Part shown: positions 1-64,000 of the stretch, in pieces
Position numbering within the stretch: the stretch's first letter is position 1
Layout: the number at the start of each line of letters is the position of its first letter
Notes under the pieces: generated by a model
Told to the model about the DNA's origin: nothing
What the model saw: only the letters and a program-made list of their open reading frames with translations
Database searches by the model: none
Translations under genes and position numbers: made by a program
Origin: Microbacterium terricola
GTDB taxonomy: Bacteria > Actinomycetota > Actinomycetes > Actinomycetales > Microbacteriaceae
Direction of reading: 5' to 3'
Length of the DNA: 64,000 bases
Assembly (NCBI RefSeq): GCF_027943945.1
Contig: NZ_AP027141.1
Span: 248,001 to 312,000, forward strand

Positions 1-269
1 ACTACCGCCGGGCCGACACGCTGCTGCACCTGACGATCGCGGAGCTCGCCGGCATCCCCTCGCTCGTCACCCTCGTCGCCGAGAACCGGGCGAAGGTCAA
101 CCTGTGGCTCGATACGTTCCCGCTGCTGCCGGGCAACATCGAGCACTCGAACGGCCAGCACGAGCAGATGGTGACGGCGATCCTCGCCGGGCGGGGGGAT
201 GCTGCCGAGGCCGCCGTCCGCGAGCATCTTGCGGGGTCGGAGGCCCTGCTGCGCGGGTTCCTGAGCTGA
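1..269 (+). CDS. GntR/FadR-family regulator, C-terminal FCD domain (5' truncated by window)
   Basis: Only the last 88 residues are present; the frame enters at base 3 and stops at TGA 267-269. The fragment has the helical FCD pattern: an Arg/Asp..His stretch (RRADTLLHLTI), a PSLVTLV helix, then the HEQMVTAILAGRGDAAEAAV helix and EHL that end FadR-type effector domains. The winged helix that should precede it is outside the window. Such regulators usually bind a small organic acid through metal-ligating His/Asp residues, but the ligand cannot be told from this piece. It is transcribed toward the SseB-like gene, which appears to have its own promoter. Confidence 0.8.
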   Translation, partial: YRRADTLLHLTIAELAGIPSLVTLVAENRAKVNLWLDTFPLLPGNIEHSNGQHEQMVTAILAGRGDAAEAAVREHLAGSEALLRGFLS

Positions 270-303
270 GCAGCGCCCGGCCGGCCGCGGCTAGGCTGGA
301 CGG

Positions 304-708
304 GTGGCATCCGGAAAGAAGCGCAGCAAGAAGGAGCCGCCCGAGTTCCGCAACACCGCACTGAGCGACGCCCTGCAGACCCAGGACATCGCGGCGGTCG
401 CGTTCGCGCTGCGCCACGGCCCGACCGTGGTGCCGCTGATGAACCCGGGCGACCGCGACAACCCGCTCGACGTCGGCGAGGTGTGGACCTACCGCGACGC
501 GCAGGGCCAGGTCGCCCTGCTGCTGTTCAGCGACGCGGCGCACAAGCCCGCGACGCTTCCGCAGGCGGTCGCCCTGCAGCCGCCGGCGGCCCTGCGCGCC
601 TTCCTCGGCGTGCACGGCGAGGAGATCACCACGGTGTTCTTCGACATCGCTGGCCCGCACCCCATGCAGGCGACGCCGGCCGACATCATCGCGGCGCTGG
701 ACGCCTGA
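304..708 (+). CDS. SseB-like small protein, function unknown
   Basis: A 134-residue protein with GTG start at 304. A TAGGCT -10 box at 292-297 ends exactly 6 nt before the GTG, which fits a leaderless mRNA and supports this start. The N-terminus is basic (KKRSKK) followed by a compact alpha/beta domain with ALRHGPTVVPL, a short hairpin reading LLLFSDAAHK and a final amphipathic helix. This resembles the N-terminal SseB domain, but similarity is weak and was judged by eye. No signal peptide or membrane span. It is convergent with radA, 6 bp apart, with no obvious terminator between them. Confidence 0.5.
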   Translation: MASGKKRSKKEPPEFRNTALSDALQTQDIAAVAFALRHGPTVVPLMNPGDRDNPLDVGEVWTYRDAQGQVALLLFSDAAHKPATLPQAVALQPPAALRAFLGVHGEEITTVFFDIAGPHPMQATPADIIAALDA

Positions 709-714
709 CCGCGG

Positions 715-2079
715 TCAGAAGCCGGGCGCCGCGTCGCCCGGACGGTCGCGCACCCGCAGTCGCACGTCGTTGAGCGCGCCGCCCAGCGAGCCGGAGCGGT
801 TGTCGATCACGTCGGAGTAGCCGAGGCGGGCGGCCTCACTGCGCCGCTGCGCCGCCTGCGTCACGGGCCGCACCTCGCCGGCGAGGCTGAGCTCGCCGAC
901 TGCGGCGAGCGTCTTCGGGGTCGCCTGGTTGCGCACAGAGCCGGCCACCGCGATCGCGATCGCGAGGTCGGCGGCGGGTTCGGTGAAGCGGACGCCCCCG
1001 ACGGTGGACACGTACACGTCGAGGTTCGAGGTGATGATGTTCGCCCGCTTCTCGAGCACCGCGAGCACCATCGCCACCCGGGCGCCGTCGACGCCGTTCA
1101 CGACCCGTCGCGGATTCGGCGCGGCGGTCGCGATGGTCAGCGCCTGCACCTCGACCGGCAGTGCGCGCCGGCCCTCGAGCGCGATCGCCACGCAGGTGCC
1201 GGGCTCGGGGGCGCCATGCCCGAGGAACAGGGCGCTCGGATCGGGCACTTCGGCGATGCCGGCACCCGTCATGTCGAAGCAGCCCACCTCGTCGGTCGGC
1301 CCGAAGCGGTTCTTCAGCGCCCGCACGAAACGGAGCGACGTCTGCCGGTCGCCCTCGAAGTGGCAGACCACGTCGACCAGGTGCTCGAGCACGCGAGGGC
1401 CCGCGATCGAGCCGTCTTTCGTGACGTGGCCGACGATGATCACGGGCAGGCCGCGCTCTTTGGCGACGCGGACGAGTGTGGACGCGACTTCGCGCACCTG
1501 GCTCGGGTGGCCGGCGACGCCGTCGGAGAGCGCGGAGGAGACCGTCTGCACCGAGTCGACGATGAGCAGCTCGGGCCGGACCTCGTCGACATGGCCGAGG
1601 ATCGTGGCGAGGTCGGTCTCGGCGGCGATGTAGAGCTCGTCGTGCAGGGCTCCGGTGCGCTCGGCGCGCAGGCGCACCTGGGCCGTGGACTCCTCGGCGC
1701 TCGCGTACAGCACGCGGCGCCCAGCGCGGGCGGACTGCGCGGCGACTTCGAGCAGCAGCGTCGACTTGCCGACGCCCGGCTCGCCGCTGAGGAGGATCGC
1801 CGCACCCGGCACGATGCCGCCGCCCAGCACGCGGTCGAACTCGCCGACGCCGCTGGTGCGCCGCGGCGCGTCGGTCGTGTCGACGGCGGTGATCGGCCGG
1901 GCCGCGCGCCCTGCACCCGGCGCCACGGGCGTCACCGCGCGCGAGAGCCCGGTCGGCTCGGCGGCTTCGACGACGGTGCCCCACTGCTGGCATTCGGCGC
2001 AGCGGCCGACCCACTTGAGGGTCGTCCACCCGCATTCGGTGCACCGATAGGGCGCGGCAGTAGGACGACGGGTGGCCAT
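715..2079 (-). CDS. radA: DNA repair protein RadA (branch-migration ATPase)
   Basis: A 454-residue RadA/Sms. It acts on recombination intermediates, driving branch migration with RecA. Visible domains: an N-terminal C4 zinc finger (Cys13, 16, 27, 30), a RecA-like ATPase with Walker A GEPGVGKST at about 99-107 and a hydrophobic Walker B (LLIVDSVQ), the RadA-specific KNRFG motif, and a C-terminal Lon-like domain. Length is normal for the family. A TAGCCT -10 box at 2086-2091 (minus strand) lies 6 nt before the ATG, suggesting a leaderless transcript independent of ldh upstream. Core housekeeping gene; start and identity are secure. Confidence 0.97.
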   Translation of the reverse strand: MATRRPTAAPYRCTECGWTTLKWVGRCAECQQWGTVVEAAEPTGLSRAVTPVAPGAGRAARPITAVDTTDAPRRTSGVGEFDRVLGGGIVPGAAILLSGEPGVGKSTLLLEVAAQSARAGRRVLYASAEESTAQVRLRAERTGALHDELYIAAETDLATILGHVDEVRPELLIVDSVQTVSSALSDGVAGHPSQVREVASTLVRVAKERGLPVIIVGHVTKDGSIAGPRVLEHLVDVVCHFEGDRQTSLRFVRALKNRFGPTDEVGCFDMTGAGIAEVPDPSALFLGHGAPEPGTCVAIALEGRRALPVEVQALTIATAAPNPRRVVNGVDGARVAMVLAVLEKRANIITSNLDVYVSTVGGVRFTEPAADLAIAIAVAGSVRNQATPKTLAAVGELSLAGEVRPVTQAAQRRSEAARLGYSDVIDNRSGSLGGALNDVRLRVRDRPGDAAPGF

Positions 2080-2123
2080 GGAATCAGGCTAGCCGCCGCA
2101 TCCGACATCGACGCGTCCGCCAC

Positions 2124-2141
2124 CCTCCGCCGCGGCGGAGG
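2124..2141 (-). terminator. GC-rich hairpin downstream of ldh
   Basis: CCTCCGCCG/CGGCGGAGG is a perfect 18-nt inverted repeat 9 bp past the ldh stop. There is no U-tract, which is common for actinobacterial terminators. It sits just upstream of the radA -10 box and would separate the two units. Confidence 0.5.
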
Positions 2142-2150
2142 AAGTCAGGT

Positions 2151-3107
2151 TCAGTCGCGCAGCGAGGCGGCGACGTCGCGCAGCGCGTCGGCCGAACGGC
2201 GGAGCAGCCCCAGCTCGTTCGCCGAGAAAGTCGTCTCCATGATCGGCGTCGCGCCGGCGGCGTTGACGATCGACGGCACCGAGAGCGCGACCCCGGAGAT
2301 GCCGTGGAAGTCCTGCAGCACCGGTGCGACGGGCAGGACGGCGTTCTCGTCGCCGAGGATCGCCTCGACGATGCGCGCGCTCGACAGGCCGATCGCATAG
2401 TTCGTCGCGCCCTTGCCCTGGATGACCTTGTAGGCGGCGTCGCGCACGTCGACCGCGACCTGGTCGAGCTCGTCGGCGGTGAACTTCGGCGAGCCGTCTG
2501 AGGGCACCCAGTCGAGGATCGGGACCGTGCCGATCGACGCCTTCGACCACAGCGGGAACTCGGTGTCGCCGTGCTCGCCGACGATGTAGGCGTGCACGCT
2601 CGAGGTTGAGACGCCGGCACGCTTGCCGAGCAGCCAGCGCAGACGGGAGGTGTCGAGCACCGTGCCGGAGGCGAAGATGCGCTCGGGCGGCAGGCCGGTC
2701 GCCTCCTGAGCGAGCACCGTGAGCACGTCGCACGGGTTGGTGACGATGACGTAGATGGCGTTCGGCGCCGCCTCGAGCAGCTGCGGCATCATCGACTTCA
2801 TGATGCGGGCGTTGACCCCGGCGAGCTCGATGCGCGTCTGGCCGGGGTTCTGCTTCGCGCCGGCCGTGATGACGACGACGTGCGAGCCCTCGACCACCGA
2901 GAGGTCGCTCCCGCCGATGATGTCGCTCGACCCGGTGAACTGGGTGCCGTGCGAGAGGTCGAGCACCTCGGCCTCGGCCTTCTCGGTGGCGATGTCGTAG
3001 AGGGCGACGTGGCGTGCCGACCCCCTGATCAGGGCGGCGTACGCGGCGCTCGACCCCACGCTCCCGGCGCCGACGATGGTGACTTTGGAGTTCTCGATCA
3101 CGCTCAT
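2151..3107 (-). CDS. ldh: L-lactate dehydrogenase
   Basis: A 318-residue NAD-dependent 2-hydroxyacid dehydrogenase of the LDH/MDH family that interconverts pyruvate and L-lactate in the cytoplasm. The Rossmann motif GAGSVGSS is at 13-20; the coenzyme/substrate loop reads AKQNPGQTR with the substrate-contacting Arg; TNPCDVLT follows, and the catalytic His lies in HGDTEFPLWS. The Gln in the loop and the PLW after HGDTEF favour lactate over malate dehydrogenase. It starts 4 bp after the MFS stop codon and may be read through from that gene; a weak CAGACT box 6 nt before the ATG (3114-3119) could also give it its own leaderless mRNA. Full length. Confidence 0.93.
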   Translation of the reverse strand: MSVIENSKVTIVGAGSVGSSAAYAALIRGSARHVALYDIATEKAEAEVLDLSHGTQFTGSSDIIGGSDLSVVEGSHVVVITAGAKQNPGQTRIELAGVNARIMKSMMPQLLEAAPNAIYVIVTNPCDVLTVLAQEATGLPPERIFASGTVLDTSRLRWLLGKRAGVSTSSVHAYIVGEHGDTEFPLWSKASIGTVPILDWVPSDGSPKFTADELDQVAVDVRDAAYKVIQGKGATNYAIGLSSARIVEAILGDENAVLPVAPVLQDFHGISGVALSVPSIVNAAGATPIMETTFSANELGLLRRSADALRDVAASLRD

Positions 3108-3111
3108 GCGC

Positions 3112-4509
3112 TCAGTCTGGCAGGGGACGGATGCCGCGACCAGAGGGATTCGGGATCGGGCTGTTGCGGATGCCGAGGAAGGAGACGACAGCTCCCGCCG
3201 TCAGGAAGACGGCCGTCGTCACGGCGGCGCGGTGGAACCCGGTGAGGTCCAGCATCCCGCCGATGATCGGGGCGAGCATCGCGATCGCCAGCAGCCCGGC
3301 GACGCGGGCGACCGCGTTGTTCACCGCGGAGGCGATGCCGCTGTGGGCAGGATCGGCCGAGCCGAGGATGGCGGCGGTGAGGGGTGAGACGGTGGCACCG
3401 AGACCGACGCCGAACACGAGCATGCTCGGGAGCACCTGCGTCCAGTAGTCGAAGTCGTCCGACACGCTCAGCAGCAGCAGTGCGCCGATCGCCATGATCA
3501 GCGGGCCCACCGTCATGAACAGGCGCGGGCCGTACCTCGACGAGAGCGCACCCGCGCGCGAGCTCAGCGCGATGACAAGGAGCGTTGTCGGCAGGCTCGC
3601 GAGCCCCGCGAGGGTGGCGGGGAGCCCCGCCTCCTCCTGCAGGTAGATCGCGACGACGAAGCCGTTCAGCGACAGCGCGGCGTAGATCGCGAGGGTCGCG
3701 AGGTTGCCCATCGCGTAGTTGCGGGCCCGGAACAGGTCCAGCGGCAGGAGCGGAGTGCGGACCGTGCGCTGGCGCCACAGGAACGCGGCGAACATCGCGA
3801 GCCCGAGGAGCAGCGGCACCCAGATCACCGGCGACGACCACCCGTAGTTCGGCTGCTCGATGAGGGCGAAGACCGCGCCGCCGAGGCCCACCGTGCACAA
3901 TGCCGCGCCGAGGATGTCGATGTGCGCGTCCGGGCTGCGCTCGTCGGGGTGATCGAGCCGCGTGATGAGCCACAGCGCGACCGCGATCGGCACGACGTTG
4001 ATGAGGAAGACGAAGCGCCACGACAGGAAGTCGACGAACAGGCCGCCGAGGAGGGGACCTGCGACCATCGCGCTGGTCGTGAGCGCGGTCCAGGCGCCGA
4101 TTGCCCGCGCCTGGCGCTCGCCGGTGATCGCGGAGGTGATGAGCGCGAGCGAGCTCGGCACGAGGAACGCGCCCGCCGCACCCTGGAGGAGCCGGGCGAT
4201 GACGAGGATGAGGGGCGTCGGCGCGAGGGCGACGGCGAGGGAGGCGACGCCGAACCCGATCAGGCCGATCCGCAGCACGAGGAGCCGGCCGTACGCGTCG
4301 CTGACGGAGCCCGCCAGCAGGATGAGCGCGCTGAGGGTGAGCAGGTAGCCGTCGACCGTCCACTGCTGCGCGATGAGCCCGCCGCCGATCTCGGCGGTGA
4401 TCGCGGGGAGCGCGACGTTGACGACCGAGCCGTCGAGGAACGCCACCCCGGACGCGAGCGCCGCGATCGCCACGACGAGCCGCTGCTGACCGGTCATCGG
4501 GGTGCCCAT
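3112..4509 (-). CDS. MFS drug exporter, DHA2 (EmrB/QacA-like) type
   Basis: A 465-residue major facilitator with 12-14 hydrophobic segments. The N-terminal DGSVVNVALPAI segment, the loop YGRLLVLRIGLIGFG, and motif C (GPLLGGLF) mark the proton:drug antiporter DHA2 group. The substrate is unknown. A TetR gene lies directly upstream, 9 bp away and in the same direction, the usual arrangement of a pump with its repressor. A TAGGTT -10 box at 4516-4521 begins with the TetR stop codon itself (TAG) and lies 6 nt before the ATG, so the pump may also be made from a leaderless internal transcript. Confidence 0.88.
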   Translation of the reverse strand: MGTPMTGQQRLVVAIAALASGVAFLDGSVVNVALPAITAEIGGGLIAQQWTVDGYLLTLSALILLAGSVSDAYGRLLVLRIGLIGFGVASLAVALAPTPLILVIARLLQGAAGAFLVPSSLALITSAITGERQARAIGAWTALTTSAMVAGPLLGGLFVDFLSWRFVFLINVVPIAVALWLITRLDHPDERSPDAHIDILGAALCTVGLGGAVFALIEQPNYGWSSPVIWVPLLLGLAMFAAFLWRQRTVRTPLLPLDLFRARNYAMGNLATLAIYAALSLNGFVVAIYLQEEAGLPATLAGLASLPTTLLVIALSSRAGALSSRYGPRLFMTVGPLIMAIGALLLLSVSDDFDYWTQVLPSMLVFGVGLGATVSPLTAAILGSADPAHSGIASAVNNAVARVAGLLAIAMLAPIIGGMLDLTGFHRAAVTTAVFLTAGAVVSFLGIRNSPIPNPSGRGIRPLPD

Positions 4510-4518
4510 GCTCTCAAC

Positions 4519-5163
4519 CTATGGCGTGCCGGCGGGGCGGGGGTCGTCGCGGAGCAGCCCGGCGATGACGGTGTCGACGGTGCGTGCCGCTGCGGCCTGG
4601 ACCTCCTCGACGGACAGCCCCTGCAAGGGACCGTGCAGGGCGAGCAGAGCGAACCCGTGCACGGCGGACCAGCACGGCCACTCGGCGCCGGGGCGTGCCG
4701 CGGGGGCGAGCTCTCCGGAGGCGACCAGCGCGTCGAGCGCGGATGACAGGGAGGCGAGTGGCGGCGGGAGCTCGCCGGGGGCGGGCAGCTCGTCGATGAG
4801 CGCGTCCGGCGCGGCGAAGGCCACCTCGAACCAGCCGGGCTCGGCGAGGGCGAATGAGATGTAGCCGACGCCGACCGCGTGGAGGCGCGTGCGTGCCGTG
4901 GTCATGCCAGGAGCGGGCGCGGTGGTGAGCGACAGCATCCGCTCGACCATGCCCTCCTGGATGCGGAGGGCGACCGCGGCCAGCAGGGCGTCGCGGTCAG
5001 CGAAGTGCCGGTAGACGGCGTTCGGCGAGACTCCGACGCGGCGGGCGATGTCGCGCAGCACGATGGCGCGCGATCCGCTCTCGCGCGTCGCGGTGAGGCC
5101 CGTGGCGATGAGCGCCTCGCGCAGATTGCCGTGGTGGTAGGGCCTGCCGGGCTCGGTCGTCAC
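4519..5163 (-). CDS. TetR-family repressor of the adjacent MFS pump
   Basis: A 214-residue regulator. The N-terminal HTH reads IVLRDIARRVGVSPNAVYRHF (about 28-48), preceded by the basic YHHGNLREALI segment common to this subgroup; the rest is an all-helical ligand domain ending in a WHG-like region (CWSAVHGFALLALHGPLQ). I chose GTG 5163 because homologous TetRs begin about here; the longer open frame upstream overlaps the divergent DUF899 promoter. It probably controls itself, the MFS gene and perhaps the divergent DUF899 gene. The gap to DUF899 is only 66 bp. Confidence 0.85.
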   Translation of the reverse strand: MTTEPGRPYHHGNLREALIATGLTATRESGSRAIVLRDIARRVGVSPNAVYRHFADRDALLAAVALRIQEGMVERMLSLTTAPAPGMTTARTRLHAVGVGYISFALAEPGWFEVAFAAPDALIDELPAPGELPPPLASLSSALDALVASGELAPAARPGAEWPCWSAVHGFALLALHGPLQGLSVEEVQAAAARTVDTVIAGLLRDDPRPAGTP

Positions 5164-5172
5164 AGCATCCTC

Positions 5173-5200
5173 TTGACGGGAACTCCTCGATGTGTACGCT
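5173..5200 (+). promoter_or_regulatory. Promoter of the DUF899 gene
   Basis: TTGACG at 5173-5178 and TACGCT at 5195-5200 are separated by 16 bp, a good SigA-type promoter. The start codon at 5230 has a GAGGAG ribosome binding site at 5219-5224. The promoter fills the gap to the divergent TetR, so the repressor could act on both sides; I see no clean palindrome. Confidence 0.6.
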
Positions 5201-5229
5201 GTGAACATACCACGCCGTGAGGAGCAATC

Positions 5230-5922
5230 ATGACCGAGGTCACCGCACTTCCGCCTGTCGTCGACGAGGAGACCTGGCGCCGCGAGCTCGCCGCCCTGCG
5301 CGTCCGCGGGAAGGCGGCGACGCGGGAGCTGGATGCGATCGCCGCTCAGCGACGCCGGCTGCCGATGGTCGAGCTGCCCGAGTACACCCTCGTCGGCAGG
5401 GACGGACCGGTGCGCCTCGCTGACATCTTCGAGGGCAGGTCGCAGCTCATCGTCTACAACCACATGTGGTTCGAGGGCAAGGAATGGCACTGCCCCGGGT
5501 GCACCGGCTTCACCGCGCAGTTCACGAGGCTGGAGTTCCTCGAGCCGTACGACGCGCGATTCGTCATCGTGACGCAGGGTCCGATCGACGAGGCCCTCGC
5601 CTACAAGGAGAAGGTCGGCAACCGCATGGAGTGGTTCTCGACCGCCGACAGCCCGTTCGGCACGGACATGGACGCCCCACCGGGAGGCGGCTTCGCGATG
5701 AACGTGTTCCTCCGCGACGGCGACAAGGTCTACCGCACCTGGCACACGAACGGCCGGGGCACCGAGCAGCTCACGCACACCTTCTCGCTCATCGACGTGC
5801 TGCCGTGGGGGCGACAGGAGGAGTGGCAGGATTCGCCCGCCGGGTGGCCGCAGGGCGGCACCGGCGAGGGCTGGGAGGGATCGAAGGACATCGCCCGGCT
5901 GTACGGGCCCGCGGTCGTCTGA
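5230..5922 (+). CDS. DUF899 thioredoxin-fold protein
   Basis: A 230-residue member of the DUF899 family. After a helical N-terminus (WRRELAALRVRGKAATRELD) it has the thioredoxin-like core with LIVYNHMWF and the CPGCTGF motif at about 91-97, then MEWFSTADSPFGTDM and a C-terminal WQDSPAGWPQG segment. Two cysteines in CxxC spacing suggest redox chemistry, but no substrate is established for the family. It has a strong promoter and ribosome site and is divergent from a TetR, so it may be induced by the same signal as the MFS pump. The tRNA gene follows 69 bp later. Confidence 0.88.
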   Translation: MTEVTALPPVVDEETWRRELAALRVRGKAATRELDAIAAQRRRLPMVELPEYTLVGRDGPVRLADIFEGRSQLIVYNHMWFEGKEWHCPGCTGFTAQFTRLEFLEPYDARFVIVTQGPIDEALAYKEKVGNRMEWFSTADSPFGTDMDAPPGGGFAMNVFLRDGDKVYRTWHTNGRGTEQLTHTFSLIDVLPWGRQEEWQDSPAGWPQGGTGEGWEGSKDIARLYGPAVV

Positions 5923-5954
5923 TTCCGGATGCGGTGGGCCCTGATCCGCGCCGA

Positions 5955-5984
5955 TTGGCGGGTTCGCGTGGCGTGACGTAAACT
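5955..5984 (+). promoter_or_regulatory. Promoter of tRNA-Ser
   Basis: TTGGCG (5955-5960), an 18-bp spacer and TAAACT (5979-5984). The -10 box ends 7 nt before the mature 5' end of the tRNA, so the transcript would start at or very near the tRNA itself. Confidence 0.6.
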
Positions 5985-5991
5985 CGTCCGC

Positions 5992-6082
5992 GGTGACGTG
6001 TCCGAGCGGCCGAAGGTGCAACTCTCGAAAAGTTGTGTAGGGTAACCCCCTACCGTGGGTTCAAATCCCACCGTCACCGCCA
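5992..6082 (+). tRNA. tRNA-Ser(CGA)
   Basis: Class II tRNA. Acceptor GGTGACG (5992-5998) pairs with CGTCACC (6072-6078); discriminator G 6079 and encoded CCA 6080-6082. The anticodon stem is CAACT/AGTTG (6019-6023/6031-6035) with loop CTCGAAA, giving anticodon CGA at 6026-6028, which reads UCG, a favoured serine codon at this GC content. A long variable arm (GTAGGG/CCCTAC) and the T arm GTGGG-TTCAAAT-CCCAC are both intact. It is immediately followed by a strong terminator. Confidence 0.97.
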
Positions 6083-6083
6083 G

Positions 6084-6110
6084 AAAAACCCCTGTTGATC
6101 AGGGGTTTTT
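6084..6110 (+). terminator. Intrinsic terminator of tRNA-Ser
   Basis: AAAAACCCCTG (6084-6094), loop TTGAT and CAGGGGTTTTT (6100-6110) form a perfect 11-bp stem ending in a T-run. It begins 1 nt after the CCA and can work in both directions. Confidence 0.93.
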
Positions 6111-6165
6111 CCATTTGCCCCACACAGGAGGTCGTCGTGGTCGATGTGGGTACGGCTGGCGGACG

Positions 6166-6768
6166 ATGAGCGTCGCAGCCATCGCCGCCGTCGTGGCGCT
6201 CGTCGCCGGCGGGATCACGATCGGGCTGGTCGCGCTCCTTCACGTCCTCGAGCCCGAGTTCGACCCGTCCTGGCGGATGATCAGCGAGTACTCCCTCGGG
6301 CGGTACGGGTGGGTCATGCGGCTCGCGTTCGTCACGATGGCCATCAGCCCCGCCGCGACGTGCGTCGCCCTGTGGCCGTTCGGCGGCGCGTGGACCCTCG
6401 GCCTCGCGGCCGTGGCACTGGGTGCGCTCGGCGCCGCGTTCCTCGACGCCGACCCGATCATGACGTCACGCGCCCAAGCCACACCGGTCGGAAGGGCCCA
6501 CACGGTCATGGGTGGTCTGTGCCTCGCCGGCTTCCCGCCCGCGGCGCTGCTCGCGGGTCTCGGTGTGGCGACCACGCTCGGGTGGGCGCTGGCGATCGCA
6601 TCCGCTGTTCCGTTTGCCGGACTGGTGTGGTTCCTCATCGCCGCTGCCCCCGCCCACGGGCAGGGCGGCTCGCCTGCGATCCGGATCGGATGGCCGGACC
6701 GGTTCTGCCTCCTCGCCTACCTCGCATGGGTGGTGCTCGCCGCCGGCAGCGTGCTGGCTCTGGGGTGA
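6166..6768 (+). CDS. DUF998-family membrane protein
   Basis: A 200-residue integral membrane protein with about six hydrophobic helices. The first loop carries the family signature EFDPSWRMISEYSLGRYGW, and the helix after it AFVTMAISPAA. DUF998 proteins have no established function. ATG 6166 is chosen because the first transmembrane helix (AAVVALVAGGITIGLVALL) begins a few residues later; the open frame continues upstream into the tRNA terminator, where coding is not credible. The next gene starts 40 bp downstream. Confidence 0.82.
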   Translation: MSVAAIAAVVALVAGGITIGLVALLHVLEPEFDPSWRMISEYSLGRYGWVMRLAFVTMAISPAATCVALWPFGGAWTLGLAAVALGALGAAFLDADPIMTSRAQATPVGRAHTVMGGLCLAGFPPAALLAGLGVATTLGWALAIASAVPFAGLVWFLIAAAPAHGQGGSPAIRIGWPDRFCLLAYLAWVVLAAGSVLALG

Positions 6769-6808
6769 CGCTCGACAGCATCGCCGATACCCCGCCCAGA
6801 ATGAAGAC

Positions 6809-7567
6809 ATGAACCGCGACGAGATCAGCCGCATCGCACACACCGACCACCCGATCGCCGCGCCGGTCGACGTCAGCAGCGCTCGTCGGCTGCTCGCGCG
6901 GCTCGACCCCGCCGGATCCGGTCGCGTCGTCGACCTCGGCTGCGGCTCGGGCGCGTGGCTCCTCGAACTGCTCGACAGCCGACCCGACCTGACCGCGGTC
7001 GGGGTGGACACCGCACTTCACCCCGACCGCGATGCGCGTGCCCGCCGGCGCGGGGTAGCCGACCGCCTCAGCTGGATCGAGGCGGATGCGGCGGCCTGGT
7101 CTCCCGCCGACGGCGTGCCCCACGACGCGGTCCTGTGCGTCGGTGCGAGCCACGCCTTCGGCGGACTGTCCGGCACGCTCGTCGCGATCCGCCGCCACCT
7201 GCGCCCGGGAGGGCGGGCCCTGCTCGGGGAGATGATCTGGGAGCACCCCCAGCCGTCGCGCGCCGCACAGGAGGCTCTCGATGCGCGCCCGGAGGATCTC
7301 CCCACGCTCTCGCAGCTGCTGCCGATCCTGGAGCAGCACGGCTTCGAGGCGGGGTATGCCCACATGAGCAGCGCGCAGGAGTGGGACGACTACGAGTGGT
7401 CGTGGACAGGATCGCTCGTCGCGTGGGCCGAGCGCGAAGCCTCGAACGACGCCGAACGCGAGCAGGCGCTCGCTGCCGCCCGGTCGCACCGGCGCCAGTG
7501 GATCGACGGCTACCGCGGTGAGCTCGGCTTCGTCACCGTCGTGCTCCACGACATCCGCACCCCGTGA
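6809..7567 (+). CDS. Class I SAM-dependent methyltransferase
   Basis: A 252-residue Rossmann methyltransferase. Motif I VVDLGCGSGAW sits at about residues 40-50, an acidic residue ends strand 2 (VGVDTAL), motif II is SWIEADAAAW and motif IV DAVLCVGASHAFGG; a post-core ALLGEMIWE strand follows. The C-terminal half has WDDYEWSWTGSLVAW, rich in aromatic residues. Substrate unknown. No ribosome site precedes ATG 6809; CAGAAT 6 nt upstream is a poor -10, so the start is fairly but not fully sure. A hairpin follows the stop. Confidence 0.85.
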   Translation: MNRDEISRIAHTDHPIAAPVDVSSARRLLARLDPAGSGRVVDLGCGSGAWLLELLDSRPDLTAVGVDTALHPDRDARARRRGVADRLSWIEADAAAWSPADGVPHDAVLCVGASHAFGGLSGTLVAIRRHLRPGGRALLGEMIWEHPQPSRAAQEALDARPEDLPTLSQLLPILEQHGFEAGYAHMSSAQEWDDYEWSWTGSLVAWAEREASNDAEREQALAAARSHRRQWIDGYRGELGFVTVVLHDIRTP

Positions 7568-7578
7568 GGGCATGAGCA

Positions 7579-7598
7579 GGAAGGCCGACAAGCCTTCC
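7579..7598 (+). terminator. Hairpin after the methyltransferase gene
   Basis: GGAAGGC (7579-7585) and GCCTTCC (7592-7598) form a 7-bp stem with a 6-nt loop, 12 bp past the stop codon. No T-run follows. The 136 bp from here to the hydrolase start at 7735 hold no gene I can support. Confidence 0.45.
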
Positions 7599-7734
7599 GT
7601 GGCACCGCTCTCACGATGACTCTGGCGTCGGTCCCGCGACCGCCCTATCTTGTGTGTCAGCGTCTGGCGCTCCACAGGACGCGACCCCACCACAACTCGT
7701 CGCCTTCAGCGACGCCATTTTGAAGGGAAGTCGA

Positions 7735-8466
7735 ATGCCAGAAAGCAAGCCGACCATTGTCCTCGTCCACGGTGCCTGGGCGGACGCGTCCAGCTGGAAC
7801 GCTGTCAGCGTGCCGCTGCAGGCGGAGGGGTACACGGTGCTCGCGCCGCCGAACGAGCTGCGCGGCCTGACGGGGGACTCGGCCTACATCGCGTCGTTCC
7901 TCGCGCAGCGCACCAGCGGTCCCGTCGTGCTCGTCGGGCACTCGTACGGGGGTGCCGTGATCACCAACGCGGGTGCTCAGGGCGGCGACGTCAAGGCGCT
8001 CGTCTACGTCGACGCCTTCATCCCCGACGAGGGGGAGACCGTCGTGGGGATCCTCGAGGGCTCGGGGTCGGCACTCGCGGTCGCCGACCCGACGACAGTC
8101 CTCGATGTCGCGGGATATCCGGGGGCCCCCGAAGGGGCGGCCGAGGCCTTCCTGAAGCCGGACACCGTGCACACGGCGTTCGCCCAGGACCTGCCGGAAG
8201 CGGACCGATGGACGATCGTCGCGACGCAGCGGCCGGCGTCGTTCGTCGCCAACGTCACCCCGTCGGGGGCGCCGGCGTGGAAGAAGATCCCCAGCTGGGC
8301 GGTGCTCGGCACCGACGACCTGGTCATCCCGATCGACACGCAGCGCCGCATGGCCGAGCGGGCGAACGCGACGGTGACCGAAGTCGACGCTTCCCACGTG
8401 TCGATGGTGTCGCAGCCGGAGGCGACGCTCGCCGCGATCCGTGCGGCGGTCGCCGCGATCAGCTGA
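7735..8466 (+). CDS. Alpha/beta-fold hydrolase
   Basis: A 243-residue esterase-like hydrolase. The oxyanion region is VLVHGAWADASSW near the N-terminus; the nucleophile elbow is GHSYGG with Ser at about 69; the acid is probably in VLGTDDLVIP and the base His in DASHVSMVSQPE. This variant of alpha/beta hydrolase (HGAWADASSW) is common in actinobacteria and lacks a defined substrate. AAGGGAAG 5 nt before ATG 7735 acts as ribosome site. The stop overlaps the next start (TGATG), so translation of the GerW-like protein is coupled to it. Confidence 0.88.
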   Translation: MPESKPTIVLVHGAWADASSWNAVSVPLQAEGYTVLAPPNELRGLTGDSAYIASFLAQRTSGPVVLVGHSYGGAVITNAGAQGGDVKALVYVDAFIPDEGETVVGILEGSGSALAVADPTTVLDVAGYPGAPEGAAEAFLKPDTVHTAFAQDLPEADRWTIVATQRPASFVANVTPSGAPAWKKIPSWAVLGTDDLVIPIDTQRRMAERANATVTEVDASHVSMVSQPEATLAAIRAAVAAIS

Positions 8467-8834
8467 TGGCGAATCCACTCGAGAACCTGACGACGTCCGT
8501 GCCGTCCTGGGGCGCGAAGCTCGTGTTCGGCGAGAGCACCACGATCGGCGGGCGGGAAGTCATCCCGGCGGCTCTCGTGATCTTCGGGTTCGGTGGCGGG
8601 GGCGGCTCGGGCAAGTGGCCGGGTCGCGGACCCGTCCCGGAAGGCGAAGGCGAAGGGAGCGGCGGGGGCGGAGGTGGCTATGCCCTGCCGATCGGGGCGT
8701 ACGTGGGCGGGCCGGACGGGTTGAAGTTCCGCCCCAACCCGGTTGCGCTGATCATCGCCAGCGTGCCGCTCGTGTCCGCCATCGGCTGGGCGATCGCCCG
8801 CATCGTCAGTGCGGTGAAGCTCGCACGGGACTGA
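8466..8834 (+). CDS. GerW/YtfJ-like (Spore_YtfJ) protein
   Basis: A 122-residue protein whose ATG overlaps the hydrolase stop. It shows the YtfJ/GerW pattern: VFGESTTIGGREVIPAAL, a glycine-rich FGFGGGGGSG, a second GGGGGGYALPIGAYV and then GLKFRPNPVALI, followed by a C-terminal hydrophobic helix (PVALIIASVPLVSAIGWAIA). In Bacillus the family acts in spore germination, but homologues occur in many non-sporulating actinobacteria, where the role is unknown. Coupling to an alpha/beta hydrolase is notable. No signal peptide; the C-terminal helix may anchor it in the membrane. Confidence 0.8.
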   Translation: MANPLENLTTSVPSWGAKLVFGESTTIGGREVIPAALVIFGFGGGGGSGKWPGRGPVPEGEGEGSGGGGGGYALPIGAYVGGPDGLKFRPNPVALIIASVPLVSAIGWAIARIVSAVKLARD

Positions 8835-8837
8835 GCC

Positions 8838-10130
8838 GTGAGCATCGTCGGCGGAGGGTACCGGCACGGGCTGCGGCGGCTGCGTCCGCGACCGACAGAT
8901 GAAGGGGGCCGCGCGGCGACGCCGCTCGAGCTTCTCTTCGACCTGACGTTCGTCGCCTCGTTCGCTGTGGCGGGGACCGAGCTCGCCCACGGAATCGCGG
9001 ACGGCCACGCCGGAGCAGCGACTGTCGCGTTCCTCTTCGCCATGTTCGCGGTGGTGTGGGCATGGATCAGCGTGAGCTGGTTCGCGTCGGCCTTCGACAA
9101 CGACGACTGGCTGTTCCGCGTGCTGACCATGGTGCAGATGACCGGCGTCATCGTGCTCGCGATCGGGCTGCCGCCCCTGTTCGCGTCCATCGAAGCCGGC
9201 GCCCTTCTCGACAACGGCGTGATGGTCGCCGGCTACGTCATCATCCGCGGTGCGCTCGTCGTGCAGTGGATGCGGGCGGCACGCGCCAACCGCGAGTACC
9301 TGCCGCTGGCGGTGACGTACGCGGTGTTCGTCGGCGTCGCACAGGCGGGCTGGGTGCTGATCGCACTGCTCCCCGTGACCGCCGCGGCGGGGCTGGCGGC
9401 GGCGGTCGTCCTCTTCGGAGTCGAGGCGCTCGGGCCGATCGTCGCCGAACGCAACCGGGCAGGGCGCGACGGCGGTTCCACCCCGTGGCATCCCCATCAC
9501 CTCGCCGAGCGGTTCGCACTGCTGACGATCATCGCGCTGGGCGAGACGGTCTTCGGCACCCTCTCGTCGTCCGCCGAGATCTCCCGCATCCAAGGGTGGA
9601 CGGTCGACGTCATCGTGGTGGTCGGGGTGGGGATCGCGATGTCGTTCGCTCTGTGGTGGACGTACTTCCTCCTGCCCCACGCATCCGTCCTCGCCGCCCG
9701 GCGGGAGAAGGCCATCCCGTGGGGGTATGCGCACATCCTGCTGTTCGCCGCGATCGCCGCGGTGGGAGCGGGCCTGCACCTCGTCGGCTACGCCTACGAT
9801 CCGGAGTACGACGTCGACGACACGACCGTGGCCGCATCCATCGCCCTTCCCGTGGTCATCTTCATGGTCGTCCGCTACGGCCTGCAGGCATGGCTGCTGT
9901 CCGGATCACCGCGCGACGGTGTCGTGCAGCTCGCTGCGGCGGCGCTGCCGGTGCTCGCGATCGCGCTCGCGGCCGCCGGCGTCCCGTTGTGGGCATGCCT
10001 GATCGTCGTCCTGGCGTCGCCGTTGTCCGTCATCCTCTCGTTCGAACTCGGCGGATGGCGGGCGCTCGACGCGCAGCTGGCACGCGTGATAGGCGATGCG
10101 GGGCCTGAGGGCGACCGCATCCGAGGGTGA
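8838..10130 (+). CDS. ltrA: Low temperature requirement protein A (LtrA) family membrane protein
   Basis: A 430-residue polytopic membrane protein. The family signature is at the N-terminus: TPLELLFDLTFVASFA, with a second block HLAERFALLTIIALGETVFG in the middle; about 12 hydrophobic segments follow. LtrA is named for a Listeria mutant that fails to grow in the cold; its biochemical role is not known. GTG 8838 starts 3 bp after the GerW-like stop, so the hydrolase, GerW-like and LtrA genes are probably one operon. Confidence 0.9.
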   Translation: MSIVGGGYRHGLRRLRPRPTDEGGRAATPLELLFDLTFVASFAVAGTELAHGIADGHAGAATVAFLFAMFAVVWAWISVSWFASAFDNDDWLFRVLTMVQMTGVIVLAIGLPPLFASIEAGALLDNGVMVAGYVIIRGALVVQWMRAARANREYLPLAVTYAVFVGVAQAGWVLIALLPVTAAAGLAAAVVLFGVEALGPIVAERNRAGRDGGSTPWHPHHLAERFALLTIIALGETVFGTLSSSAEISRIQGWTVDVIVVVGVGIAMSFALWWTYFLLPHASVLAARREKAIPWGYAHILLFAAIAAVGAGLHLVGYAYDPEYDVDDTTVAASIALPVVIFMVVRYGLQAWLLSGSPRDGVVQLAAAALPVLAIALAAAGVPLWACLIVVLASPLSVILSFELGGWRALDAQLARVIGDAGPEGDRIRG

Positions 10131-10157
10131 AGCGCGTGGGTTCGCTACGCTCACCCC

Positions 10158-10499
10158 ATGTCGGATACAGAACCGGTGGGTTCCGTCAAGGGTTCGCCTC
10201 TCGTCGAGTTGACCGTCCTCAAGGTGCTCGCCGTCTTCGGGCTGGGGCTCGGACTTCTGCTGCTGCTCATCGGCGCAGCCGATCTGAGTCCTGGCTACGA
10301 CGACACGTGGGACGAGAGCGCGAAGAGGGCCGCGCAACTGTCTGCGGGGTGGATCATCTCGACGGCGGGCTTCATGTCGATGCTCGCGGCGCTGGTCCTC
10401 GCCGGAGTGAGGAGAATCGTCGATCCGCCGGGGCCGAACCGCCTGGCGTCCACTCCCGGGTCTCCGACTTCGCTCTCGGACGCAGAAGGCGGCCAGTAG
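10158..10499 (+). CDS. Small two-helix membrane protein, unknown
   Basis: A 113-residue protein with two predicted membrane helices ([18 protein letters not shown] and [23 protein letters not shown]) separated by an acidic loop, and a Ser/Pro-rich C-terminal tail of about 30 residues. I do not recognise a family. The start is supported by a TACGCT -10 box at 10146-10151, exactly 6 nt before ATG, as in other leaderless genes here. It lies between ltrA and pckG, all on the same strand. Confidence 0.65.
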
Positions 10500-10566
10500 G
10501 TCGTCGGCCCCCGGCCACGTGAGGACACCGGTGGTATCCGGCGCTCGCGCGGAGCATGCTCGGATC

Positions 10567-12411
10567 ATGAGCACTCCGGACTGGATCCACCACCCACGGC
10601 TCGTCGCCTGGGTGGCAGAAATGGCAGATCTCTGCACTCCCACCGACGTCCATTGGTGCGATGGCTCGGACGAGGAATACGACGCACTGTGCGAGCAGCT
10701 CGTCGAGGCGGGCACGTTCATCCGGCTCGATCCGGAGAAGCGTCCCCGCAGCTTCCTGGCGCGCAGTGACGCGAGCGACGTCGCCCGAGTGGAGGAGCGC
10801 ACCTTCATCTGCGCGCGCAGCGAAGAGGACGCCGGCCCGACGAACAACTGGATGGAGCCGAGGGAGATGATGCGGACGCTGCGCGGGCTGTTCGCAGGGT
10901 CGATGGCGGGCCGCACGATGTATGTGGTCCCGTTCAGCATGGGGCCGCTCGGCTCTCCGATCGCCCAGATCGGCGTGCAGATCACGGATTCGCCCTACGC
11001 CGTCGTGAGCATGAAGATCATGACCCGGATGGGGCGACCGGCCGCCGACGTGCTCGGCGCCGACGGCGAGTTCGTGCCGTGCATGCACAGCGTCGGGGCG
11101 CCTCTCGGCGACGGGGAGCAGGACGTCGCGTGGCCGTGCAATCCGGACGAGAAGTACATCGTGCACTTTCCCGAGACGCTCGAGATCTGGTCGTACGGGT
11201 CGGGCTACGGCGGCAACGCCCTCCTCGGCAAGAAGTGTCTGGCGCTGCGCATCGCCTCCACGATGGCCCGTGACGACGGATGGCTCGCCGAGCACATGCT
11301 CATCCTCGGGGTGACCGACCCCGAAGGGGAGAAGACGTACGTGGCCGCGGCCTTCCCGAGCGCCTGCGGGAAGACGAACTTCGCGATGCTCGTCCCGCCT
11401 CCGGTCTTCGCGGACGAGGGCTGGAAGGTGACGACGGTCGGCGACGACATCGCCTGGATCAAGCCGGGCGCGGACGGCACGCTCTACGCGATCAACCCGG
11501 AGGCGGGATACTTCGGCGTCGCGCCGGGTACGTCATATGCGACGAACCCGAACGCGATGGAGTCGATCCGCTCCGACACGATCTTCACGAACGTCGCGCT
11601 CACCGATGACGGCGATGTCTGGTGGGAGGGAATGGACGGACCCAAGCCCGCACACGCCGTCGACTGGCAGGGCAACGACTGGACTCCCGAATCCGAGACG
11701 AAGGCCGCGCACCCCAACTCGCGGTTCACCTCACCCGCGCGCCTGAACCCCGCTCTGGACGAGGCGTGGGACGACCCCGAGGGCGTGCCCATCCGCGCGT
11801 TCGTCTTCGGAGGCCGCCGCGCCGGCACCATCCCGCTCGTTGCGCAGAGCTTCAACTGGGCGTTCGGCGTCTACATGGCGGCCACCATGGGATCGGAGAC
11901 CACCGCTGCGGCCTTCGGGAAGCAGGGCGTCGTGCGCCGCGATCCGTTCGCGATGCTGCCGTTCTCCGGGTATCACCTGGGCGACTACATCAACCACTGG
12001 CTCGCCCTGGGTCGAAAGGTGCGGAACCCGCCGCGCATCTTCCAGGTGAACTGGTTCCGTCGCGACGAGGACGGACAGTTCCTCTGGCCGGGGTTCGGCG
12101 AGAACATGCGCATCCTCCAGTGGATCGTCGCGCGTGCACGCGGACGCGCGCTCGCCATCGAGAGCCCCCTCGGGTGGATGCCGCGCTACGAGGATCTGAC
12201 CTGGGACGGCCTCGACTTCTCGGAAGAGGAGTTCTTCGCGTGCATGGCGGTGAATCGCCGCGACTGGACGGCCGAGCTGCTGGATGTGGAGGAGCTCTTC
12301 ATGAAGCTGTACACCCGGCTGCCGAAGGAGATGGAGATGATCCGGTCCCTCACGACGAGCGCGCTGTGGCGCTCGCCGAAGAACTGGGAGATGAACGCGG
12401 ATCCGACATAG
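10567..12411 (+). CDS. pckG: Phosphoenolpyruvate carboxykinase (GTP)
   Basis: A 614-residue GTP-dependent PEPCK that converts oxaloacetate plus GTP to PEP, CO2 and GDP, the entry step of gluconeogenesis. Visible signatures: [16 protein letters not shown] near residue 120, the P-loop [13 protein letters not shown] with the reactive Cys of GTP-type enzymes, the metal/GTP-binding GDDIAWI, and [14 protein letters not shown] in the C-terminal lobe. Length fits the bacterial and animal GTP family, not the ATP type. ATG 10567 aligns with the family start. Isolated from other metabolic genes; probably regulated by carbon source, though no operator is apparent. Confidence 0.98.
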
Positions 12412-12456
12412 GCGCGCGGACAGCGCGGTGCCGAAGCGGTGCGGACGGAGGTCATG

Positions 12457-13338
12457 ATGGCGGGAGCCGGACACGGGTCGGTGACGGGTCTGGACGAGCG
12501 CACGCTCGGCCGCATCGACGTCATCCTCTTCGACGCCGACTACCGGGATGCCGGATCGGCGATCGAGGACGCCTGGCGGGTCGCTGTGTTCGCCACCGAT
12601 CCGCGGATGCGCGCCGAGCACGACCGGGTGCGGGCGGCGGCCGTGCGTTCGGCGAACGAACGGCGGGACCCGACCGCGGCCAGCGTGAAGACGTCGACCG
12701 GGGTGCATCGAGCGCTCCTCGGTGTGGCGCTCTTCCTGGGCGCCGTCGCCGTGGCGCTGATCGCCACACCGCGCAACAGTCCGGTCACCCTGCAGGATGC
12801 GCTGCTGCCTGCCGGACTGCTCGCGGTCATCTCGGTGTCGCTGCTGTGGTGGCTCGAGCCGCGTCGCGCGAACGGATCCCTCTGGGGGTCGCGGGTGCCT
12901 GCGGTCATCCACTTCATCTTCGGGATGCTGTGGCTGCTGGCGGCGGCCGGCGCGCTGACGTTCCGGTGGGGCGAGGTCGAGCCGTACCGGGCGCTGCCGG
13001 CGACCTCCGGCCTCACGATGCTCGTGTGCGCCGGAGTCGCAGCGATCATCCTGTGGGTCCACGCCCTCCGCGCTGACCGCTCAGGACGTCAGACGGGCCT
13101 TGCCCGGCTCACCGGCGACCTCGTGGACCCGCAGGATGCGGCCGAGGTCTTCGACGAGCTCGACCGGTGGTGGTGGGCTGCGGGCCCGGAGGCGATGCGG
13201 CGGGACGGCGCGCGCGTACGCAGGGTGCGGCGGGAAGTGCTCGCTCGTCTGCGAGCGGCGGCCCTCATCACCGAGCGCGACGAGCGGACAGCCGCAGCCG
13301 CGCCGGAGCCGGCGCGGTGGAGCGGTCGTCGGCGCTGA
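12457..13338 (+). CDS. Hypothetical membrane protein
   Basis: A 293-residue protein, family not recognised. It has an acidic cytosolic N-terminus (ILFDADYRDAGSAIEDAWRVAVFATDPRM), four hydrophobic segments between roughly residues 85 and 205, and a C-terminal cytosolic region of about 90 residues with a WWWA run and an Arg-rich amphipathic helix (RRVRREVLARLRAAALI). ATG 12457 is preferred because GGAGG at 12447-12451 is 5 nt upstream; ATG 12454 and GTG 12439 are in frame. It lies 45 bp after pckG and may be cotranscribed. Confidence 0.65.
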   Translation: MAGAGHGSVTGLDERTLGRIDVILFDADYRDAGSAIEDAWRVAVFATDPRMRAEHDRVRAAAVRSANERRDPTAASVKTSTGVHRALLGVALFLGAVAVALIATPRNSPVTLQDALLPAGLLAVISVSLLWWLEPRRANGSLWGSRVPAVIHFIFGMLWLLAAAGALTFRWGEVEPYRALPATSGLTMLVCAGVAAIILWVHALRADRSGRQTGLARLTGDLVDPQDAAEVFDELDRWWWAAGPEAMRRDGARVRRVRREVLARLRAAALITERDERTAAAAPEPARWSGRRR

Positions 13339-13386
13339 GAGCGTCGGCCTATCGGGCGTCGTCGAGGCCGCCCTCGCTGCGCGGCG

Positions 13387-14172
13387 TCAGGCCGCCCCGC
13401 CCTGCTGCGTCACCTCCATGCTGCGGCTGAGTCCGTCCAGGAGGGCGGCGAGGCCGGCTTCGAACTGGATGCTGAGCGAGTCCGCATCCATCGCGGGGCC
13501 GTCCGCGGGGCGATCGTCCGCGGGCCCGTCGTCTGCCGGCGCGCTCATGCCCGCGGAGAGCGCCGCCATCTCGGGGAACTCCCCGCTGCTCAGAAGTGCG
13601 CCGCCGAAGGCGATGGCGTCCGCGACGGACGCGGGGTTGTCCCGCGCCGCGCGGGCGCGGTGCAGGGACTCGACGGTGTGCAGCGCGCTTCCGACCACGT
13701 AGTCGTCGACGATGGCCGTGAGCGTGACCTTCTGCGGGGCGGTGAGATTCGTCTGCCGGAGGGCAGCGAGGGACTGCTCATAGTGCCGGATCGCGTTCGG
13801 GCCGAACTGCGCATCGTTCAGCGATGCCAGCGCCCACGGGTGGGCGATGAGGGCTCTCCGGCTGCGCCGCGAGATCTCGGCCGTCGCTTCCCGCCAGTCG
13901 TGGGGGAGCGCGCCGGCGGGCACGAGGACCTCCTCGAGGATGGCGTCGTGCATGAGCGCGATGATGTCGCCCTTGGTCCGCACGTAGTAGTAGAGCGTCA
14001 TCGTCGCCGACCCGAGCTCGGCGGCGATCCGCTTCATGGTGGCGGCCTCGAAGCCCTCCGCATCGGCGATCGCCAGGGCCGTCCGGGCGATCTGCTCGCG
14101 CGAGTACCGCGGCTTGCGACCGGAGGGTTCCGGGCGCAGCCAGATCAGCGAGTTCTCGTGGGGGGCTGCCAT
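13387..14172 (-). CDS. TetR-family regulator (TetR_C-like C-terminal domain)
   Basis: A 261-residue regulator with HTH at about 25-70 (SREQIARTALAIADAEGF, MKRIAAELGSATMTLYYYVRTK) and a long ligand domain with the LIAHPWALASLN and YVVGSALHTVES segments of the tetracycline-repressor-like group. An unusual low-complexity insert rich in Pro-Ala-Asp (PADDGPADDRPADGPA) precedes the last helix. The start ATG 14172 lies next to a very clear operator (14181-14213), so it surely regulates itself and the divergent 74-residue gene. A perfect TATAAT -10 box (minus strand, 14188-14193) sits between operator elements. Confidence 0.9.
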   Translation of the reverse strand: MAAPHENSLIWLRPEPSGRKPRYSREQIARTALAIADAEGFEAATMKRIAAELGSATMTLYYYVRTKGDIIALMHDAILEEVLVPAGALPHDWREATAEISRRSRRALIAHPWALASLNDAQFGPNAIRHYEQSLAALRQTNLTAPQKVTLTAIVDDYVVGSALHTVESLHRARAARDNPASVADAIAFGGALLSSGEFPEMAALSAGMSAPADDGPADDRPADGPAMDADSLSIQFEAGLAALLDGLSRSMEVTQQGGAA

Positions 14173-14180
14173 GTCGTATC

Positions 14181-14213
14181 TCGTACGATTATATTATTCG
14201 TACAGCGTACGAA
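14181..14213. promoter_or_regulatory. TetR operator and promoter
   Basis: TCGTACGA (14181-14188) is a perfect 8-bp palindrome and TTCGTAC-AGC-GTACGAA (14197-14213) is a perfect inverted repeat with 7-bp arms; both contain the CGTAC half-site. A further partial copy (ATACGAAA) lies at 14228-14235. The minus-strand -10 TATAAT (14188-14193) lies between the two operators, so repressor binding would block it. The AT-rich stretch stands out sharply from the surrounding GC-rich DNA. Confidence 0.85.
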
Positions 14214-14244
14214 AAAGAGATACATCATACGAAAGGACGACGCC

Positions 14245-14469
14245 ATGACCGAGCCCACCATCGCGGATCGACTGCACGACGGGATGCATCGGCTGCCGGG
14301 AATGCCGGACCACAGCGAAGCCGCGGAGCGCAACGACGGACAGGGGCACCCGAACCGCTCCTTCCAGAGTCGTACCCGGCGCGCCGCGCACACGCACCGC
14401 GGCCACGAGCACGGGCAGCCGCGCGTCCTCGTCCGATGGCAGACCGCGATCGCCCGCCTCTTCTCCTGA
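14245..14469 (+). CDS. Small His/Arg-rich protein under TetR control
   Basis: A 74-residue polypeptide, family not recognised. The sequence is rich in His, Arg and Asp (MHRLPGMPDHSEAAERND, RRAAHTHRGHEHG) and ends in a short hydrophobic-basic helix (VLVRWQTAIARLFS). GAAAGGA at 14231-14237 gives a good ribosome site for ATG 14245. The operator in front of it argues that it is a real, regulated gene. The His-rich centre could bind metal, and the tail could touch membrane; both are guesses. Confidence 0.55.
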   Translation: MTEPTIADRLHDGMHRLPGMPDHSEAAERNDGQGHPNRSFQSRTRRAAHTHRGHEHGQPRVLVRWQTAIARLFS

Positions 14470-14508
14470 CCTGAGGCGCACACGACGCTTCAGTGCCACG
14501 ATCGAGCC

Positions 14509-14949
14509 ATGGAGATGGATGAGATCGTCGAGATCGTCCGCGGTTTCGACGGGGCACTGGTCGTCATTCCGGAGGTGGGCAGCGTGTTCCCCGAGCTGGC
14601 GTGGGGAGACGCCTTCTTCTACTTCGCCCCCGATGGGGTGATGCCCGAGCGCACCCAGCCGTACGGGACGATCATCACCAAGGACTACCCCGACGACGAG
14701 CGCTCGGACCTCGAGCCCCCTGGCCGCTTCCGCGTGAACATCCAGGTCGATCGCGGGCGCGCGGCGGAGCTGACCGCCACCCCGGTCGATCCGGCGGAGG
14801 CGGATGCGTTCGCCCCGCATCCGGCGTACGGCGCCGCGGGGTGGGTCTGCGTCGTCAACCCGGGGCACCGGACGGCCGACATGGTCGTCGAGCTCCTCCG
14901 CGCCGCCCACGACGCGGCACGGGCGCGCGCCCAGCGCCGGGAACGGTAG
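14509..14949 (+). CDS. DUF6194-family protein
   Basis: A 146-residue cytosolic protein of a family seen mostly in actinobacteria. Recognisable stretches are FPELAWGDAFFYFAPDG, PYGTIITKDYPDD, then GRFRVNIQV, and a C-terminal HPAYGAAGWVCVVNPG. This pattern (a one-domain alpha/beta fold with conserved W-G-D, Y-F and T-K-D-Y-P) is typical for DUF6194. No function is established. ATG 14509 is taken although no ribosome site is apparent; a CACGAT hexamer 6 nt upstream might serve a leaderless start. It is followed by a large inverted repeat. Confidence 0.82.
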   Translation: MEMDEIVEIVRGFDGALVVIPEVGSVFPELAWGDAFFYFAPDGVMPERTQPYGTIITKDYPDDERSDLEPPGRFRVNIQVDRGRAAELTATPVDPAEADAFAPHPAYGAAGWVCVVNPGHRTADMVVELLRAAHDAARARAQRRER

Positions 14950-14968
14950 GCCCGCCGGAGTGGGATGT

Positions 14969-15018
14969 GGTGGCAGTTCGTGCCGCATCCCGCACGGTGA
15001 GCGACCACAACTGCCACC
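14969..15018. repeat. Nested inverted repeat between DUF6194 and the YjbR-like gene
   Basis: Outer arms GGTGGCAGTT (14969-14978) and AACTGCCACC (15009-15018) match over 10 bp. An inner stem CGTGC (14979-14983)/GCACG (14992-14996) continues directly from the left arm. The element lies 19 bp past a stop codon. It could be a terminator or one copy of an interspersed palindromic repeat. Confidence 0.55.
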
Positions 15019-15071
15019 TCAGGGTGCCGTGCGCGGGACCCGGTGTCGGGAGCGAGGATTAGCCTCGCCTC

Positions 15072-15452
15072 GTGGCCACTCTCGATGACCTCCGCCGCAT
15101 CGCGGCCGGGCTTCCCGGTAGCGAGGAGCGCTCGACCACCGGCGGCGCCGCGTGGTTCGTCCGCGGCAAGCTGTACGCCTGGGAGTGTCATCCCTGGCCC
15201 AGCATCCCTGCCGACATCCGTGCGATCGTCGCCGCAGAACTCGTCGTCGGTGTGAAGGTCGCCGAGCGCATCGACGCCCTCGCCCTGGTCGACATGGCGC
15301 CCGACGTGTTCCTGCGCACGACGACCGCGTGGAACGAGCCGAAGGTCGCGTTCCGCATGGCCGGCATCGACGACGACCACCTCGCCGAGCTCGTGACGGA
15401 AGCCTGGCGCGTCCAGGCGCCGAAGTACCTGCGCCGTGCGCTCGATGAGTAG
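15072..15452 (+). CDS. MmcQ/YjbR-family protein
   Basis: A 126-residue protein with the CyaY-like fold of the YjbR/MmcQ family. Motifs: LPGSEERSTTGGAAWFVRGKLYA near the N-terminus (about 15-37), VDMAPDVFLRTTTAWNEPKV in the middle, and AWRVQAPKYLRRAL at the end. The family is labelled DNA-binding from structure, but a role is not established. GTG 15072 has a TAGCCT -10 box at 15060-15065, exactly 6 nt upstream, implying a leaderless mRNA and fixing the start. Confidence 0.87.
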   Translation: MATLDDLRRIAAGLPGSEERSTTGGAAWFVRGKLYAWECHPWPSIPADIRAIVAAELVVGVKVAERIDALALVDMAPDVFLRTTTAWNEPKVAFRMAGIDDDHLAELVTEAWRVQAPKYLRRALDE

Positions 15453-15506
15453 CGACCTCGGGTCGTCTCGTCAAGCCCATGCGTGAGAGTGCCGTCGGCG
15501 CGCATG

Positions 15507-15833
15507 ATGACTCTGCACCTCCGCGAGCGCGGAGCACCGACCGAGGAGATTCCGGTGTCCCTGATCGCAGATCGACCCCTTCGTCCGGCAACCGAGTTGC
15601 TCTGGGTGGGTGATGGCGGCTGGGTGGCGTGCGACACCGCCCTCGCCAAGACCGATCCCCGACGCGTCATCGCGTTCATCGAGTGCAAGGAGCATCGCGT
15701 CCGCGTGCAGTGGGTCCGGGACCGGTGCGACGTCAGCGTCCACGACACCCTCCGGGAGGCCCTGCAGGCGGTGGAGGCGGCGTGCACCCGAGACCGCGAG
15801 GCGTCGCCCGAGCGGTCTCTCCAGCTGCACTGA
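15507..15833 (+). CDS. Hypothetical protein, about 92-108 residues
   Basis: A short soluble protein of unknown family: LRPATELLWVGDGGWVACDT, RVIAFIECKEHRVRVQWVRDR, and a C-terminal helix (REALQAVEAACTRD). The start is uncertain. ATG 15504/15507 gives about 108 residues, but GTG 15555 has a much better ribosome site (GAGGAG at 15543-15548, 6 nt away) and would give 92. The product ends 30 bp before the stop of the convergent diguanylate cyclase gene. Confidence 0.55.
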   Translation: MTLHLRERGAPTEEIPVSLIADRPLRPATELLWVGDGGWVACDTALAKTDPRRVIAFIECKEHRVRVQWVRDRCDVSVHDTLREALQAVEAACTRDREASPERSLQLH

Positions 15834-15863
15834 GGCCTCCCTGCGGCCGAGCATCCGGGGTCG

Positions 15864-17237
15864 TCAGCGGACGAGCGCCTGGTCCTTGCCGGCCGCTTTG
15901 GACGAGTACATCGCGTCGTCGGCACGGTTGAGCAGGGCGTCTGCCGTCGGCGGCGATCCGGCGTCGGGCGAGTACACCGACGCGCCGACGCTGATCGACA
16001 GTTCGAGCGCACCGTGGGCGGTCGCGATCGGCTCGCGGGCAAGTTGCAGGATGCGCTGCGCGATCGTCGTGGCCGCGACCGTGTCGGCGGCCGGGCAGAT
16101 CGCGACGAACTCGTCCCCGCCGATCCGTCCGACCGAGTCGCCCGTTCTGACTCCGTCACGGAAGCGCTCGGCGAGGGTGCGGAGCACCTCGTCGCCCGTC
16201 GCGTGACCGAAGGCGTCGTTGACGCTCTTGAAGTCGTCGACGTCGACGAAGATGACCGTGAGCGGCTCGCCCGCCTGGGCCGCAGCATCCAGAGACGCCT
16301 CCAAGGTCTCGGTGATGGACGAGCGGTTCGCGATTCCGGTGAGCTGGTCGTACCGGGCCATGTGCTCGAGATCGCGCTGCAGGCGCACACGCACCAGCGT
16401 CTGTGCCGCCTGCCGGCCGAGTGCCTGCTGCAGCTCGAGGAAGCCGCGGTCGAACTCCCGTGTGCGTCCGAAGAAGCAGACCAGCAGGCCGATCGTGCGG
16501 TCCTCCGCGGAGAGGGGGGTGACCGACATCGCCTCGAGGCGCGCGTCGCGCAGCCCGGCGGCGAGCTCGGGGAACGTGACGTCGGCGTCGTCGGCGGTGA
16601 TGACGATCTCGCGGTCGGTGGCGCGGATGGACGGGATCGGGGCGACCACGCCCCAGAGCGGGTTGGTTCCGGAGACGGGCTGGAGCACCCCGTCGTCGTC
16701 GATCAGCAGGACGGATGCCGCGGTGGCGGCGAACGCCTCGCGGGCGACGCGCACGACGGCGTCGCCGACCTCCACGTCGCTCGTGCTCACGCCGAACGCC
16801 GTCGAGATGTCGTGCATGATCTGCAGGCGCTGGCCGGACAGCTCCGCCGATCGTCGCGCCCTGAGCAGGTCCTGCTCATAGGCCAACCGTTCCGTCGCGT
16901 TGAAGACGGCGCTGTGAACGAGCGGGGTCTCGCCGGTGTCGACCACGGCGGAGTTCATCAGGATCGGGATGGCGGTGCCGTCCGTGGCGACCATCGTCAG
17001 CGCGACCTGCTCCGCGCGCCCCTGCAGGAGCAGGACCTGGCTGTGCCGGGTCTCCAGGAAGATGCGGCTGCTCGGGTCGAGCAGCGAGGCGAGGCTGACC
17101 CCGCGCACATCGCTCTTCGTGCGCCCGAGCCACGCCAGCAGTGTGTCGTTGGCCTCGACCACGATGCCCTCCGTCGTGGTCGTCAGCAGTCCGCACGGGG
17201 CCCGGTGGTAGCGGGTCTCGTAGGGATCAGTGGTCAC
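15864..17237 (-). CDS. PAS-GAF-GGDEF diguanylate cyclase
   Basis: A 457-residue soluble sensor that should make cyclic di-GMP from two GTP. An N-terminal PAS domain (about 8-115: CGLLTTTTEGIVVEANDTLLAW onward, with DGTAIPILMNSAVV), a helical linker, a GAF-like domain (about 145-285: VVRVAREAFAATAASVLLIDDDG), then a GGDEF domain from DQLTGIANR. The active site RIGGDEFVAI is intact (GGDEF 373-377), and an RTGD inhibitory I-site lies 5 residues before it, so product feedback is expected. It starts with GTG 17237 overlapping the hydrolase stop (GTGA), i.e. translationally coupled to an RsbQ-like protein. The longer upstream open frame is antisense-like to that gene and not used. Confidence 0.93.
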   Translation of the reverse strand: MTTDPYETRYHRAPCGLLTTTTEGIVVEANDTLLAWLGRTKSDVRGVSLASLLDPSSRIFLETRHSQVLLLQGRAEQVALTMVATDGTAIPILMNSAVVDTGETPLVHSAVFNATERLAYEQDLLRARRSAELSGQRLQIMHDISTAFGVSTSDVEVGDAVVRVAREAFAATAASVLLIDDDGVLQPVSGTNPLWGVVAPIPSIRATDREIVITADDADVTFPELAAGLRDARLEAMSVTPLSAEDRTIGLLVCFFGRTREFDRGFLELQQALGRQAAQTLVRVRLQRDLEHMARYDQLTGIANRSSITETLEASLDAAAQAGEPLTVIFVDVDDFKSVNDAFGHATGDEVLRTLAERFRDGVRTGDSVGRIGGDEFVAICPAADTVAATTIAQRILQLAREPIATAHGALELSISVGASVYSPDAGSPPTADALLNRADDAMYSSKAAGKDQALVR

Positions 17238-18046
17238 TGCAGTCCACGGCGGATCGCCTCGATGAGGATGTCCGGGCCGGAGAGCAGCGGGATGTGGCCG
17301 CGGGTCGGGATGGTGGTGAGGGTGCTGCCGGCGATGGCCCCGTGCACGTATGCACCCACCTGGTCGGGTGCGATCACGTCCTCCGTGCACTGGATGACAT
17401 GGGTCGGCACCGAGACGCCTGCGAGGTCGCGGCGGTTGTCGGACAGGAACGTGACGTGAGCGAAGTGCCGCGCGATCGTGGGGTCGGTGCGGCAGAAGCT
17501 CTGCGTGAGGTCCTCGCCCAGGTCGGGCCGCTCCGGGTTGCCCATGATGACCGGCGCCATCTGCGTCGACCAGCCGAGGTAATTCGCATCTAGCGCGTCG
17601 AGGAGTCCGTCGATGTCGGCCTTCGAGAACCCGCCGCGGTACTCGCCCTCGTCGACGTAGCGCGGCGACGGGCCGACCAGGACGAGGTGCGAGAACAGGT
17701 CGGGGCGACGGTTCGCCGCGAGGACGCCGATCATCGCGCTGACCGAGTGGCCGACGAAGATCACGTCCGTCGCATCGAGTGCGTCGAGGATGTCGAGGAC
17801 ATCGGATGCGTATCCGTGCAGCGAGTCGTACTTGCCACGGTCGTACGCGGTCAGGTCCGATTCTCCGGCGCCGACGTGGTCGAACAGCACGACCCGATGG
17901 TCCGCCTCGAAGGCCGGCGCCACGTGACGCCAGGAGAGCTGACTGCAGCCGAAACCGTGGGCGAACACGATCGTCGGGCCGGCTGCATCGCCGGTCACCG
18001 TGACATTGTTGCGCTGAAGAGCCGGGTGTATGCCGACAGATGTCAC
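17234..18046 (-). CDS. rsbQ: RsbQ-like alpha/beta hydrolase (signal-generating partner of the PAS sensor)
   Basis: A 270-residue hydrolase closely resembling Bacillus RsbQ and the KAI2/D14 receptor group. The catalytic triad is complete: Ser101 (FVGHSVSAMIG), Asp223 (CTEDVIAP) and His251 (TRGHIPLLS). Other RsbQ-type stretches are VLFDHVGAGESDL, LFSHLVLVGPSPRY and FCRTDPTIARHFA. In Bacillus RsbQ is needed for energy-stress activation of the PAS-PP2C phosphatase RsbP; here the coupled downstream gene encodes PAS-GAF-GGDEF instead. I infer that the hydrolase makes or delivers a small hydrophobic ligand to that PAS domain. ATG 18046 is favoured, with GGAGCACC just upstream. Confidence 0.9.
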   Translation of the reverse strand: MTSVGIHPALQRNNVTVTGDAAGPTIVFAHGFGCSQLSWRHVAPAFEADHRVVLFDHVGAGESDLTAYDRGKYDSLHGYASDVLDILDALDATDVIFVGHSVSAMIGVLAANRRPDLFSHLVLVGPSPRYVDEGEYRGGFSKADIDGLLDALDANYLGWSTQMAPVIMGNPERPDLGEDLTQSFCRTDPTIARHFAHVTFLSDNRRDLAGVSVPTHVIQCTEDVIAPDQVGAYVHGAIAGSTLTTIPTRGHIPLLSGPDILIEAIRRGLQ

Positions 18047-18171
18047 GGGTGCTCCTGCCGCTGTGGGGGATGCGCGCCCGGTAGGCGCCCCCCTCTGGAT
18101 AGTAGAGGACGCGGGGCGGCATTCCCGCGGGAGCGGACACTACTCCTTTTGCGGATGCGCCGCTGACGGTT

Positions 18172-18999
18172 GTGTCGAGCAGGCGGAACGGGCTGACTGG
18201 CCGGGTGATAGACATCGATGACCTTGCCGCCGACCTCGCCGACGCCATCCGTGAGCGGGATGTCTTCGCGGCCTACCAGCCGCAGATCTCCCTCGACACC
18301 GGCCGCCCCGTCGCTGTCGAGGTGCTGTGCCGGTGGCAGCATCCGGTCATCGGCACGATCTCCCCGGAGACGTTCATCTCCGTCGCGGAGCAGACCGGTC
18401 AGATCCACACGCTCGGCGCCCTCATGCTCGGAGAGGCGCTGGATGCCGCGGCCGGCTGGCGTGCCGCGGGCAGCGACATCCAGGTCGCCGTCAACGTCTC
18501 GCCGCTGCAGATCGCCGAGCCGGCGTTCCTGACCCACCTCGAGGGCGAGCTGCGCCGGCGCGAGCTGGACTCGAGCGCGCTCATCCTGGAGATCACGGAG
18601 TCGCTGCCGCTGGTCGGCTCGCGTGCGGTCATCGACCTGCTCCGCGCCATCCGCACGCACGGCGTCGGGCTGTCGCTCGACGACTTCGGCACCGGCCATG
18701 CCTCGCTGGAGCAGCTGGAGAGCCTGCCCCTCAGCGAGGTGAAGCTGGACGGCTCGCTCATCCGCGACGGCGATGCCCATACGGATGCGGCAGTCCGCGA
18801 GGTCATGACCGTCGCCCGCGAGCGCGGTGTCCGGATCGTCGCCGAGGGCATCGAGACACCCGCACACCTCGCACGGGTCGTGGAACTCCGCTGCGACAGG
18901 GCGCAGGGCTACTTCATCTGCCGGCCGCGGCCGAAGGCCGACATCGACCGTCTGCTGGAGCGAGGGTCAGAGGTCGCCCAGGGGTTCCTCATCGTCTGA
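18172..18999 (+). CDS. Stand-alone EAL-domain c-di-GMP phosphodiesterase
   Basis: A 275-residue EAL protein with no sensory or GGDEF domain. All metal and catalytic positions appear intact: EVL (50-52, in place of EAL), Asn in VNVSP, Glu in EITES, the Asp pair in LDDFGTG, Lys in EVKLD, Glu in VAEGIE and Gln in AQGYF, ending in RPRPK. It should linearise c-di-GMP to pGpG. It is divergent from the RsbQ-like/cyclase pair with a 125-bp shared control region, so synthesis and breakdown genes flank one promoter region. GTG 18172 or GTG 18205 may be the start. Its last 33 bp overlap the convergent 82-residue gene. Confidence 0.9.
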   Translation: MSSRRNGLTGRVIDIDDLAADLADAIRERDVFAAYQPQISLDTGRPVAVEVLCRWQHPVIGTISPETFISVAEQTGQIHTLGALMLGEALDAAAGWRAAGSDIQVAVNVSPLQIAEPAFLTHLEGELRRRELDSSALILEITESLPLVGSRAVIDLLRAIRTHGVGLSLDDFGTGHASLEQLESLPLSEVKLDGSLIRDGDAHTDAAVREVMTVARERGVRIVAEGIETPAHLARVVELRCDRAQGYFICRPRPKADIDRLLERGSEVAQGFLIV

Positions 19000-19215
19000 T
19001 TCCGGCTCTTCGCCGCCGATGTCGATGCGCGTCCACGTGACGGCGGTGCCGGGCGAGAAGAGGATGTCGATACCGGGGCCGGAGCGCAGCGGCGGGATGT
19101 TGACGTACCCGCCGTTCAGGCGGATGGCCTCGAGGATCTGCTCGCGGAGCCCGTCGACGGGATCAGGCAGGAAGTAGTCCTTGCCGTCAACGGTCAGTCT
19201 GTTGATACTCGCCAT
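18967..19215 (-). CDS. Small acidic protein next to a DUF7882 gene
   Basis: An 82-residue protein: INRLTVDGKDYFLPDPVDG, then REQILEAIRLNGGYVNIPPL, a beta stretch GIDILFSPGTAVTWTRIDI, and a very acidic tail (GGEEPESDDEEPLGDL). No family recognised. AAGGGCG upstream of ATG 19215 is a plausible ribosome site. It follows the DUF7882 gene by 37 bp on the same strand and may be its partner. The acidic C-terminal codons run antisense across the end of the EAL gene for 33 bp. Confidence 0.6.
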   Translation of the reverse strand: MASINRLTVDGKDYFLPDPVDGLREQILEAIRLNGGYVNIPPLRSGPGIDILFSPGTAVTWTRIDIGGEEPESDDEEPLGDL

Positions 19216-19252
19216 CGTTCGCCCTTGCTCGTCGTGTGGGAATCGGCCGCGG

Positions 19253-19573
19253 TCAGGCGTCTGCCGCGGGTCGGCTGGTCGGCTCGGGGACCAGCTCCAG
19301 GCCGCCGGGGCTGTTCGCCGTCAGCATGAGGGCGTCGACCCACAGCCGGTTGAGCACGGGCTCGCGGCCGCCGTAGAACTCGAACTGCATCGGAATCGAC
19401 GGGTGCACCCAGAAGGAGCTGCGCCCGCTGCCGTGGCCCGTCTCGTACTTCCAGGAGAACGAGAAGCTCTCCGAGCGACGGAGCTTCGCGAGCATCACGA
19501 CGCGCAGATGCGCCAACGCCCGATCGTCGAACTCGACGTACCACATCGGTGCACCATAGATGAGCTTGCCCAC
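19253..19573 (-). CDS. DUF7882-family protein (paralogue 1)
   Basis: A 106-residue protein, one of four paralogues in this window. The family core reads LIYGAPMWYVEFDDRALAHL, then VVMLAKLRRSESFSFSW, GSGRSSFWVHPSIPMQFEF and a C-terminal helix LWVDALMLTANSPGGLELV with PEP after it. Small proteins of this type in Microbacteriaceae are often labelled ATP-dependent DNA ligase, but there is no KxDG lysine motif or nucleotidyltransferase fold, so that label looks wrong. GTG 19573 has a strong GGAGG site 4-5 nt upstream. Function unknown; the compact beta-rich body suggests a binding protein. Confidence 0.85.
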   Translation of the reverse strand: MGKLIYGAPMWYVEFDDRALAHLRVVMLAKLRRSESFSFSWKYETGHGSGRSSFWVHPSIPMQFEFYGGREPVLNRLWVDALMLTANSPGGLELVPEPTSRPAADA

Positions 19574-19669
19574 GCGACCTCCAGATCCTCCTCATCCTCG
19601 CACGCCGCGGGTGCGGGAGCGTGCATCGTCATTGGCCCGTCTCCGTCGACCGCGCAGCTGCCCCGTTCC

Positions 19670-19996
19670 CTACGCCTCGTCGCCGGGGACGGCGATGCGG
19701 GCGAGCAGCACGTGCTGCTGGCCCGAGTGCATGTCGCGGTCGGCGAAGCTGCCTTGGGTCGCGGGACGCGGGAACGAGATCTTGATCGCTCGCAGCGCTC
19801 GCATCGGGAACACCCGCACGTCGGCCGCGTTGGCCCGGTACAGCGCGGCGACCACCTCGGGGTCGACGACGTCCGAGGCGCAGACCCGGTCGAAGGCGGC
19901 GTCCGTGGGCAGGAACACGTCGAGGGTCATCCAGAACGGGCCCGCGTTCTTGGCGCGGACGAGGTCGGCGATCTCGTCGAGGGTCTGGTCAGCCAC
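19670..19996 (-). CDS. DUF4387 protein (AtuA partner)
   Basis: A 108-residue protein of the DUF4387 family: LDEIADLVRAKNAGPFWMTLDVF, CASDVVDPEVVAALYRANAADVRVF and a C-terminal PRPATQGSFADRDMHSGQQHV. Members are nearly always encoded next to, or fused to, AtuA/DUF1446 proteins, as here. GTG 19996 overlaps the AtuA stop by 8 bp, so they are cotranslated and probably form a complex. The enzymatic role is not known. It is the last gene of the unit led by AtuA. Confidence 0.87.
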   Translation of the reverse strand: MADQTLDEIADLVRAKNAGPFWMTLDVFLPTDAAFDRVCASDVVDPEVVAALYRANAADVRVFPMRALRAIKISFPRPATQGSFADRDMHSGQQHVLLARIAVPGDEA

Positions 19997-21404
19997 GGCT
20001 GCCCACCTCCTGGTACTCGGTGCGGAACAGTTCGCTCTCGTCGTCGACGTCGACGGTGTGCTGCAGGACGAACTCGTAGCTCGCGCCGCGCTCGATCTCC
20101 GCGGGGGAGGTGGCGAAGGCGAAGCTCGGCAGGTGCGTCATGCCTTCGAGCGGCAGATGCAGCATGAGGGGGTTGGCGATCTTCGCGATCGCGGTCGCCG
20201 TCGCCTGATCGGCGGCGCGGGCCTTGAACAGCACCCCCACCTCGCGGGGCGGCTCGCCGCCCGGCTCGAGGGCGCCCAGCACGGCGTTGTGGCCGAAGGC
20301 CCGCAGCTCAGCGTCGTACTCGTGCGCCTGGAGCCCGAGGTGCGCGCCGACGCGGCGGGCGAGTTCGCCTGAGAAGCGCCGCAGCCACGCGTCCATGTGC
20401 GCGAGGACGTGCGGGTCGCGGATGCCGACGAGCGACACGGTCTCGTAGCCCCCGATGGCTGCGCCCTCGAGCTTGATCGTCGTCTGCTCCGCGTGCTCGA
20501 AGACCGAGCCCTCGACGCGGGTGACCCGCTCGTCGACCGCGGTGTAGACGGCGGTGCTGGTGTCGAGGGTTCCCCCAGGCTCGCGCAGCCGGTACGGGTC
20601 GGCGTTCTCGTAGAGCATGTGCGCGGCGACGGTCATCGGCGTGGCCGCGGAGGTGTCATCGAGGGGGTGGATGCTGAAGCCGCCGTCGTCGATCTCGACC
20701 AGCACCCCGCCGCCGAGCGGGTCGGTGGTGCACTGGCTGCCGCATTCGACGGTCTTCGCGGCATGCCACGTCGGACCGGCGGCGATGCCGCGGCCGAGCG
20801 CGATGCCGGCCACGGAGGCCGTGTCGGACGCGCGGCCGGTGAGGACGAGATCCGCGCCGGCGGCGAGTGCTGCGGAGATCGGCTCGTGGCCCATCAGGCC
20901 CACGATGTGCTCGCAGCGCGCGACCGTCTCCGCGGTCAGCGTGCCCGCCGGCTCGAGCGGCGACACCCGGCCGGCGGCCAGCGCGCCGAGCACGCTCTCG
21001 CGGGTCAGCTCGCTGTAGATCTTCGCGACCCGGAAGGAGAGCTGCTCCTCCGCGGCGATCTCCTCCGCGATGCCGGCCACCCAGTCGACGCCCGCGTCGG
21101 TGCCCGACGTGCCGCATGTCGTCACGACCACCGGGATGCCGGCACCCCGGCCGGCGATCAGCAGCGTGCGCAGGTCGCTCTTCAGCGAGCCGCGCGAGGT
21201 CTTCGCGATCCCCGCTCCGAGATAGTGCGGTCCGGAATCGGTGGAGCCGCCGTCGACCGCGATCGCATCGGCGCCGAGGGCGATGCCGCGGGCCACGCCC
21301 TCGGGGGTCACGCCGCCGCCCAGCATCCCGATGGGGAAGATGATCCGGACCGATCGATCCGCCGGGCGCACAGCATCCGCTGCCACGTCATCGTGTGAAG
21401 TCAT
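19989..21404 (-). CDS. AtuA/DUF1446-family protein (acyclic terpene utilisation-like)
   Basis: A 471-residue protein with the DUF1446 signature: GGVTPEGVARGIALGADAIAVDGGSTD at the N-terminus, VVTTCGTSGTDAGVDW, and ADLVLTGRASDTASVAG in the middle. In Pseudomonas AtuA is required for growth on acyclic terpenes, but the family is broad and most members act in other acid catabolism. ATG 21404 is preferred to the TTG one codon upstream. It is divergent from a FadR-type regulator; a perfect 16-bp operator lies 30 bp upstream. It forms an operon with DUF4387. Confidence 0.87.
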   Translation of the reverse strand: MTSHDDVAADAVRPADRSVRIIFPIGMLGGGVTPEGVARGIALGADAIAVDGGSTDSGPHYLGAGIAKTSRGSLKSDLRTLLIAGRGAGIPVVVTTCGTSGTDAGVDWVAGIAEEIAAEEQLSFRVAKIYSELTRESVLGALAAGRVSPLEPAGTLTAETVARCEHIVGLMGHEPISAALAAGADLVLTGRASDTASVAGIALGRGIAAGPTWHAAKTVECGSQCTTDPLGGGVLVEIDDGGFSIHPLDDTSAATPMTVAAHMLYENADPYRLREPGGTLDTSTAVYTAVDERVTRVEGSVFEHAEQTTIKLEGAAIGGYETVSLVGIRDPHVLAHMDAWLRRFSGELARRVGAHLGLQAHEYDAELRAFGHNAVLGALEPGGEPPREVGVLFKARAADQATATAIAKIANPLMLHLPLEGMTHLPSFAFATSPAEIERGASYEFVLQHTVDVDDESELFRTEYQEVGSRG

Positions 21405-21433
21405 CAAAGGTGCTTCCTCTCTGCCGGGAATCT

Positions 21434-21449
21434 ATTTGCTATAGCAAAT
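21434..21449. promoter_or_regulatory. Operator of the FadR-type regulator, site 1
   Basis: ATTTGCTATAGCAAAT is a perfect 16-bp palindrome in the gap between the AtuA gene (minus) and the GntR regulator (plus). A matching site (ATTTGCAATATCAAAT) occurs 1.5 kb away in the next divergent gap. AT-rich palindromes of this kind are typical FadR-family targets. Confidence 0.85.
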
Positions 21450-21526
21450 TGTGTCAAGCGCGCCCCGAAGCCGATCCCGCACTCCGGCCGGTACCGTGGG
21501 GTCATGCTGAGCGGAAACGAGCGACC

Positions 21527-22192
21527 GTGAGCCTCCACGAGGCGCTGCCCCAGGTCGCCCGGGCCGGGTCGCTGTCCGAGCAGGTGTACCGGTCCGTGCG
21601 CGCCAGCATCGCCGACGGGCGGCTGGAGCCGGGCAGTCGCGTCACCGAGCGGCAGTTGGCCGCGGCGCTGGACGTGAGCCCGACCCCGGTGCGGGAGGCG
21701 CTCGGCAAGCTCGAGCACGAGGGTCTCGTCGAGCGCGTCGGTGCCCGCCGGCTGCGGATCGCCGACCACCCGACCGAGACCCTCCGCGAGCTGATGGAGG
21801 TGGAGATCATGCTGCGCGGGGCGGAGGCGCGGTTCGCCGCCCGCAAGATCACGCCCGAGGCGATCGAGCGCATGCGCGGATACATCGACGAGCTCGTGGC
21901 CGCGCGCGCCTCGCTCACGCTGGCGGAGCAGTTCGAGATGGCACAGCGCTTCGACGCCGAGATCGCGCAGGCGGCGGCGAACACCGCGCTGCGCAGCCTC
22001 ATCGACAGCTACGCGATCTACGGCGCCGATCACCGGCTCAGTCGTGCCGCCGAAGACGCGAAGGATCCGAGCTGGATCGAGCGGCGGATCGCGGACCACC
22101 GGGCGATCCTCGACGCGCTCGCCGCCGGCGACGAGGATGCTGCGGAGCGCACCATGCGCGGGCACGCGCGGTCGGCGATCCAGAGCCTGTAG
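21527..22192 (+). CDS. GntR/FadR-family regulator of the acid-catabolism cluster
   Basis: A 221-residue regulator: winged helix at about 20-75 (LSEQVYRSVRASIADGRLEPG, RQLAAALDVSPTPVREALGKL) and an FCD domain to the end, with metal-ligating-type Asp/His positions (FDAEIAQAA, RIADHRAILDAL, GHARSAI). GTG 21527 is taken as start because the winged helix begins soon after; the frame upstream runs into the operator. It lies between two gene groups that carry the same 16-bp palindrome and is likely their repressor, released by a pathway acid. Confidence 0.88.
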   Translation: MSLHEALPQVARAGSLSEQVYRSVRASIADGRLEPGSRVTERQLAAALDVSPTPVREALGKLEHEGLVERVGARRLRIADHPTETLRELMEVEIMLRGAEARFAARKITPEAIERMRGYIDELVAARASLTLAEQFEMAQRFDAEIAQAAANTALRSLIDSYAIYGADHRLSRAAEDAKDPSWIERRIADHRAILDALAAGDEDAAERTMRGHARSAIQSL

Positions 22193-22197
22193 CGGTC

Positions 22198-22890
22198 CTA
22201 CCTGCCGTAGCCGCGGACCTGCTTATAGCCCTCGAGGGTGAAGTCGGGGCCGTCGATGAAGTCGAGGTCGCGTCGTTCGGACGCCTGGATCGCCGCGACC
22301 GCGCCGGGGAGATCGGCCAGGCCCACGCGCGGAACGATGACGATGCCGTTCGCGTCGCCGTGGAGGATATCGCCGGTGTGCACGACCTGACCGTCGAGGT
22401 GCACGGGGTCGCCCACCTTGGACAGCTCGAAGTTCGCGTGCGAGACGACCGGGTACCGCATGAAGTAGTGGAAGCCCCGCGCGCGCACCTCCGCCACGTC
22501 GCGGAGGGCGCCGTCGGTGACGATGCCGATCGCGCCGAGCCGGCTCGCGAGGGTGACCATGATCTCGCCCGCGTAGGCGACCCGATGCGGCGTGCCGCTG
22601 GCATCCTTCATCACGATGACGACGGGTCCCTCGATCTGCTCGAGCGCCTCCCAGAGCTGCCAGTAGCCGTCCTGCCGCGCGGGCCGGCCCACGGCGTTGT
22701 CGACGGTGACGGTGAGGGCCGTGCCGACCATGGTGCCGAGCTCCGGGAACGCGCACTGCACCGACCCGCCGATGTACCCGTCGCTGCGATCGCGCAGCTG
22801 CAGCCGCTCGAGCGCGTTGGCGACGGTCGGGCTGTCGATTCCGCGAAGGTAGGAGAGGTCGGATGGGGTGAGGTCGCGCGTATCGCTCAT
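22198..22890 (-). CDS. RraA-like aldolase/decarboxylase
   Basis: A 230-residue RraA-family protein. Marks: SPTVANALERL near the N-terminus, MVGTALTVTV, IVMKDASGTPHRVAYAGEIM, and GIVTDGALRDVAEVRARGFHYF with the Asp-Arg type metal/substrate loop; DILHGDANGIVIVP completes the set. Such proteins in catabolic clusters act as 4-hydroxy-4-methyl-2-oxoglutarate or oxaloacetate lyases rather than RNase E inhibitors. ATG 22890 has AGGGA upstream. It is divergent from the MFS gene, with operator site 2 between them. Confidence 0.87.
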   Translation of the reverse strand: MSDTRDLTPSDLSYLRGIDSPTVANALERLQLRDRSDGYIGGSVQCAFPELGTMVGTALTVTVDNAVGRPARQDGYWQLWEALEQIEGPVVIVMKDASGTPHRVAYAGEIMVTLASRLGAIGIVTDGALRDVAEVRARGFHYFMRYPVVSHANFELSKVGDPVHLDGQVVHTGDILHGDANGIVIVPRVGLADLPGAVAAIQASERRDLDFIDGPDFTLEGYKQVRGYGR

Positions 22891-22938
22891 CGGTCCCTGC
22901 ACTTCTCTGTGAGGTGGGCGACGAATCACCCGTTTACT

Positions 22939-22954
22939 ATTTGCAATATCAAAT
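22939..22954. promoter_or_regulatory. Operator of the FadR-type regulator, site 2
   Basis: ATTTGCAATATCAAAT has the same ATTTG..A/T..CAAAT frame as the site at 21434, with matching 5-bp outer arms. It lies between the RraA-like gene (minus) and the MFS gene (plus), and so could control both directions. Confidence 0.78.
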
Positions 22955-23015
22955 GGTAACGTGCTCGCTACTCACCACCCGCGCCCCGCGCACCACTGAC
23001 GACAATGGAGTCGAT

Positions 23016-24314
23016 GTGAATACCCCCCGTGCCGCACGGCCCACCAACCGGCGCTTCCAGCTGCGTCTCGCCCTGCTCGTCGCGCTGGGCGTGTTCGCCC
23101 AGGAATCCGTCTGGAACTTCCACGATTCGCAGACGCCGGTGACGCTGGCCGGCTACACGACGAGTGTCGCGCTCATCGGCCTCATCATGGGCCTCGACAA
23201 CATCATCGGCATCTTCGTGCAGCCGCTGATGGGCTTCCTCAGCGACCGCACCCGCAGCCGCTGGGGCCGCCGCACGCCGTTCATCGTGCTCGGCGTCCCC
23301 GTCGCCGCGGCGCTGTTCATGCTGATCCCGCTGGCGCCGAGCTTCCCCATCCTCATCGCGGTCATCGTGCTCTTCTCGCTCACGGCCAACTCCTTCAAGC
23401 CGATCACCGAGTCGCTCCTCGCCGACCAGCAGGTGCCCGAGCACCGCAGCAAGGCCAACGCCTTCGGCCGATTCGCGTCCGGCCTGACCATCGTCGTCTC
23501 GGCTCTGCTCAGCCTGTTCGTGGTCGACGAGAGCGTCGAACTCGCCTATGTCATCGCCGCGGCCGTCATGGTCGCGTGCTTCGCGATCCTGCTGATCTCG
23601 CTGCGCGAGCCGCGGACCGCGGCGTACCGCGCCGTCGTCGATGAGGACGCCGAGCTCGGAGTCGAGCGCACCGGCTTCTTCGCCGTGTTCAAGGACATCT
23701 TCACCGACCGCGACCGCAGCCGGCTCTTCATGATCGTGGCGATCATCGTGGCGTGGGGCGCGTGGGCGGCCATCCGTGCGCTGCTCACCCTGTACGGGGT
23801 GGAGCAGCTCGGCCTCTCGCGCGGCGACGCCGGCGGCCTCACGCTGCCCGCGAGCGCCGCGTTCCTCATCTTCGTCATCCCGGTGGCGATCCTGTCCGAC
23901 CGCATCGGACGCCGCCTCGTGATGCGGATCGGGGTCGTGATCTTCGCGCTCGGGGCGCTCGTCGCGTTCTTCTTCAACACCTCCCCGACGGCCACGCTTG
24001 TCGGCGTGCTGATCGCCGCGGCCGGATGGACCGGCTTCGCCGTCAACGCGACGGTCATGCTGTGGAACCTGGCCCCGTCGCAGCGGCTGATCGGCGTCTA
24101 CACCGGGATCTTCGCCGTCGCTCAGGCCGTCGGCTCGTCGATCGGCCCCGCGGCACTGGGCGCGCTCGTCGACGTCAGCGACTGGAGCTTCCTGATGCTC
24201 TACCTCGCCGCCATGGCGCTCGTCGGACTCCTGCTCACCTTCGGCGTCCGACGCGAGTATGCGCCGTCGCAGGTGGCCGAGGAGAGGTTCGTGGACGCAG
24301 AGCGCGCCGAGTGA
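23016..24314 (+). CDS. MFS transporter, sugar/GPH-like (SLC45-type) family
   Basis: A 432-residue transporter with 12 hydrophobic segments. The loop RTRSRWGRRTPFIVLG after helix 2-3 is the R-x-G-R-R-x-P-[FY] pattern of sucrose/GPH-type carriers, and SDRIGRRLVMRIGV is its counterpart in the second half. It probably imports the compound degraded by this cluster. GTG 23016 has GGAG at 23007-23010; the upstream part of the frame covers operator 2 and is not coding. Its last bases overlap the next gene (GTGA), so the three plus-strand genes are one operon. Confidence 0.85.
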   Translation: MNTPRAARPTNRRFQLRLALLVALGVFAQESVWNFHDSQTPVTLAGYTTSVALIGLIMGLDNIIGIFVQPLMGFLSDRTRSRWGRRTPFIVLGVPVAAALFMLIPLAPSFPILIAVIVLFSLTANSFKPITESLLADQQVPEHRSKANAFGRFASGLTIVVSALLSLFVVDESVELAYVIAAAVMVACFAILLISLREPRTAAYRAVVDEDAELGVERTGFFAVFKDIFTDRDRSRLFMIVAIIVAWGAWAAIRALLTLYGVEQLGLSRGDAGGLTLPASAAFLIFVIPVAILSDRIGRRLVMRIGVVIFALGALVAFFFNTSPTATLVGVLIAAAGWTGFAVNATVMLWNLAPSQRLIGVYTGIFAVAQAVGSSIGPAALGALVDVSDWSFLMLYLAAMALVGLLLTFGVRREYAPSQVAEERFVDAERAE

Positions 24315-25222
24315 TCTCGGTCGTCCTGCCGTCCGCGGAGATGCGCGATCGGCTCGCCGACAGGTTCGGCGATGCGAGCGTCTCGGTGTGGCGGCCGGGC
24401 GACCCAGGGGCGCCGACGGACCCCGTCGAGCTGCTGGTGCTGCCGTACATGATCCCCCCTGTACAGCTCCGGCAGCTCGACGGCCTGCCGATCGCGGTGG
24501 TGCAGAGCCAGACGCTCGGGCACGACGGCGTCGGCGAGCACCTCCCGTCCGGCATCGCCTACTGCAACGCCACCGACGTCCATGAGGGGTCGACCGCCGA
24601 GCTCGCGCTCGGCCTGATCCTGGCCGCGCAGCGCGGCATCCCCGATGCCGTCCGCGATGCCGCGGGCGGGATCTGGGACCACCGACGCCGCCCGGGTCTC
24701 GCCGGCAAGCGGATGCTGCTGATCGGCGTGGGCGGTGTGGGGACCGAGATCATCGCCCGCGTCGCGCCGTTCGGCGTCGACCTCGACCTCGTGGCCCGCA
24801 CCGCGCGCCACGGCGTCCACGGGACGGAGAGCCTGCCCGAGCTGCTGCCCCGCGCCGACATCGTGGTCGTCGCCGTGCCGCTCGTCGAGGAGACGCGGCG
24901 CCTCGTCGACGCTCCGTTCCTCGCGGCGATGCGCGACGAAGCGCTGCTCGTCAACGTCTCCCGCGGAGAGGTCGTCGACACCGACGCCCTCGTCGCGCAG
25001 CTGCGGACCGGTCGGCTGCGCGCCGCCCTCGACGTCACCGATCCCGAACCGCTTCCGCCGCAGCATCCGCTCTGGACGCTGCCGGGCGTGCTGATCACGC
25101 CGCACGTCGGCGGCGACACCGACGCAATGGACGACCGCGTGGATGCTGTGATCATCGAGCAGGTGCGTCGCCTGCGCGCGGGGACCCGCCCCCTCAACCT
25201 GGTCCATCCCGCCGGGCGATGA
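24311..25222 (+). CDS. D-2-hydroxyacid dehydrogenase (NAD(P)-binding)
   Basis: A 303-residue dehydrogenase. The dinucleotide fold is LIGVGGVGTEIIARV (about 139-153), the active-site Arg lies in LVNVSRGEVVDTDALV, and the Glu/His pair in DVTDPEPLPP and TPHVGGDT. These are the R-E-H triad of the D-isomer 2-hydroxyacid dehydrogenases. Substrate unknown; a branched or dicarboxylic keto/hydroxyacid is plausible from its neighbours. Translation is coupled at both ends (GTGA before, ATGA after). Confidence 0.9.
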   Translation: MISVVLPSAEMRDRLADRFGDASVSVWRPGDPGAPTDPVELLVLPYMIPPVQLRQLDGLPIAVVQSQTLGHDGVGEHLPSGIAYCNATDVHEGSTAELALGLILAAQRGIPDAVRDAAGGIWDHRRRPGLAGKRMLLIGVGGVGTEIIARVAPFGVDLDLVARTARHGVHGTESLPELLPRADIVVVAVPLVEETRRLVDAPFLAAMRDEALLVNVSRGEVVDTDALVAQLRTGRLRAALDVTDPEPLPPQHPLWTLPGVLITPHVGGDTDAMDDRVDAVIIEQVRRLRAGTRPLNLVHPAGR

Positions 25223-26613
25223 CGGCGCGCAGCGGGGACGGCGGCGGCCCGTTCGGCTGGCGCTTCACCGCGCCGCTGCTCCTCGCCTCGTCGCTCAACC
25301 CGATCAACAGCTCGCTGCTCGCGACCGGCCTCACCGGCATCGCGCGCGAGTTCGCGGTCTCCCCCGGGGCCGCGGCCACGCTGGTGTCGGTGCTGTACCT
25401 GTGCAGCGCGATCGCCCAGCCGGCCGTCGGTCGCCTCGGACTCGTGTTCGGTCAGCGCAGGGTGTTCGCGGCCGGACTGGTGCTGGTCGTGGCCGGCGGC
25501 GTCGCGGGCGCACTCGCCCCCTCGTTCGCGTGGCTGCTGCTCGCTCGCGCGCTGATCGGCGTCGGCACCTCGGCCGCCTTCCCCACCTCGATGGCGCTGG
25601 TCCGTGCCCGCGCCGACAGGGCGGGAGGCGGCACGCCGACCCGCGTGATCGGCCTGCTGTCGATCGCCGCTCAGGTGTCGCTCGTGATCGGGCTGCCTCT
25701 CGGCGGCCTGCTCACCAGCCTGCTGGGCTGGCGGTCGCTGTTCGCTGTGAACGTCCCGCTCGCGCTGGTCACCCTCGTCGCGGTGGGGCGCTGGATCGAG
25801 CGCGACGGACCGATCGAGCGCAGCTCCCCCGCGCGGATGCTGGTGACGCTCGATGCGGCCGGCATGGCCGTGTTCGCCGGTGTGATGGCCGGGCTGCTCG
25901 TGTTCCTCGGCGACCTGGCCCACCCGCGCTGGTGGCTGCTCGGCGCGGTCGTGCTCGGCGGGCTGCTGTTCGTGCTGTGGGAGCGGCGGGTGTCGTCGCC
26001 GTTCATCGACGTGCGACTGCTCGCCGCGCAGCCCGCCCTGGCGCGGATCTTCGCACGCCAGCTGCTCTCGGGTGTCGCCGTGTTCACCGCGCTGTACGGA
26101 TTGAGCCAGTGGATGGGCGACGCGGCCGGGCTCGATGCCGCAGCCGTCGGCGTGATCATGCTGCCGCTGTCGCTCGTCAGCATCCTCGTCGCCCGGCTCG
26201 TGTCGGTCCGCGGCTGGGTGCGCGGCCCCCTCATCGGGGGAGCCTGCGCGGTCGTCCTGGCGGGAGGGATGCTGCTGCTCCTCCAGTCGGCGACCGCCTG
26301 GCTGGTGCCGATGCTGCTGCTCACCGCCGTCGTCTACGGCCTGGCGCAGGGCCTGACCGCCGTGGCCACCCAGGTCGCGACGTACGTGCTCACCCCGGCC
26401 GGGCAGCTCGGCACCGCCGCGGGGCTGCTGCGCAGCTTCGGCTACATCGGGGCGATGCTGTCGGCCGGGGTCATCTCGGTCACCTTCGGGGCGGTGCCGA
26501 CCGACGCAGGCCTGCACAGGCAGGGCTGGGTGATCGCCGCCCTGGGGGTGGTGCTCATCCTCCTGACCATCGACCGGCGCCTTCCTCGCACGGCGGGGCA
26601 TCGCGCGACCTGA
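25219..26613 (+). CDS. MFS transporter (DHA-like), last gene of operon
   Basis: A 464-residue MFS permease with 12-14 hydrophobic helices. Notable motifs are LGLVFGQRRVFAAGLVLV in loop 2-3 and PLGGLLTSLLGWRSLF in the motif C region; this is closer to the drug/H+ antiporter group than to the first MFS of the operon. It may export an inhibitory intermediate or product. ATG 25219 overlaps the dehydrogenase stop (ATGA). A perfect 17-bp-stem terminator follows 11 bp after its stop. Confidence 0.85.
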   Translation: MTARSGDGGGPFGWRFTAPLLLASSLNPINSSLLATGLTGIAREFAVSPGAAATLVSVLYLCSAIAQPAVGRLGLVFGQRRVFAAGLVLVVAGGVAGALAPSFAWLLLARALIGVGTSAAFPTSMALVRARADRAGGGTPTRVIGLLSIAAQVSLVIGLPLGGLLTSLLGWRSLFAVNVPLALVTLVAVGRWIERDGPIERSSPARMLVTLDAAGMAVFAGVMAGLLVFLGDLAHPRWWLLGAVVLGGLLFVLWERRVSSPFIDVRLLAAQPALARIFARQLLSGVAVFTALYGLSQWMGDAAGLDAAAVGVIMLPLSLVSILVARLVSVRGWVRGPLIGGACAVVLAGGMLLLLQSATAWLVPMLLLTAVVYGLAQGLTAVATQVATYVLTPAGQLGTAAGLLRSFGYIGAMLSAGVISVTFGAVPTDAGLHRQGWVIAALGVVLILLTIDRRLPRTAGHRAT

Positions 26614-26624
26614 ACCGGAGAACG

Positions 26625-26662
26625 CGGAATCCCCGCACGCCCGAGGGCGTGCGGGGATTCCG
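26625..26662. terminator. Bidirectional terminator
   Basis: A perfect 17-bp stem (26625-26641 with 26646-26662) around a CGAG loop, containing GGAATCCCCGCACGCC. It lies between the end of the MFS operon (plus) and the end of the GlsB-like gene (minus) and can stop both. Confidence 0.9.
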
Positions 26663-26673
26663 GATGATGCGGG

Positions 26674-26943
26674 TCAGGCCTTGCGCGAGCTGCGGTTGGC
26701 GAAGAAGCCGTAGATCAGCAGCACGATGATCGAACCGCCGATGGCGAGCAGCCACGTCTGGATCGAGAAGAACTCCTCGAGCGGTGCGTTGAAGAGGACG
26801 CTGCCGAGCCATCCGCCGAGCAGCGCGCCGACGACGCCGAGGAGGAGCGTGATCAGCCAGCCGCCGCCCTGCTTGCCGGGGAGGATGAGCTTGGCGATCG
26901 CGCCGGCGATCAGGCCGAGAAGAAGGAATCCGAGGAAGCCCAT
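26674..26943 (-). CDS. GlsB/YeaQ/YmgE-family stress membrane protein
   Basis: An 89-residue membrane protein of the transglycosylase-associated/GlsB family. Three hydrophobic helices: FLGFLLLGLIAGAIAKLIL, then the signature PGKQGGGWLITLLLGVVGALLGGWLG, and a third near the end (AIGGSIIVLLIYGFF), with a basic tail RSSRKA. Members are induced by general or acid stress in several bacteria. ATG 26943 is chosen by family alignment. Its 5' region contains the GTCAACCCC motif shared with Dps and SDR genes. Confidence 0.9.
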   Translation of the reverse strand: MGFLGFLLLGLIAGAIAKLILPGKQGGGWLITLLLGVVGALLGGWLGSVLFNAPLEEFFSIQTWLLAIGGSIIVLLIYGFFANRSSRKA

Positions 26944-27034
26944 GTCGAGCTCGCTTTCTGTCGGTGAGTGCCCCTGGGGTGTGGGGCTCTGAAACCATAG
27001 CCGCGTATTCGAGCTGACCCCCAGTCTGCCCAGG

Positions 27035-27043
27035 GGGGTTGAC
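27035..27043 (-). promoter_or_regulatory. Shared GTCAACCCC element, copy 1
   Basis: GGGGTTGAC on the plus strand, GTCAACCCC toward the GlsB-like gene, 100 nt before its ATG. On the plus strand the same bases give TTGACA (27039-27044), which with TGTAAT (27061-27066) could also be a promoter toward 27200. Confidence 0.5.
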
Positions 27044-27199
27044 ATTGCCCTCGCGTGGGCTGTAATTGTGCGCGCGGGCGCGGCGGCGGGGTCGCTGCCT
27101 GCGCCACATGGCACGCCCCGGCACGGCTGCCCGCTAGCAGATCCCGCGGCTGCACGCCACGGGGCCGACGGGAGCCGCGTCCGCGCATACGTTCAGGCC

Positions 27200-27427
27200 A
27201 TGGATGAGAACACCACGGATCCGACCGGCCCTGAGCAGATGACTCCCGAGGAGAAGCGGCGCGACCAGCTGCTGGCTGCGCCCGGGGCGGTGGAGAGCGA
27301 TGCGGATCCGCGCATCGAGGTCTCGGAGCACGATGGCGTCACCCGCATCGACATCGCCCCGGACGCCGAGGTGCGCCCGGGTAACCCGTACGCCGAACCT
27401 CAGGACGACGAGGGGGCGAGCCGATGA
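27200..27427 (+). CDS. Small acidic protein cotranscribed with a Zn alcohol dehydrogenase
   Basis: A 75-residue acidic, probably disordered protein (MDENTTDPTGPEQMTPEEKR, ESDADPRIEVSEHDGVTRID, APDAEVRPGNPYAEPQDDE). No family recognised. TACGTT at 27188-27193 lies exactly 6 nt before ATG 27200, so a leaderless start is likely; a second promoter (TTGACA/TGTAAT) lies upstream. Its stop overlaps the next ATG (ATGA), coupling it to the dehydrogenase. Confidence 0.65.
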   Translation: MDENTTDPTGPEQMTPEEKRRDQLLAAPGAVESDADPRIEVSEHDGVTRIDIAPDAEVRPGNPYAEPQDDEGASR

Positions 27428-28599
27428 AGGCCCTCACCTGGCAGGGCAAGCGGAAGGTCACCGTCGAGGAGGTGCCGGATCCGGTGATCCAGGCGCCGAC
27501 CGACGCGATCGTGAAGATCACCTCGACCGCGATCTGCGGATCCGACCTGCATCTGTACGAGATCTTCGGCCCGTACCTCGATGCCGGCGACATCCTCGGC
27601 CACGAGCCGATGGGCGTCGTGGTGGAGGTCGGTTCGGCGGTTTCGCAGCTGGCAGTGGGGGACCGCGTGGTGGTGCCGTTCAACATCGCGTGCGGGAGCT
27701 GCTTCATGTGCCGGCACGGTCTGCAGTCGCAGTGCGAGACGACGCAGGTCACCGAGTACGGCAGTGGGGCGGCGCTCTTCGGCTACACCAAGCTGTACGG
27801 CCAGGTGCCCGGCGGTCAGGCCGAGTACCTCCGGGTGCCGCTGGCCGACCACAACCACATCAAGGTCGGCTCGGACCTCCCCGACGACCGGTACCTCTTC
27901 CTCAGCGACATCCTGCCGACGGGGTGGCAGGGCGTGGAGTACGCGAACGTGCCCGACGGCGGCACGGTGGCCGTGATGGGGCTCGGCCCCGTGGGCCAGT
28001 TCGCGGCGCGCGCCGCCGTCCACCGCGGGTACCGGGTGCTGGCGGTGGATCCGGAGGCGCCGCGACGTGAGATGGCCGCACGGCACGGCATCGAGACCTT
28101 CGACCTCACCGACACCGTCGTCGCGGAGCTGCGGGATCTCACCGAGGGTCGCGGACCCGACTCGGTCATCGACGCCGTCGGCCTCGAGGCACACGGCAAC
28201 CCCGGCATCAAGCTCGCTCAGGACGCGATCGGCCTGCTCCCCGATGCGATCGCGCAGAAGCTCATGGACACCGCCGGCGTCGACCGGCTCGCCGCCGTGT
28301 ACGCCTCCATCGACCTCGTCCGCCGAGGCGGCACCGTGTCGCTGAGTGGCGTCTACGCGGGCGAAGCCGACATCCTCCCGATGAAGACGATGTTCGACAA
28401 GCAGATCTCGCTGCGGATGGGACAGTGCAACGTCAAGCGGTGGGTCGACGACCTGCTGCCCCTCGTGGAGGAGCCCGCCGATCCGCTCGGCGTGATGGAC
28501 CTCGTCACGCATCACGCACCGCTCACCGATGCCCCCGGCCTCTACGAGACGTTCCAGAAGAAGGAGGACGGCTGCATCAAGGTGGTGCTCCGGCCCTGA
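27424..28599 (+). CDS. Zinc-dependent alcohol dehydrogenase, formaldehyde-dehydrogenase-like
   Basis: A 391-residue medium-chain dehydrogenase. Catalytic zinc ligands lie in ICGSDLH (Cys about 38) and GHEPMGVVVE; the structural zinc loop CGSCFMCRHGLQSQC has all four cysteines. The NAD(P) fold is VMGLGPVGQFAARAA. The overall pattern (SDLHLY, FGYTKLYGQVPGGQAEYLRVP) resembles glutathione-independent formaldehyde dehydrogenases and related threonine-like enzymes. The true substrate is open. Located in a stress-gene region; ends in a strong terminator. Confidence 0.9.
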   Translation: MKALTWQGKRKVTVEEVPDPVIQAPTDAIVKITSTAICGSDLHLYEIFGPYLDAGDILGHEPMGVVVEVGSAVSQLAVGDRVVVPFNIACGSCFMCRHGLQSQCETTQVTEYGSGAALFGYTKLYGQVPGGQAEYLRVPLADHNHIKVGSDLPDDRYLFLSDILPTGWQGVEYANVPDGGTVAVMGLGPVGQFAARAAVHRGYRVLAVDPEAPRREMAARHGIETFDLTDTVVAELRDLTEGRGPDSVIDAVGLEAHGNPGIKLAQDAIGLLPDAIAQKLMDTAGVDRLAAVYASIDLVRRGGTVSLSGVYAGEADILPMKTMFDKQISLRMGQCNVKRWVDDLLPLVEEPADPLGVMDLVTHHAPLTDAPGLYETFQKKEDGCIKVVLRP

Positions 28600-28612
28600 G
28601 GTCTCGTTCCCC

Positions 28613-28648
28613 ACACCGCACCCGCGCCGATCGGCGCGGGTGCGGTGT
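28613..28648. terminator. Perfect palindromic terminator
   Basis: A perfect 36-nt palindrome (ACACCGCACCCGCGCCGA and its complement) between the dehydrogenase (plus) and the SRPBCC gene (minus), followed by TTTG. It acts for both converging genes. Confidence 0.88.
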
Positions 28649-28654
28649 TTGCGG

Positions 28655-29110
28655 TCAGGCCGAGACGTCACCTCGCCACGCACCGGTCTCGGCGCCGCGG
28701 CTCTCGATGAACTCCTTGAAGTTCTTGAGGTCCTTCTTGACCGCGTGCGAGCCGGCGCCGACGAGGGCGCCCGCTTTCTCCAGCAGACCCTCCGGCTCCC
28801 AGTCGAGCTGGACGGTGACGCGGCTCGAGTCCTCGTCGAGCTTGTGGAACGTCACGACCCCTGCGTGCGCCGCCTCGCCCTGCGTGCTCCGCCAGGCGAC
28901 GCGCTCATCCGGGTGCTGCTCGGTGATCTCGGCGTCGAACTCGCGCTCCGCTCCGCCGACCTTCACCTTCCAGTGGGTGTGCGTGTCGTCGATCTGGGTG
29001 AGCGACTCGACCTCGTCCAGGAACTTCGGGAAGCTCTCGAACTGCGTCCACTGGTTGTAGGCGACGCGGACGGGGACGTCGACGTCGATGGTCTCGATGA
29101 TCTGCACCAT
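28655..29110 (-). CDS. SRPBCC-family protein (cyclase/dehydrase-like)
   Basis: A 151-residue START/Bet v1-like protein. MVQIIETIDVDVPVRVAYNQ is the first strand and helix, followed by WTQFESFPKFLDEVESL, a typical SRPBCC start; WKVKVGGAEREFDAEI and RVTVQLDWEP form the curved sheet and the last part is the long C-terminal helix (KKDLKNFKEFIESRG). Such proteins bind hydrophobic ligands; this subgroup is often stress-linked. ATG 29110 has GAGGAG upstream. A GTCAACCCC element lies 75 nt before the start. Confidence 0.87.
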   Translation of the reverse strand: MVQIIETIDVDVPVRVAYNQWTQFESFPKFLDEVESLTQIDDTHTHWKVKVGGAEREFDAEITEQHPDERVAWRSTQGEAAHAGVVTFHKLDEDSSRVTVQLDWEPEGLLEKAGALVGAGSHAVKKDLKNFKEFIESRGAETGAWRGDVSA

Positions 29111-29176
29111 GTGCTGCTCCTCGGGTAGGTGGAAATGCGTTACCTCCATCTCACCGGCCGGGGCGAGATCTCTCCC

Positions 29177-29185
29177 GGGGTTGAC
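29177..29185 (-). promoter_or_regulatory. Shared GTCAACCCC element, copy 2
   Basis: GGGGTTGAC on the plus strand; read toward the SRPBCC gene it is GTCAACCCC, 75 nt before the ATG. The gap also holds the PadR operators toward the other side. Confidence 0.45.
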
Positions 29186-29232
29186 AGCATCCGATTCGTC
29201 ACTCGTTGAAAGTCCCGGTAATCAGTGTTGCC

Positions 29233-29267
29233 AAGTACTGGTACTTAGTGTTACCGTCTACTGGTAG
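29233..29267. promoter_or_regulatory. Twin PadR operators
   Basis: AAGTAC-TG-GTACTT (29233-29246, 6-bp arms) and CTAC-TG-GTAG (29258-29267, 4-bp arms) share the core TACTGGTA, with centres 23 bp apart. They lie 31-65 bp before the PadR start and around a possible TTGCCA/TACCGT promoter, as expected for autoregulation. Confidence 0.7.
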
Positions 29268-29297
29268 TCAGCAACACAGAGTAGATGGGAGGTGGAC

Positions 29298-29651
29298 ATG
29301 GGCAATCAGATGACCGAGATGCTCAAGGGCACGCTCGAAGGCATCGTCCTCACGATCCTGGCGGCCGAGCCGGCGTACGGATACGAGATCACGGCGCGGC
29401 TGCGAGACGAGGGCTTCGCCGAGATCGTCGAGGGCACCGTCTACGCCCTGCTGGTCCGCATCGAGCAGCGCGGGTTCGTCGACGTCGAGAAGGTGCCGTC
29501 GGAGAAGGGCCCGCCGCGCAAGGTGTACTCGCTCAACGCCCAGGGCCGGGAACAGCTCGGCGAGTTCTGGGAGACGTGGAGCTTCATCGCCGAGCGCATG
29601 GAGAAGCTCCACCACGAACACACAGATCACATCGACGAAGGAGAGAAGTAG
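29298..29651 (+). CDS. PadR-family regulator of an ABC exporter
   Basis: A 117-residue PadR protein. The winged helix spans KGTLEGIVLTILAAEPAYGYEI to GTVYALLVRIEQRGFVDV, with the wing KGPPRKVYSLN, and one C-terminal dimerisation helix (FWETWSFIAERMEKLHHEHTD). ATG 29298 is chosen for the GGGAGG at 29287-29292. It heads a four-gene operon with DUF1048, an ABC ATPase and a permease. PadR-type repressors in such operons respond to drugs or cell-envelope signals exported by the pump. Confidence 0.92.
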   Translation: MGNQMTEMLKGTLEGIVLTILAAEPAYGYEITARLRDEGFAEIVEGTVYALLVRIEQRGFVDVEKVPSEKGPPRKVYSLNAQGREQLGEFWETWSFIAERMEKLHHEHTDHIDEGEK

Positions 29652-29653
29652 CC

Positions 29654-30028
29654 ATGGCCGCAAAGTGGATCGAATTCCTCACGGGATCACTCGACGACAA
29701 GAAGGCGTATCGGCAGTACAAGGCCCGCATCGCGGCGCTGCCCGAACCGTACAAGACCGCCGCGTCGGCCTTCGAGCGGTACTTCATGTACAACGGCGGC
29801 ATCACCGATGGTGACCCCGGCGTCATGATCACGATGCTGAACGACTTCGCCGACCTGTGGGAGCGTGCCGCCGCCGACAAGACGCCGGTCGACGAGATCG
29901 TCGGCGACGACCCGGTCGACTTCGCCGAGGCGTTCGCCGCGGCGTACGCCGGCAAGCGCTGGATCGACAAGGAGCGCACGCGCCTCACGGACACCATCCG
30001 GGGGCTCAAGACCGAGGAGGAGCGATGA
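29654..30028 (+). CDS. DUF1048 protein
   Basis: A 124-residue helical protein of DUF1048: KWIEFLTGSLDDKKAYRQYKARI, LPEPYKTAASAFERYFMYNGGI, and FAEAFAAAYAGKRWIDKERTRL. The family is repeatedly encoded with PadR and an ABC exporter, as here, and its function is unknown; an all-alpha bundle that binds the regulator or pump is possible. Two bp after the PadR stop; its own stop overlaps the ATPase start (ATGA). Confidence 0.85.
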   Translation: MAAKWIEFLTGSLDDKKAYRQYKARIAALPEPYKTAASAFERYFMYNGGITDGDPGVMITMLNDFADLWERAAADKTPVDEIVGDDPVDFAEAFAAAYAGKRWIDKERTRLTDTIRGLKTEEER

Positions 30029-30822
30029 CTTCCACCACGGATGCTGCCATCCGCGTGGCAGGACTCGAGAAGTCGTTCAAGGACCTGCACGTGCTGCGCG
30101 GGGTCGACTTCGAGGTCGCCCCCGGCACGATCTTCGCCCTGCTCGGCTCGAACGGTGCGGGCAAGACGACCGTCGTGCGGATCCTGTCGACGCTGCTCAA
30201 GGCTGACGCAGGGGCGGCGACCGTGCACGGCCACGATGTGGCCACGCACGCGCAGGAGGTGCGGGAGGCGATCAGCCTCACGGGACAGTTCGCCGCCGTC
30301 GATGAGGTGCTCAGCGGCCGGGAGAATCTGGTCCTCGTCGCGCAGCTGCGCCACCTCAAGAACCCCGGCCAGATCGCGGACGACCTGCTCGCGCGGTTCG
30401 CCCTGACCGAGGCCGGCGGTCGGAAGGCCGCCACCTACTCCGGTGGCATGCGCCGGCGGCTCGACATCGCGATGAGCCTCATCGGCAACCCGCCGGTGAT
30501 CTTCCTCGACGAGCCGACGACGGGCCTCGACCCGCAGGCGCGCATCGAGGTCTGGCAGACCGTGAAGCAGCTCGCGAGGACCGGCACGACCGTGCTGCTC
30601 ACCACGCAGTACCTCGACGAGGCAGAACAGCTCGCCGACCGCATCGCGATCCTCCATGAGGGACGCATCCTCGTCAACGGCACCCTGGCAGAGCTCAAGA
30701 AGCTCCTGCCGGCCGCCAAGGTCGAGTACATCGAGAAGCAGCCGAGCCTCGAGGACGTGTTCCTCGCGCTCGTCGGCGACAGCGCGGCACCAGCCGGCAC
30801 GGACAGTGAGGAACGACGATGA
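30025..30822 (+). CDS. ABC transporter ATP-binding protein (DrrA-like)
   Basis: A 265-residue ATPase. Walker A GSNGAGKTT (about 42-50), Q-loop SLTGQFAAVDEVLSGREN, signature YSGGMRRRLDIAMSL, Walker B VIFLDEPTTGLD and switch His-equivalent TTQYLDEAE (Gln instead of His, as common in the DrrA group). This class drives drug or lipid efflux with a partner permease, encoded next. Translation is coupled on both sides by ATGA overlaps. Confidence 0.94.
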   Translation: MTSTTDAAIRVAGLEKSFKDLHVLRGVDFEVAPGTIFALLGSNGAGKTTVVRILSTLLKADAGAATVHGHDVATHAQEVREAISLTGQFAAVDEVLSGRENLVLVAQLRHLKNPGQIADDLLARFALTEAGGRKAATYSGGMRRRLDIAMSLIGNPPVIFLDEPTTGLDPQARIEVWQTVKQLARTGTTVLLTTQYLDEAEQLADRIAILHEGRILVNGTLAELKKLLPAAKVEYIEKQPSLEDVFLALVGDSAAPAGTDSEERR

Positions 30823-31580
30823 CCACGCACTTCTTCGGCGACACCGCCGTCTTGACCAGCCGCTCGCTGCGTCACATCCTGCGCAGCCCCGACACGATCA
30901 TCACGACGGCCGTCACGCCGGTCGCGCTCATGCTGCTGTTCGTCTTCGTCTTCGGCGGCGCGATCGACACGGGCGCGCTGTCGTACATCGACTACATGCT
31001 GCCGGGCATCCTGCTCATCACGATCGCGTCGGGCATCGCGTACACCGCATACCGGCTGTTCCTCGATCTGCAGGGCGGCATCTTCGAGCGCTTCCAGTCC
31101 ATGCCGATCGCACGGTCGGCGTCGCTCTGGGCGCACGTGCTGACCTCGCTCGTGGCCAACCTGGCCTCGATCGTGATCGTCGTGGGCGTCGCTCTGCTGA
31201 TGGGTTTCCGCACGGGAGCCGGCGTGTGGGGCTGGCTCGCCGTCACCGGCATGCTGGTGCTGTTCACCCTGGCGCTGACCTGGATCGCGGTCATCGCCGG
31301 ACTGTCGGCCAAGACCGTGGACGGCGCGAGCGCGTTCTCATACCCGCTCATCTTCCTGCCGTTCATCAGCTCCGCGTTCGTGCCGACCGAGACGATGCCC
31401 GCACCGGTGCAGTGGTTCGCTGAGAACCAGCCGGTGACCTCGATCGTCAACTCGATCCGCGACATCTTCTCAGGGCAGCCGGTCGGAGACGACATCTGGG
31501 TGGCACTGGCCTGGTGCCTCGGCATCCTCGTTGTTGCGTACTTCGGGGCGATGGCGATCTACCGGCGGAAGATCAGCTGA
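30819..31580 (+). CDS. ABC-2 type permease (DrrB-like)
   Basis: A 253-residue permease with six hydrophobic helices of the ABC-2 family. Motifs: [17 protein letters not shown] at the N-terminus, [17 protein letters not shown], and the late [16 protein letters not shown] followed by [16 protein letters not shown]. It pairs with the ATPase; substrate unknown. The end overlaps the convergent CGNR-LacI gene by 8 bp. Confidence 0.92.
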
Positions 31581-32337
31581 CCCGCTCGGCGCGCAGCTCG
31601 CGTGCAGCCTGATTCGGGCGGTAGCCGAGCTCATCGATCGCCGCCTGCACACGGATCCGGGTCGCTTCGGCGACCCGGATCCTGCCTGTGACGACGTTGG
31701 ACACCGTCTTCATCGACACGCCGGATCGCGCAGCCACGTCGAGCAGCCGCGGAGCCCGCGTTCCCGAACCGGCCGCGGGGATCGCCTCGTCCCGCGCCGA
31801 GCCGGGGCTGTTGCGTCGCCGCATCTTGACGTAGTTGCCGCACCCCGCCATCGAGCACCAGCGCGCGGAGCCGTTGCGCGAGTCGTCCCAGTACGCCCAG
31901 CGGCAGGTGTCGCGGGCGCAGGCCTTCAGTCGCGACCAGCTGCCGTCGGCCCTCGCCGTCTCGATGGCCTGGACGATCACACCGAAGCCGGCTGCGGCAC
32001 CGGGCATGCCCGTCAGCGCGGGTGCGCCGTCCGGAGCGAAGGACAGCCGCACCGGCACCGACCGCAGGCCCTCGTTCAGGCCGTCGAGCGCGGCAGCAAG
32101 CGGCTCGTGTCCGGCGTGGGCGAGCAGCACCTCGCGGAGGCCCTCGCGGATCTGCTGGGCCAGCCGGAGATCGTCCGCTGTCAGCTGACCCGCATCCGTC
32201 TGCGCGTGCGCGACGAACCAGCGGCCGAGGTCGGCGGGGCTGCGCCAGGTGTCCTCATCCTCCTGCCACTCCACACTGTTCACGAAGGCGGCGACCAGGC
32301 GGATCGACGGGGGAGCAGCATCCATCTCGAGAGACAT
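31573..32337 (-). CDS. ABATE-CGNR zinc finger protein fused to a LacI-type HTH
   Basis: A 254-residue regulator with an unusual build. Residues 1 to about 130 form the ABATE domain ([33 protein letters not shown]), then the CGNR zinc finger: [12 protein letters not shown] and [15 protein letters not shown]. Residues about 195-254 read [21 protein letters not shown] and [17 protein letters not shown], a full LacI helix-turn-helix plus hinge but with no sugar-binding domain. CGNR proteins normally end at the finger. ATG 32337 appears leaderless, with TATATC (minus) 6 nt upstream. Confidence 0.88.
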
Positions 32338-32343
32338 GACACC

Positions 32344-32370
32344 GATATAACCATGACAGTGGTGTCAAGA
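32344..32370 (-). promoter_or_regulatory. Promoter/operator of the CGNR-LacI gene
   Basis: On the minus strand a TATATC -10 box (32344-32349) lies 6 nt before the ATG. TGACA-GTGG-TGTCA (32354-32367) is a palindrome just upstream, and an extra TGACACC (32337-32343) overlaps the start codon, giving an inverted pair with GGTGTCA (32361-32367). Binding here would shut the promoter. Confidence 0.65.
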
Positions 32371-32459
32371 CCAGATGCGCCTTTCGCTGCACCGCGCGAC
32401 GAGCCCGGCCGATGTCAAGCCGCTACCGCGCCGCGGTCGGCGGCTCATAGCCTGCTCGC

Positions 32460-33185
32460 ATGGCGGTGAACGAACTCTGGCTCGTGCGGCATGGCGAAAG
32501 CCTCGGCAACGAGGCGGCCACCCGCGCCGAACACGAAGGACTCGAGCGCATCCCGCTGGATGTCCGCGACGCGGACGTGGAGCTCTCCCCGACTGGCGTC
32601 GAGCAGGCTCAAGCCCTCGGCACGTGGCTGGCCGGCCACCGCTCCGCGATCGACGTCTTCTGGGTGTCTCCCTACCTGCGGGCGCGGCAGACACTCGCCG
32701 GCGCGCTGGGCGAGGGCGCCGGATCCGCGCGCGTCATCGTGGACGAGCGACTGCGCGACCGTGAGCTCGGCATCCTCGATCTGCTGACGGCCCATGGCGT
32801 CGCGCGACTCCACCCCGAGGAAGCAGAGCGCCGCAGACAGCTCGGCAAGTTCTACCACCGTCCCCCCGGCGGGGAGTCATGGGCCGACGTCGCCCTGCGG
32901 CTGAGGTCGTTCCTGCGCGACGCCGCGGACGTGTCAGAGGGCACCGCGATGGTGGTCGCCCATGATGCGATCGTGATGCTCTTCCTCTACCTGATGGTGC
33001 CGATGGAGGAGGCCGAGCTGCTCGACTTCGCCGCGGCGAACACGGTCCTCAACGCCTCCGTCACGCACGTCGTGCGACGCGGTGTCGGCTGGGAGCTGGT
33101 CGACTTCTCGGTGGTCGACCATCTCGTGCGGGAAGGCGCCGACGTGACAGTCCACCCCGGTCACCCCGATGTCCAGCCCGAGTGA
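32460..33185 (+). CDS. Histidine phosphatase-family protein (phosphoglycerate mutase-like)
   Basis: A 241-residue member of the histidine phosphatase superfamily. The phosphorylated His is in LVRHGESLGN (residues about 8-17), a second core Arg in VSPYLRARQT, the Glu in GGESWADV, and the second His in VVAHDAIVM. The N-terminal half carries LSPTGVEQAQALG. The specificity among phosphoesters is unclear. TAGCCT at 32448-32453, 6 nt before ATG 32460, marks it as leaderless. Its last 17 bp overlap nnrD. Confidence 0.9.
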   Translation: MAVNELWLVRHGESLGNEAATRAEHEGLERIPLDVRDADVELSPTGVEQAQALGTWLAGHRSAIDVFWVSPYLRARQTLAGALGEGAGSARVIVDERLRDRELGILDLLTAHGVARLHPEEAERRRQLGKFYHRPPGGESWADVALRLRSFLRDAADVSEGTAMVVAHDAIVMLFLYLMVPMEEAELLDFAAANTVLNASVTHVVRRGVGWELVDFSVVDHLVREGADVTVHPGHPDVQPE

Positions 33186-34011
33186 GGCGGTCGACCGCCG
33201 GCTGCTGCGGACGTGGGGGCTGCCCGACCCCGGCGACTCGAAGAAGTCCCGCGGGCGGGTGATCGTCGTCGGCGGCTCGCGGCGCTCGCCGGGTGCCGCG
33301 CTGCTCGCCGGGGAGGCGACATTGCGCGTGGGCGCCGGCCGCCTCGCCCTCGTCGTGCCTGACCCGCTCGTCGGGCCGCTGGGACCGGCGCTGCCCGAGG
33401 CCGCGTTGCTGTCGCTGCCCCCGCGTGCGGGAGAACCGCTGCAGGCCGACGTCGAGGAGGAGCTGTCGGAGGCGGACGCCGTGCTGTTGGGGCCCGGATT
33501 CGACGATGCCTACGGCACCAGGGCCACCCTGCTCTCGGTCGCCGCGGCTCGGCGCGGGCCCCTCGTGCTCGATGCCTTCGGCATCGGCGTGCTGCCCACG
33601 GTCGACCGTGCGCTGCTTCCCCGGCACCTCGTGCTGAACGCCAACCTCGAGGAGGCCGCGATCCTGCTCGGCCGCGACGTGTCGACCAACACCCCTGACG
33701 ACCTCGTCGAGGTCGCTCAGCAGTACGACGCCGTCGTGCACTGCTACGGGATCGTCGCCGCCGCCGACGGCCGATCGTGGCGGGTGCCGCCGGGTGCTGC
33801 GGGCCTCGGCACCTCCGGAAGCGGTGACGTGCTCGCGGGTGCCATCACCGGCTTTCTCGCCCGGGGGCTCGATCCGATCCGCGCGGCGGTGTGGGGAAGC
33901 TGGGCTCACGCCCGCGCGGGCGATCGGCTGACCGACCGGGTCGGGGTCGGCTTCCTCGCCAGGGACATCCCGTCCGAGCTGACTCGTGCCATCGTCGACG
34001 TCGACCGATGA
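33169..34011 (+). CDS. nnrD: ADP-dependent NAD(P)H-hydrate dehydratase
   Basis: A 280-residue YjeF C-terminal type (ribokinase-like) enzyme that repairs the hydrated cofactors NADHX/NADPHX using ADP. Signatures: GRVIVVGGSRRSPGAALL near the start, GPGFDD, LVLNANLEEAAILLGR, and the nucleotide site GLGTSGSGDVLAGAI. The epimerase half (YjeF_N) is absent, so it must be encoded elsewhere. It overlaps the phosphatase gene and is probably cotranscribed. Confidence 0.92.
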   Translation: MSSPSEAVDRRLLRTWGLPDPGDSKKSRGRVIVVGGSRRSPGAALLAGEATLRVGAGRLALVVPDPLVGPLGPALPEAALLSLPPRAGEPLQADVEEELSEADAVLLGPGFDDAYGTRATLLSVAAARRGPLVLDAFGIGVLPTVDRALLPRHLVLNANLEEAAILLGRDVSTNTPDDLVEVAQQYDAVVHCYGIVAAADGRSWRVPPGAAGLGTSGSGDVLAGAITGFLARGLDPIRAAVWGSWAHARAGDRLTDRVGVGFLARDIPSELTRAIVDVDR

Positions 34012-34057
34012 CCCGCCGACGGGGCGCCCGCCCGGCGGGCCGCCGCCGTCGCGGCCC

Positions 34058-34246
34058 TCAGTTCCGCTCGGATCCCGTCGCGGGGCCGCCCGGGATCCTC
34101 GACGGAGCATTGGCTGACGCCGAGCGAAGTCCGCCGATACCGGGGGGCGGAAGATGCGGGATCGGAATCGGGCGGGTTCCCCTGCCGGCCCGGCGCGCGT
34201 GGCCGGGGCCGACCTCGGTGTCGTCCGTGTCGGATGACGCTCTCAT
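34058..34246 (-). CDS. Possible 62-residue protein (weak)
   Basis: An open frame with a good ribosome site (GAGGAG 4 nt before ATG 34246). The product MRASSDTDDTEVGPGHARR.. is rich in Pro, Gly and Arg and looks like no known family. It lies in the 393-bp gap between nnrD and the next DUF7882 gene, which otherwise holds no gene. A GTCAACCCC element lies 77 nt upstream, the same distance as for Dps and SDR. A plus-strand frame (ATG 34008, overlapping the nnrD stop) covers the same DNA; I can support neither firmly. Confidence 0.3.
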   Translation of the reverse strand: MRASSDTDDTEVGPGHARRAGRGTRPIPIPHLPPPGIGGLRSASANAPSRIPGGPATGSERN

Positions 34247-34314
34247 GGTGCTCCTCGACGTCGAAGTGCCTCTGCCTCGTTCCATGGTGCGCCTGGCCGG
34301 TGCGGACAGGAATG

Positions 34315-34347
34315 GGGGTTGACGCCGCCGGACACGCGAGCTAGCTA
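34315..34347. promoter_or_regulatory. Shared GTCAACCCC element, copy 3, and possible promoter of DUF7882
   Basis: GGGGTTGAC at 34315-34323. On the plus strand TTGACG (34319-34324), 17 bp, TAGCTA (34342-34347) resembles a promoter for the gene at 34405; a second -10, TACGAT (34392-34397), is 7 nt before that GTG. Confidence 0.45.
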
Positions 34348-34404
34348 CGTGAAAGGTACCCGAGGTCTGGACATCCGTCGCCGGATCTGTCTACGATCCC
34401 GCCC

Positions 34405-34737
34405 GTGGGCATCATGTACTACGGCGGCGACGCCACGCCGATCCACATCGAAGACCGCGCCCTTGCGCATCTCAAGGTCGTCATCGCGACGAAGCTGCGC
34501 AGGGGGGAGAAGTTCACGCTGTCATGGCGGCATCCTGAGGATCAGCCTCGGGGGCGCAGCACCATCTGGCTGCACCCGTCGATTCCGCTCCGGTTCGTCT
34601 TCGACGAGCCGGAGCCCCCGCAGCTCAGCCGTGAGTGGATCGAGGAGCTCGCCAACTCCGCGAACTCCAGCGGGGGGATCATGCTCGTGCCCGAGCACCT
34701 CGATCCCGCCACCACGAAGAAGTCAGGACAGAAATGA
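34405..34737 (+). CDS. DUF7882-family protein (paralogue 2)
   Basis: A 110-residue paralogue. MGIMYYGGDATPIHIEDRAL, HLKVVIATKLRRGEKFTLSW, PRGRSTIWLHPSIPLRFVF and EWIEELANSANSSGGIMLV match the copy at 56939-57289 closely. The YYGG/EELANSANSSGG form distinguishes this subtype from copies 1 and 3. GTG 34405 fits both the family start and a TACGAT -10 box 7 nt upstream. Its end overlaps the convergent gene at 34723 by 15 bp. Function unknown. Confidence 0.85.
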   Translation: MGIMYYGGDATPIHIEDRALAHLKVVIATKLRRGEKFTLSWRHPEDQPRGRSTIWLHPSIPLRFVFDEPEPPQLSREWIEELANSANSSGGIMLVPEHLDPATTKKSGQK

Positions 34738-35064
34738 CCAGTCGGTGTCGCCGTCCTCGCCGAGGCGCTCGGTGGTCGGTGCCGCCGCGGTCGGTCTGAC
34801 CCGGCGCACGATGAGCCGCATCCGCTCGACGGCCGCGCTGTCGACGAGTTCGTCCAAGGAGCGGCTGTACGCCTTGACGGCGATCTGACTGGACGGACCG
34901 ACCAGGAAGGTCGCTGCGCTGCGGCTGCCGTCGGCCTCGAGCACAGGGATCTCGACGTTCGCGGCGAGCTGGGCTTCGGCGAGCGCTCTCCCGCAGTCGA
35001 TCAGAGCGGCGGCGATCTCATCACCTGTCACGAATTCGGCGCCCGCGTAGAAGATCGACCTCAT
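34723..35064 (-). CDS. Hypothetical protein facing DUF7882
   Basis: A 113-residue protein, no recognised family: SIFYAGAEFVTGDEIAAALI at the N-terminus, a helix (RALAEAQLAANVEIPVLEAD), then SAATFLVGPSSQIAVKAYS and a helix SLDELVDSAAVERMRLIVRR, ending with an acidic GEDGDTDWSFLS. The first strand and the VGPSSQI turn suggest a small alpha/beta domain. It converges with and overlaps a DUF7882 gene, and a different small gene adjoins paralogue 1; whether these are partners is unknown. Confidence 0.6.
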   Translation of the reverse strand: MRSIFYAGAEFVTGDEIAAALIDCGRALAEAQLAANVEIPVLEADGSRSAATFLVGPSSQIAVKAYSRSLDELVDSAAVERMRLIVRRVRPTAAAPTTERLGEDGDTDWSFLS

Positions 35065-35202
35065 GATCCGATCTTCGCGCGCCTACGGGGATCCGCCCAT
35101 GGCCTTGCGCTGGACGGATGCGGTCGCTACGGGCGGCAGCGTCACCACCGCTAGCGTGTCAGGAGGGGACGTCGCTCGGACCGTCCCGCGGACGGGGCAT
35201 TC

Positions 35203-36042
35203 GTGGCTGAGCAGGCGTCGGGGTGGCAGGGGTTCTGGGAGCGCGGCGGCATCTGGCGGGCGCTGCTGCTCGCCGTCGTCTACTACGGCCTGTATGAGCT
35301 GTTCGGGTTCCTGCTCGGGCTGGCCTTCCCCGAGGGAGGTGCTGCGCGCGGCGACGAGGGGAGCGCGGCGGATGTGCTCATCGGCACGATGCTGCCCATC
35401 GTGTTCGGCAGCGCCGTGCTCGTGGCGTTCGCCGCCTCGCTCGGCTGGGTCAAGGAGCTCTTCGGGCCGCAGCCGGTGCGCGGGCGTCGATGGATGTGGA
35501 TCGCCATCGTCGTCGTGCTGGCGATCAACGTCTCGTCCCTTCTGAGCATCGACTACGGCGAGGCGGGTTTCGTGCTGGTCGCGACCTGGCTGCTCACCGG
35601 GCTGTTCGTCGGCTTCGCCGAGGAGGTGCTCACCCGCGGGTTCGTGGTGAACCTCATGCGCAAGGCCGGCCACGGCGAGATCGCCGTCGCGCTCGCCTCG
35701 GCCGGCATCTTCGCGGCGCTGCACGCCGGCAACCGCTTCACCTCGGACCAGGGACAGGGCGTCACCGCGCTCCAAGTCGTGTACACCTTCGGCTTCGGCC
35801 TGTGCATGTACCTCGCGCTGCGCGTCACCGGCACCCTGTGGGGCCCGATCCTCCTGCACGCGAGCACCGACCCGACGCTGTTCCTGCACGCCGAGTTCCC
35901 GACCGGAGGGGTCTTCGGCCTCCTCCCCGCGCTGAGCACCTTCCTCGTGATCGCGACCGGCGCCGTCCTGCTCATCGTGCTGATCGTGAGCGAACGGCGC
36001 AGGACGCGTCAGGCGACCGACACCGGAGCCGTCGCGCGCTGA
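35203..36042 (+). CDS. CPBP-family intramembrane metalloprotease
   Basis: A 279-residue integral membrane protein with about eight hydrophobic segments. The three ABI/CPBP motifs are present: EEVLTRG (EExxxR), FAALHAGN (FxxxH) and LLHASTD (HxxxN/D). CaaX-type proteases in bacteria process peptides or serve bacteriocin immunity; the target here is unknown. GTG 35203 follows a GGACGG-like site. Its last 34 bp overlap the convergent glycosyltransferase gene. Confidence 0.88.
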   Translation: MAEQASGWQGFWERGGIWRALLLAVVYYGLYELFGFLLGLAFPEGGAARGDEGSAADVLIGTMLPIVFGSAVLVAFAASLGWVKELFGPQPVRGRRWMWIAIVVVLAINVSSLLSIDYGEAGFVLVATWLLTGLFVGFAEEVLTRGFVVNLMRKAGHGEIAVALASAGIFAALHAGNRFTSDQGQGVTALQVVYTFGFGLCMYLALRVTGTLWGPILLHASTDPTLFLHAEFPTGGVFGLLPALSTFLVIATGAVLLIVLIVSERRRTRQATDTGAVAR

Positions 36043-36755
36043 GTCGCCGCGGCGGCAGCCGCGATGAGGTCCTCGCGGAGATAGCGCGCATAGCCGCCGA
36101 CCGTGCGGCCCTGCTGGCGACCGCTGGTGCGCACCCACGCAGCGTCGGAGGCGACGAGCCTCGCACCGCGGGCGCGCATCTCCTCGACGAGCCAGACGTC
36201 CTCGTGCTCGCGCACGTCCTCGAAGCCGCCCGCGCCGATCAGCGTGCTCGCGCGCGTGCCGAGGTTCGCCCCGTGCACGTGCCCGTTGGCGACTCCGGGC
36301 GTGTGCGTCGCCCACCATGCCTCGGTCTGGGTCTCGTCGAGGTCGCGGAAGTCGGGTCGCACCGTCCCCACCACCACGTCGGCGCCGCGTTTCGCGAGTC
36401 GCAGCTGATGCGTGAGCCAGTGCGGCGGCACCGCGGAGTCGGCGTCCGTGTGCGCGATCCACAGCCGGGAGGGCGGAACGTCGCGATTGGCCCGCAGCGC
36501 GGCGTCGACCCCGGCGGCACGTGCTGCACCGACCCGGCCCGCGTCGATCGTGACCACCTCCACCGGGAAGTCGGCCGCCAGCTGGGCGGTCGCGTCGGAG
36601 CAGGAGTCCAGGACGAGCACGGTCGTCACGCGTCCGGTCACGTGACGGGCCGCCAGCGCGGCGAGCTCCACCGATGTGAGGCACGCGTGGATGAGGTCCT
36701 CCTCGTCGTGCGCGGGGATGACGATGGCCGCGGCCAGGATGCGGTCGGATCTCAT
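36009..36755 (-). CDS. Glycosyltransferase family 2
   Basis: A 248-residue GT-A fold enzyme. AAIVIPAHDEEDLIHACL opens the Rossmann fold, TVLVLDSCSDAT gives the donor site, HTDADSAVPPHWL the DxD-like metal motif, and EHEDVWLVEEMRARGA the acceptor/base region. It is the last gene of a four-gene minus-strand operon with Dps, acyl-CoA dehydrogenase and a PIG-L/methyltransferase fusion. Product not known; it probably acts in the cytoplasm at the membrane. ATG 36755 overlaps the upstream stop. Confidence 0.88.
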   Translation of the reverse strand: MRSDRILAAAIVIPAHDEEDLIHACLTSVELAALAARHVTGRVTTVLVLDSCSDATAQLAADFPVEVVTIDAGRVGAARAAGVDAALRANRDVPPSRLWIAHTDADSAVPPHWLTHQLRLAKRGADVVVGTVRPDFRDLDETQTEAWWATHTPGVANGHVHGANLGTRASTLIGAGGFEDVREHEDVWLVEEMRARGARLVASDAAWVRTSGRQQGRTVGGYARYLREDLIAAAAAATQRATAPVSVA

Positions 36756-38107
36756 GGCGTGAGGCCCTCCCGCGCGGCGACCGACGGCGACCCGGGGCGG
36801 GCGAGCACGTCGAGCCGGAAGTCGGGTTCGAGGTGGCTGGCGGCGGTCTCCCATGTGCGGCGCGCCCTGATCGCGTCGTGCACCTCGTCGCCGCCCAGCG
36901 GCGCCCCGGAGATGGGGTGCCGCCAGTGGCAGGCGACGAGCATGCCATCGTCGGTGAGAGCGCCGTCGATCCGGTCGATGACGCGCTCGAGCTCGGGCCG
37001 CGAGAGGTAGTAGCCGACCTCCGAGAGCACGATGAGATCGAACGAGCCGTCGGGCCACTCGGCGGGGACGGTGAGGTTCTGGAACGACACCCGCGGGTCG
37101 TCGCCGATACGGGCGCGCGCCCGGTCCAGCGCGGTCGGCACGGCGTCGGTCGCGACGACACGATCCGCGCGGTCCCGCAGCGCCGCGGTCAGCGCACCCG
37201 TCGAGCATGCGACGTCGAGCGCGCGACGGAACCGCGGCCGCGGCAGTGACGCCATCACGATCTCGCGTTTGCGCTGCTCGTACCACCGCGAGTCGTAGCC
37301 CCATGGGTCTTCGTGGCGGGCGTAGAGATCGTGGAAATAGGCGATGCCGACAGCATCCGCTCGCTCGTCGGCGGAGGTCACGAACACCTCGAGCGGCCGC
37401 TGGAAGTGCCGCAGCATCGACGACGACAGCATCGGCGGTTCGCCCGGCGACGCCGGGGGAGGGGTCAGCTGGGTGGCGTGGCAGGCGATGGCCCTCGCCT
37501 TGACGGCTGCCGTGGCCGCGCTCAGCGGCAGGACGCGCCAGCCGGTGGTGTCGACCTCGGCCGGCTCGCCCCAGTGCCACAGCCAGACCGGGTACCCGAG
37601 CACCTCGACCGCCGCACTGCGGAACCCGGCGGCGATGTCGCCGAGCACACGGTGGTCGCGATGACCGTCGCCCACCCACGGCGCCACGACCAGCGTCGAG
37701 CCGGCGCCGGACTGCAGCGTCGCCGCGACGGCGCGCCGCAGCGCGTCGGCGTTCTCCCGCAGCCCGCCGTCGGGAAGCCCGAGGAACGTGACCCGTGCGT
37801 CCGGGGCGAGCAGGGCGACGGCCCGCGCGGTCTCGGCGCGGCGCGTCATGGCCAGCTGCGGATCCCTCGTGCCGCCCGCTCCCGCCGCCTCGCCGTCGCT
37901 CGCGCAGACCACCTCGACCGGGACGCCGCGCTGCGCCGCCACGGTGATGAGTCCACCCGCGCCCAGGGTCTCGTCGTCGGGGTGCGCGGCGAGCACCACC
38001 AGCCGGTCGGCAGTCAGTGTGAGCTCGGGTGCGGCAGCCCATGGCGCGGCGTCCGCCCAGCGCTGCTCGTCGGTGCCGGGGTCACGGTGGTCGAAGGCGA
38101 TGCTCAT
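36752..38107 (-). CDS. PIG-L deacetylase fused to a NodS-like SAM methyltransferase
   Basis: A 451-residue two-domain protein. N-terminal half (about 30-250): PIG-L/LmbE zinc deacetylase with VVLAAHPDDETLGAGG, DGHRDHRVLG and HATQL, the metal-ligand signature. C-terminal half (about 265-450): NodS-type class I methyltransferase with YFHDLYARHEDPWGYDSRWY, DVACSTGALTAAL and LIVLSEVGYYLSRPEL. Elsewhere these are separate genes of one cluster. It should deacetylate an N-acetyl sugar and methylate the product or a partner. Coupled by ATGA overlap to genes on both sides. Confidence 0.9.
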   Translation of the reverse strand: MSIAFDHRDPGTDEQRWADAAPWAAAPELTLTADRLVVLAAHPDDETLGAGGLITVAAQRGVPVEVVCASDGEAAGAGGTRDPQLAMTRRAETARAVALLAPDARVTFLGLPDGGLRENADALRRAVAATLQSGAGSTLVVAPWVGDGHRDHRVLGDIAAGFRSAAVEVLGYPVWLWHWGEPAEVDTTGWRVLPLSAATAAVKARAIACHATQLTPPPASPGEPPMLSSSMLRHFQRPLEVFVTSADERADAVGIAYFHDLYARHEDPWGYDSRWYEQRKREIVMASLPRPRFRRALDVACSTGALTAALRDRADRVVATDAVPTALDRARARIGDDPRVSFQNLTVPAEWPDGSFDLIVLSEVGYYLSRPELERVIDRIDGALTDDGMLVACHWRHPISGAPLGGDEVHDAIRARRTWETAASHLEPDFRLDVLARPGSPSVAAREGLTP

Positions 38108-39183
38108 CGGCTGCCCAGGAGCCGGCCGAGACGGGCCAGGTCGCGCTCGCCGTGGTGCTGGCGGAGGTACAGCCGCAGGTCGGCGACGCGGCGGGCGTGC
38201 TTCTCCTCGGCGGTCAGGGGAGCGGGGCCGAGGGCGTGCTCCGCGATCGTGAGCACCCGCTCCGCCGCCGCGGCCGCCGTGGCGCGTACGCGCTCGGCGA
38301 GCACCTTGGCTGCGGCAGCATCCATCCCGCCGTCGACCGCGTGGGCGCTCTCGGCGAGGCTCGCCCGCGTCGCCCACATCAGCGTGTCGGCCTCGCCCAG
38401 GAACGCCAGCGAGAGCTGGTCGGGTTCGGCCCGCGCCGTCGCGGCGGCGAGCGCGTCGACGAGGGGCATCGCGCCGCCCCACCAGACCGCCGCGACGCCC
38501 ATCCCGCCCCACGCGAAGCCCGGCCGGGTGAGATACCAGTCCGGCCCGCCGATCGGCACCGCGGCCGCGCCCTCGAACTCGACCGGCGCGCTGACGATGT
38601 GCGAGAGCCCGCGCGCGTGCCACGGGCCGCTGCGGGCGACCACTGCCGGCTGGCGCAGGGCGACCGCGAACAGGCGGCGCCGGTCGCCGTCCCAGGCGGT
38701 GACGAGCGCGTGGCTGAGGTAGGTCGCGAGCGAGCACCACGGCTTCACGCCGGTGAGCGTCCAGCCGCCGTCAGGGGCACGGGCGGCCTCGACCCGACCG
38801 CCCGGACCCTCGGCGGCGAACACGCCCCACGAGGCATGCCCGTCCGCGCCGATGGCGGTCAGGGCGTCGCGGGGGTCATCACCCTCCGCGCGGGCCTGCG
38901 CCAGGATCGCCAGGGCGTCGAGGTGGGGCTCCAGGATGCGCGCCGCCGCGACGTCGAGCGCCGCGGTCGTGGCCAGCAGCTCCCAGAGCGCCGTGGTCTT
39001 CCCCTTGCCGGGGACCGGCACCTGATGGCCGATGCTGACGGCCCACCCGATCGTGGCGTCCACGTGGGTTCCGAAGCCGATGACCTGTGCGGCGGTGGCG
39101 GCCGCGTGCTCGGTGGTCGCGGCGACGCCGCCCTGCAGACGCAGACGCAGGGTCGGGACGTCGGCAGGGGCGGCGGCGGTCAC
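38104..39183 (-). CDS. Acyl-CoA dehydrogenase-like flavoprotein
   Basis: A 359-residue protein of the acyl-CoA dehydrogenase fold. GHASWGVFAAEGPGGRVEA and LTGVKPWCSLATYLSHALVT form the middle beta-domain; the C-terminal helices contain ESAHAVDGGMDAAAAKVLAERVR. The N-terminal part is shorter than in classic enzymes and the catalytic Glu cannot be placed with certainty. It starts with GTG 39183 coupled to the dps stop (GTGA). In this cluster it may oxidise a lipid or act on a carrier-bound group. Confidence 0.82.
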   Translation of the reverse strand: MTAAAPADVPTLRLRLQGGVAATTEHAAATAAQVIGFGTHVDATIGWAVSIGHQVPVPGKGKTTALWELLATTAALDVAAARILEPHLDALAILAQARAEGDDPRDALTAIGADGHASWGVFAAEGPGGRVEAARAPDGGWTLTGVKPWCSLATYLSHALVTAWDGDRRRLFAVALRQPAVVARSGPWHARGLSHIVSAPVEFEGAAAVPIGGPDWYLTRPGFAWGGMGVAAVWWGGAMPLVDALAAATARAEPDQLSLAFLGEADTLMWATRASLAESAHAVDGGMDAAAAKVLAERVRATAAAAAERVLTIAEHALGPAPLTAEEKHARRVADLRLYLRQHHGERDLARLGRLLGSR

Positions 39184-39734
39184 TTCTTCTTCGCGGGGGT
39201 GCGGTTCTCCGCGCTCACCATCCAGGCGAACTGCTCGAGCTGCTCGAGAACGTCGTGCAGGATGTCCGCCGAGGTCGGATCCTCCTCGTCGACCGCGTCG
39301 TGCACCTCGCGCGTGGTCGCGATGACCGATTCGAGGCGCTCGGTGACGAGGTCGATCGTCTCGGTCGTGTCGATCTCGCCCTGCGGGAACTCCGGGAGGG
39401 TGGTGGTCTGGGCGATCGTGTCGCTGCGGCCGTCGGGCAGGGCGTGCAGCGCCCGCATCCGCTCGGCGATGACGTCGCTGAGGGTTCGCGCGGCGTCGAT
39501 GATGTCGTCGAGCTGTCGGTGGGTGTCGCGGAAGTTCGTGCCGACGACGTTCCAGTGCGCCTGCTTCCCCTGCAGCTGCAGCTCGAGCAGGTCGACCAGG
39601 ATGCTCTGCAGGTTGTCGCTGAGCTGCTGGGAGGCGCGGAAGCCGCTCTCCTTGTTCTGCTCCTGAGTGAGCTTCGCTCCGCTGCCTCCGCGGGCAGCGC
39701 GACGCTTGTTGCCCGGACGTGTGGTGTCGGCCAT
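39180..39734 (-). CDS. dps: Dps-family ferritin-like DNA-protection protein
   Basis: A 184-residue Dps. The ferroxidase residues sit in QGKQAHWNVVG and DTHRQLDDIIDAARTLSDVIAERM; the remaining helices (LVTERLESVIATTREVHDAVDEE, ILHDVLEQLEQFAWMVSAE) complete the bundle. A basic N-terminal tail (GNKRRAARGGSGAK) and a C-terminal PAKKK are of the type that binds DNA. It oxidises and stores iron and coats DNA under stress. It leads the operon; a GTCAACCCC element lies 79 nt before the ATG and a hairpin lies between them. Confidence 0.94.
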   Translation of the reverse strand: MADTTRPGNKRRAARGGSGAKLTQEQNKESGFRASQQLSDNLQSILVDLLELQLQGKQAHWNVVGTNFRDTHRQLDDIIDAARTLSDVIAERMRALHALPDGRSDTIAQTTTLPEFPQGEIDTTETIDLVTERLESVIATTREVHDAVDEEDPTSADILHDVLEQLEQFAWMVSAENRTPAKKK

Positions 39735-39748
39735 CGTGTTCCTCTCTC

Positions 39749-39768
39749 CAGCATCCGACCGGATGCTG
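39749..39768. repeat. Hairpin in the dps 5' region
   Basis: CAGCATCCG-AC-CGGATGCTG is a 20-bp perfect inverted repeat (9-bp arms) in the leader, 15-34 nt before the dps ATG. It contains GCATCC/GGATGC, a hexamer frequent in this window. In mRNA it would form a stem just before the ribosome site. Confidence 0.6.
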
Positions 39769-39804
39769 TGACCGACGCTATGCGCCGGGACATGGCGTCC
39801 CGAG

Positions 39805-39813
39805 GGGGTTGAC
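39805..39813 (-). promoter_or_regulatory. Shared GTCAACCCC element, copy 4
   Basis: GTCAACCCC toward dps, 24 nt before a TAGCGT -10-like box (minus, 39775-39780). Confidence 0.55.
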
Positions 39814-39868
39814 GGTGCTCGATGGGCGGTGCTACCCGGCGCGCTTCAGCGGCGTAGGCTCGGACGTT

Positions 39869-40414
39869 ATGGCTATCGGCGCGATGATCCACACGTTCAC
39901 GGTGCAGCTCGCCGATGTCGACCGGGGCGTCTACGACGAGCTCTCGCTCCGCGTGGCCCGCCATCCGTCGGAGACCGACGCCTTCATGATGACGCGGGTC
40001 CTCGCCTACTGCCTCGAGTACGAGGAGGGGATCGCCTTCAGCGAGGGCATCTCGGCGACCGACGAGCCCGCGGTGCTTGTGCGGGACCTGACCGGACGCC
40101 TCACCGCCTGGATCGAGGTCGGCGCGCCCGATGCCGCACGCCTGCACCATGGCAGCAAGCTGGCCGATCGCACCGTGGTCTACACGCACCGGGATCCTGC
40201 GAAGGTGATGGCTCCCTGGGCGGGCAAGCGCATCCACCGGTCCGAGACCATCGCCCTCCGCAGCTTCGACCCCGGCTTCGTCGACGCGGCGGTGTCCGCG
40301 CTGGAGCGGCGGAGCACGATGACGCTGTCGATCACCGAGGGTCAGCTCTACCTCGAGCTCAACGGCGTGAACCTGAGCTCCGCCCTGCACACCCGCCAGC
40401 TCGACCCTTCCTGA
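39869..40414 (+). CDS. yaeQ: YaeQ-family protein
   Basis: A 181-residue YaeQ protein with a PD-(D/E)XK-like fold. Characteristic stretches are FTVQLADVDRGVYDELSLRV, HPSETDAFMMTRVLAYCLEY, WIEVGAPDAARLHHGSK and TLSITEGQLYL. YaeQ was named as an RfaH suppressor; its biochemical role is unsettled. TAGGCT (39855-39860) is 8 nt before ATG 39869, suggesting a very short or no leader. Confidence 0.92.
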   Translation: MAIGAMIHTFTVQLADVDRGVYDELSLRVARHPSETDAFMMTRVLAYCLEYEEGIAFSEGISATDEPAVLVRDLTGRLTAWIEVGAPDAARLHHGSKLADRTVVYTHRDPAKVMAPWAGKRIHRSETIALRSFDPGFVDAAVSALERRSTMTLSITEGQLYLELNGVNLSSALHTRQLDPS

Positions 40415-40435
40415 GCCGGACGCGAGTGCGATAGA

Positions 40436-41398
40436 TCACCCGCGTTCCGTCTCGTCCGGCAGCGACGAGACGGCGATCACCGCCACGTCCTGCATCTTCC
40501 AATCCATCTCGGTGATGGCCTCGCGTGCGGTCTCGATCTGGGCGACCGAGACCTTGCGGCGGCGCGGAACGACGAACGCCTCGACGTGGAACACCTGTCC
40601 CATGTCGCGCATCCGCACCGCCGCTTCCGCCACCCACGGCTGACGCTCGAGCGCCCGCACGATGTCGGAGATCAGCGGCTGCACCTTCTTGTCGTCGTGC
40701 GTGCGCGCGCGCTGATCGATGAGGTCGAGGACGGCCGAGCCCGAGTTGCGGATGCCGTCCCACACGATCCCCAGCGAGATGAACAGGGCGGCGGCGCCGT
40801 CGAGCCACCACCAGCCGATGCCGATCCCGAGCACCCCGACGATCGAGGCGACGGTGGTGGTCCAGTCGGCTTTCGCCATGTCGGCGTCGGTGTACAGGAC
40901 CTTGTTGTGCAGGACAGGTGCGAGCTTCGCCTTCGCGTGCCCGTAGAAGAACGGCCCGATGATGACGACGGTCATCACGGCGACCATGAGCCAGCCGAGC
41001 CAGATCGTCTGGCCGAAGATCCGCACGGTGCCGATCGCCGGGTGATCCCCGCTGAGCAGCCCCGACACCGCCTCGAACGCCAGGTTGCCGCCGACCGCGA
41101 GCAGCGCGACCCCGGCGACGAGATGACCCACGGCCATCGCCCGATGCAGCCCGTAGGGGAACGCGCGCGTCGGCCGCTTGCGGATGAACAGCAGCGACAC
41201 CAGGAACGCGACCTGCGGGATGAGGGAGAGCATGTCCTCGATCCAGGCGGTCTTCATCGCCTGCGATCCGCCGACCACGAACGCGATCAGGACGATCGTG
41301 ACGGAGGTGTAGCCGATCGTGAACCATTCCCACCGGATGGCCTTGCGCAGAGCCTCCTGCTGCGCGACCGGCAGATCAGTGCGCCCCAGCGTCTTCAT
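40436..41398 (-). CDS. Cation diffusion facilitator (CDF) transporter
   Basis: A 320-residue CDF protein with six hydrophobic helices and a cytoplasmic C-terminal domain (VQPLISDIVRALERQPWV, VFHVEAFVVPRR). It should exchange divalent metal for protons. Helix 2 carries AWIEDMLSLIPQ, and helix 5 has DMAKAD where most zinc CDFs have HxxxD, so metal preference may differ from zinc. It is the third gene after the SDR and a lipoprotein, coupled by an ATGA overlap. Confidence 0.88.
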   Translation of the reverse strand: MKTLGRTDLPVAQQEALRKAIRWEWFTIGYTSVTIVLIAFVVGGSQAMKTAWIEDMLSLIPQVAFLVSLLFIRKRPTRAFPYGLHRAMAVGHLVAGVALLAVGGNLAFEAVSGLLSGDHPAIGTVRIFGQTIWLGWLMVAVMTVVIIGPFFYGHAKAKLAPVLHNKVLYTDADMAKADWTTTVASIVGVLGIGIGWWWLDGAAALFISLGIVWDGIRNSGSAVLDLIDQRARTHDDKKVQPLISDIVRALERQPWVAEAAVRMRDMGQVFHVEAFVVPRRRKVSVAQIETAREAITEMDWKMQDVAVIAVSSLPDETERG

Positions 41399-41886
41399 CC
41401 GCCGACCTCCTGGTCGAGGTAGGTCTCCAGTGCGCTCTGCAGCGCGTTCTCGCCGAGGGGGAGCAGCATCACAACGGGCGCGCCGTCCGCGCCGGGGATG
41501 CCGGGATATCCGCGCGTGACGGACACGAGGGTGGTCCACGGGGTGGCGTCGGTCATGCCGCCGACCGCGAGGTCGAGCTCTCCGTCGGCGAGGTCGTCGA
41601 CGAGGTCCTCCTCGCTGTCCACGATCCAGGTCACCTCGGCGCCGTGCTCGCGGGCGAAGCCCTCGACGAGGTCGGCGAGCGGGCCCGACACCTCATCGCC
41701 CTCCACCGTCACGAGGCCGGCGCTCGGCGACGCGCCGGCGCGCAGCATCCCGTCCGTGATGCGGCCGAGTGTCCCGTCGGGGTCGGTCGGGATCGTCAGG
41801 CCGCATCCGGTGAGACCGGCCGCGAGCAGCATGGTCAGCGCGGCAGCGGTCGTGCGGGTGACGGCGCGGGCTCGCGGCGGTCGCAT
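41395..41886 (-). CDS. Small lipoprotein with solute-binding-like fold
   Basis: A 163-residue secreted lipoprotein. The signal peptide ends in a lipobox, LAAGLTGCG, with Cys about 29. The mature part looks like one half of a PBP2-type binding protein: SGPLADLVEGFAREHGAEVTWI, DLADGELDLAVGGMTDATPW, ALETYLDQE. It is much shorter than usual solute-binding lipoproteins (about 240 residues or more). It lies between an SDR and a CDF transporter with overlapping ends, so it may supply or sense the cation or its ligand outside the membrane. Confidence 0.7.
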   Translation of the reverse strand: MRPPRARAVTRTTAAALTMLLAAGLTGCGLTIPTDPDGTLGRITDGMLRAGASPSAGLVTVEGDEVSGPLADLVEGFAREHGAEVTWIVDSEEDLVDDLADGELDLAVGGMTDATPWTTLVSVTRGYPGIPGADGAPVVMLLPLGENALQSALETYLDQEVGG

Positions 41887-42770
41887 CACAGGGGTTTGCC
41901 GCCGGTCACTCCGAGCACCGTGCCCGAGACGTACGACGACTCCGCCGAGGCCAGGTACACGTAGGCGCCGGCCAGCTCGGCCGGCTGACCGGGGCGGCCG
42001 ATGGGGGTGTCGGTCCCGAACGTCGCGAGGCGCTCGGCATCCCAGCCGGTCGCGGGGATGAGCGGGGTCCAGATCGGCCCGGGTGCCACCGCGTTGACCC
42101 TGATGCCCTTCGGCCCGAGCTCTTCGGCCATCGCCTTCACGAAGGCGACCTGCGCGGCCTTCGTCATCGCGTAGTCGAGCAGTCCGGGCGAAGGGCTGTA
42201 GGCCTGGATGGACGAGGTCACGATGATCGCGGCGCCCGGCTGCAGGTGCGGCACGGCGGCGCGCGCGGTGAAGAGGAGGCCGTACAGGTTGGTGCGGAAC
42301 ACCCGGTCGAGCTCCTCCGTGGAGATCGACGCGATGCCCTCGCGGTCCTTCTGATAGGCCGCGTTGAGGACGAGGATGTCGAGTCCGCCGAGGGCGGCGC
42401 GGGTCCGATCGACGATCCCAGTCGCGAAGTCCTCGTCGCGCACGTCGCCGGGGAGGCGGAGGCCCTTCCGGCCAGCGGCCTCGATGAGCGCGACGGTGGA
42501 GTCCGCATCCTCCTGCTCGTCCGGCAGGTGCGCGATCGCGACGTCCGCGCCCTCCCGGGCGAAGGCGATCGCCGCGGCGCGCCCGATGCCCGAGTCGCCT
42601 CCCGTGATGAGGGCGCGCCGGCCCTCCAGCCGCCCGGAGCCCCGATAGCTGTCCTCGCCGTGATCGGGCCGCGGGGTGGTCTCGTCGGTGATGCCCGGCT
42701 GCTCCTGCGACTGATCGGGGAAACCGCCCTCCGGATGTGCCGAGCGGGGGTCGTGCGGCTGATCGGCCAT
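41886..42770 (-). CDS. SDR-family oxidoreductase (general-stress type)
   Basis: A 294-residue short-chain dehydrogenase with an N-terminal hydrophilic extension (about 45 residues, HPEGGFPDQSQEQPG). NAD(P) motif TGGDSGIGRAAAIA, the NAAY motif, active-site Ser in SSIQAY and YxxxK in YAMTKAAQVA are intact. The extension and HxEGGFPDQ pattern match the YhdF/YghA-type stress dehydrogenases. A GTCAACCCC element lies 71 nt before the ATG. Substrate unknown. Confidence 0.9.
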   Translation of the reverse strand: MADQPHDPRSAHPEGGFPDQSQEQPGITDETTPRPDHGEDSYRGSGRLEGRRALITGGDSGIGRAAAIAFAREGADVAIAHLPDEQEDADSTVALIEAAGRKGLRLPGDVRDEDFATGIVDRTRAALGGLDILVLNAAYQKDREGIASISTEELDRVFRTNLYGLLFTARAAVPHLQPGAAIIVTSSIQAYSPSPGLLDYAMTKAAQVAFVKAMAEELGPKGIRVNAVAPGPIWTPLIPATGWDAERLATFGTDTPIGRPGQPAELAGAYVYLASAESSYVSGTVLGVTGGKPL

Positions 42771-42832
42771 GTGGTCTCTCCTTCTTCTGCCGTTGCTGTC
42801 GCGAATCTACCCGCGGGGGATCGGGTCGACAG

Positions 42833-42841
42833 GGGGTTGAC
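42833..42841 (-). promoter_or_regulatory. Shared GTCAACCCC element, copy 5
   Basis: GTCAACCCC toward the SDR gene, 23 nt before a TAGATT -10-like box (minus). Confidence 0.55.
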
Positions 42842-42957
42842 GGCGAGGGCTCTGCCGGGTGCGGGTTCGACATCACTCCGGATGGGTGACGCACGGGGAG
42901 CGGCGACATCTAGGGTGAGAAGCGTCGCGAGACGATCACTTGACCCCAGGGAGTGCA

Positions 42958-43497
42958 ATGGCCGAGCCGACCGCATCCCGCGCGCTCATCGTCCGCGGAC
43001 TGATCAGGGCGCTCGTGTCGGCCTTTGTGCTGGTCGCGCTGTACTTCCTCCTCCCGCTCGACGGACTCCGCATCCCCGAGCTGCTCGTGGCGGTGTCCGT
43101 CCCGCTGATCCTGATCGCCGTCAGCGCCTGGCAGATCAGCGCGATCGTGCGCGCCCGCTATCCCGGCGTGCGCGCGATCGAGGCGCTCGCGATCGTCGCG
43201 CCGCTGTACCTCCTGCTGTTCGCCGCAGGCTACTTCCTGATGGCGACGACAGCTCCGGCGAGCTTCTCCGAGCCGTCGCTGTCGCGGATCGACACCCTCT
43301 ACTTCGCGGTCACGATTTTCGCGACCGTCGGATTCGGCGACATCAGCGCGGTCACCGAGACCGCGCGACTGTTCGTGACCTGGCAGATGATCCTCAACCT
43401 CGTGCTCCTCGGCGCGGGCATCCGGCTGCTCACGTTCGCCGTGCGGCGGGGGCGTGCCTCGCGCGGCGCGGAGACCGGAATCACCCCTGTGGAGTGA
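42958..43497 (+). CDS. Two-helix-pore potassium channel-like protein
   Basis: A 179-residue membrane protein of the ion channel family. N-terminal helices (IRALVSAFVLVALYFLL, ELLVAVSVPLILIAV, EALAIVAPLYLLLFAAGYFLM) precede the pore loop YFAVTIFATVGFGDIS, where TVGFGD is the K+ selectivity filter, and a last helix TWQMILNLVLLGAGI. It should conduct K+. A CAGGGAG site is 5 nt before ATG 42958, and TAGGGT (42911-42916) may be its -10. No regulatory (RCK) domain is present. Confidence 0.9.
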   Translation: MAEPTASRALIVRGLIRALVSAFVLVALYFLLPLDGLRIPELLVAVSVPLILIAVSAWQISAIVRARYPGVRAIEALAIVAPLYLLLFAAGYFLMATTAPASFSEPSLSRIDTLYFAVTIFATVGFGDISAVTETARLFVTWQMILNLVLLGAGIRLLTFAVRRGRASRGAETGITPVE

Positions 43498-43596
43498 CTA
43501 CCTCGGCGCGGCGCCTCTCTAGCGTCGAGATCGACGCCGACCCGGGCGCGCTGCGCAGCGGGTGGTCGGTGCACATCGCTGAGGAGGGACTGTTAA

Positions 43597-44001
43597 ATGA
43601 CTGACACCACTGGGAGACGTTGGAGCGGGTGGGCCGTTTTCGCTGGAGTTCTGCTGCTGATCGCGGGAATCCTGGACCTGGTCTTCGGGCTCGTCGCGGT
43701 CATCGGACCGAACGACGCCTACCTGCTCTCGGATGCGGGCACGCTGTTCCGGATCGACGTGGCCGGCTGGGGATGGTGGCACATCATCTCGGGCACGCTG
43801 CTCGTGCTGACGGCCTTCGCCGTCTTCGCGGGTGCGACCTGGGCACGGGTCGTGGCGATCATCCTCGTCGGACTCAACGCACTCGGGCAGCTGTCGCTGC
43901 TCTCCGTGCAGCCGTGGCTGTCGCTGGCGATCCTCGCCGTCGACATCCTCGTGATCTACGCGCTGACCGTGCACGGCCCCGAGTTCGAGGACGCGGACTG
44001 A
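43597..44001 (+). CDS. DUF7144-family membrane protein
   Basis: A 134-residue membrane protein with four helices: GWAVFAGVLLLIAGILDLVFGL, WWHIISGTLLVLTAFAVF, WARVVAIILVGLNALGQL and LAILAVDILVIYAL. The W-x-F-AG start and D..W-W-H turn are typical of DUF7144. Function unknown; the family is abundant in actinobacteria and often near stress genes. GAGGAGGGAC precedes ATG 43597. It faces the cls gene, 6 bp apart. Confidence 0.85.
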   Translation: MTDTTGRRWSGWAVFAGVLLLIAGILDLVFGLVAVIGPNDAYLLSDAGTLFRIDVAGWGWWHIISGTLLVLTAFAVFAGATWARVVAIILVGLNALGQLSLLSVQPWLSLAILAVDILVIYALTVHGPEFEDAD

Positions 44002-44007
44002 GCCGCA

Positions 44008-45480
44008 TCAATTGAGGGCGGAGGTGAGCCTCGCGAGGCCGTCGAGAACGGTGGCCGAGCGGGGCTCATTTCGCCATTCCTCGATGGTGAGCTCGCGCCC
44101 GGCGTCGCGGTAATCCTGCTCGACCGCACGCATCGCCTCGACGAAGCTGCGTCCGCGGACCAGCAGCGACACCTCCATGTTGAGGCTGAAGGAGCGGATG
44201 TCCATGTTGCTGGACCCGATCACCGCGATGTCGTCGTCGATCGAGAAGTGCTTGGCGTGCAGGATGAACGGCGCCGGGTAGAGGAAGATCCGCACTCCCG
44301 CCGCGAGGAGCGCGTCGTAGTACGAGCGCTGGGCGTGGTAGACCAGGCCCTGGTCGCCGATCTCCGAGACGAACAACTGGACTTCCAGACCCCGCTGGCA
44401 GGCGGAGGTGATGGCGTAGACCATCGCCTCGTCAGGGACGAAGTACGGGCTCGTGATGATCACGCGCTCGGTGGCGCCGTAGATCAGCGACAGGAACAGC
44501 CGCAGGTTGTTCTCGGTCGTGTACCCCGGACCCGACGGCACCACCTGGCAGGCGAGATCCGCCCCGGAGGCGGGGACGGCGACCTCGGCCGCGGGCACGT
44601 GCGCCGTGGCGGTGAGGTCATCGCCCGTCTCGATGAGCCAGTCCGACAGGAAGACCGCGTTCACGGAGGCCACGACGGGGCCCTCCAGGCGCGCCACGAG
44701 CTCCTGCCACTTCAGACCGCGCCGGATGTTCTTCTCCGAGTTGTACGAGCGGTCGATCAGGTTCTGCGAGCCGAGGAAGGCCGTCTGGCCGTCGACGACG
44801 ACGATCTTGCGGTGGTTGCGCAGGTCGGGGCGCTGGTACTTGCCCTTGAACGGCATCACCGGCAGCATCCACGACCACTGCACCCCGATGCGGTCGAGCT
44901 CGGCGAATGTCTCGTCGGCACGGGCCACCTTGCGCGAGGCGATGTGGTCGGCGAGCAGGCGCACACTGACTCCCCGTGCGACGGCACGCTCCATCGCCTC
45001 GAAGAAGCCGCGTGTCGTGGCGTCCCACGACACGATGTAGAACTCGACGTGCACGAAGCGCGCTGCACCGTCGATCGCGTCCGCCATCGCGGAGATCGAG
45101 TCCTGGTAGCCGTCGATCAGCGTCGCGGTGTTGCCCTCGGCGGCCGGCAGGCCGGTCAGCAGCGTGTTCTGCTGGACGGTGCGCGCCAGCCAGCGCGGCC
45201 AGCCGGCATCCGTCGCAGGAGGGAGTGCGGCGGCGCGACCCTTGATGATGCCGTCGATGCGGGCCTGCTCCTGCATCCGCCGCTTCGGGAGCGTGATGTT
45301 GCCGATCAGCAGGAACAGCAGGATGCCGACGAACGGGATCAGGAAGATCGCGAGCAGCCACGACATCGCCGCGGTCGGCTTGCGATGGCGGGGGATGATG
45401 ATGAGGGCGGCCACCTTGATCGTCAAGTCGACGAGGAAGGCGGCCGCCCAGATCAGGTTGGCCCCGAGGACGGGCTCCAT
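44008..45480 (-). CDS. cls: Cardiolipin synthase
   Basis: A 490-residue phospholipase D-superfamily enzyme that makes cardiolipin from phosphatidylglycerol at the membrane. Two N-terminal helices (LVDLTIKVAALIII, MSWLLAIFLIPFVGILLFLLIG) are followed by two HKD motifs: NHRKIVVVDG with GSQN after it, and HAKHFSIDDD with GSSNMD. Length is normal. ATG 45480 aligns with the family. It follows a SHOCT protein gene on the same strand by 10 bp and may share its transcript. Confidence 0.95.
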   Translation of the reverse strand: MEPVLGANLIWAAAFLVDLTIKVAALIIIPRHRKPTAAMSWLLAIFLIPFVGILLFLLIGNITLPKRRMQEQARIDGIIKGRAAALPPATDAGWPRWLARTVQQNTLLTGLPAAEGNTATLIDGYQDSISAMADAIDGAARFVHVEFYIVSWDATTRGFFEAMERAVARGVSVRLLADHIASRKVARADETFAELDRIGVQWSWMLPVMPFKGKYQRPDLRNHRKIVVVDGQTAFLGSQNLIDRSYNSEKNIRRGLKWQELVARLEGPVVASVNAVFLSDWLIETGDDLTATAHVPAAEVAVPASGADLACQVVPSGPGYTTENNLRLFLSLIYGATERVIITSPYFVPDEAMVYAITSACQRGLEVQLFVSEIGDQGLVYHAQRSYYDALLAAGVRIFLYPAPFILHAKHFSIDDDIAVIGSSNMDIRSFSLNMEVSLLVRGRSFVEAMRAVEQDYRDAGRELTIEEWRNEPRSATVLDGLARLTSALN

Positions 45481-45490
45481 GAGGTGGAGC

Positions 45491-45886
45491 CTATCCGGCG
45501 AGTGCCTTGGCCTTGAGCGCCTCGTACTCCGCAGGGGCGATGGCGCCGCTGTCGAGGAGCGCCTTGGCCTTGGCGATGTCGTCGACCGGGCTTGACGAGC
45601 GGCCCGCGGTCTCGCGGATGTACTCGTCCTGCGCGCGCCGTGCGTCGTGCGCCTGAGCGGCGGAGCGCTGCGACATGCCCGTGCCACGCGCGATCAGGTA
45701 GACCAGCGCCGTCAGGAACGGAACGAAGATCAGGAAGATGATCCACACCGCCTTCAGCCACCCGTTCAGCGACGTGTCGCGGAAGATGTCGCCGATGATC
45801 GAGAAGAGCACCATCAGGTAGGAGATGAAGACGAAGACCCAGAAGAACCACGCCACCCACGACCACAGATCCATGTCGTTTCCCAT
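45491..45886 (-). CDS. PLDc_N/SHOCT-domain membrane protein
   Basis: A 131-residue protein. Two helices (WVAWFFWVFVFISYLMVLFSI and LKAVWIIFLIFVPFLTALVYL) resemble the PLDc_N module found at the N-terminus of cardiolipin synthases; a linker and a C-terminal SHOCT motif (DDIAKAKALLDSGAIAPAEY) follow. SHOCT domains act in oligomerisation. Upstream of cls in the same direction, so it may assist cls or the membrane. ATG 45886, alternatively 45874. Confidence 0.85.
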   Translation of the reverse strand: MGNDMDLWSWVAWFFWVFVFISYLMVLFSIIGDIFRDTSLNGWLKAVWIIFLIFVPFLTALVYLIARGTGMSQRSAAQAHDARRAQDEYIRETAGRSSSPVDDIAKAKALLDSGAIAPAEYEALKAKALAG

Positions 45887-45924
45887 TCTTTCAAGGGCGC
45901 TCAGACCGCGCCGGTGAGACGACG

Positions 45925-46182
45925 CTAAGGGCGGAGCGGATGCGTGGCGTCACCCCCTGCGGATGACACCTGCCCCTCGTCGATGCGGTTGACCGACACC
46001 ACCTCGACATGCAGCCCGTCGAACATGTCGAGGATCCCCAGCAGCTTCGCCTGATCAGGCACCACGCCGACGATGCGGGATCCGCCGCCGGCGTTGCCTG
46101 TCACCTCGAAGCCGTCCAGTGCGGCGACGATGGTCGGCCCGAGACGGTCGCGCACGATGATCTCGATCGTGTGTGCACTCAC
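45925..46182 (-). CDS. Small ACT-like hypothetical protein
   Basis: An 85-residue soluble protein: TIEIIVRDRLGPTIVAALDG, TGNAGGGSRIVGVVPDQAKL and LDMFDGLHVEVVSVNRI. The beta-alpha-beta order resembles a small ACT/ferredoxin-like fold, by eye only. GTG 46182 is taken. Family not recognised. Divergent from the LuxR-type regulator, 122 bp apart. Confidence 0.65.
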   Translation of the reverse strand: MSAHTIEIIVRDRLGPTIVAALDGFEVTGNAGGGSRIVGVVPDQAKLLGILDMFDGLHVEVVSVNRIDEGQVSSAGGDATHPLRP

Positions 46183-46257
46183 GCGGCGACCTCCCCGCCG
46201 CGGGGCGGCGTACCGCGGCGTCTATGTCATCCAAATACCTCGACCGTCGATCTTCCG

Positions 46258-46274
46258 TCATCCCTGTGGGATGA
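46258..46274. promoter_or_regulatory. Inverted repeat in front of the LuxR-type regulator
   Basis: TCATCCC-TGT-GGGATGA is a perfect 7-3-7 inverted repeat 30 bp before ATG 46305, extended on both sides by TCCG/CGGA. A half-site TCATCC occurs again at 46227. It may be an operator for the regulator itself, though a short hairpin in the mRNA is also possible. Confidence 0.55.
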
Positions 46275-46304
46275 TTCGGATGCCTTCTGGAGAAAGCCGG
46301 ACCT

Positions 46305-48887
46305 ATGACGGTGACGCCCGCCATTCCGCCGCACGCGGTGGACAGGCCCCCGCTGCGGGCGCTCCTGGACATCGGCGCGGAAGCTCCCCTCACCCTGGTC
46401 GTCGCCCCGGCCGGCTCGGGCAAGACGGTCCTGCTCGCGCAGTGGGCAGCCCACCTGGCGCCGACCGAGTTCGCCTGGCTCGAACTCACGTCGGCGGACA
46501 ACGACGCCGTCCACCTCGCGCGTCGGCTCGTCTCCGAACTGGGCGAGCTCGACGGGGCCTTCGCCGCGCTGGACGCCCCCCTCGGTACGCCCGGCGCGGG
46601 CCTCGGCGCCCCGATGATCGAGGCGCTCGCCGCCGCGTTCGCCGAGGTGCCGTCGCGGATCGTCGTCATCTTCGATGACCTCCACCGGGTCACGAACCGC
46701 GACATCATCACCGACCTGTGGCGCCTCGTCGACATGCTGCCGCCCAACGTGCACTTCGTCTTCTCGACGCGGGTCGACCTGCGGCTCGGCTGGAGCCGGC
46801 ACCGCCTCCGGCACGGCCTCGTCGAGATCCGCGCCGCGCAGCTCGCCTTCGACGATGCGGATGCTGTGCACTTCCTCGAGCGGGTGTCGCGCAGGGCGGT
46901 GGAGCCGTCGACCGCGGCTGCCGCCGTCCGGCGGACCGAAGGGTGGGCTGCGGGTCTCCAGCTCGCCGGCCTCCGCCTCCGGGTCCACCCCCAGGCGGGC
47001 GAGGACGGCGAGGCGCTCGCCGAGGGGGAACGCCTCGCGATCGACTACCTCGGTGAGGAGGTTCTCGAAGCAGAGGACCCGGCGCGGCGGCGTGCGCTCC
47101 TCGAGCTCTCCGTGCTGGAGGAGATGTCGCCGGAGCTCGTCGAGCACCTGACCGGGGTCGACGACGGCGCCGCCTTCCTGGAGGAGTTGGAGTGCGAGTC
47201 GCTGTTCGTCGTGCCCGTGCACGGCGTCGAGCGCCGCTTCCGCTTCCACCACCTCTTCCGCGATGTCCTGCGCATCCGGCTGCGCGCGGCGGCACCTGCG
47301 GTCGAAGGCACGCTGCTGCGGGCGGCCGCCGCCTGGCATCGCGATCAGGGTGCGATCGGCGACGCCATCGAGTGCCTGCTCGCCGCACGGCTGTGGACCG
47401 AGGCGATCGACGCGATCCTCGCGCGCGGCCGTGACGTCTACGAACGAGGCGAGACCGCCACGGTGGCGCGCTGGCTGGGGACCGTGCCGTCGGACGTGCT
47501 GGAGCAACATCCCGATGCTGTCGTGCTGCGGGGCATGGTCGAGGGGATGTCCGGCCGCGACTCGATCGCCGATGCTCTGCTGCGCAGCGTCATCGGCCGC
47601 CCCGACGTTCCGATCGGCACCCAGCTCGTCGCGCGGGCGTACTGCGCCACCGGTGTGCAGTTCCACGTCCCCGCGGAGCGCTACCGCGACGACGGTCTCG
47701 CGATGCTCGCGGCGGCGGACGCGGCGGGCGACGTCGATGTCCCGGACCTGCTGCAGATCACATCACCGGCCCAGATCCGCACCGTCGCAGTCCTGTCGAT
47801 CGGCCGCGCGAACCTCTTCCTCGGCGATCTCATCGAGGCGGAGCGATGGCTTTCCGACGGACTCGCCAGCGCGGGGGCGAGCTACGCGCCGTATCGCATC
47901 CATGGTCTGGGCAGCCTGGCGATCTGCCATGCCCTGGCCGGTCGACTGAATGCCGCGACAGCGAGCGTCGACGAGGCGCTCGATCTCGCCCGCGAGACGG
48001 GACTGCTGGCGCATCCCGCACCGGCCGACGCCTTTCTCGCCAAGGCGGTCGTCGCGATCCAACGGGGGCTGCCCGAATCTGGCGCACTGGCCCTGCACGA
48101 GGGCGCGCTGCGCGCATCGGCGAACAACCGCACCCAGCTCCTCTGGATCGCGCACGCCGCGTCACGCCTGATCGACGCCGACGGCACCGACATCGCGGCG
48201 ATCCCTCCTGCGGGGCCGCCGTCGCCGCTCGTCCGCGACATCCTGCAGGCGGTCGAGCAGCGGCGGCGGCGAGAGGCGGGCCGGAGCGCGCCGCCCGCAC
48301 CGCACCCCTTCTGGTCGGCCGCCGCCTTCGAGGACGTCGCGTGGCTCCTCGTGCAGGGCGACCATGCCGCGGCTGAGGCGGTGCTCGACGCAGCGCCCGC
48401 GCCCGTCCCGCTCTCACCCGCCCACGCGGTCGAGACCGAGGTCCTCCGCGCGTGGGCTGCCGCCGTGGCCGGCGACCGTGTCGCGGCGCGATCGCTGCTC
48501 GCCGCCGCCCTCGAGCATGCAGCGGCGGAGCACCTCGTGCAGCCGTTCCTCCGCGCGGGCCGTGCCGTCATCGCGCTCGTCGAGGGGCTGCCCGAAGACC
48601 CCGCCGGGTTCGGCCGCGAGGTGGTCGCGCGCTACCGTGCGCTGCGCGCGCCGGCCGGCGACCTGCCCGACCCGCTCACGGCGCGCGAGCTCGAGCTGCT
48701 CGCCTTCCTGCCGAGTCGGCTCACGAACGCCGAGCTCGCCGCCCGGTGCTTCGTCTCGGTCAACACGGTCAAGACCCATATGGCGCACATCTACCGCAAG
48801 CTCGATGCCGCCGGCCGCGACGCCGCGATCGCGCGGGCACGGGAGCTCGGGCTGCTCAAGGAAGCCGATATCGCCCATGCAGGATGA
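46305..48887 (+). CDS. MalT-like LuxR-family ATP-dependent regulator (LAL-type)
   Basis: An 860-residue activator. An N-terminal STAND ATPase has Walker A VVAPAGSGKTVLLAQWA (about 35-51) and Walker B RIVVIFDDLHR; a middle region is helical and repeat-like (TPR-type) up to about residue 780; the C-terminal LuxR HTH reads LTARELELLAFLPSRLTNAEL, then CFVSVNTVKTHMAHIYRKL. Such proteins respond to a small molecule and ATP, as MalT does. The inducer and targets are unknown; the AI-2E family gene follows 34 bp later and has its own -10 box. Confidence 0.93.
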   Translation: MTVTPAIPPHAVDRPPLRALLDIGAEAPLTLVVAPAGSGKTVLLAQWAAHLAPTEFAWLELTSADNDAVHLARRLVSELGELDGAFAALDAPLGTPGAGLGAPMIEALAAAFAEVPSRIVVIFDDLHRVTNRDIITDLWRLVDMLPPNVHFVFSTRVDLRLGWSRHRLRHGLVEIRAAQLAFDDADAVHFLERVSRRAVEPSTAAAAVRRTEGWAAGLQLAGLRLRVHPQAGEDGEALAEGERLAIDYLGEEVLEAEDPARRRALLELSVLEEMSPELVEHLTGVDDGAAFLEELECESLFVVPVHGVERRFRFHHLFRDVLRIRLRAAAPAVEGTLLRAAAAWHRDQGAIGDAIECLLAARLWTEAIDAILARGRDVYERGETATVARWLGTVPSDVLEQHPDAVVLRGMVEGMSGRDSIADALLRSVIGRPDVPIGTQLVARAYCATGVQFHVPAERYRDDGLAMLAAADAAGDVDVPDLLQITSPAQIRTVAVLSIGRANLFLGDLIEAERWLSDGLASAGASYAPYRIHGLGSLAICHALAGRLNAATASVDEALDLARETGLLAHPAPADAFLAKAVVAIQRGLPESGALALHEGALRASANNRTQLLWIAHAASRLIDADGTDIAAIPPAGPPSPLVRDILQAVEQRRRREAGRSAPPAPHPFWSAAAFEDVAWLLVQGDHAAAEAVLDAAPAPVPLSPAHAVETEVLRAWAAAVAGDRVAARSLLAAALEHAAAEHLVQPFLRAGRAVIALVEGLPEDPAGFGREVVARYRALRAPAGDLPDPLTARELELLAFLPSRLTNAELAARCFVSVNTVKTHMAHIYRKLDAAGRDAAIARARELGLLKEADIAHAG

Positions 48888-48921
48888 CCCCGCAGACGAC
48901 GGACCCCGGTACCTTCGGCGC

Positions 48922-50061
48922 ATGAGTCACCCGCGCGCACGCCTGCGACCGGCGCGGCCGGCCGCGTTGCGGCGCCTGGCCGAGGGGAAGCCGGTGCCCG
49001 GGCGGATCGGGGTGCTCGCGGCGATCGAGCGCCCGCTCGTCATCGCGTTCATCGCGACGCTGGGCGTGCTCGGCGGCATCGTGCTCGGCTCGGCCATCGC
49101 ATCGATCACGACGATCCTGGCGTACATCTTCATGGCGCTGTTCATCGCACTCGGCCTGGATCCGGTGGTGCGCAGACTCGAGCGCCGCGGACTCAAGCGC
49201 GGCGGCGCGATCGGCCTCGTCTTCGCCGTGTTCGCCGTCGTGGTGCTCCTGCTCGCGGTCTACGTCCTGCCCCGCGTCATCGCCGAGACCGCCGCCTTCA
49301 TCGGCTCGCTGCCGGAGGCGATCGCCGGGATCGAGTCGGCCGACTGGTTCACCTCAATGTCGGCTGATGCGCAGACCGCGATCTCGCACGGTCTCGACGA
49401 ACTGACGGCCGCGCTGGCCCGCCCCGAGACCATCGCGGCGATCGGCGGCGGTGCGCTCGCCGTCGGCGTGGGCATCATCAGCGGCATCTCGGCCGGGTTC
49501 GTCGTGGTCGCCCTGACGCTGTACTTCCTCGCGTCGCTCGAGGCGATGAAGCTCGCTCTCTACGCGCTGGCGCCCGCACGCTCCCGGGTCCGGCTGGCCG
49601 ACATGACCGAGCGCGTGACGGCGTCGGTGGGCAGCTCACTGCTCGGATCGGTCGTGCTGTCGTCGATCAACGCCGGCGTGGTGCTCGGACTGCACCTGCT
49701 GATCGGGCTCCCTTACCCGGTGCTCATGGCGGCGATCGCGTTCGTCATCACCCTCATCCCGCTGTTCGGGTCGGTCATCTTCCTCGTGCTCGGCTCCCTG
49801 GTCGCGCTGCTGTCGAGCCCCGCGCAGGCGCTCGGGTTCGCCATCGGGTACCTCGTGTACATCCAGCTGGAGTCGTACGTCGTCAGTCCCAGGGTCATGA
49901 ACAAGGCCATCGCGATCCCCGCGGCGCTCGTCCTGATCGGCGCGCTGGTCGGCGGAACTCTCCTCGGGGTCCTCGGCGTGCTCATCGCGCTCCCCGTGAT
50001 GGCGACGATCCTGCTGATCATCCGCGAGGTCGTCGTCCCCAAGCAGGACGCCAAGCTCTGA
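48922..50061 (+). CDS. AI-2E family transporter
   Basis: A 379-residue membrane protein of the AI-2E/UPF0118 family with about eight helices. Motifs include ALFIALGLDPVVRRLERRGLKR near the start, and in the second half the PYPVLMAAIAFVITLIPLFGS and ESYVVSPRVMNKAIAIPAALVLI segments typical for the family. Members may export signal or act as Na+/H+ antiporters; the name does not establish AI-2. TACCTT at 48910-48915 is 6 nt before ATG 48922, favouring this start over ATG 48877. It is followed by two long palindromes. Confidence 0.9.
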   Translation: MSHPRARLRPARPAALRRLAEGKPVPGRIGVLAAIERPLVIAFIATLGVLGGIVLGSAIASITTILAYIFMALFIALGLDPVVRRLERRGLKRGGAIGLVFAVFAVVVLLLAVYVLPRVIAETAAFIGSLPEAIAGIESADWFTSMSADAQTAISHGLDELTAALARPETIAAIGGGALAVGVGIISGISAGFVVVALTLYFLASLEAMKLALYALAPARSRVRLADMTERVTASVGSSLLGSVVLSSINAGVVLGLHLLIGLPYPVLMAAIAFVITLIPLFGSVIFLVLGSLVALLSSPAQALGFAIGYLVYIQLESYVVSPRVMNKAIAIPAALVLIGALVGGTLLGVLGVLIALPVMATILLIIREVVVPKQDAKL

Positions 50062-50065
50062 CGGG

Positions 50066-50089
50066 CACCGAGATCACGTGATCTCGGTG
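50066..50089. repeat. 24-bp perfect palindrome, copy 1
   Basis: CACCGAGATCAC and its complement, centred on CACGTG, 4 bp past the AI-2E family stop. TGACGGG and CCCGTCA (50059-50065/50096-50102) flank it as an outer stem, overlapping the stop codon. The core CCGAGATCACGTGATCTCGG recurs in copy 2. Confidence 0.8.
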
Positions 50090-50120
50090 AGAACACCCGT
50101 CATTGACGCCCACAACGTGT

Positions 50121-50154
50121 GGCCTCGCCGAGATCACGTGATCTCGGCGAGGCC
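50121..50154. repeat. 34-bp perfect palindrome, copy 2
   Basis: GGCCTCGCCGAGATCAC and its complement, the same 20-bp core as copy 1 with longer GC arms. It lies 40 bp before the stop of the convergent MFS gene. Together the two could serve as terminators of both genes. Confidence 0.85.
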
Positions 50155-50194
50155 AGACTGGCAGCAGGCTGGGCGGGCCTGCCGCAAACCGAGG

Positions 50195-52466
<2,272 letters not shown>

Positions 52467-52468
52467 GG

Positions 52469-52484
52469 AGTGCAGTATTGCACT
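52469..52484. promoter_or_regulatory. TetR operator
   Basis: AGTGCA-GTAT-TGCACT, perfect 6-bp arms, directly before the TetR start and 9 bp from the EamA start. A wider ATTGCA..TGCAAT pair (52477-52503) overlaps it. It can control both directions. Confidence 0.75.
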
Positions 52485-52493
52485 TTGGGTTGA

Positions 52494-53534
52494 ATGATGC
52501 AATTCACCGAGGTGGCGAGCGTCGCATTGCGCGGTGTTGCGCCCGCTGCCGGTCACGATCAGCCGCACCCCCACACTCGTGAGGTGGATCGATCTCGCGC
52601 GGGTGCGCCGGTGGCGGCGGTGGTGGTCTCGGTCGTGCTGTGGTCGACCGCGTACGGCCTGAGCGCGCTCGTGCTGGTAACCGCATCTCCTGCGGTCCTC
52701 TCCGAGCTGCGGCTGCTCCTCGCGGTGCCGCTCCTGGTGGCGATGGTGATCGTCCGCCGCGCCCCCGACCGCGGGCTGTGTGCCCTCGGTGCGGCGCTGC
52801 GCCGCCCCCGGACGGTGCTGCTCGCGCTGACCGGCGTCGCGCTCTTCTACCTGCCCAGCAACCTGGGTCTCGCCCTGTCATCCGCGGGCACGGCGGCGCT
52901 GATGTCGGCCTCGCTCCCCGTGCTCACGGCCCTGCTCGCCTGGGGGATGCTGCGGGAGAGGGTCACCGGACGGGTCGCGGCAGGGCTGGCGCTCACCACC
53001 TGCGGCATCGTGCTGGCCTCCGCCCGCGCGGCGCAGTTCGGGCTCGGCGCGGTGCTCCTGGTCGCCGGGCTCGCCTCGTACGCCCTGTACACCGTGCTGC
53101 TGCGGCGGCTTGCCCCGCCGCAGGGCGGCGCGCAGCGAACTGCGGGCGGCGCGGCGCCGGACCCCCTGGTCCTCGCGACCGCCACGGCGATCTGGGGCGC
53201 CCTCCTGCTGACGCCCTGGGTGGCTGTCGAGCTGGTCGCCGGCACGGCCGCGTGGCCCACGGGCACGACGGGGTGGGTCAGCATCCTCATCCTCGCCCTC
53301 GTGGTGACCGGCCCCACGATGGCGCTGTACAACTACGGCGCCGAGCGGGTGCCTGCGGCCTTCTCCGGCACGGCCGCCGCCGCTGTTCCCGTGCTCGGGT
53401 ACGCCTTCGCCGTCGTGCTCGGAGAGCCGCTCGAGCCGCTCAAGGTCGCCGGCGGCACCCTCGCGCTCGCCGGGATCGTCCTGGCCGCGATGCCCGCCCG
53501 CGCGTCCGCGCCCGTCGTGGTCAGCGCTTCTTGA
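52494..53534 (+). CDS. EamA/DMT-family transporter
   Basis: A 346-residue 10-helix transporter of the drug/metabolite superfamily with two EamA repeats: VSVVLWSTAYGLSALVL to LTTCGIVLASARAA, and VLLVAGLASYALYTVLLRRL to LALAGIVLAAMPA. A proline/charged loop separates the repeats. Start uncertain: ATG 52494/52497 directly beside the operator, or a later GTG (around 52583) nearer the first helix. Substrate unknown. Convergent with rnhA and overlapping it by 14 bp. Confidence 0.85.
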   Translation: MMQFTEVASVALRGVAPAAGHDQPHPHTREVDRSRAGAPVAAVVVSVVLWSTAYGLSALVLVTASPAVLSELRLLLAVPLLVAMVIVRRAPDRGLCALGAALRRPRTVLLALTGVALFYLPSNLGLALSSAGTAALMSASLPVLTALLAWGMLRERVTGRVAAGLALTTCGIVLASARAAQFGLGAVLLVAGLASYALYTVLLRRLAPPQGGAQRTAGGAAPDPLVLATATAIWGALLLTPWVAVELVAGTAAWPTGTTGWVSILILALVVTGPTMALYNYGAERVPAAFSGTAAAAVPVLGYAFAVVLGEPLEPLKVAGGTLALAGIVLAAMPARASAPVVVSAS

Positions 53535-54045
53535 CCGGATCGACGCTGACGTCGATCTTGTCCTGGGCCCCGAGGGACGACCAGGCGCTCTCGGTCCCTC
53601 CGGCGGCATGAACGGCTGCGCGCACCGCTCGCTCGTCGGCCCACTCGTTGAGCCGGTGGCCGCGGTGCCCCCGCACGTGCTCGAGCTCGACGTCCGGCAG
53701 GCCGGCCGCGCGCCGGGCATCGCGCACCTCGATGAGCTGCTCGAGGATGTCCTGGTTCTTCACCGGCGCCTTCGCGGCGGTCTTCCAGCCGCGCCGGCGG
53801 TGCCCGTCCATCCACTTCTCGTAGGTGTCGATGGCGTACTTCGAGTCGGCCTGCACGTGCAGCTGCTCGACGTCGGCGTGGTCGCGGATCGCGTAGAGCA
53901 GGCCGAGCAGCTCGCCGATGTTGTTCGTGCCGAGCACGAGCGAGCCGGCCGCCCAATGGCCGTCCTCGCCGACCCACGCCCATCCGGTCGGACCCGGGTT
54001 GCCCTTGCATGCGCCGTCGGTGGCGACGGTGTATCGATCGACCAT
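53521..54045 (-). CDS. rnhA: Ribonuclease HI
   Basis: A 174-residue RNase H that cuts RNA in RNA:DNA hybrids. The catalytic DEDD set is in place: Asp in ATDGACKGNPG (about 9), Glu in NNIGELLG (about 45), Asp in QADSKYAI (about 67), and Asp in NEWADERA. A HVRGHRGHRLNEWAD block supports type I. A C-terminal extension (about 35 residues, SSLGAQDKIDVSVDPVKKR) exceeds the E. coli form. GAGGGCAGG precedes ATG 54045. Confidence 0.95.
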   Translation of the reverse strand: MVDRYTVATDGACKGNPGPTGWAWVGEDGHWAAGSLVLGTNNIGELLGLLYAIRDHADVEQLHVQADSKYAIDTYEKWMDGHRRRGWKTAAKAPVKNQDILEQLIEVRDARRAAGLPDVELEHVRGHRGHRLNEWADERAVRAAVHAAGGTESAWSSLGAQDKIDVSVDPVKKR

Positions 54046-54105
54046 GTCCTGCCCTCTGAATGTCCCCAGCCAGGGTACCGACCGTCGCTGAGTACGCTGA
54101 CCCCT

Positions 54106-55674
54106 GTGGACCCCATCGTCGCAACGCTGTCGATCCTCGCCCTGGCGATCATCGCGTTCGTGAGCAACCGCCTGCCCCTCGGCATCGTCGCGCTCGGCGT
54201 CTCACTCGCTCTCTTCTTCACCGGCGTGCTGACGCTGCCGCAGGCCCTCGCGGGCTTCGGCGATCCGACCGTGCTGTTCATCGCGGCGCTGTTCGTCGTG
54301 AGCGAGTCGCTCGATGCCACCGGCGTGACGGCCTGGGCAGGGCAGAAGGTGATCGCGCGCGCCGGGACGAAGCGCGTCGTGCTGCTCATCGTGATCTGCC
54401 TGCTGTCGGCGGTCGTGACCGCCGTGATCAGCATCAACGGCGCGGTCGCGGCGCTGCTGCCGCTGGTGGTCGTCGTGGCCGCGCGCGCCGGGATCCCGAC
54501 ATCCCAGCTGCTCATGCCGCTCGCCTTCGCCGGGCATGCCGGGTCGATGCTGCTGCTGACGGGTACGCCGGTGAACATCATCGTGTCGGAGTTCGCCGAG
54601 CAGAGCGGCGGTCGGGCGTTCGGCTACGCGGAGTTCGCGCTGGTCGGCGTGCCCCTGGTGCTCGGGTCGCTGCTGATCATCGTGCTGTTCGGGCGGCGGC
54701 TGCTGCCGAGCCGCAACGGCGCGCTCATGCCGACCGACCTCGTCCGTCACGCCCGGCTGCTGCGAGGGCAATACGACCTGAGCCTGGACACCGGCACGCT
54801 GCTGGGCCCGGTGAACGGGGTCACCGAGGTCGTGATCCCGCCTCGTTCGCCACTGATCGGCACGATCGTGTCGCCTGGCATGGCCACGCCGGACGGCCAG
54901 CTCGTCGTCCTCGCCGCGCGCCGCGGCGAGGATCAGCTCAAGGGGCAGCGCATCGTCGTGCAGGCGGGCGACGCGCTGCTGCTGCAGGGCACGTGGGACG
55001 ATCTGTCGCGGCACACCCAGGGCGACAGCGTGCTGGCCGTGGATGCGCCGGAGCAGCTGCGCCGCGCGGTGCCCCTCGGGAAGGGTGCGCGGCGGGCGCT
55101 CTGGATCCTCCTCGCGATGGTGGTCCTGCTCGCCACCGGGCTGGTGCCGCCCGCGGTCGCGGCCCTGCTCGCGGCAGGCGCGCTCGTCGTCACGCGCACC
55201 GTCACCACCACGCAGGCGTACCACTCGATCTCGTGGACCACGATCGTGCTCATCGCGGGGATGATCCCGCTGTCGACCGCCGTCACCCAGACCGGCACGG
55301 CCGACCTTGTCGCCGGACGCCTGCTCGCCCTGATGGGCGACGCGAACCCGTACGCCGTGCTGCTCGTGCTGGTGCTGCTCACCCTCGTGCTCGGCCAGCT
55401 GATCAGCAACGCCGCCACGGTGCTGGTGATCGCACCCATCGCGGTGTCGGTCGCCACGACCATGGACCTGTCCGTCCAGCCGTTCATGATGGCGCTGACC
55501 GTCGCCGGCGCCGCCGCGTTCTTCACCCCGATCGCGACGCCCGCGAACCTCATGGTGATGGAGCCGGGCGGCTACCGCTTCGGCGACTACTGGAAGCTCG
55601 GCCTTCCCCTCGCGGTGCTGTTCGTCGCGGTCGCCGTCATGTATGTGCCGCTCATCTGGCCGTTCGCGGGCTGA
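54106..55674 (+). CDS. SLC13/DASS-family permease with TrkA-C domain
   Basis: A 522-residue membrane protein: about 10-12 helices of the ion transporter/DASS fold with an RCK_C/TrkA-C domain inserted (about 215-310: DLSLDTGTLLGPVNGVTEVV, LIGTIVSPG, DALLLQGTWDDLSRH). Substrate loops are LTGTPVNIIVSE and PIATPANLMVMEPGGY with the paired T-P-[AV]-N. It likely imports dicarboxylates, sulfate or similar. GTG 54106 has TACGCT 7 nt upstream (54093-54098). The next gene starts 3 bp later. Confidence 0.87.
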   Translation: MDPIVATLSILALAIIAFVSNRLPLGIVALGVSLALFFTGVLTLPQALAGFGDPTVLFIAALFVVSESLDATGVTAWAGQKVIARAGTKRVVLLIVICLLSAVVTAVISINGAVAALLPLVVVVAARAGIPTSQLLMPLAFAGHAGSMLLLTGTPVNIIVSEFAEQSGGRAFGYAEFALVGVPLVLGSLLIIVLFGRRLLPSRNGALMPTDLVRHARLLRGQYDLSLDTGTLLGPVNGVTEVVIPPRSPLIGTIVSPGMATPDGQLVVLAARRGEDQLKGQRIVVQAGDALLLQGTWDDLSRHTQGDSVLAVDAPEQLRRAVPLGKGARRALWILLAMVVLLATGLVPPAVAALLAAGALVVTRTVTTTQAYHSISWTTIVLIAGMIPLSTAVTQTGTADLVAGRLLALMGDANPYAVLLVLVLLTLVLGQLISNAATVLVIAPIAVSVATTMDLSVQPFMMALTVAGAAAFFTPIATPANLMVMEPGGYRFGDYWKLGLPLAVLFVAVAVMYVPLIWPFAG

Positions 55675-55677
55675 CCG

Positions 55678-56568
55678 ATGGCGACCGTTGCGGACGAAGC
55701 GCGCGCACTGCGCGTCTCCCTGATCGCGAATGCGGTGCTCTCGCTGGGGGCGCTCGCACTCGGACTCGTCCTGGGGATCCGGGTGCTCGTGTTCGACGGG
55801 GCTTTCGGGATCATCGGCATGGTCACGACGTGGATGGCGCTCGGTGCGTCGCGCAAAGCGCTTCAGGATCCGACGCGCAGGAACCCGTTCGGATGGCCCG
55901 CGCTCGTGCCCCTCGTCGTCGCGGTGCAGGGCGTCGCCGCACTCGCGACCCTGGTGATCGCCGCAGGGGATGCGGTGATCGTCATCGCGGACGGCGGCCA
56001 GGACATCGCCGTGGGCGTCGTCGCCGGCTACGGCGTCGTGCTCGCCGTCGGCTCGGGGATCGTGGCGTGGTGGCTGGGGCGCACCTCGAGCGACCTCGTG
56101 CACGCGGAGGCGCTGGACTGGCGCGGCAGCGCGATCCGTGCGGCGGTCGTCGCCGCCGGCGCCGGTGTTGCGGCGATCCTGTCGGCGGCGTCGGTCACCT
56201 CGCTGCTCCCGTACGTCGACCCGGTGCTCGTGCTGGCGTCGTGCGTGCTCGTCGCGCCCCTGCCGATCTCGCTGGTGCGACACGGGGTCGGCGAGCTCCT
56301 GGAGGGCGCCCCGCCCGCAGGCACCGCCGCGCAGGTGGACGCCGCTGTCGTCGCGGTGACGGATGCCCGTGGCCTGTCGGCACCGGTCGTCCGGGCGGCC
56401 AAGCTCGGCCATCGCCTATACCTCGAGGTCATCTACCACGTCGAGCCGGGGCGCTGGTCGATCGATGAGCAGGACGAGATCCGCCGTGACATCCTGACCC
56501 GCCTGGACGGGCTCGGACTGGAGGTGTGGCCGTCGATCGAGCTCACCACCGACCCGGGCTTCGACTGA
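55678..56568 (+). CDS. CDF-like cation efflux protein
   Basis: A 296-residue protein with six helices and a C-terminal cytosolic domain (GHRLYLEVIYHVEPGRW). LIANAVLSLGALALGLVLGI, VFDGAFGIIGMVTTWMAL and SDLVHAEALDWRGSAIRAAVV are CDF-type segments, with Asp in FDG and Asp in LDW at metal positions. Probably cotranscribed with the SLC13 gene, 3 bp upstream. Metal unknown. The family call is firm, the details less so. Confidence 0.83.
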   Translation: MATVADEARALRVSLIANAVLSLGALALGLVLGIRVLVFDGAFGIIGMVTTWMALGASRKALQDPTRRNPFGWPALVPLVVAVQGVAALATLVIAAGDAVIVIADGGQDIAVGVVAGYGVVLAVGSGIVAWWLGRTSSDLVHAEALDWRGSAIRAAVVAAGAGVAAILSAASVTSLLPYVDPVLVLASCVLVAPLPISLVRHGVGELLEGAPPAGTAAQVDAAVVAVTDARGLSAPVVRAAKLGHRLYLEVIYHVEPGRWSIDEQDEIRRDILTRLDGLGLEVWPSIELTTDPGFD

Positions 56569-56617
56569 GCGCCGCGCTGCCGCATCCGGCCTCAGGGTGC
56601 CGACTAGGATCTGCGCC

Positions 56618-56935
56618 ATGGGGAGATTCATCTACGACACCATGTCGAATTCCGTCGACATCGACGACCGCACCCTCGCGCATCTGCGCATCGTCGTGAT
56701 GAACAAGCTGCGCCGTGCCGAGCCGTTCATGTTCGACGTCGAGATGGGCGACGGCAGCGGTCGTCGCAGCTTCTGGATGCACCCGGGGGTGCCGCTCCAG
56801 TTCCACTTCTTCGGCAGCCGTCAGGCGTGGATCAACCGCGCCTGGATCGAGGATCTGATGCAGGCCGCGAGCGGTCCGAACGGGCTGACCATCACGCCGG
56901 AACCGGCCGAGGACAAGGCGCCCGAAGAGGGCTGA
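56618..56935 (+). CDS. DUF7882-family protein (paralogue 3)
   Basis: A 105-residue paralogue: MGRFIYDTMSNSVDIDDRTL, LRIVVMNKLRRAEPFMFDV, SGRRSFWMHPGVPLQFHF, AWIEDLMQAASGPNGLTI and PEP. It is closer to paralogue 1 than to 2 and 4. TAGGAT (56605-56610) is 7 nt before ATG 56618. It ends 3 bp from the end of paralogue 4 on the opposite strand, so two diverged copies lie tail to tail. Function unknown. Confidence 0.87.
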   Translation: MGRFIYDTMSNSVDIDDRTLAHLRIVVMNKLRRAEPFMFDVEMGDGSGRRSFWMHPGVPLQFHFFGSRQAWINRAWIEDLMQAASGPNGLTITPEPAEDKAPEEG

Positions 56936-56938
56936 GCG

Positions 56939-57289
56939 TTACGCGTCGGCGTCGTCGAGGACGGGGATCGGCCCGGTCACGATGTGCTCGTCGACCAGAA
57001 GGATGCCGCCCGACGAGTTCGCCGAGTTCGCCAGTTCCTCGATCCAGTCGCGGCTGAGATCCGCGGGCTCAGGGTCGTCGAAGACGAAGCGCAGCGGGAT
57101 CGACGGGTGGATCCAGATCGTGCTGCGGCCGCGGGGCTCGTCGTCGAGGTGCCGCCACGACACGGTGAAGCTCTCGTTGCGGCGCAGCTTGGTCGCGATG
57201 ACGACCTTGAGGTGCGCCAGGGCACGGTCTTCGACATGGATGGGCGATGCCGTGCCGCCGTAGTAGATGGTCCCCACGGGCACCAACAT
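56939..57289 (-). CDS. DUF7882-family protein (paralogue 4)
   Basis: A 116-residue paralogue very similar to paralogue 2: GTIYYGGTASPIHVEDRAL, HLKVVIATKLRRNESFTVSW, PRGRSTIWIHPSIPLRFVF and DWIEELANSANSSGGILLV. ATG 57289 gives MLVPVGTIYYGG; GTG 57277 would give the family-type M-G-T start and may be the true one. It faces the gene at 57319, 29 bp away. The C-terminal VTGPIPVLDDADA differs from paralogue 2. Confidence 0.85.
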   Translation of the reverse strand: MLVPVGTIYYGGTASPIHVEDRALAHLKVVIATKLRRNESFTVSWRHLDDEPRGRSTIWIHPSIPLRFVFDDPEPADLSRDWIEELANSANSSGGILLVDEHIVTGPIPVLDDADA

Positions 57290-57318
57290 ACCTCGCGCGC
57301 GGTCGGTAGCCTGACGGG

Positions 57319-57804
57319 GTGAACGAGCCCCTCGCCGCCCTGCTGGACGGGGCCAGAGCGCGCCTCGACGGCGCGCACCGCGAGGCGCTCGGCGAGCTGG
57401 TGTCGCCGCGGCGGGTGCTCGGTCTCGCGCGGGCGCCGCGGATCGTGCCACGGGGCACCGCCTGGCACCTCGGCGTGCTGCTGCTCACCGACGATGCCGT
57501 GCTCGCCACCGGCGAGATCGTGGTGGCGCGGGAGGAGGTGCGCCGCGGCTTCGCGGCCGAGTCGCAGCGGCGTCGCGCGGAGCTCGCCGCCGCCGCGCAT
57601 CGCGGTGGCTTCCCGGAGGGTCGTCCCGTGCACATCGGATGGCGGATGCTGTCGCTCGACGCCGTCGACGGGGAATCCGATCCGCTGCGCGTCGTCTCCG
57701 GTGTGCCGAGCGTGCGGTGGAGCGCTGCCGGCGGCCACGTGCCGCTCGCAGCGTACCTGGACGAGCGGATCGAGCTGCTCGTGCACCCGCCTGCGGGGGC
57801 CTAG
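57319..57804 (+). CDS. Hypothetical protein
   Basis: A 161-residue soluble protein. LAALLDGARARLDGAHREAL is an N-terminal helix; SPRRVLGLARAPRIVPRGTAWHLGVLLL begins the domain; the last part is beta-rich (IGWRMLSLDAVDGE, VPLAAYLDERIELLVHPP). Family not recognised. TAGCCT (57307-57312), 6 nt before GTG 57319, supports the start and a leaderless mRNA. Confidence 0.7.
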   Translation: MNEPLAALLDGARARLDGAHREALGELVSPRRVLGLARAPRIVPRGTAWHLGVLLLTDDAVLATGEIVVAREEVRRGFAAESQRRRAELAAAAHRGGFPEGRPVHIGWRMLSLDAVDGESDPLRVVSGVPSVRWSAAGGHVPLAAYLDERIELLVHPPAGA

Positions 57805-57857
57805 CCGCGCTGTCAAGCCCCCCGACGTGCACGGCCCCGGTTTCGTAAGGTGGCGGC

Positions 57858-58655
57858 ATGAGAGCCTCCGACATCGCCCGGCAGGTCACCGTGATCGTCG
57901 CCACCTGCGCCATGATCCTCGCGGCCATGGTCGGGGCCGGTCTGTTCGGCGGCACCTCGGTGCAGGACCTGCAGGGCGGGGCGCTCGACGCGGATGCCAC
58001 GGTGCTCGCGCCCGCCCGCCCGGCGTTCTCGATCTGGACCGTGATCTACCTCGGCCTCATCGCGTATGCGATCTGGCAGGCGCTGCCCGGTCAGCGCACG
58101 AGTCCCCGTCAGCGCGCGGTCGGCTGGTGGGTGGCGGTGACCTGCCTGCTCAATGGGCTGTGGCTGCTCCTCGCCCAGTTCTCGACGCTGCCGTGGACGG
58201 TCGTCGGCATCGTGCTGCTGCTGGTCGCGCTGTGCACCCTCTTCCGGATCGTGGTGCTCGGCCGCGTCGGCGATGAGGGCATCATCGACGCTGCCCTCAT
58301 CGACGGCGTCACCGGGCTCCACCTGGGCTGGGTGGCCCTGGCGACCGTCGCGAACACCACCGCCTGGCTGACCGTGATCGCCCCCGAAGAGTGGGGGGCG
58401 CAGTCCGACCTCATCGGGTGCCTGGTGCTGACCGTCGTCGCCCTGATCGGGCTCGCCCTCGCCTGGGCCAGTCACTGGCGGCTCGCGCCCGCACTGGCGA
58501 TGGCCTGGGGGCTGAGCTGGATCGCGGTGGGACGGCTCACCGGTGAGCCCGCCAGCATCCCGATCGGCGTCGCCGCCATCGTGGCCGCCTCGATCATCCT
58601 GCTGCCGACGCTCGTGCTGGCCGCGGCGCGGCTGGTGAGCCCGGCGACCGAATGA
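57858..58655 (+). CDS. TspO/MBR-related membrane protein
   Basis: A 265-residue membrane protein with about eight helices. PARPAFSIWTVIYLGLIAYAIW resembles the tryptophan-rich TspO/translocator motif; it has a longer C-terminal half than classic TspO (about 160). The role (porphyrin, or small hydrophobe handling) is a guess from the family. TAAGGT (57846-57851) is 6 nt before ATG 57858, a leaderless start. Confidence 0.8.
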   Translation: MRASDIARQVTVIVATCAMILAAMVGAGLFGGTSVQDLQGGALDADATVLAPARPAFSIWTVIYLGLIAYAIWQALPGQRTSPRQRAVGWWVAVTCLLNGLWLLLAQFSTLPWTVVGIVLLLVALCTLFRIVVLGRVGDEGIIDAALIDGVTGLHLGWVALATVANTTAWLTVIAPEEWGAQSDLIGCLVLTVVALIGLALAWASHWRLAPALAMAWGLSWIAVGRLTGEPASIPIGVAAIVAASIILLPTLVLAAARLVSPATE

Positions 58656-58679
58656 CGGCGGCCCGCTGCCGCCGGTGGG

Positions 58680-59423
58680 TCAGGCGTCGGCGAACCGGCG
58701 GGCGAACGCGCGGAGCAGGCGCACCGGCTCGGTGACGGATGCCGCCAGCACCCGCTGGGAGATCACCTCGTAGTCCTCGGCGGCGAAGTACCCGTCGTTG
58801 CGGTAGATCGCCATCCGCTCGGTGAAGGCCTGCGTCGTCGGCTCAGGGTGGAACTGGGTCGCGTACAGCCGGTCGCCCACACGGTAGGCCTGCACGGGGC
58901 AGTCCGCGTTGGTGGCGAGCAGCGTGCCGCCAGGGGGCACGGCGACGCTGCCCTCCTTGTGCGCGGTCAGGGCGGTGAACCGGTCGGCGAGCCCCCCGAA
59001 GAGGGGGTCGGAGCGCCCCGCGGCCGTGACCTCGATCGTGGCGGGCCCGGTGTCCTCGGGGTAGGCGCGGCTCACGTCGCCGCCCAGCATCCGTCCGACG
59101 ACGCCGATGCCGTAGCAGGTGAACAGCGCCGCGGGTCCCTCGCCGCCGGCCGCAGCCGCCGCGATGCGCTCGAGCCCGGCTTCGAGGGCGAGCTGCGCCG
59201 TGGTCTTCGATGACGCGGGGTCCGTGGCGTTGAACGGGCTGCCGCCGACGACGAACCCGGCGTAGCGGTCGAACACGTCGTCGGGAAGCGGATCGCGCAC
59301 CAGGTCGAGCTGATGCAGTCGCTGCGGATCGAGGCGGGTGGCCGCCCGGAACGACTCGTACTCCGCCGCGGCGGCCCCCTGCTGCGGCCGCACGCACACA
59401 TAGAGGAGCGGTGCGGACGTCAT
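58680..59423 (-). CDS. Class I glutamine amidotransferase-like protein
   Basis: A 247-residue stand-alone GATase. Nucleophile Cys in LFTCYGIGVVGR, His in ATQFHPEPTTQAF, and YAGFVVGGSPFNATDP preceding. Stand-alone members act on GMP synthase-like or polyamine substrates; the role here is unknown. The minus-strand TAGAAT lies 6 nt before ATG 59423, so it is leaderless. Confidence 0.88.
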   Translation of the reverse strand: MTSAPLLYVCVRPQQGAAAAEYESFRAATRLDPQRLHQLDLVRDPLPDDVFDRYAGFVVGGSPFNATDPASSKTTAQLALEAGLERIAAAAAGGEGPAALFTCYGIGVVGRMLGGDVSRAYPEDTGPATIEVTAAGRSDPLFGGLADRFTALTAHKEGSVAVPPGGTLLATNADCPVQAYRVGDRLYATQFHPEPTTQAFTERMAIYRNDGYFAAEDYEVISQRVLAASVTEPVRLLRAFARRFADA

Positions 59424-59474
59424 GGCGAGATTCTAGGCGGCGCTCCGGCCCGCGCGCGATGCGCGGACCGCCGA

Positions 59475-60209
59475 TCAGCCGCGCGAGGAGTTCGCGGTGC
59501 GGCCACGGACGATGCCGACGAACGCGTCGACCGCGGGTGTGGTGCGCTCGGACACCCAGGCCAGCGCGACCGTGGAGGTCGGGCCGTCGCGCAGCGGACG
59601 CACGGCGACGTCCTTGCGGTGGTGCAGTCGCGCGAGCGACATCGGCACGAGTACCACTCCCACGCCGGCGGCGACGGTCGCGATCGCCTCGGCGGTGTCG
59701 GCGGGTGCGGCGAAGCGGGGAGCGAGGGCGCCCGGCACGGTCACGGCGAGCACGTCGTCGCGTGGCGTGACGACGATCTCGCCGGCCAGGTCGGCGAGAT
59801 CGAGCTCGTCGGCGGCGGTCAGGTGCGACTCGGACCCCACGACGACGACGGGCAGCTCGTCGTAGAGGGGGATGACGTGCAGGCCGTCGCGCTCGATCGG
59901 GAGGCGGACGAGCGCCGCGTCGACGATGCCCTCGGCGAGGGCGGTCCGCTGCTCCTGGACCTCGAGGGGATGCAGCTCGAGCGGCGCGTCCGGGTGGCGC
60001 GACTTCCAGGTGTCGATCCACTTGCCCGGGGTGGCGCCGGGGATCGCGCCGAGGACGAGCGGGCCGACCGCCGGCTCGACGACGGGCTCCGGCGCCGGAG
60101 GCTTCGGCTTCGCGCGCGGCGCCGGCTTGGGTGTGCGGGATGCTGCCGCCCGCCCCTTCCCGTTCGCCTGGCGCGCCGGGCGCCCGCGTGAACCGCCGCT
60201 CTTCGCCAT
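59475..60209 (-). CDS. LysR substrate-binding domain protein without LysR HTH, AT-hook-like N-terminus
   Basis: A 244-residue protein. The C-terminal part (about 50-244) is a LysR effector domain: LVLGAIPGATPGKWIDTW, GIVDAALVRLPIERDGL, and VAAGVGVVLVPMSLARLHH. There is no winged helix. The first 45 residues are basic and Pro-rich; SRGRPARQ at 7-14 has an AT-hook core (RGRP), with more Lys/Pro (KPAPRAKPKPPAPEP). It may bind DNA through the hook. Minus-strand TACGCT, 6 nt before ATG 60209, marks the start. Confidence 0.85.
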   Translation of the reverse strand: MAKSGGSRGRPARQANGKGRAAASRTPKPAPRAKPKPPAPEPVVEPAVGPLVLGAIPGATPGKWIDTWKSRHPDAPLELHPLEVQEQRTALAEGIVDAALVRLPIERDGLHVIPLYDELPVVVVGSESHLTAADELDLADLAGEIVVTPRDDVLAVTVPGALAPRFAAPADTAEAIATVAAGVGVVLVPMSLARLHHRKDVAVRPLRDGPTSTVALAWVSERTTPAVDAFVGIVRGRTANSSRG

Positions 60210-60242
60210 GCCGCCAGCGTAGCCGGGCGCTAGGGTTCGCTC

Positions 60243-60641
60243 ATGGTCGCGATCATCGCAACGGTCTCCGGCGCCCTCGCGGCGCTGCTGCACGTGTACA
60301 TCTTCCTGATGGAGAGCGTCCAGTGGACGCAGCCCCGGGTGTGGAAGCGCTTCGGCGTGGCCGATCAGGCTGCCGCCGACACGATCAAGCCGATGGCGTA
60401 CAACCAGGGGTTCTACAACCTCTTCCTCGCGATCGGCGCGATCATCGGCATCGCGCTGTTCTGGGCGGGGGAGCCGTCGACGATCGCCGACGTGGCGGGG
60501 CGCACGCTCGTGCTCTACAGCCTGGGCTCGATGGCCGCCGCAGCGCTCGTGCTGGTCTCCGGCGGGACCCGCTACCTGCGCCCCGCGCTCGTGCAGGGCA
60601 CGCTGCCGCTGATCGGCTTCGTGCTCTTCCTGTTCGCCTGA
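60243..60641 (+). CDS. DUF1304 membrane protein
   Basis: A 132-residue four-helix membrane protein. LLHVYIFLMESVQWTQPRVW near the start and MAYNQGFYNLFLAIGAIIGI are DUF1304 signatures. The family has no known function. TAGGGT (60231-60236) is 6 nt before ATG 60243. The divergent LysR-domain gene starts 33 bp away, so their -10 boxes are only 9 bp apart and the promoters must overlap. Confidence 0.92.
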   Translation: MVAIIATVSGALAALLHVYIFLMESVQWTQPRVWKRFGVADQAAADTIKPMAYNQGFYNLFLAIGAIIGIALFWAGEPSTIADVAGRTLVLYSLGSMAAAALVLVSGGTRYLRPALVQGTLPLIGFVLFLFA

Positions 60642-60647
60642 GCCCGG

Positions 60648-61208
60648 TCAGTCGCACGCGCCCCACTGGCCGAGTCCGGCCTCCCGCGCGCCACGAGCCG
60701 ACGCGGCGAGCAGGCCCGCGTAGGTGGTGTTCGGCTCGAAGGACAGCGGCTCGGCGTCACCGGATGCGGTGAGCCGCTCGTTGATGAAGCGGCCGTCGTC
60801 GGTCCACAGGTAGAAGAGCCACCGGTCGTAGCGGTCGCGCGGATCGGCGTCGGGCGCCGCCCATACGGTACTGCCCACGGGCGCCAGGGCGAGGAGGGCG
60901 TCTCGGGCGTCGAGCGCCCCGCATTCCTCCACGGGCGAGCGCTCGGGGGTGTCGATGCCGATCAGCCGCACCTTCAGCTCGCCGGCGGACTCGACGACGG
61001 CGTTCGGCCGGTCGAGCGTGGCGCGCAGGGTGTCGCCGTCCCACACCGACGCCACGGTCAGCGCGAACGCGTCGGCCGGCCGCGTCGGGGCTCCTGTGGC
61101 TCGGTCAGCCAGGCTCTGCGTGCCGGACCACCAGCCCGCGCCGAGCGCGACCGCGGCGACGATGAGCAGCACCAGGGCCGCTCTCGGACCGCCGGTGCCC
61201 CTCGCCAT
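60648..61208 (-). CDS. Secreted thermonuclease-family nuclease
   Basis: A 186-residue SNase-like nuclease with an N-terminal membrane helix (AALVLLIVAAVALGAGWW). The OB-fold core contains VWDGDTLRATL, VRLIGIDTPERSPVEECG and DRYDRWLFYLW, with the Asp/Arg/Glu active-site equivalents. It probably acts outside, anchored or released. Minus-strand TAGCCT is 6 nt before ATG 61208. Confidence 0.88.
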   Translation of the reverse strand: MARGTGGPRAALVLLIVAAVALGAGWWSGTQSLADRATGAPTRPADAFALTVASVWDGDTLRATLDRPNAVVESAGELKVRLIGIDTPERSPVEECGALDARDALLALAPVGSTVWAAPDADPRDRYDRWLFYLWTDDGRFINERLTASGDAEPLSFEPNTTYAGLLAASARGAREAGLGQWGACD

Positions 61209-61396
61209 CCGCCGAGGCTAGCGGCGGGGTCCGACGGCGGTCGGTGCGAGGTCGGGCGCGCCCGCGCCCAGCGTGCACAGCTGCGGGGATGCGGCCGGAC
61301 ACGCCGTGCCGCTGCATCCCTCTCCGGCGTGTCGCCGAGGATCTCCGCCGTTGTGCTCGGGCCACGTGCCCGAAGGAGGTGGGGATGCCCGGGCGG
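61209..61396. other. 188-bp gap with hairpins, no gene seen
   Basis: GACACGCCG (61298-61306) and CGGCGTGTC (61325-61333) form a 9-bp stem with an 18-nt loop; TCGGGC-CACGT-GCCCGA (61357-61373) is a second. They may terminate the hexapeptide gene transcript. The TAGCCT box of the nuclease gene is at 61215-61220. Confidence 0.5.
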
Positions 61397-61804
61397 TCAG
61401 GCGGCCAGGCGGAGGCCCCTGCGGTCGGTCGCGACGCGCTCGCCGTCGGCGATCGTCTCGTCGTCGCCGATCAGGGAGCCGGTGGCGACCCGCGCGCCGT
61501 TGCCGACGTGGGTGCGGATGCCGATCTTCGCGCTCGCGCCGATCGCGGCGCCGGCGCCGATGTGGGCGTGCGGCGCGATCTCGGCGTTGGTGCCGATGTC
61601 CGCATCGGACTCGACCCAGACCCCGCGGCCGACGTGTGCGCCGGCGGCGATGTGCACGCCCGGCTCGACATAGGCGCCCAGTTCGACGACCGCGCTCGGG
61701 TGCACCTTGGCGCCGTGCGCGACGAGACCGCGTCCGTTGACGTGCTTGCGGTAGCGCAGCGTCTCGCCCCGGTCGTTCTCGATGTCGATGTAGTTCTTGC
61801 CCAC
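61397..61804 (-). CDS. Hexapeptide-repeat (left-handed beta-helix) protein
   Basis: A 135-residue protein. After a short lead (GKNYIDIENDRGETLRYRK) it has about ten hexapeptide turns: VHPSAVVELGAYVEPGVHI, GRGVWVESDADIGTNAEI, PHAHIGAGAAIGASAKIGI. This forms a left-handed beta-helix as in acyltransferases and gamma-carbonic anhydrases, but no His triad or acyltransferase tail is visible. GTG 61804 is preferred, since GGAGGG is 4-5 nt upstream; GTG 61822 is six codons longer. Confidence 0.8.
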   Translation of the reverse strand: MGKNYIDIENDRGETLRYRKHVNGRGLVAHGAKVHPSAVVELGAYVEPGVHIAAGAHVGRGVWVESDADIGTNAEIAPHAHIGAGAAIGASAKIGIRTHVGNGARVATGSLIGDDETIADGERVATDRRGLRLAA

Positions 61805-61900
61805 GGATCCCTCCAACGGCACTTTTCCGTGCCGAGTACATCAATAACCTCGCCGCGGCCGGATTCATTCCCGGTCGCACCGGCAGGTAGGGTGCCGCAT

Positions 61901-62569
61901 GTGACTCACGCGCCCGACCCCGGCTTCGACCCCGATGACACCGCCTCGGGCCCGACGCTCGTGTTCGATTCGCAGACGATGGCGCACAGCATCCCCGAGG
62001 ACATCCTCGGCATCCTGACCGGCACGTTCGCGGCCTCGCTGGGCCTGTATCTGCTGCAGGCGAGCCAGGCGGTCACGGGCGGCACGGCGGGCCTCGCGCT
62101 GCTGGTCGACTACGCGACGACGTGGCCGTTCTGGCTCATCTTCGCGCTGGTGAACCTGCCGTTCGCCGCGCTCGCGATCTGGCAGAAGGGGTGGGACTTC
62201 ACGATCCGGACGGCGATCTCGATCGCCCTGGTGTCGGGCTTCTCGGTGGTCAACCACGCCCTCTTCGACATCGCGGCCATCGACCCGATCTACGGCACGC
62301 TCGGCGGCAATCTGCTCGCCGGCGTCGGGCTGCTCATCCTCTTCCGGCACCGGGCGAGCCTCGGCGGCGTCAACATCATCGCGCTGGTCGTGCAGGAGCG
62401 CACCGGCTTCCGGGCGGGGTGGACGCAGCTGGTCTTCGACGTGCTGATCATCGCCGGCGCGCTGTTCGTGGTGCCGTGGCCCAACGTCCTGATGAGCGCC
62501 GCCGGCGCCGTGCTGCTCAGCCTGGTGCTCGCGATGAACCACCGCCCCGGCAGGTACATCGGGCACTGA
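61901..62569 (+). CDS. YitT-family membrane protein
   Basis: A 222-residue membrane protein of the YitT/DUF161 group. DILGILTGTFAASLGLYLL, TGGTAGLALLVDYATTWPF and GVGLLILFRHRASLGGVNIIAL are the family motifs, with about six helices. The role is unknown. TAGGGT (61888-61893) is 7 nt before GTG 61901, fitting a leaderless start. Confidence 0.85.
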   Translation: MTHAPDPGFDPDDTASGPTLVFDSQTMAHSIPEDILGILTGTFAASLGLYLLQASQAVTGGTAGLALLVDYATTWPFWLIFALVNLPFAALAIWQKGWDFTIRTAISIALVSGFSVVNHALFDIAAIDPIYGTLGGNLLAGVGLLILFRHRASLGGVNIIALVVQERTGFRAGWTQLVFDVLIIAGALFVVPWPNVLMSAAGAVLLSLVLAMNHRPGRYIGH

Positions 62570-62587
62570 CCCGTTCAGCGCGCGGGG

Positions 62588-63148
62588 TCAGGCGGGCGGG
62601 GGGTTGGAGCGGCGCGGGCGTCGCGCGATCAGGTAGATGACTCCGGCGACGAGCCCCGCGAGGCCGAGCCCCACCACCCAGGGCAGCCAGCCGGGCGTGC
62701 CGGTCTCCGTCGCGGGGGCTGCCTCGGTGGGCGTGGGGCTCGGCGTCGCGCTCGCGGTCGGAGTCGGAGTCGGCGTCGGCGTCGGGCTGGCGGTGGCCGA
62801 GCTGCTCTCGGTGGGCTCAGGCGTCGGCTCTGCCGAGGGCTCCTCTGTGGGCTCCGCGCTGGGCCCGCTCGTCGGCTCCGCCGTGGGCGCTGCACTGGGC
62901 TCCTCCGTCGGCTCGCTCGTCGGCTCCTCCGTGGGCTCCTCCGTGGGATGGGGAGTCCGCGTCGGCAGGCTCGGCAGCGTGCGCGTCGGCGTCGGTGACG
63001 CGAACGTGCGCGTCGGGCTGGCCGTCGGCGACGCCGTCGGCAGGCGGCTTCCGTCGATGAGGCTGCACCCCGCGACGGCCGAGACCATCGCGATGCCGGT
63101 GAGGACGATCGCGGCCACCCTGATCGGAACCCAGCGCGTGCGTGACAT
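62588..63148 (-). CDS. Pro/Thr/Glu-rich lipoprotein with C-terminal membrane helix
   Basis: A 186-residue surface protein. The signal ends in a lipobox (VSAVAGCSL, Cys about 28). Residues about 40-145 are repeat-like Pro-Thr-Glu/Ser (PTEEPTEEPTSEPTEEPS, PTPTPTPTPT), a stiff stalk. The end has a helix GWLPWVVGLGLAGLVAGVIYLI and a basic RRPRRS, like a sortase-less anchor. Being anchored at both ends is unusual. No partner gene is evident. Confidence 0.75.
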   Translation of the reverse strand: MSRTRWVPIRVAAIVLTGIAMVSAVAGCSLIDGSRLPTASPTASPTRTFASPTPTRTLPSLPTRTPHPTEEPTEEPTSEPTEEPSAAPTAEPTSGPSAEPTEEPSAEPTPEPTESSSATASPTPTPTPTPTASATPSPTPTEAAPATETGTPGWLPWVVGLGLAGLVAGVIYLIARRPRRSNPPPA

Positions 63149-63229
63149 CGGTGCCCTTTCGCGAAACCACCGGAATCGTGGCAGGCGCGGCGCGGCACCG
63201 GCATCCCCCGTCGTGGGTGAGATGGCCGA

Positions 63230-64000
63230 TCAGCGCTGGCAGGCGGGGCACCAGAAGACGTTGCGCAGCTTCGTCGGGTCGGCGCCGAGTTCGCTGCGGC
63301 GGACGAGGGTGCCGCAGCGACGGCAGGGCCGGTGCTCGCGCCCGTAGACCCAGGTCGCGCGCCCGGGCCGCGCGTCGCCCGTGAACGTGCGCGGCGTGCG
63401 GTCGCGGTTGGCCCTGATCATGCGGGCGCCGAGGTCGACGAGGGCCGCGGCATCCACCTCCGTCGCCGGCGTCGTCGGCAGCACGCCCCGGACGAAGAGG
63501 ATCTCGTTCGCGTACTCGTTGCCGAAGCCGGCGATGTTCCGCTGATCCTGGATCGCGACATGCACCGGCCGAGGATCCGCCTGCAGGCGGGCGGCGGCGA
63601 GCGCGGGATCCCAGTCGTCGGCCAGCGGGTCTGGGCCGAGATAGCCGACGAGCTCCTCCTCGTCGCGCGTGGGCACGAGCTTCACCTCGGCCAGCTCGAA
63701 CCCCACGGCCTCGCGCGCCGCGGTGCCGACGATCGCCCTGGCCGTGAATGCGGGCTTGCTCCACCGTGCGCCGCGGGCGAACACCCGCCACTCGCCCTCC
63801 ATCTTGAGGTGCGAGTGCAGCGTCCACTCGCCCACGCGCAGCAGCAGGTGCTTGCCGCGCGAGACCGAGCCGCCGACTCTCTCGCCGGTGAGGTCGGCCG
63901 TCGCCGCTCGGGGCACGCGCAGTTCGAACCGGGTGACCTCGGCACCGGTCAGTGCCTCGTCGAGCCGGCGGGCGGTGCGGTAGACGGTGTCGCCCTCAGG
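63230..64000 (-). CDS. nei2: Nei/Fpg-family DNA glycosylase (start codon outside window)
   Basis: The visible 256 residues begin at the Pro-Glu of the conserved PEGDTVYRTARRLDEAL, so only the initiating Met is missing. The N-terminal Pro is the Schiff-base nucleophile and Glu the acid. Middle motifs: LHSHLKMEGEWRVF and IAGFGNEYANEILF (helix-two-turn-helix). The C-terminal zinc finger CRRCGTLV..FWCPACQR is complete. It removes oxidised pyrimidines and cuts AP sites. Actinobacterial Nei2 is the closest kind by pattern. Confidence 0.92.
   Translation of the reverse strand, partial: PEGDTVYRTARRLDEALTGAEVTRFELRVPRAATADLTGERVGGSVSRGKHLLLRVGEWTLHSHLKMEGEWRVFARGARWSKPAFTARAIVGTAAREAVGFELAEVKLVPTRDEEELVGYLGPDPLADDWDPALAAARLQADPRPVHVAIQDQRNIAGFGNEYANEILFVRGVLPTTPATEVDAAALVDLGARMIRANRDRTPRTFTGDARPGRATWVYGREHRPCRRCGTLVRRSELGADPTKLRNVFWCPACQR

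Follow-up and report, generated by a model that had tools for sequence, protein, structure and literature searches.

What does an RsbQ-type hydrolase do when its gene overlaps that of an enzyme making c-di-GMP, and when the gene of an enzyme degrading c-di-GMP lies divergently beside it? The question is raised by a locus of Microbacterium terricola in a window of 64,000 nucleotides (positions 248,001 to 312,000 of NZ_AP027141.1, the whole stretch of DNA analysed here), from a genome assembled as a single contig of 3.25 Mb. On the reverse strand, the hydrolase gene (17234-18046; 270 residues) has a GTG start with AGGAG 5 bp upstream, and its TGA stop shares four bases, GTGA (17234-17237), with the GTG start of a gene encoding a PAS-GAF-GGDEF diguanylate cyclase of 457 residues (15864-17237). 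A stand-alone EAL c-di-GMP phosphodiesterase of 275 residues is encoded on the forward strand (18172-18999), across an intergenic region of 125 bp (18047-18171) in which neither a consensus promoter nor a terminator was found, the sigma-70-type scan having given none. We rejected a motif shared by the intergenic regions between RsbQ and EAL genes because the best 8-mer, present in 5 of 21 regions, falls within the range of shuffled sequences (mean 4.43, maximum 6).

Among solved structures the window hydrolase best matches RsbQ of Bacillus subtilis (1wom, 3.5e-89), followed by the plant proteins D14L, KAI2 and D14 (4.3e-63 for the plant relative 8vcz). The best match beyond this group reaches only 4.9e-11, which places the protein closest to RsbQ. 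The triad that a first-pass annotation of this DNA had recognised, Ser101-Asp223-His251, occupies columns that are S, D and H in all 161 aligned sequences (160 loci and 1wom). The plant butenolide receptors KAI2 and D14, members of the same hydrolase family, signal by protein contact, their partners being MAX2 and SMXL proteins rather than PAS cyclases. It is this family resemblance that would suggest a butenolide receptor in the window hydrolase. A 2024 paper indicates by its title that butenolides are perceived through RsbQ in B. subtilis, and the question of the ligand is thus no longer wholly open in that species. RsbQ relatives are also present in 67 plasmid records.

The association of the hydrolase with a PAS protein is highly conserved. 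Loci were selected by similarity to the window RsbQ, with E limits of 1e-40 for the genus and 1e-55 for the order and phylum. At these limits a relative is present in 23 of 198 genomes of the genus, 37 of 297 of the order and 23 of 396 of the phylum; the genomes are a sampling of each group, and the window's own is counted among them. The 87 flanked stretches, the best 80 of 560 RsbQ loci from named genomes and the window gave 168 rows, hence 160 distinct loci once 8 duplicates were removed, with flanks of up to about 5 kb on each side (shorter at contig ends, e.g. L164, L206 and L215). In 157 of the 160 a PAS domain begins on the strand of RsbQ, no more than 600 bp downstream, the exceptions being L130, where the downstream gene encodes a GAF-GGDEF protein with no recognised PAS, L133 and L165. 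This leads us to reject a chance encounter of a lone hydrolase with a cyclase. The outputs comprise a GGDEF domain alone in 55 loci (51 with a GAF match), a PP2C phosphatase in 62, a fused GGDEF-EAL protein in 22 and a histidine kinase in 5, with no class assigned in 16. In the genus, the output is GGDEF in all 23 RsbQ-bearing genomes, so that a search of the relatives, which the first-pass annotation had proposed, finds the pair conserved.

The same annotation knew of no description of this wiring, but one exists. In 2011 Nadezhdin, Brody and Price reported 45 cases in which RsbQ is paired with an adjacent RsbP-PAS protein whose output is a PPM phosphatase, a histidine kinase or a diguanylate cyclase, proposed the mechanism considered here and argued for one sensing module from such a pattern of adjacency (PMC3183031). 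A categorically new wiring can therefore be rejected. Like the diguanylate cyclase modules of that study, the window has adjacent RsbQ and PAS genes, an N-terminal PAS, a GGDEF domain and a helical linker; a possible coiled coil, 21 residues or longer, leads toward the output in 36 of the 45 proteins (PMC3183031). While the RsbQ-PAS class has thus been known since 2011, three features are new: an added GAF domain (the word is absent from the main text of PMC3183031, figures aside), a changed PAS contact residue, and a separate phosphodiesterase that is often close. In 3 of the 45 published proteins the phosphodiesterase domain is fused behind the cyclase (PMC3183031), whereas here it is encoded by a separate and mostly divergent gene. 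Those parts of the literature on RsbQ with GGDEF, EAL or c-di-GMP that were available describe neither a stand-alone EAL neighbour of RsbQ nor a Microbacteriaceae variant of the module. Another related system, cited in PMC12143880, is the Moorella thermoacetica protein MtG, a GAF-GGDEF cyclase that a general-stress partner protein likewise controls via its N-terminal domain, but this partner is RsbT and not a hydrolase, and the sensor is RsbU-N and not a PAS.

In the cyclase Pfam identifies, above cut-off, PAS_9 (14-115), GAF (158-281) and GGDEF (294-452, 4.5e-42) in the order given by the first-pass annotation, and both the GGDEF motif and the RxxD I-site that it had described are present, which gives the protein the signatures of an active cyclase. 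AlphaFold2, run on the monomer with 37 sequences, produces a confident fold (mean pLDDT 90.9), the pTM of 0.57 leaving the placement of the domains uncertain. All on the reverse strand, the model has a PAS domain (residues 6-113; 16899-17222), a helix of 36 residues (115-150; 16788-16895), a GAF domain (154-262) followed by a second helix (264-295; together 16353-16778), and then the GGDEF domain (294-452 by Pfam and motif check; 15882-16358). The 36-residue helix, a candidate coiled coil, is predicted to run into the GAF before any output domain. Across the GGDEF-only class the GGDEF motif is found in 54 of 55 proteins and RxxD in 54 of 54. The fused GGDEF-EAL class has the canonical motif in none of 22, with AGDEF in 11, SADEF in 6, SGDEF in 4 and GADEF in 1. 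Certain of these motif variants retain activity in other proteins, and we do not claim from these changes that cyclase activity was lost.

The surface on which RsbQ would dock can be compared with B. subtilis, where nine diagnostic PAS residues were studied (PMC3183031). In RsbP, L48A, F55A, Y59A and E72A are null, L48A and Y59A with protein at 50-60% of the wild-type level, and F55A and Y59A disrupt the interaction with RsbQ in yeast two-hybrid assays (PMC3183031). In both species the gene of the hydrolase, which has the same triad, immediately precedes that of a protein with an N-terminal PAS. The window PAS keeps C10, L13, L48, F55 and P86 (RsbP numbering), and its residues at 53 (Arg) and 56 (Leu) agree with the consensus classes that we infer from the legend of that paper. 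The register was fixed by the published residue numbers rather than by the RsbP sequence itself, and the RsbQ loci studied here also supplied the PAS profile. In this register F55 and Y59 correspond to Phe60 and Arg64, which lie roughly one turn from each other on the predicted helix 55-72. Unlike RsbP, with its PPM phosphatase output, the window protein adds a GAF to a GGDEF output, has a separate EAL gene alongside, and differs at two of the four alanine-null positions, with Arg64 for Tyr59 and Gln77 for Glu72. At the conserved P62 the window has Gln, a residue found there in 16 of 51 PAS-GAF-GGDEF proteins. Because of these three substitutions, docking on the window PAS may differ from that in B. 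subtilis or be weakened.

Position 72 is Glu in 48 of the 51 PAS-GAF-GGDEF proteins, with Gln (the window), Asp and Ala once each. At position 59, Arg is found in 47 of the 51 and in L247, hence in 48 of 48 members of what is a single RsbQ clade among the 160 loci (SH-aLRT 95), and alignment A1 has no other residue there in any of its 37 rows, which come from the same loci; all 62 phosphatase partners have His instead. On the RsbQ side this difference is followed most closely by residue 35, Ser in 44 of the 48 versus Asp in 84 of the 95 loci where the PAS has His. We nevertheless rejected this covariation as proof of docking, since on the RsbQ tree the gain of Arg takes a single change, which leaves one independent pair, and the correlation of Ser35 with Arg64 cannot therefore show contact.

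These elements make it likely, in our judgement, that the window encodes a bipartite RsbQ-PAS sensing module whose output is a diguanylate cyclase, and whose form in Microbacteriaceae is often accompanied by a nearby EAL gene; RsbQ would gate synthesis and the EAL enzyme would reset the pool. A small lactone- or ester-like molecule would be bound, and probably hydrolysed, in the Ser101-Asp223-His251 pocket, and RsbQ would dock on the PAS helix around Phe60 and Arg64 of a dimeric cyclase. The change could then travel along the 36-residue helix and through the GAF and the second helix, so that the GGDEF domains pair as an active dimer, with the RxxD site limiting the product by product inhibition, and the divergent EAL enzyme would degrade c-di-GMP to return the system to its off state. 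What the analysis establishes is the anatomy of the genes, their conservation and the fold of the cyclase monomer; the steps between ligand and output are transferred from B. subtilis, by analogy with a system where an AlphaFold2 model of the RsbP/RsbQ complex places RsbQ between the PAS domains and the linkers (PMC12143880).

Gating by a hydrolase-derived small molecule, as proposed in the first-pass annotation, stands as regards the conserved link in gene order; the small molecule itself belongs to only one of two published models, the other having the hydrolase as the sensor that signals by contact, with no strict need for a hydrolysis product (PMC3183031). In the former, RsbQ hydrolyses a precursor and delivers the product to the PAS pocket, as a ligand or an aid to sensing, so that the PAS is the sensor that gates the cyclase. 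The triad, intact in all sequences, would suit this role, as would the PAS fold, which commonly binds ligands. Triad mutants of RsbQ are null in B. subtilis, yet the introduction of the same paper states that no ligand was found with RsbP-PAS (PMC3183031), and an intact active site may serve binding alone. We regard product delivery as possible though on the doubtful side, and the evidence computed here favours neither model.

The separate phosphodiesterase of the window has a Pfam EAL match at 20-252 (1.1e-62) with every checked catalytic position present in the alignment, in agreement with the first-pass annotation, whose coordinates for a complete and divergent gene across 125 bp were also correct. 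With neighbours counted above 60 bits to the window EAL and gaps taken between domain matches, a stand-alone EAL gene was found in the flanks (up to about 5 kb) of 29 of the 48 Arg-clade loci and of 0 of the 112 others (Fisher 1.8e-19, ignoring kinship), which upholds the link that had been suspected. The 29 correspond to 28 of the 55 GGDEF-class loci and L247, all inside the clade, whereas phosphatase (0 of 62), fused (0 of 22) and kinase (0 of 5) outputs have none. When a strict motif pattern was applied, 18 of the 29 neighbours were flagged, but alignment then showed the catalytic positions to be complete: metal-binding and catalytic residues are present in all 28 untruncated rows. In the DDF motif, Tyr or Val replaces the Phe in 9 of 29, and the Thr that comes next is variable. 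Four loci that do not belong to the clade (L105, L131, L132 and L165) have a fused GGDEF-EAL gene nearby, so having c-di-GMP genes as neighbours is not peculiar to the clade.

The EAL gene might be merely a neighbour, in which case the RsbQ-cyclase pair would work alone and the EAL would lie nearby through shared descent, with no coupling. On a tree of the 29 adjacent EALs and 23 non-adjacent ones, the latter all from one genus, adjacency requires 5 changes against a shuffled mean of 17.2, and 19 adjacent EALs of several genera group together with no non-adjacent copies (support 88/76, not starred). Much of the adjacency is thus inherited, and 19 of the 48 clade loci have no EAL gene in their flanks. 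Four observations nevertheless speak against a mere neighbour. First, the EALs of L177 and L183 fall apart from the 19-row group, in supported groups with non-adjacent copies. Second, the window EAL and four other divergent Microbacterium EALs form a supported set with 13 non-adjacent copies; the candidate view that the window EAL is nearest to other adjacent ones was rejected, its nearest relative being a non-adjacent copy, L255. Third, positions vary, with 21 divergent within 600 bp, 3 upstream on the same strand and 5 downstream. Fourth, none of the 62 phosphatase-output loci has a stand-alone EAL. The EALs of L092, L093 and L097 form their own group, whose place on the tree is not settled. 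We consider a mere neighbour unlikely. Finally, that RsbQ is a metabolic hydrolase, sharing a stress regulon but no contact with a cyclase that senses otherwise through its PAS and its GAF, is very improbable: a GAF can bind its own ligand and the window PAS is changed at two functionally important positions, but adjacency holds in 157 of 160 loci over four types of output.

The preferred reading, a sensor pair with synthesis and degradation at one locus, can be set against the c-di-GMP genes of whole genomes. An EAL match is present in 31 of 198 genomes of the genus, i.e. in all 17 with a close RsbQ and in 14 of the 181 others, none of these being among the 6 with a distant RsbQ. The window's genome has three GGDEF matches and one EAL match, the gene beside RsbQ being the only EAL found. 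No match to HD_5, nor to the effector family PilZ, was obtained in this genome. A bolder and rather improbable extension would make the RsbQ module the main c-di-GMP node of Microbacteriaceae, reading one signal, possibly butenolides of plants or microbes, with a dedicated EAL that clears the product and its own Arg64-Ser35 contact, in place of His/Asp, that insulates it from phosphatase-type pairs.

The most likely conclusion is that RsbQ acts here as the hydrolase of a known sensor pair, switching an enzyme that makes c-di-GMP, with the degrading enzyme often adjoining in this family. Having three GGDEF proteins, of which the RsbQ-linked cyclase is one, and a single EAL, the organism would offer a small system in which the RsbQ signal may be read as c-di-GMP, and the separate EAL gene a natural off-switch open to study.

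Six genomes of the genus Microbacterium encode a distant RsbQ (loci L098-L103), 44-48% identical and partnered with a PAS-GGDEF protein, and these loci are a second lineage of the RsbQ-PAS module; no EAL match was found in any of the six genomes. At three further loci (L085, L087, and L088), the place of the EAL gene is occupied by a second GAF-GGDEF gene, also divergent from RsbQ, which has an intact GGDEF motif and an N terminus that looks PAS-like by eye. Where RsbQ and EAL genes are divergent, TATAC- or TATAA-like strings seem by eye to recur in the gaps between them (L104, L182, L175, L209, and others), and the 8-mers shared between these gaps are not significant.

The RsbQs of an Aeromicrobium MAG and of Cryobacterium sinapicolor (L228 and L224) are very close, with a path of ~0.09, which may reflect either transfer or a binning error. 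A plasmid search recovered RsbQ relatives in 67 plasmid records, 11 from Streptomyces and others from rhizobia; 24 of the 67 are predicted to be conjugative.

The output is a fused GGDEF-EAL at 22 loci (e.g., L115, L119, L122, and L131). Because the canonical GGDEF motif is missing from all 22 of these RsbQ-PAS proteins, the phosphodiesterase may be the target of RsbQ control at the fused loci.
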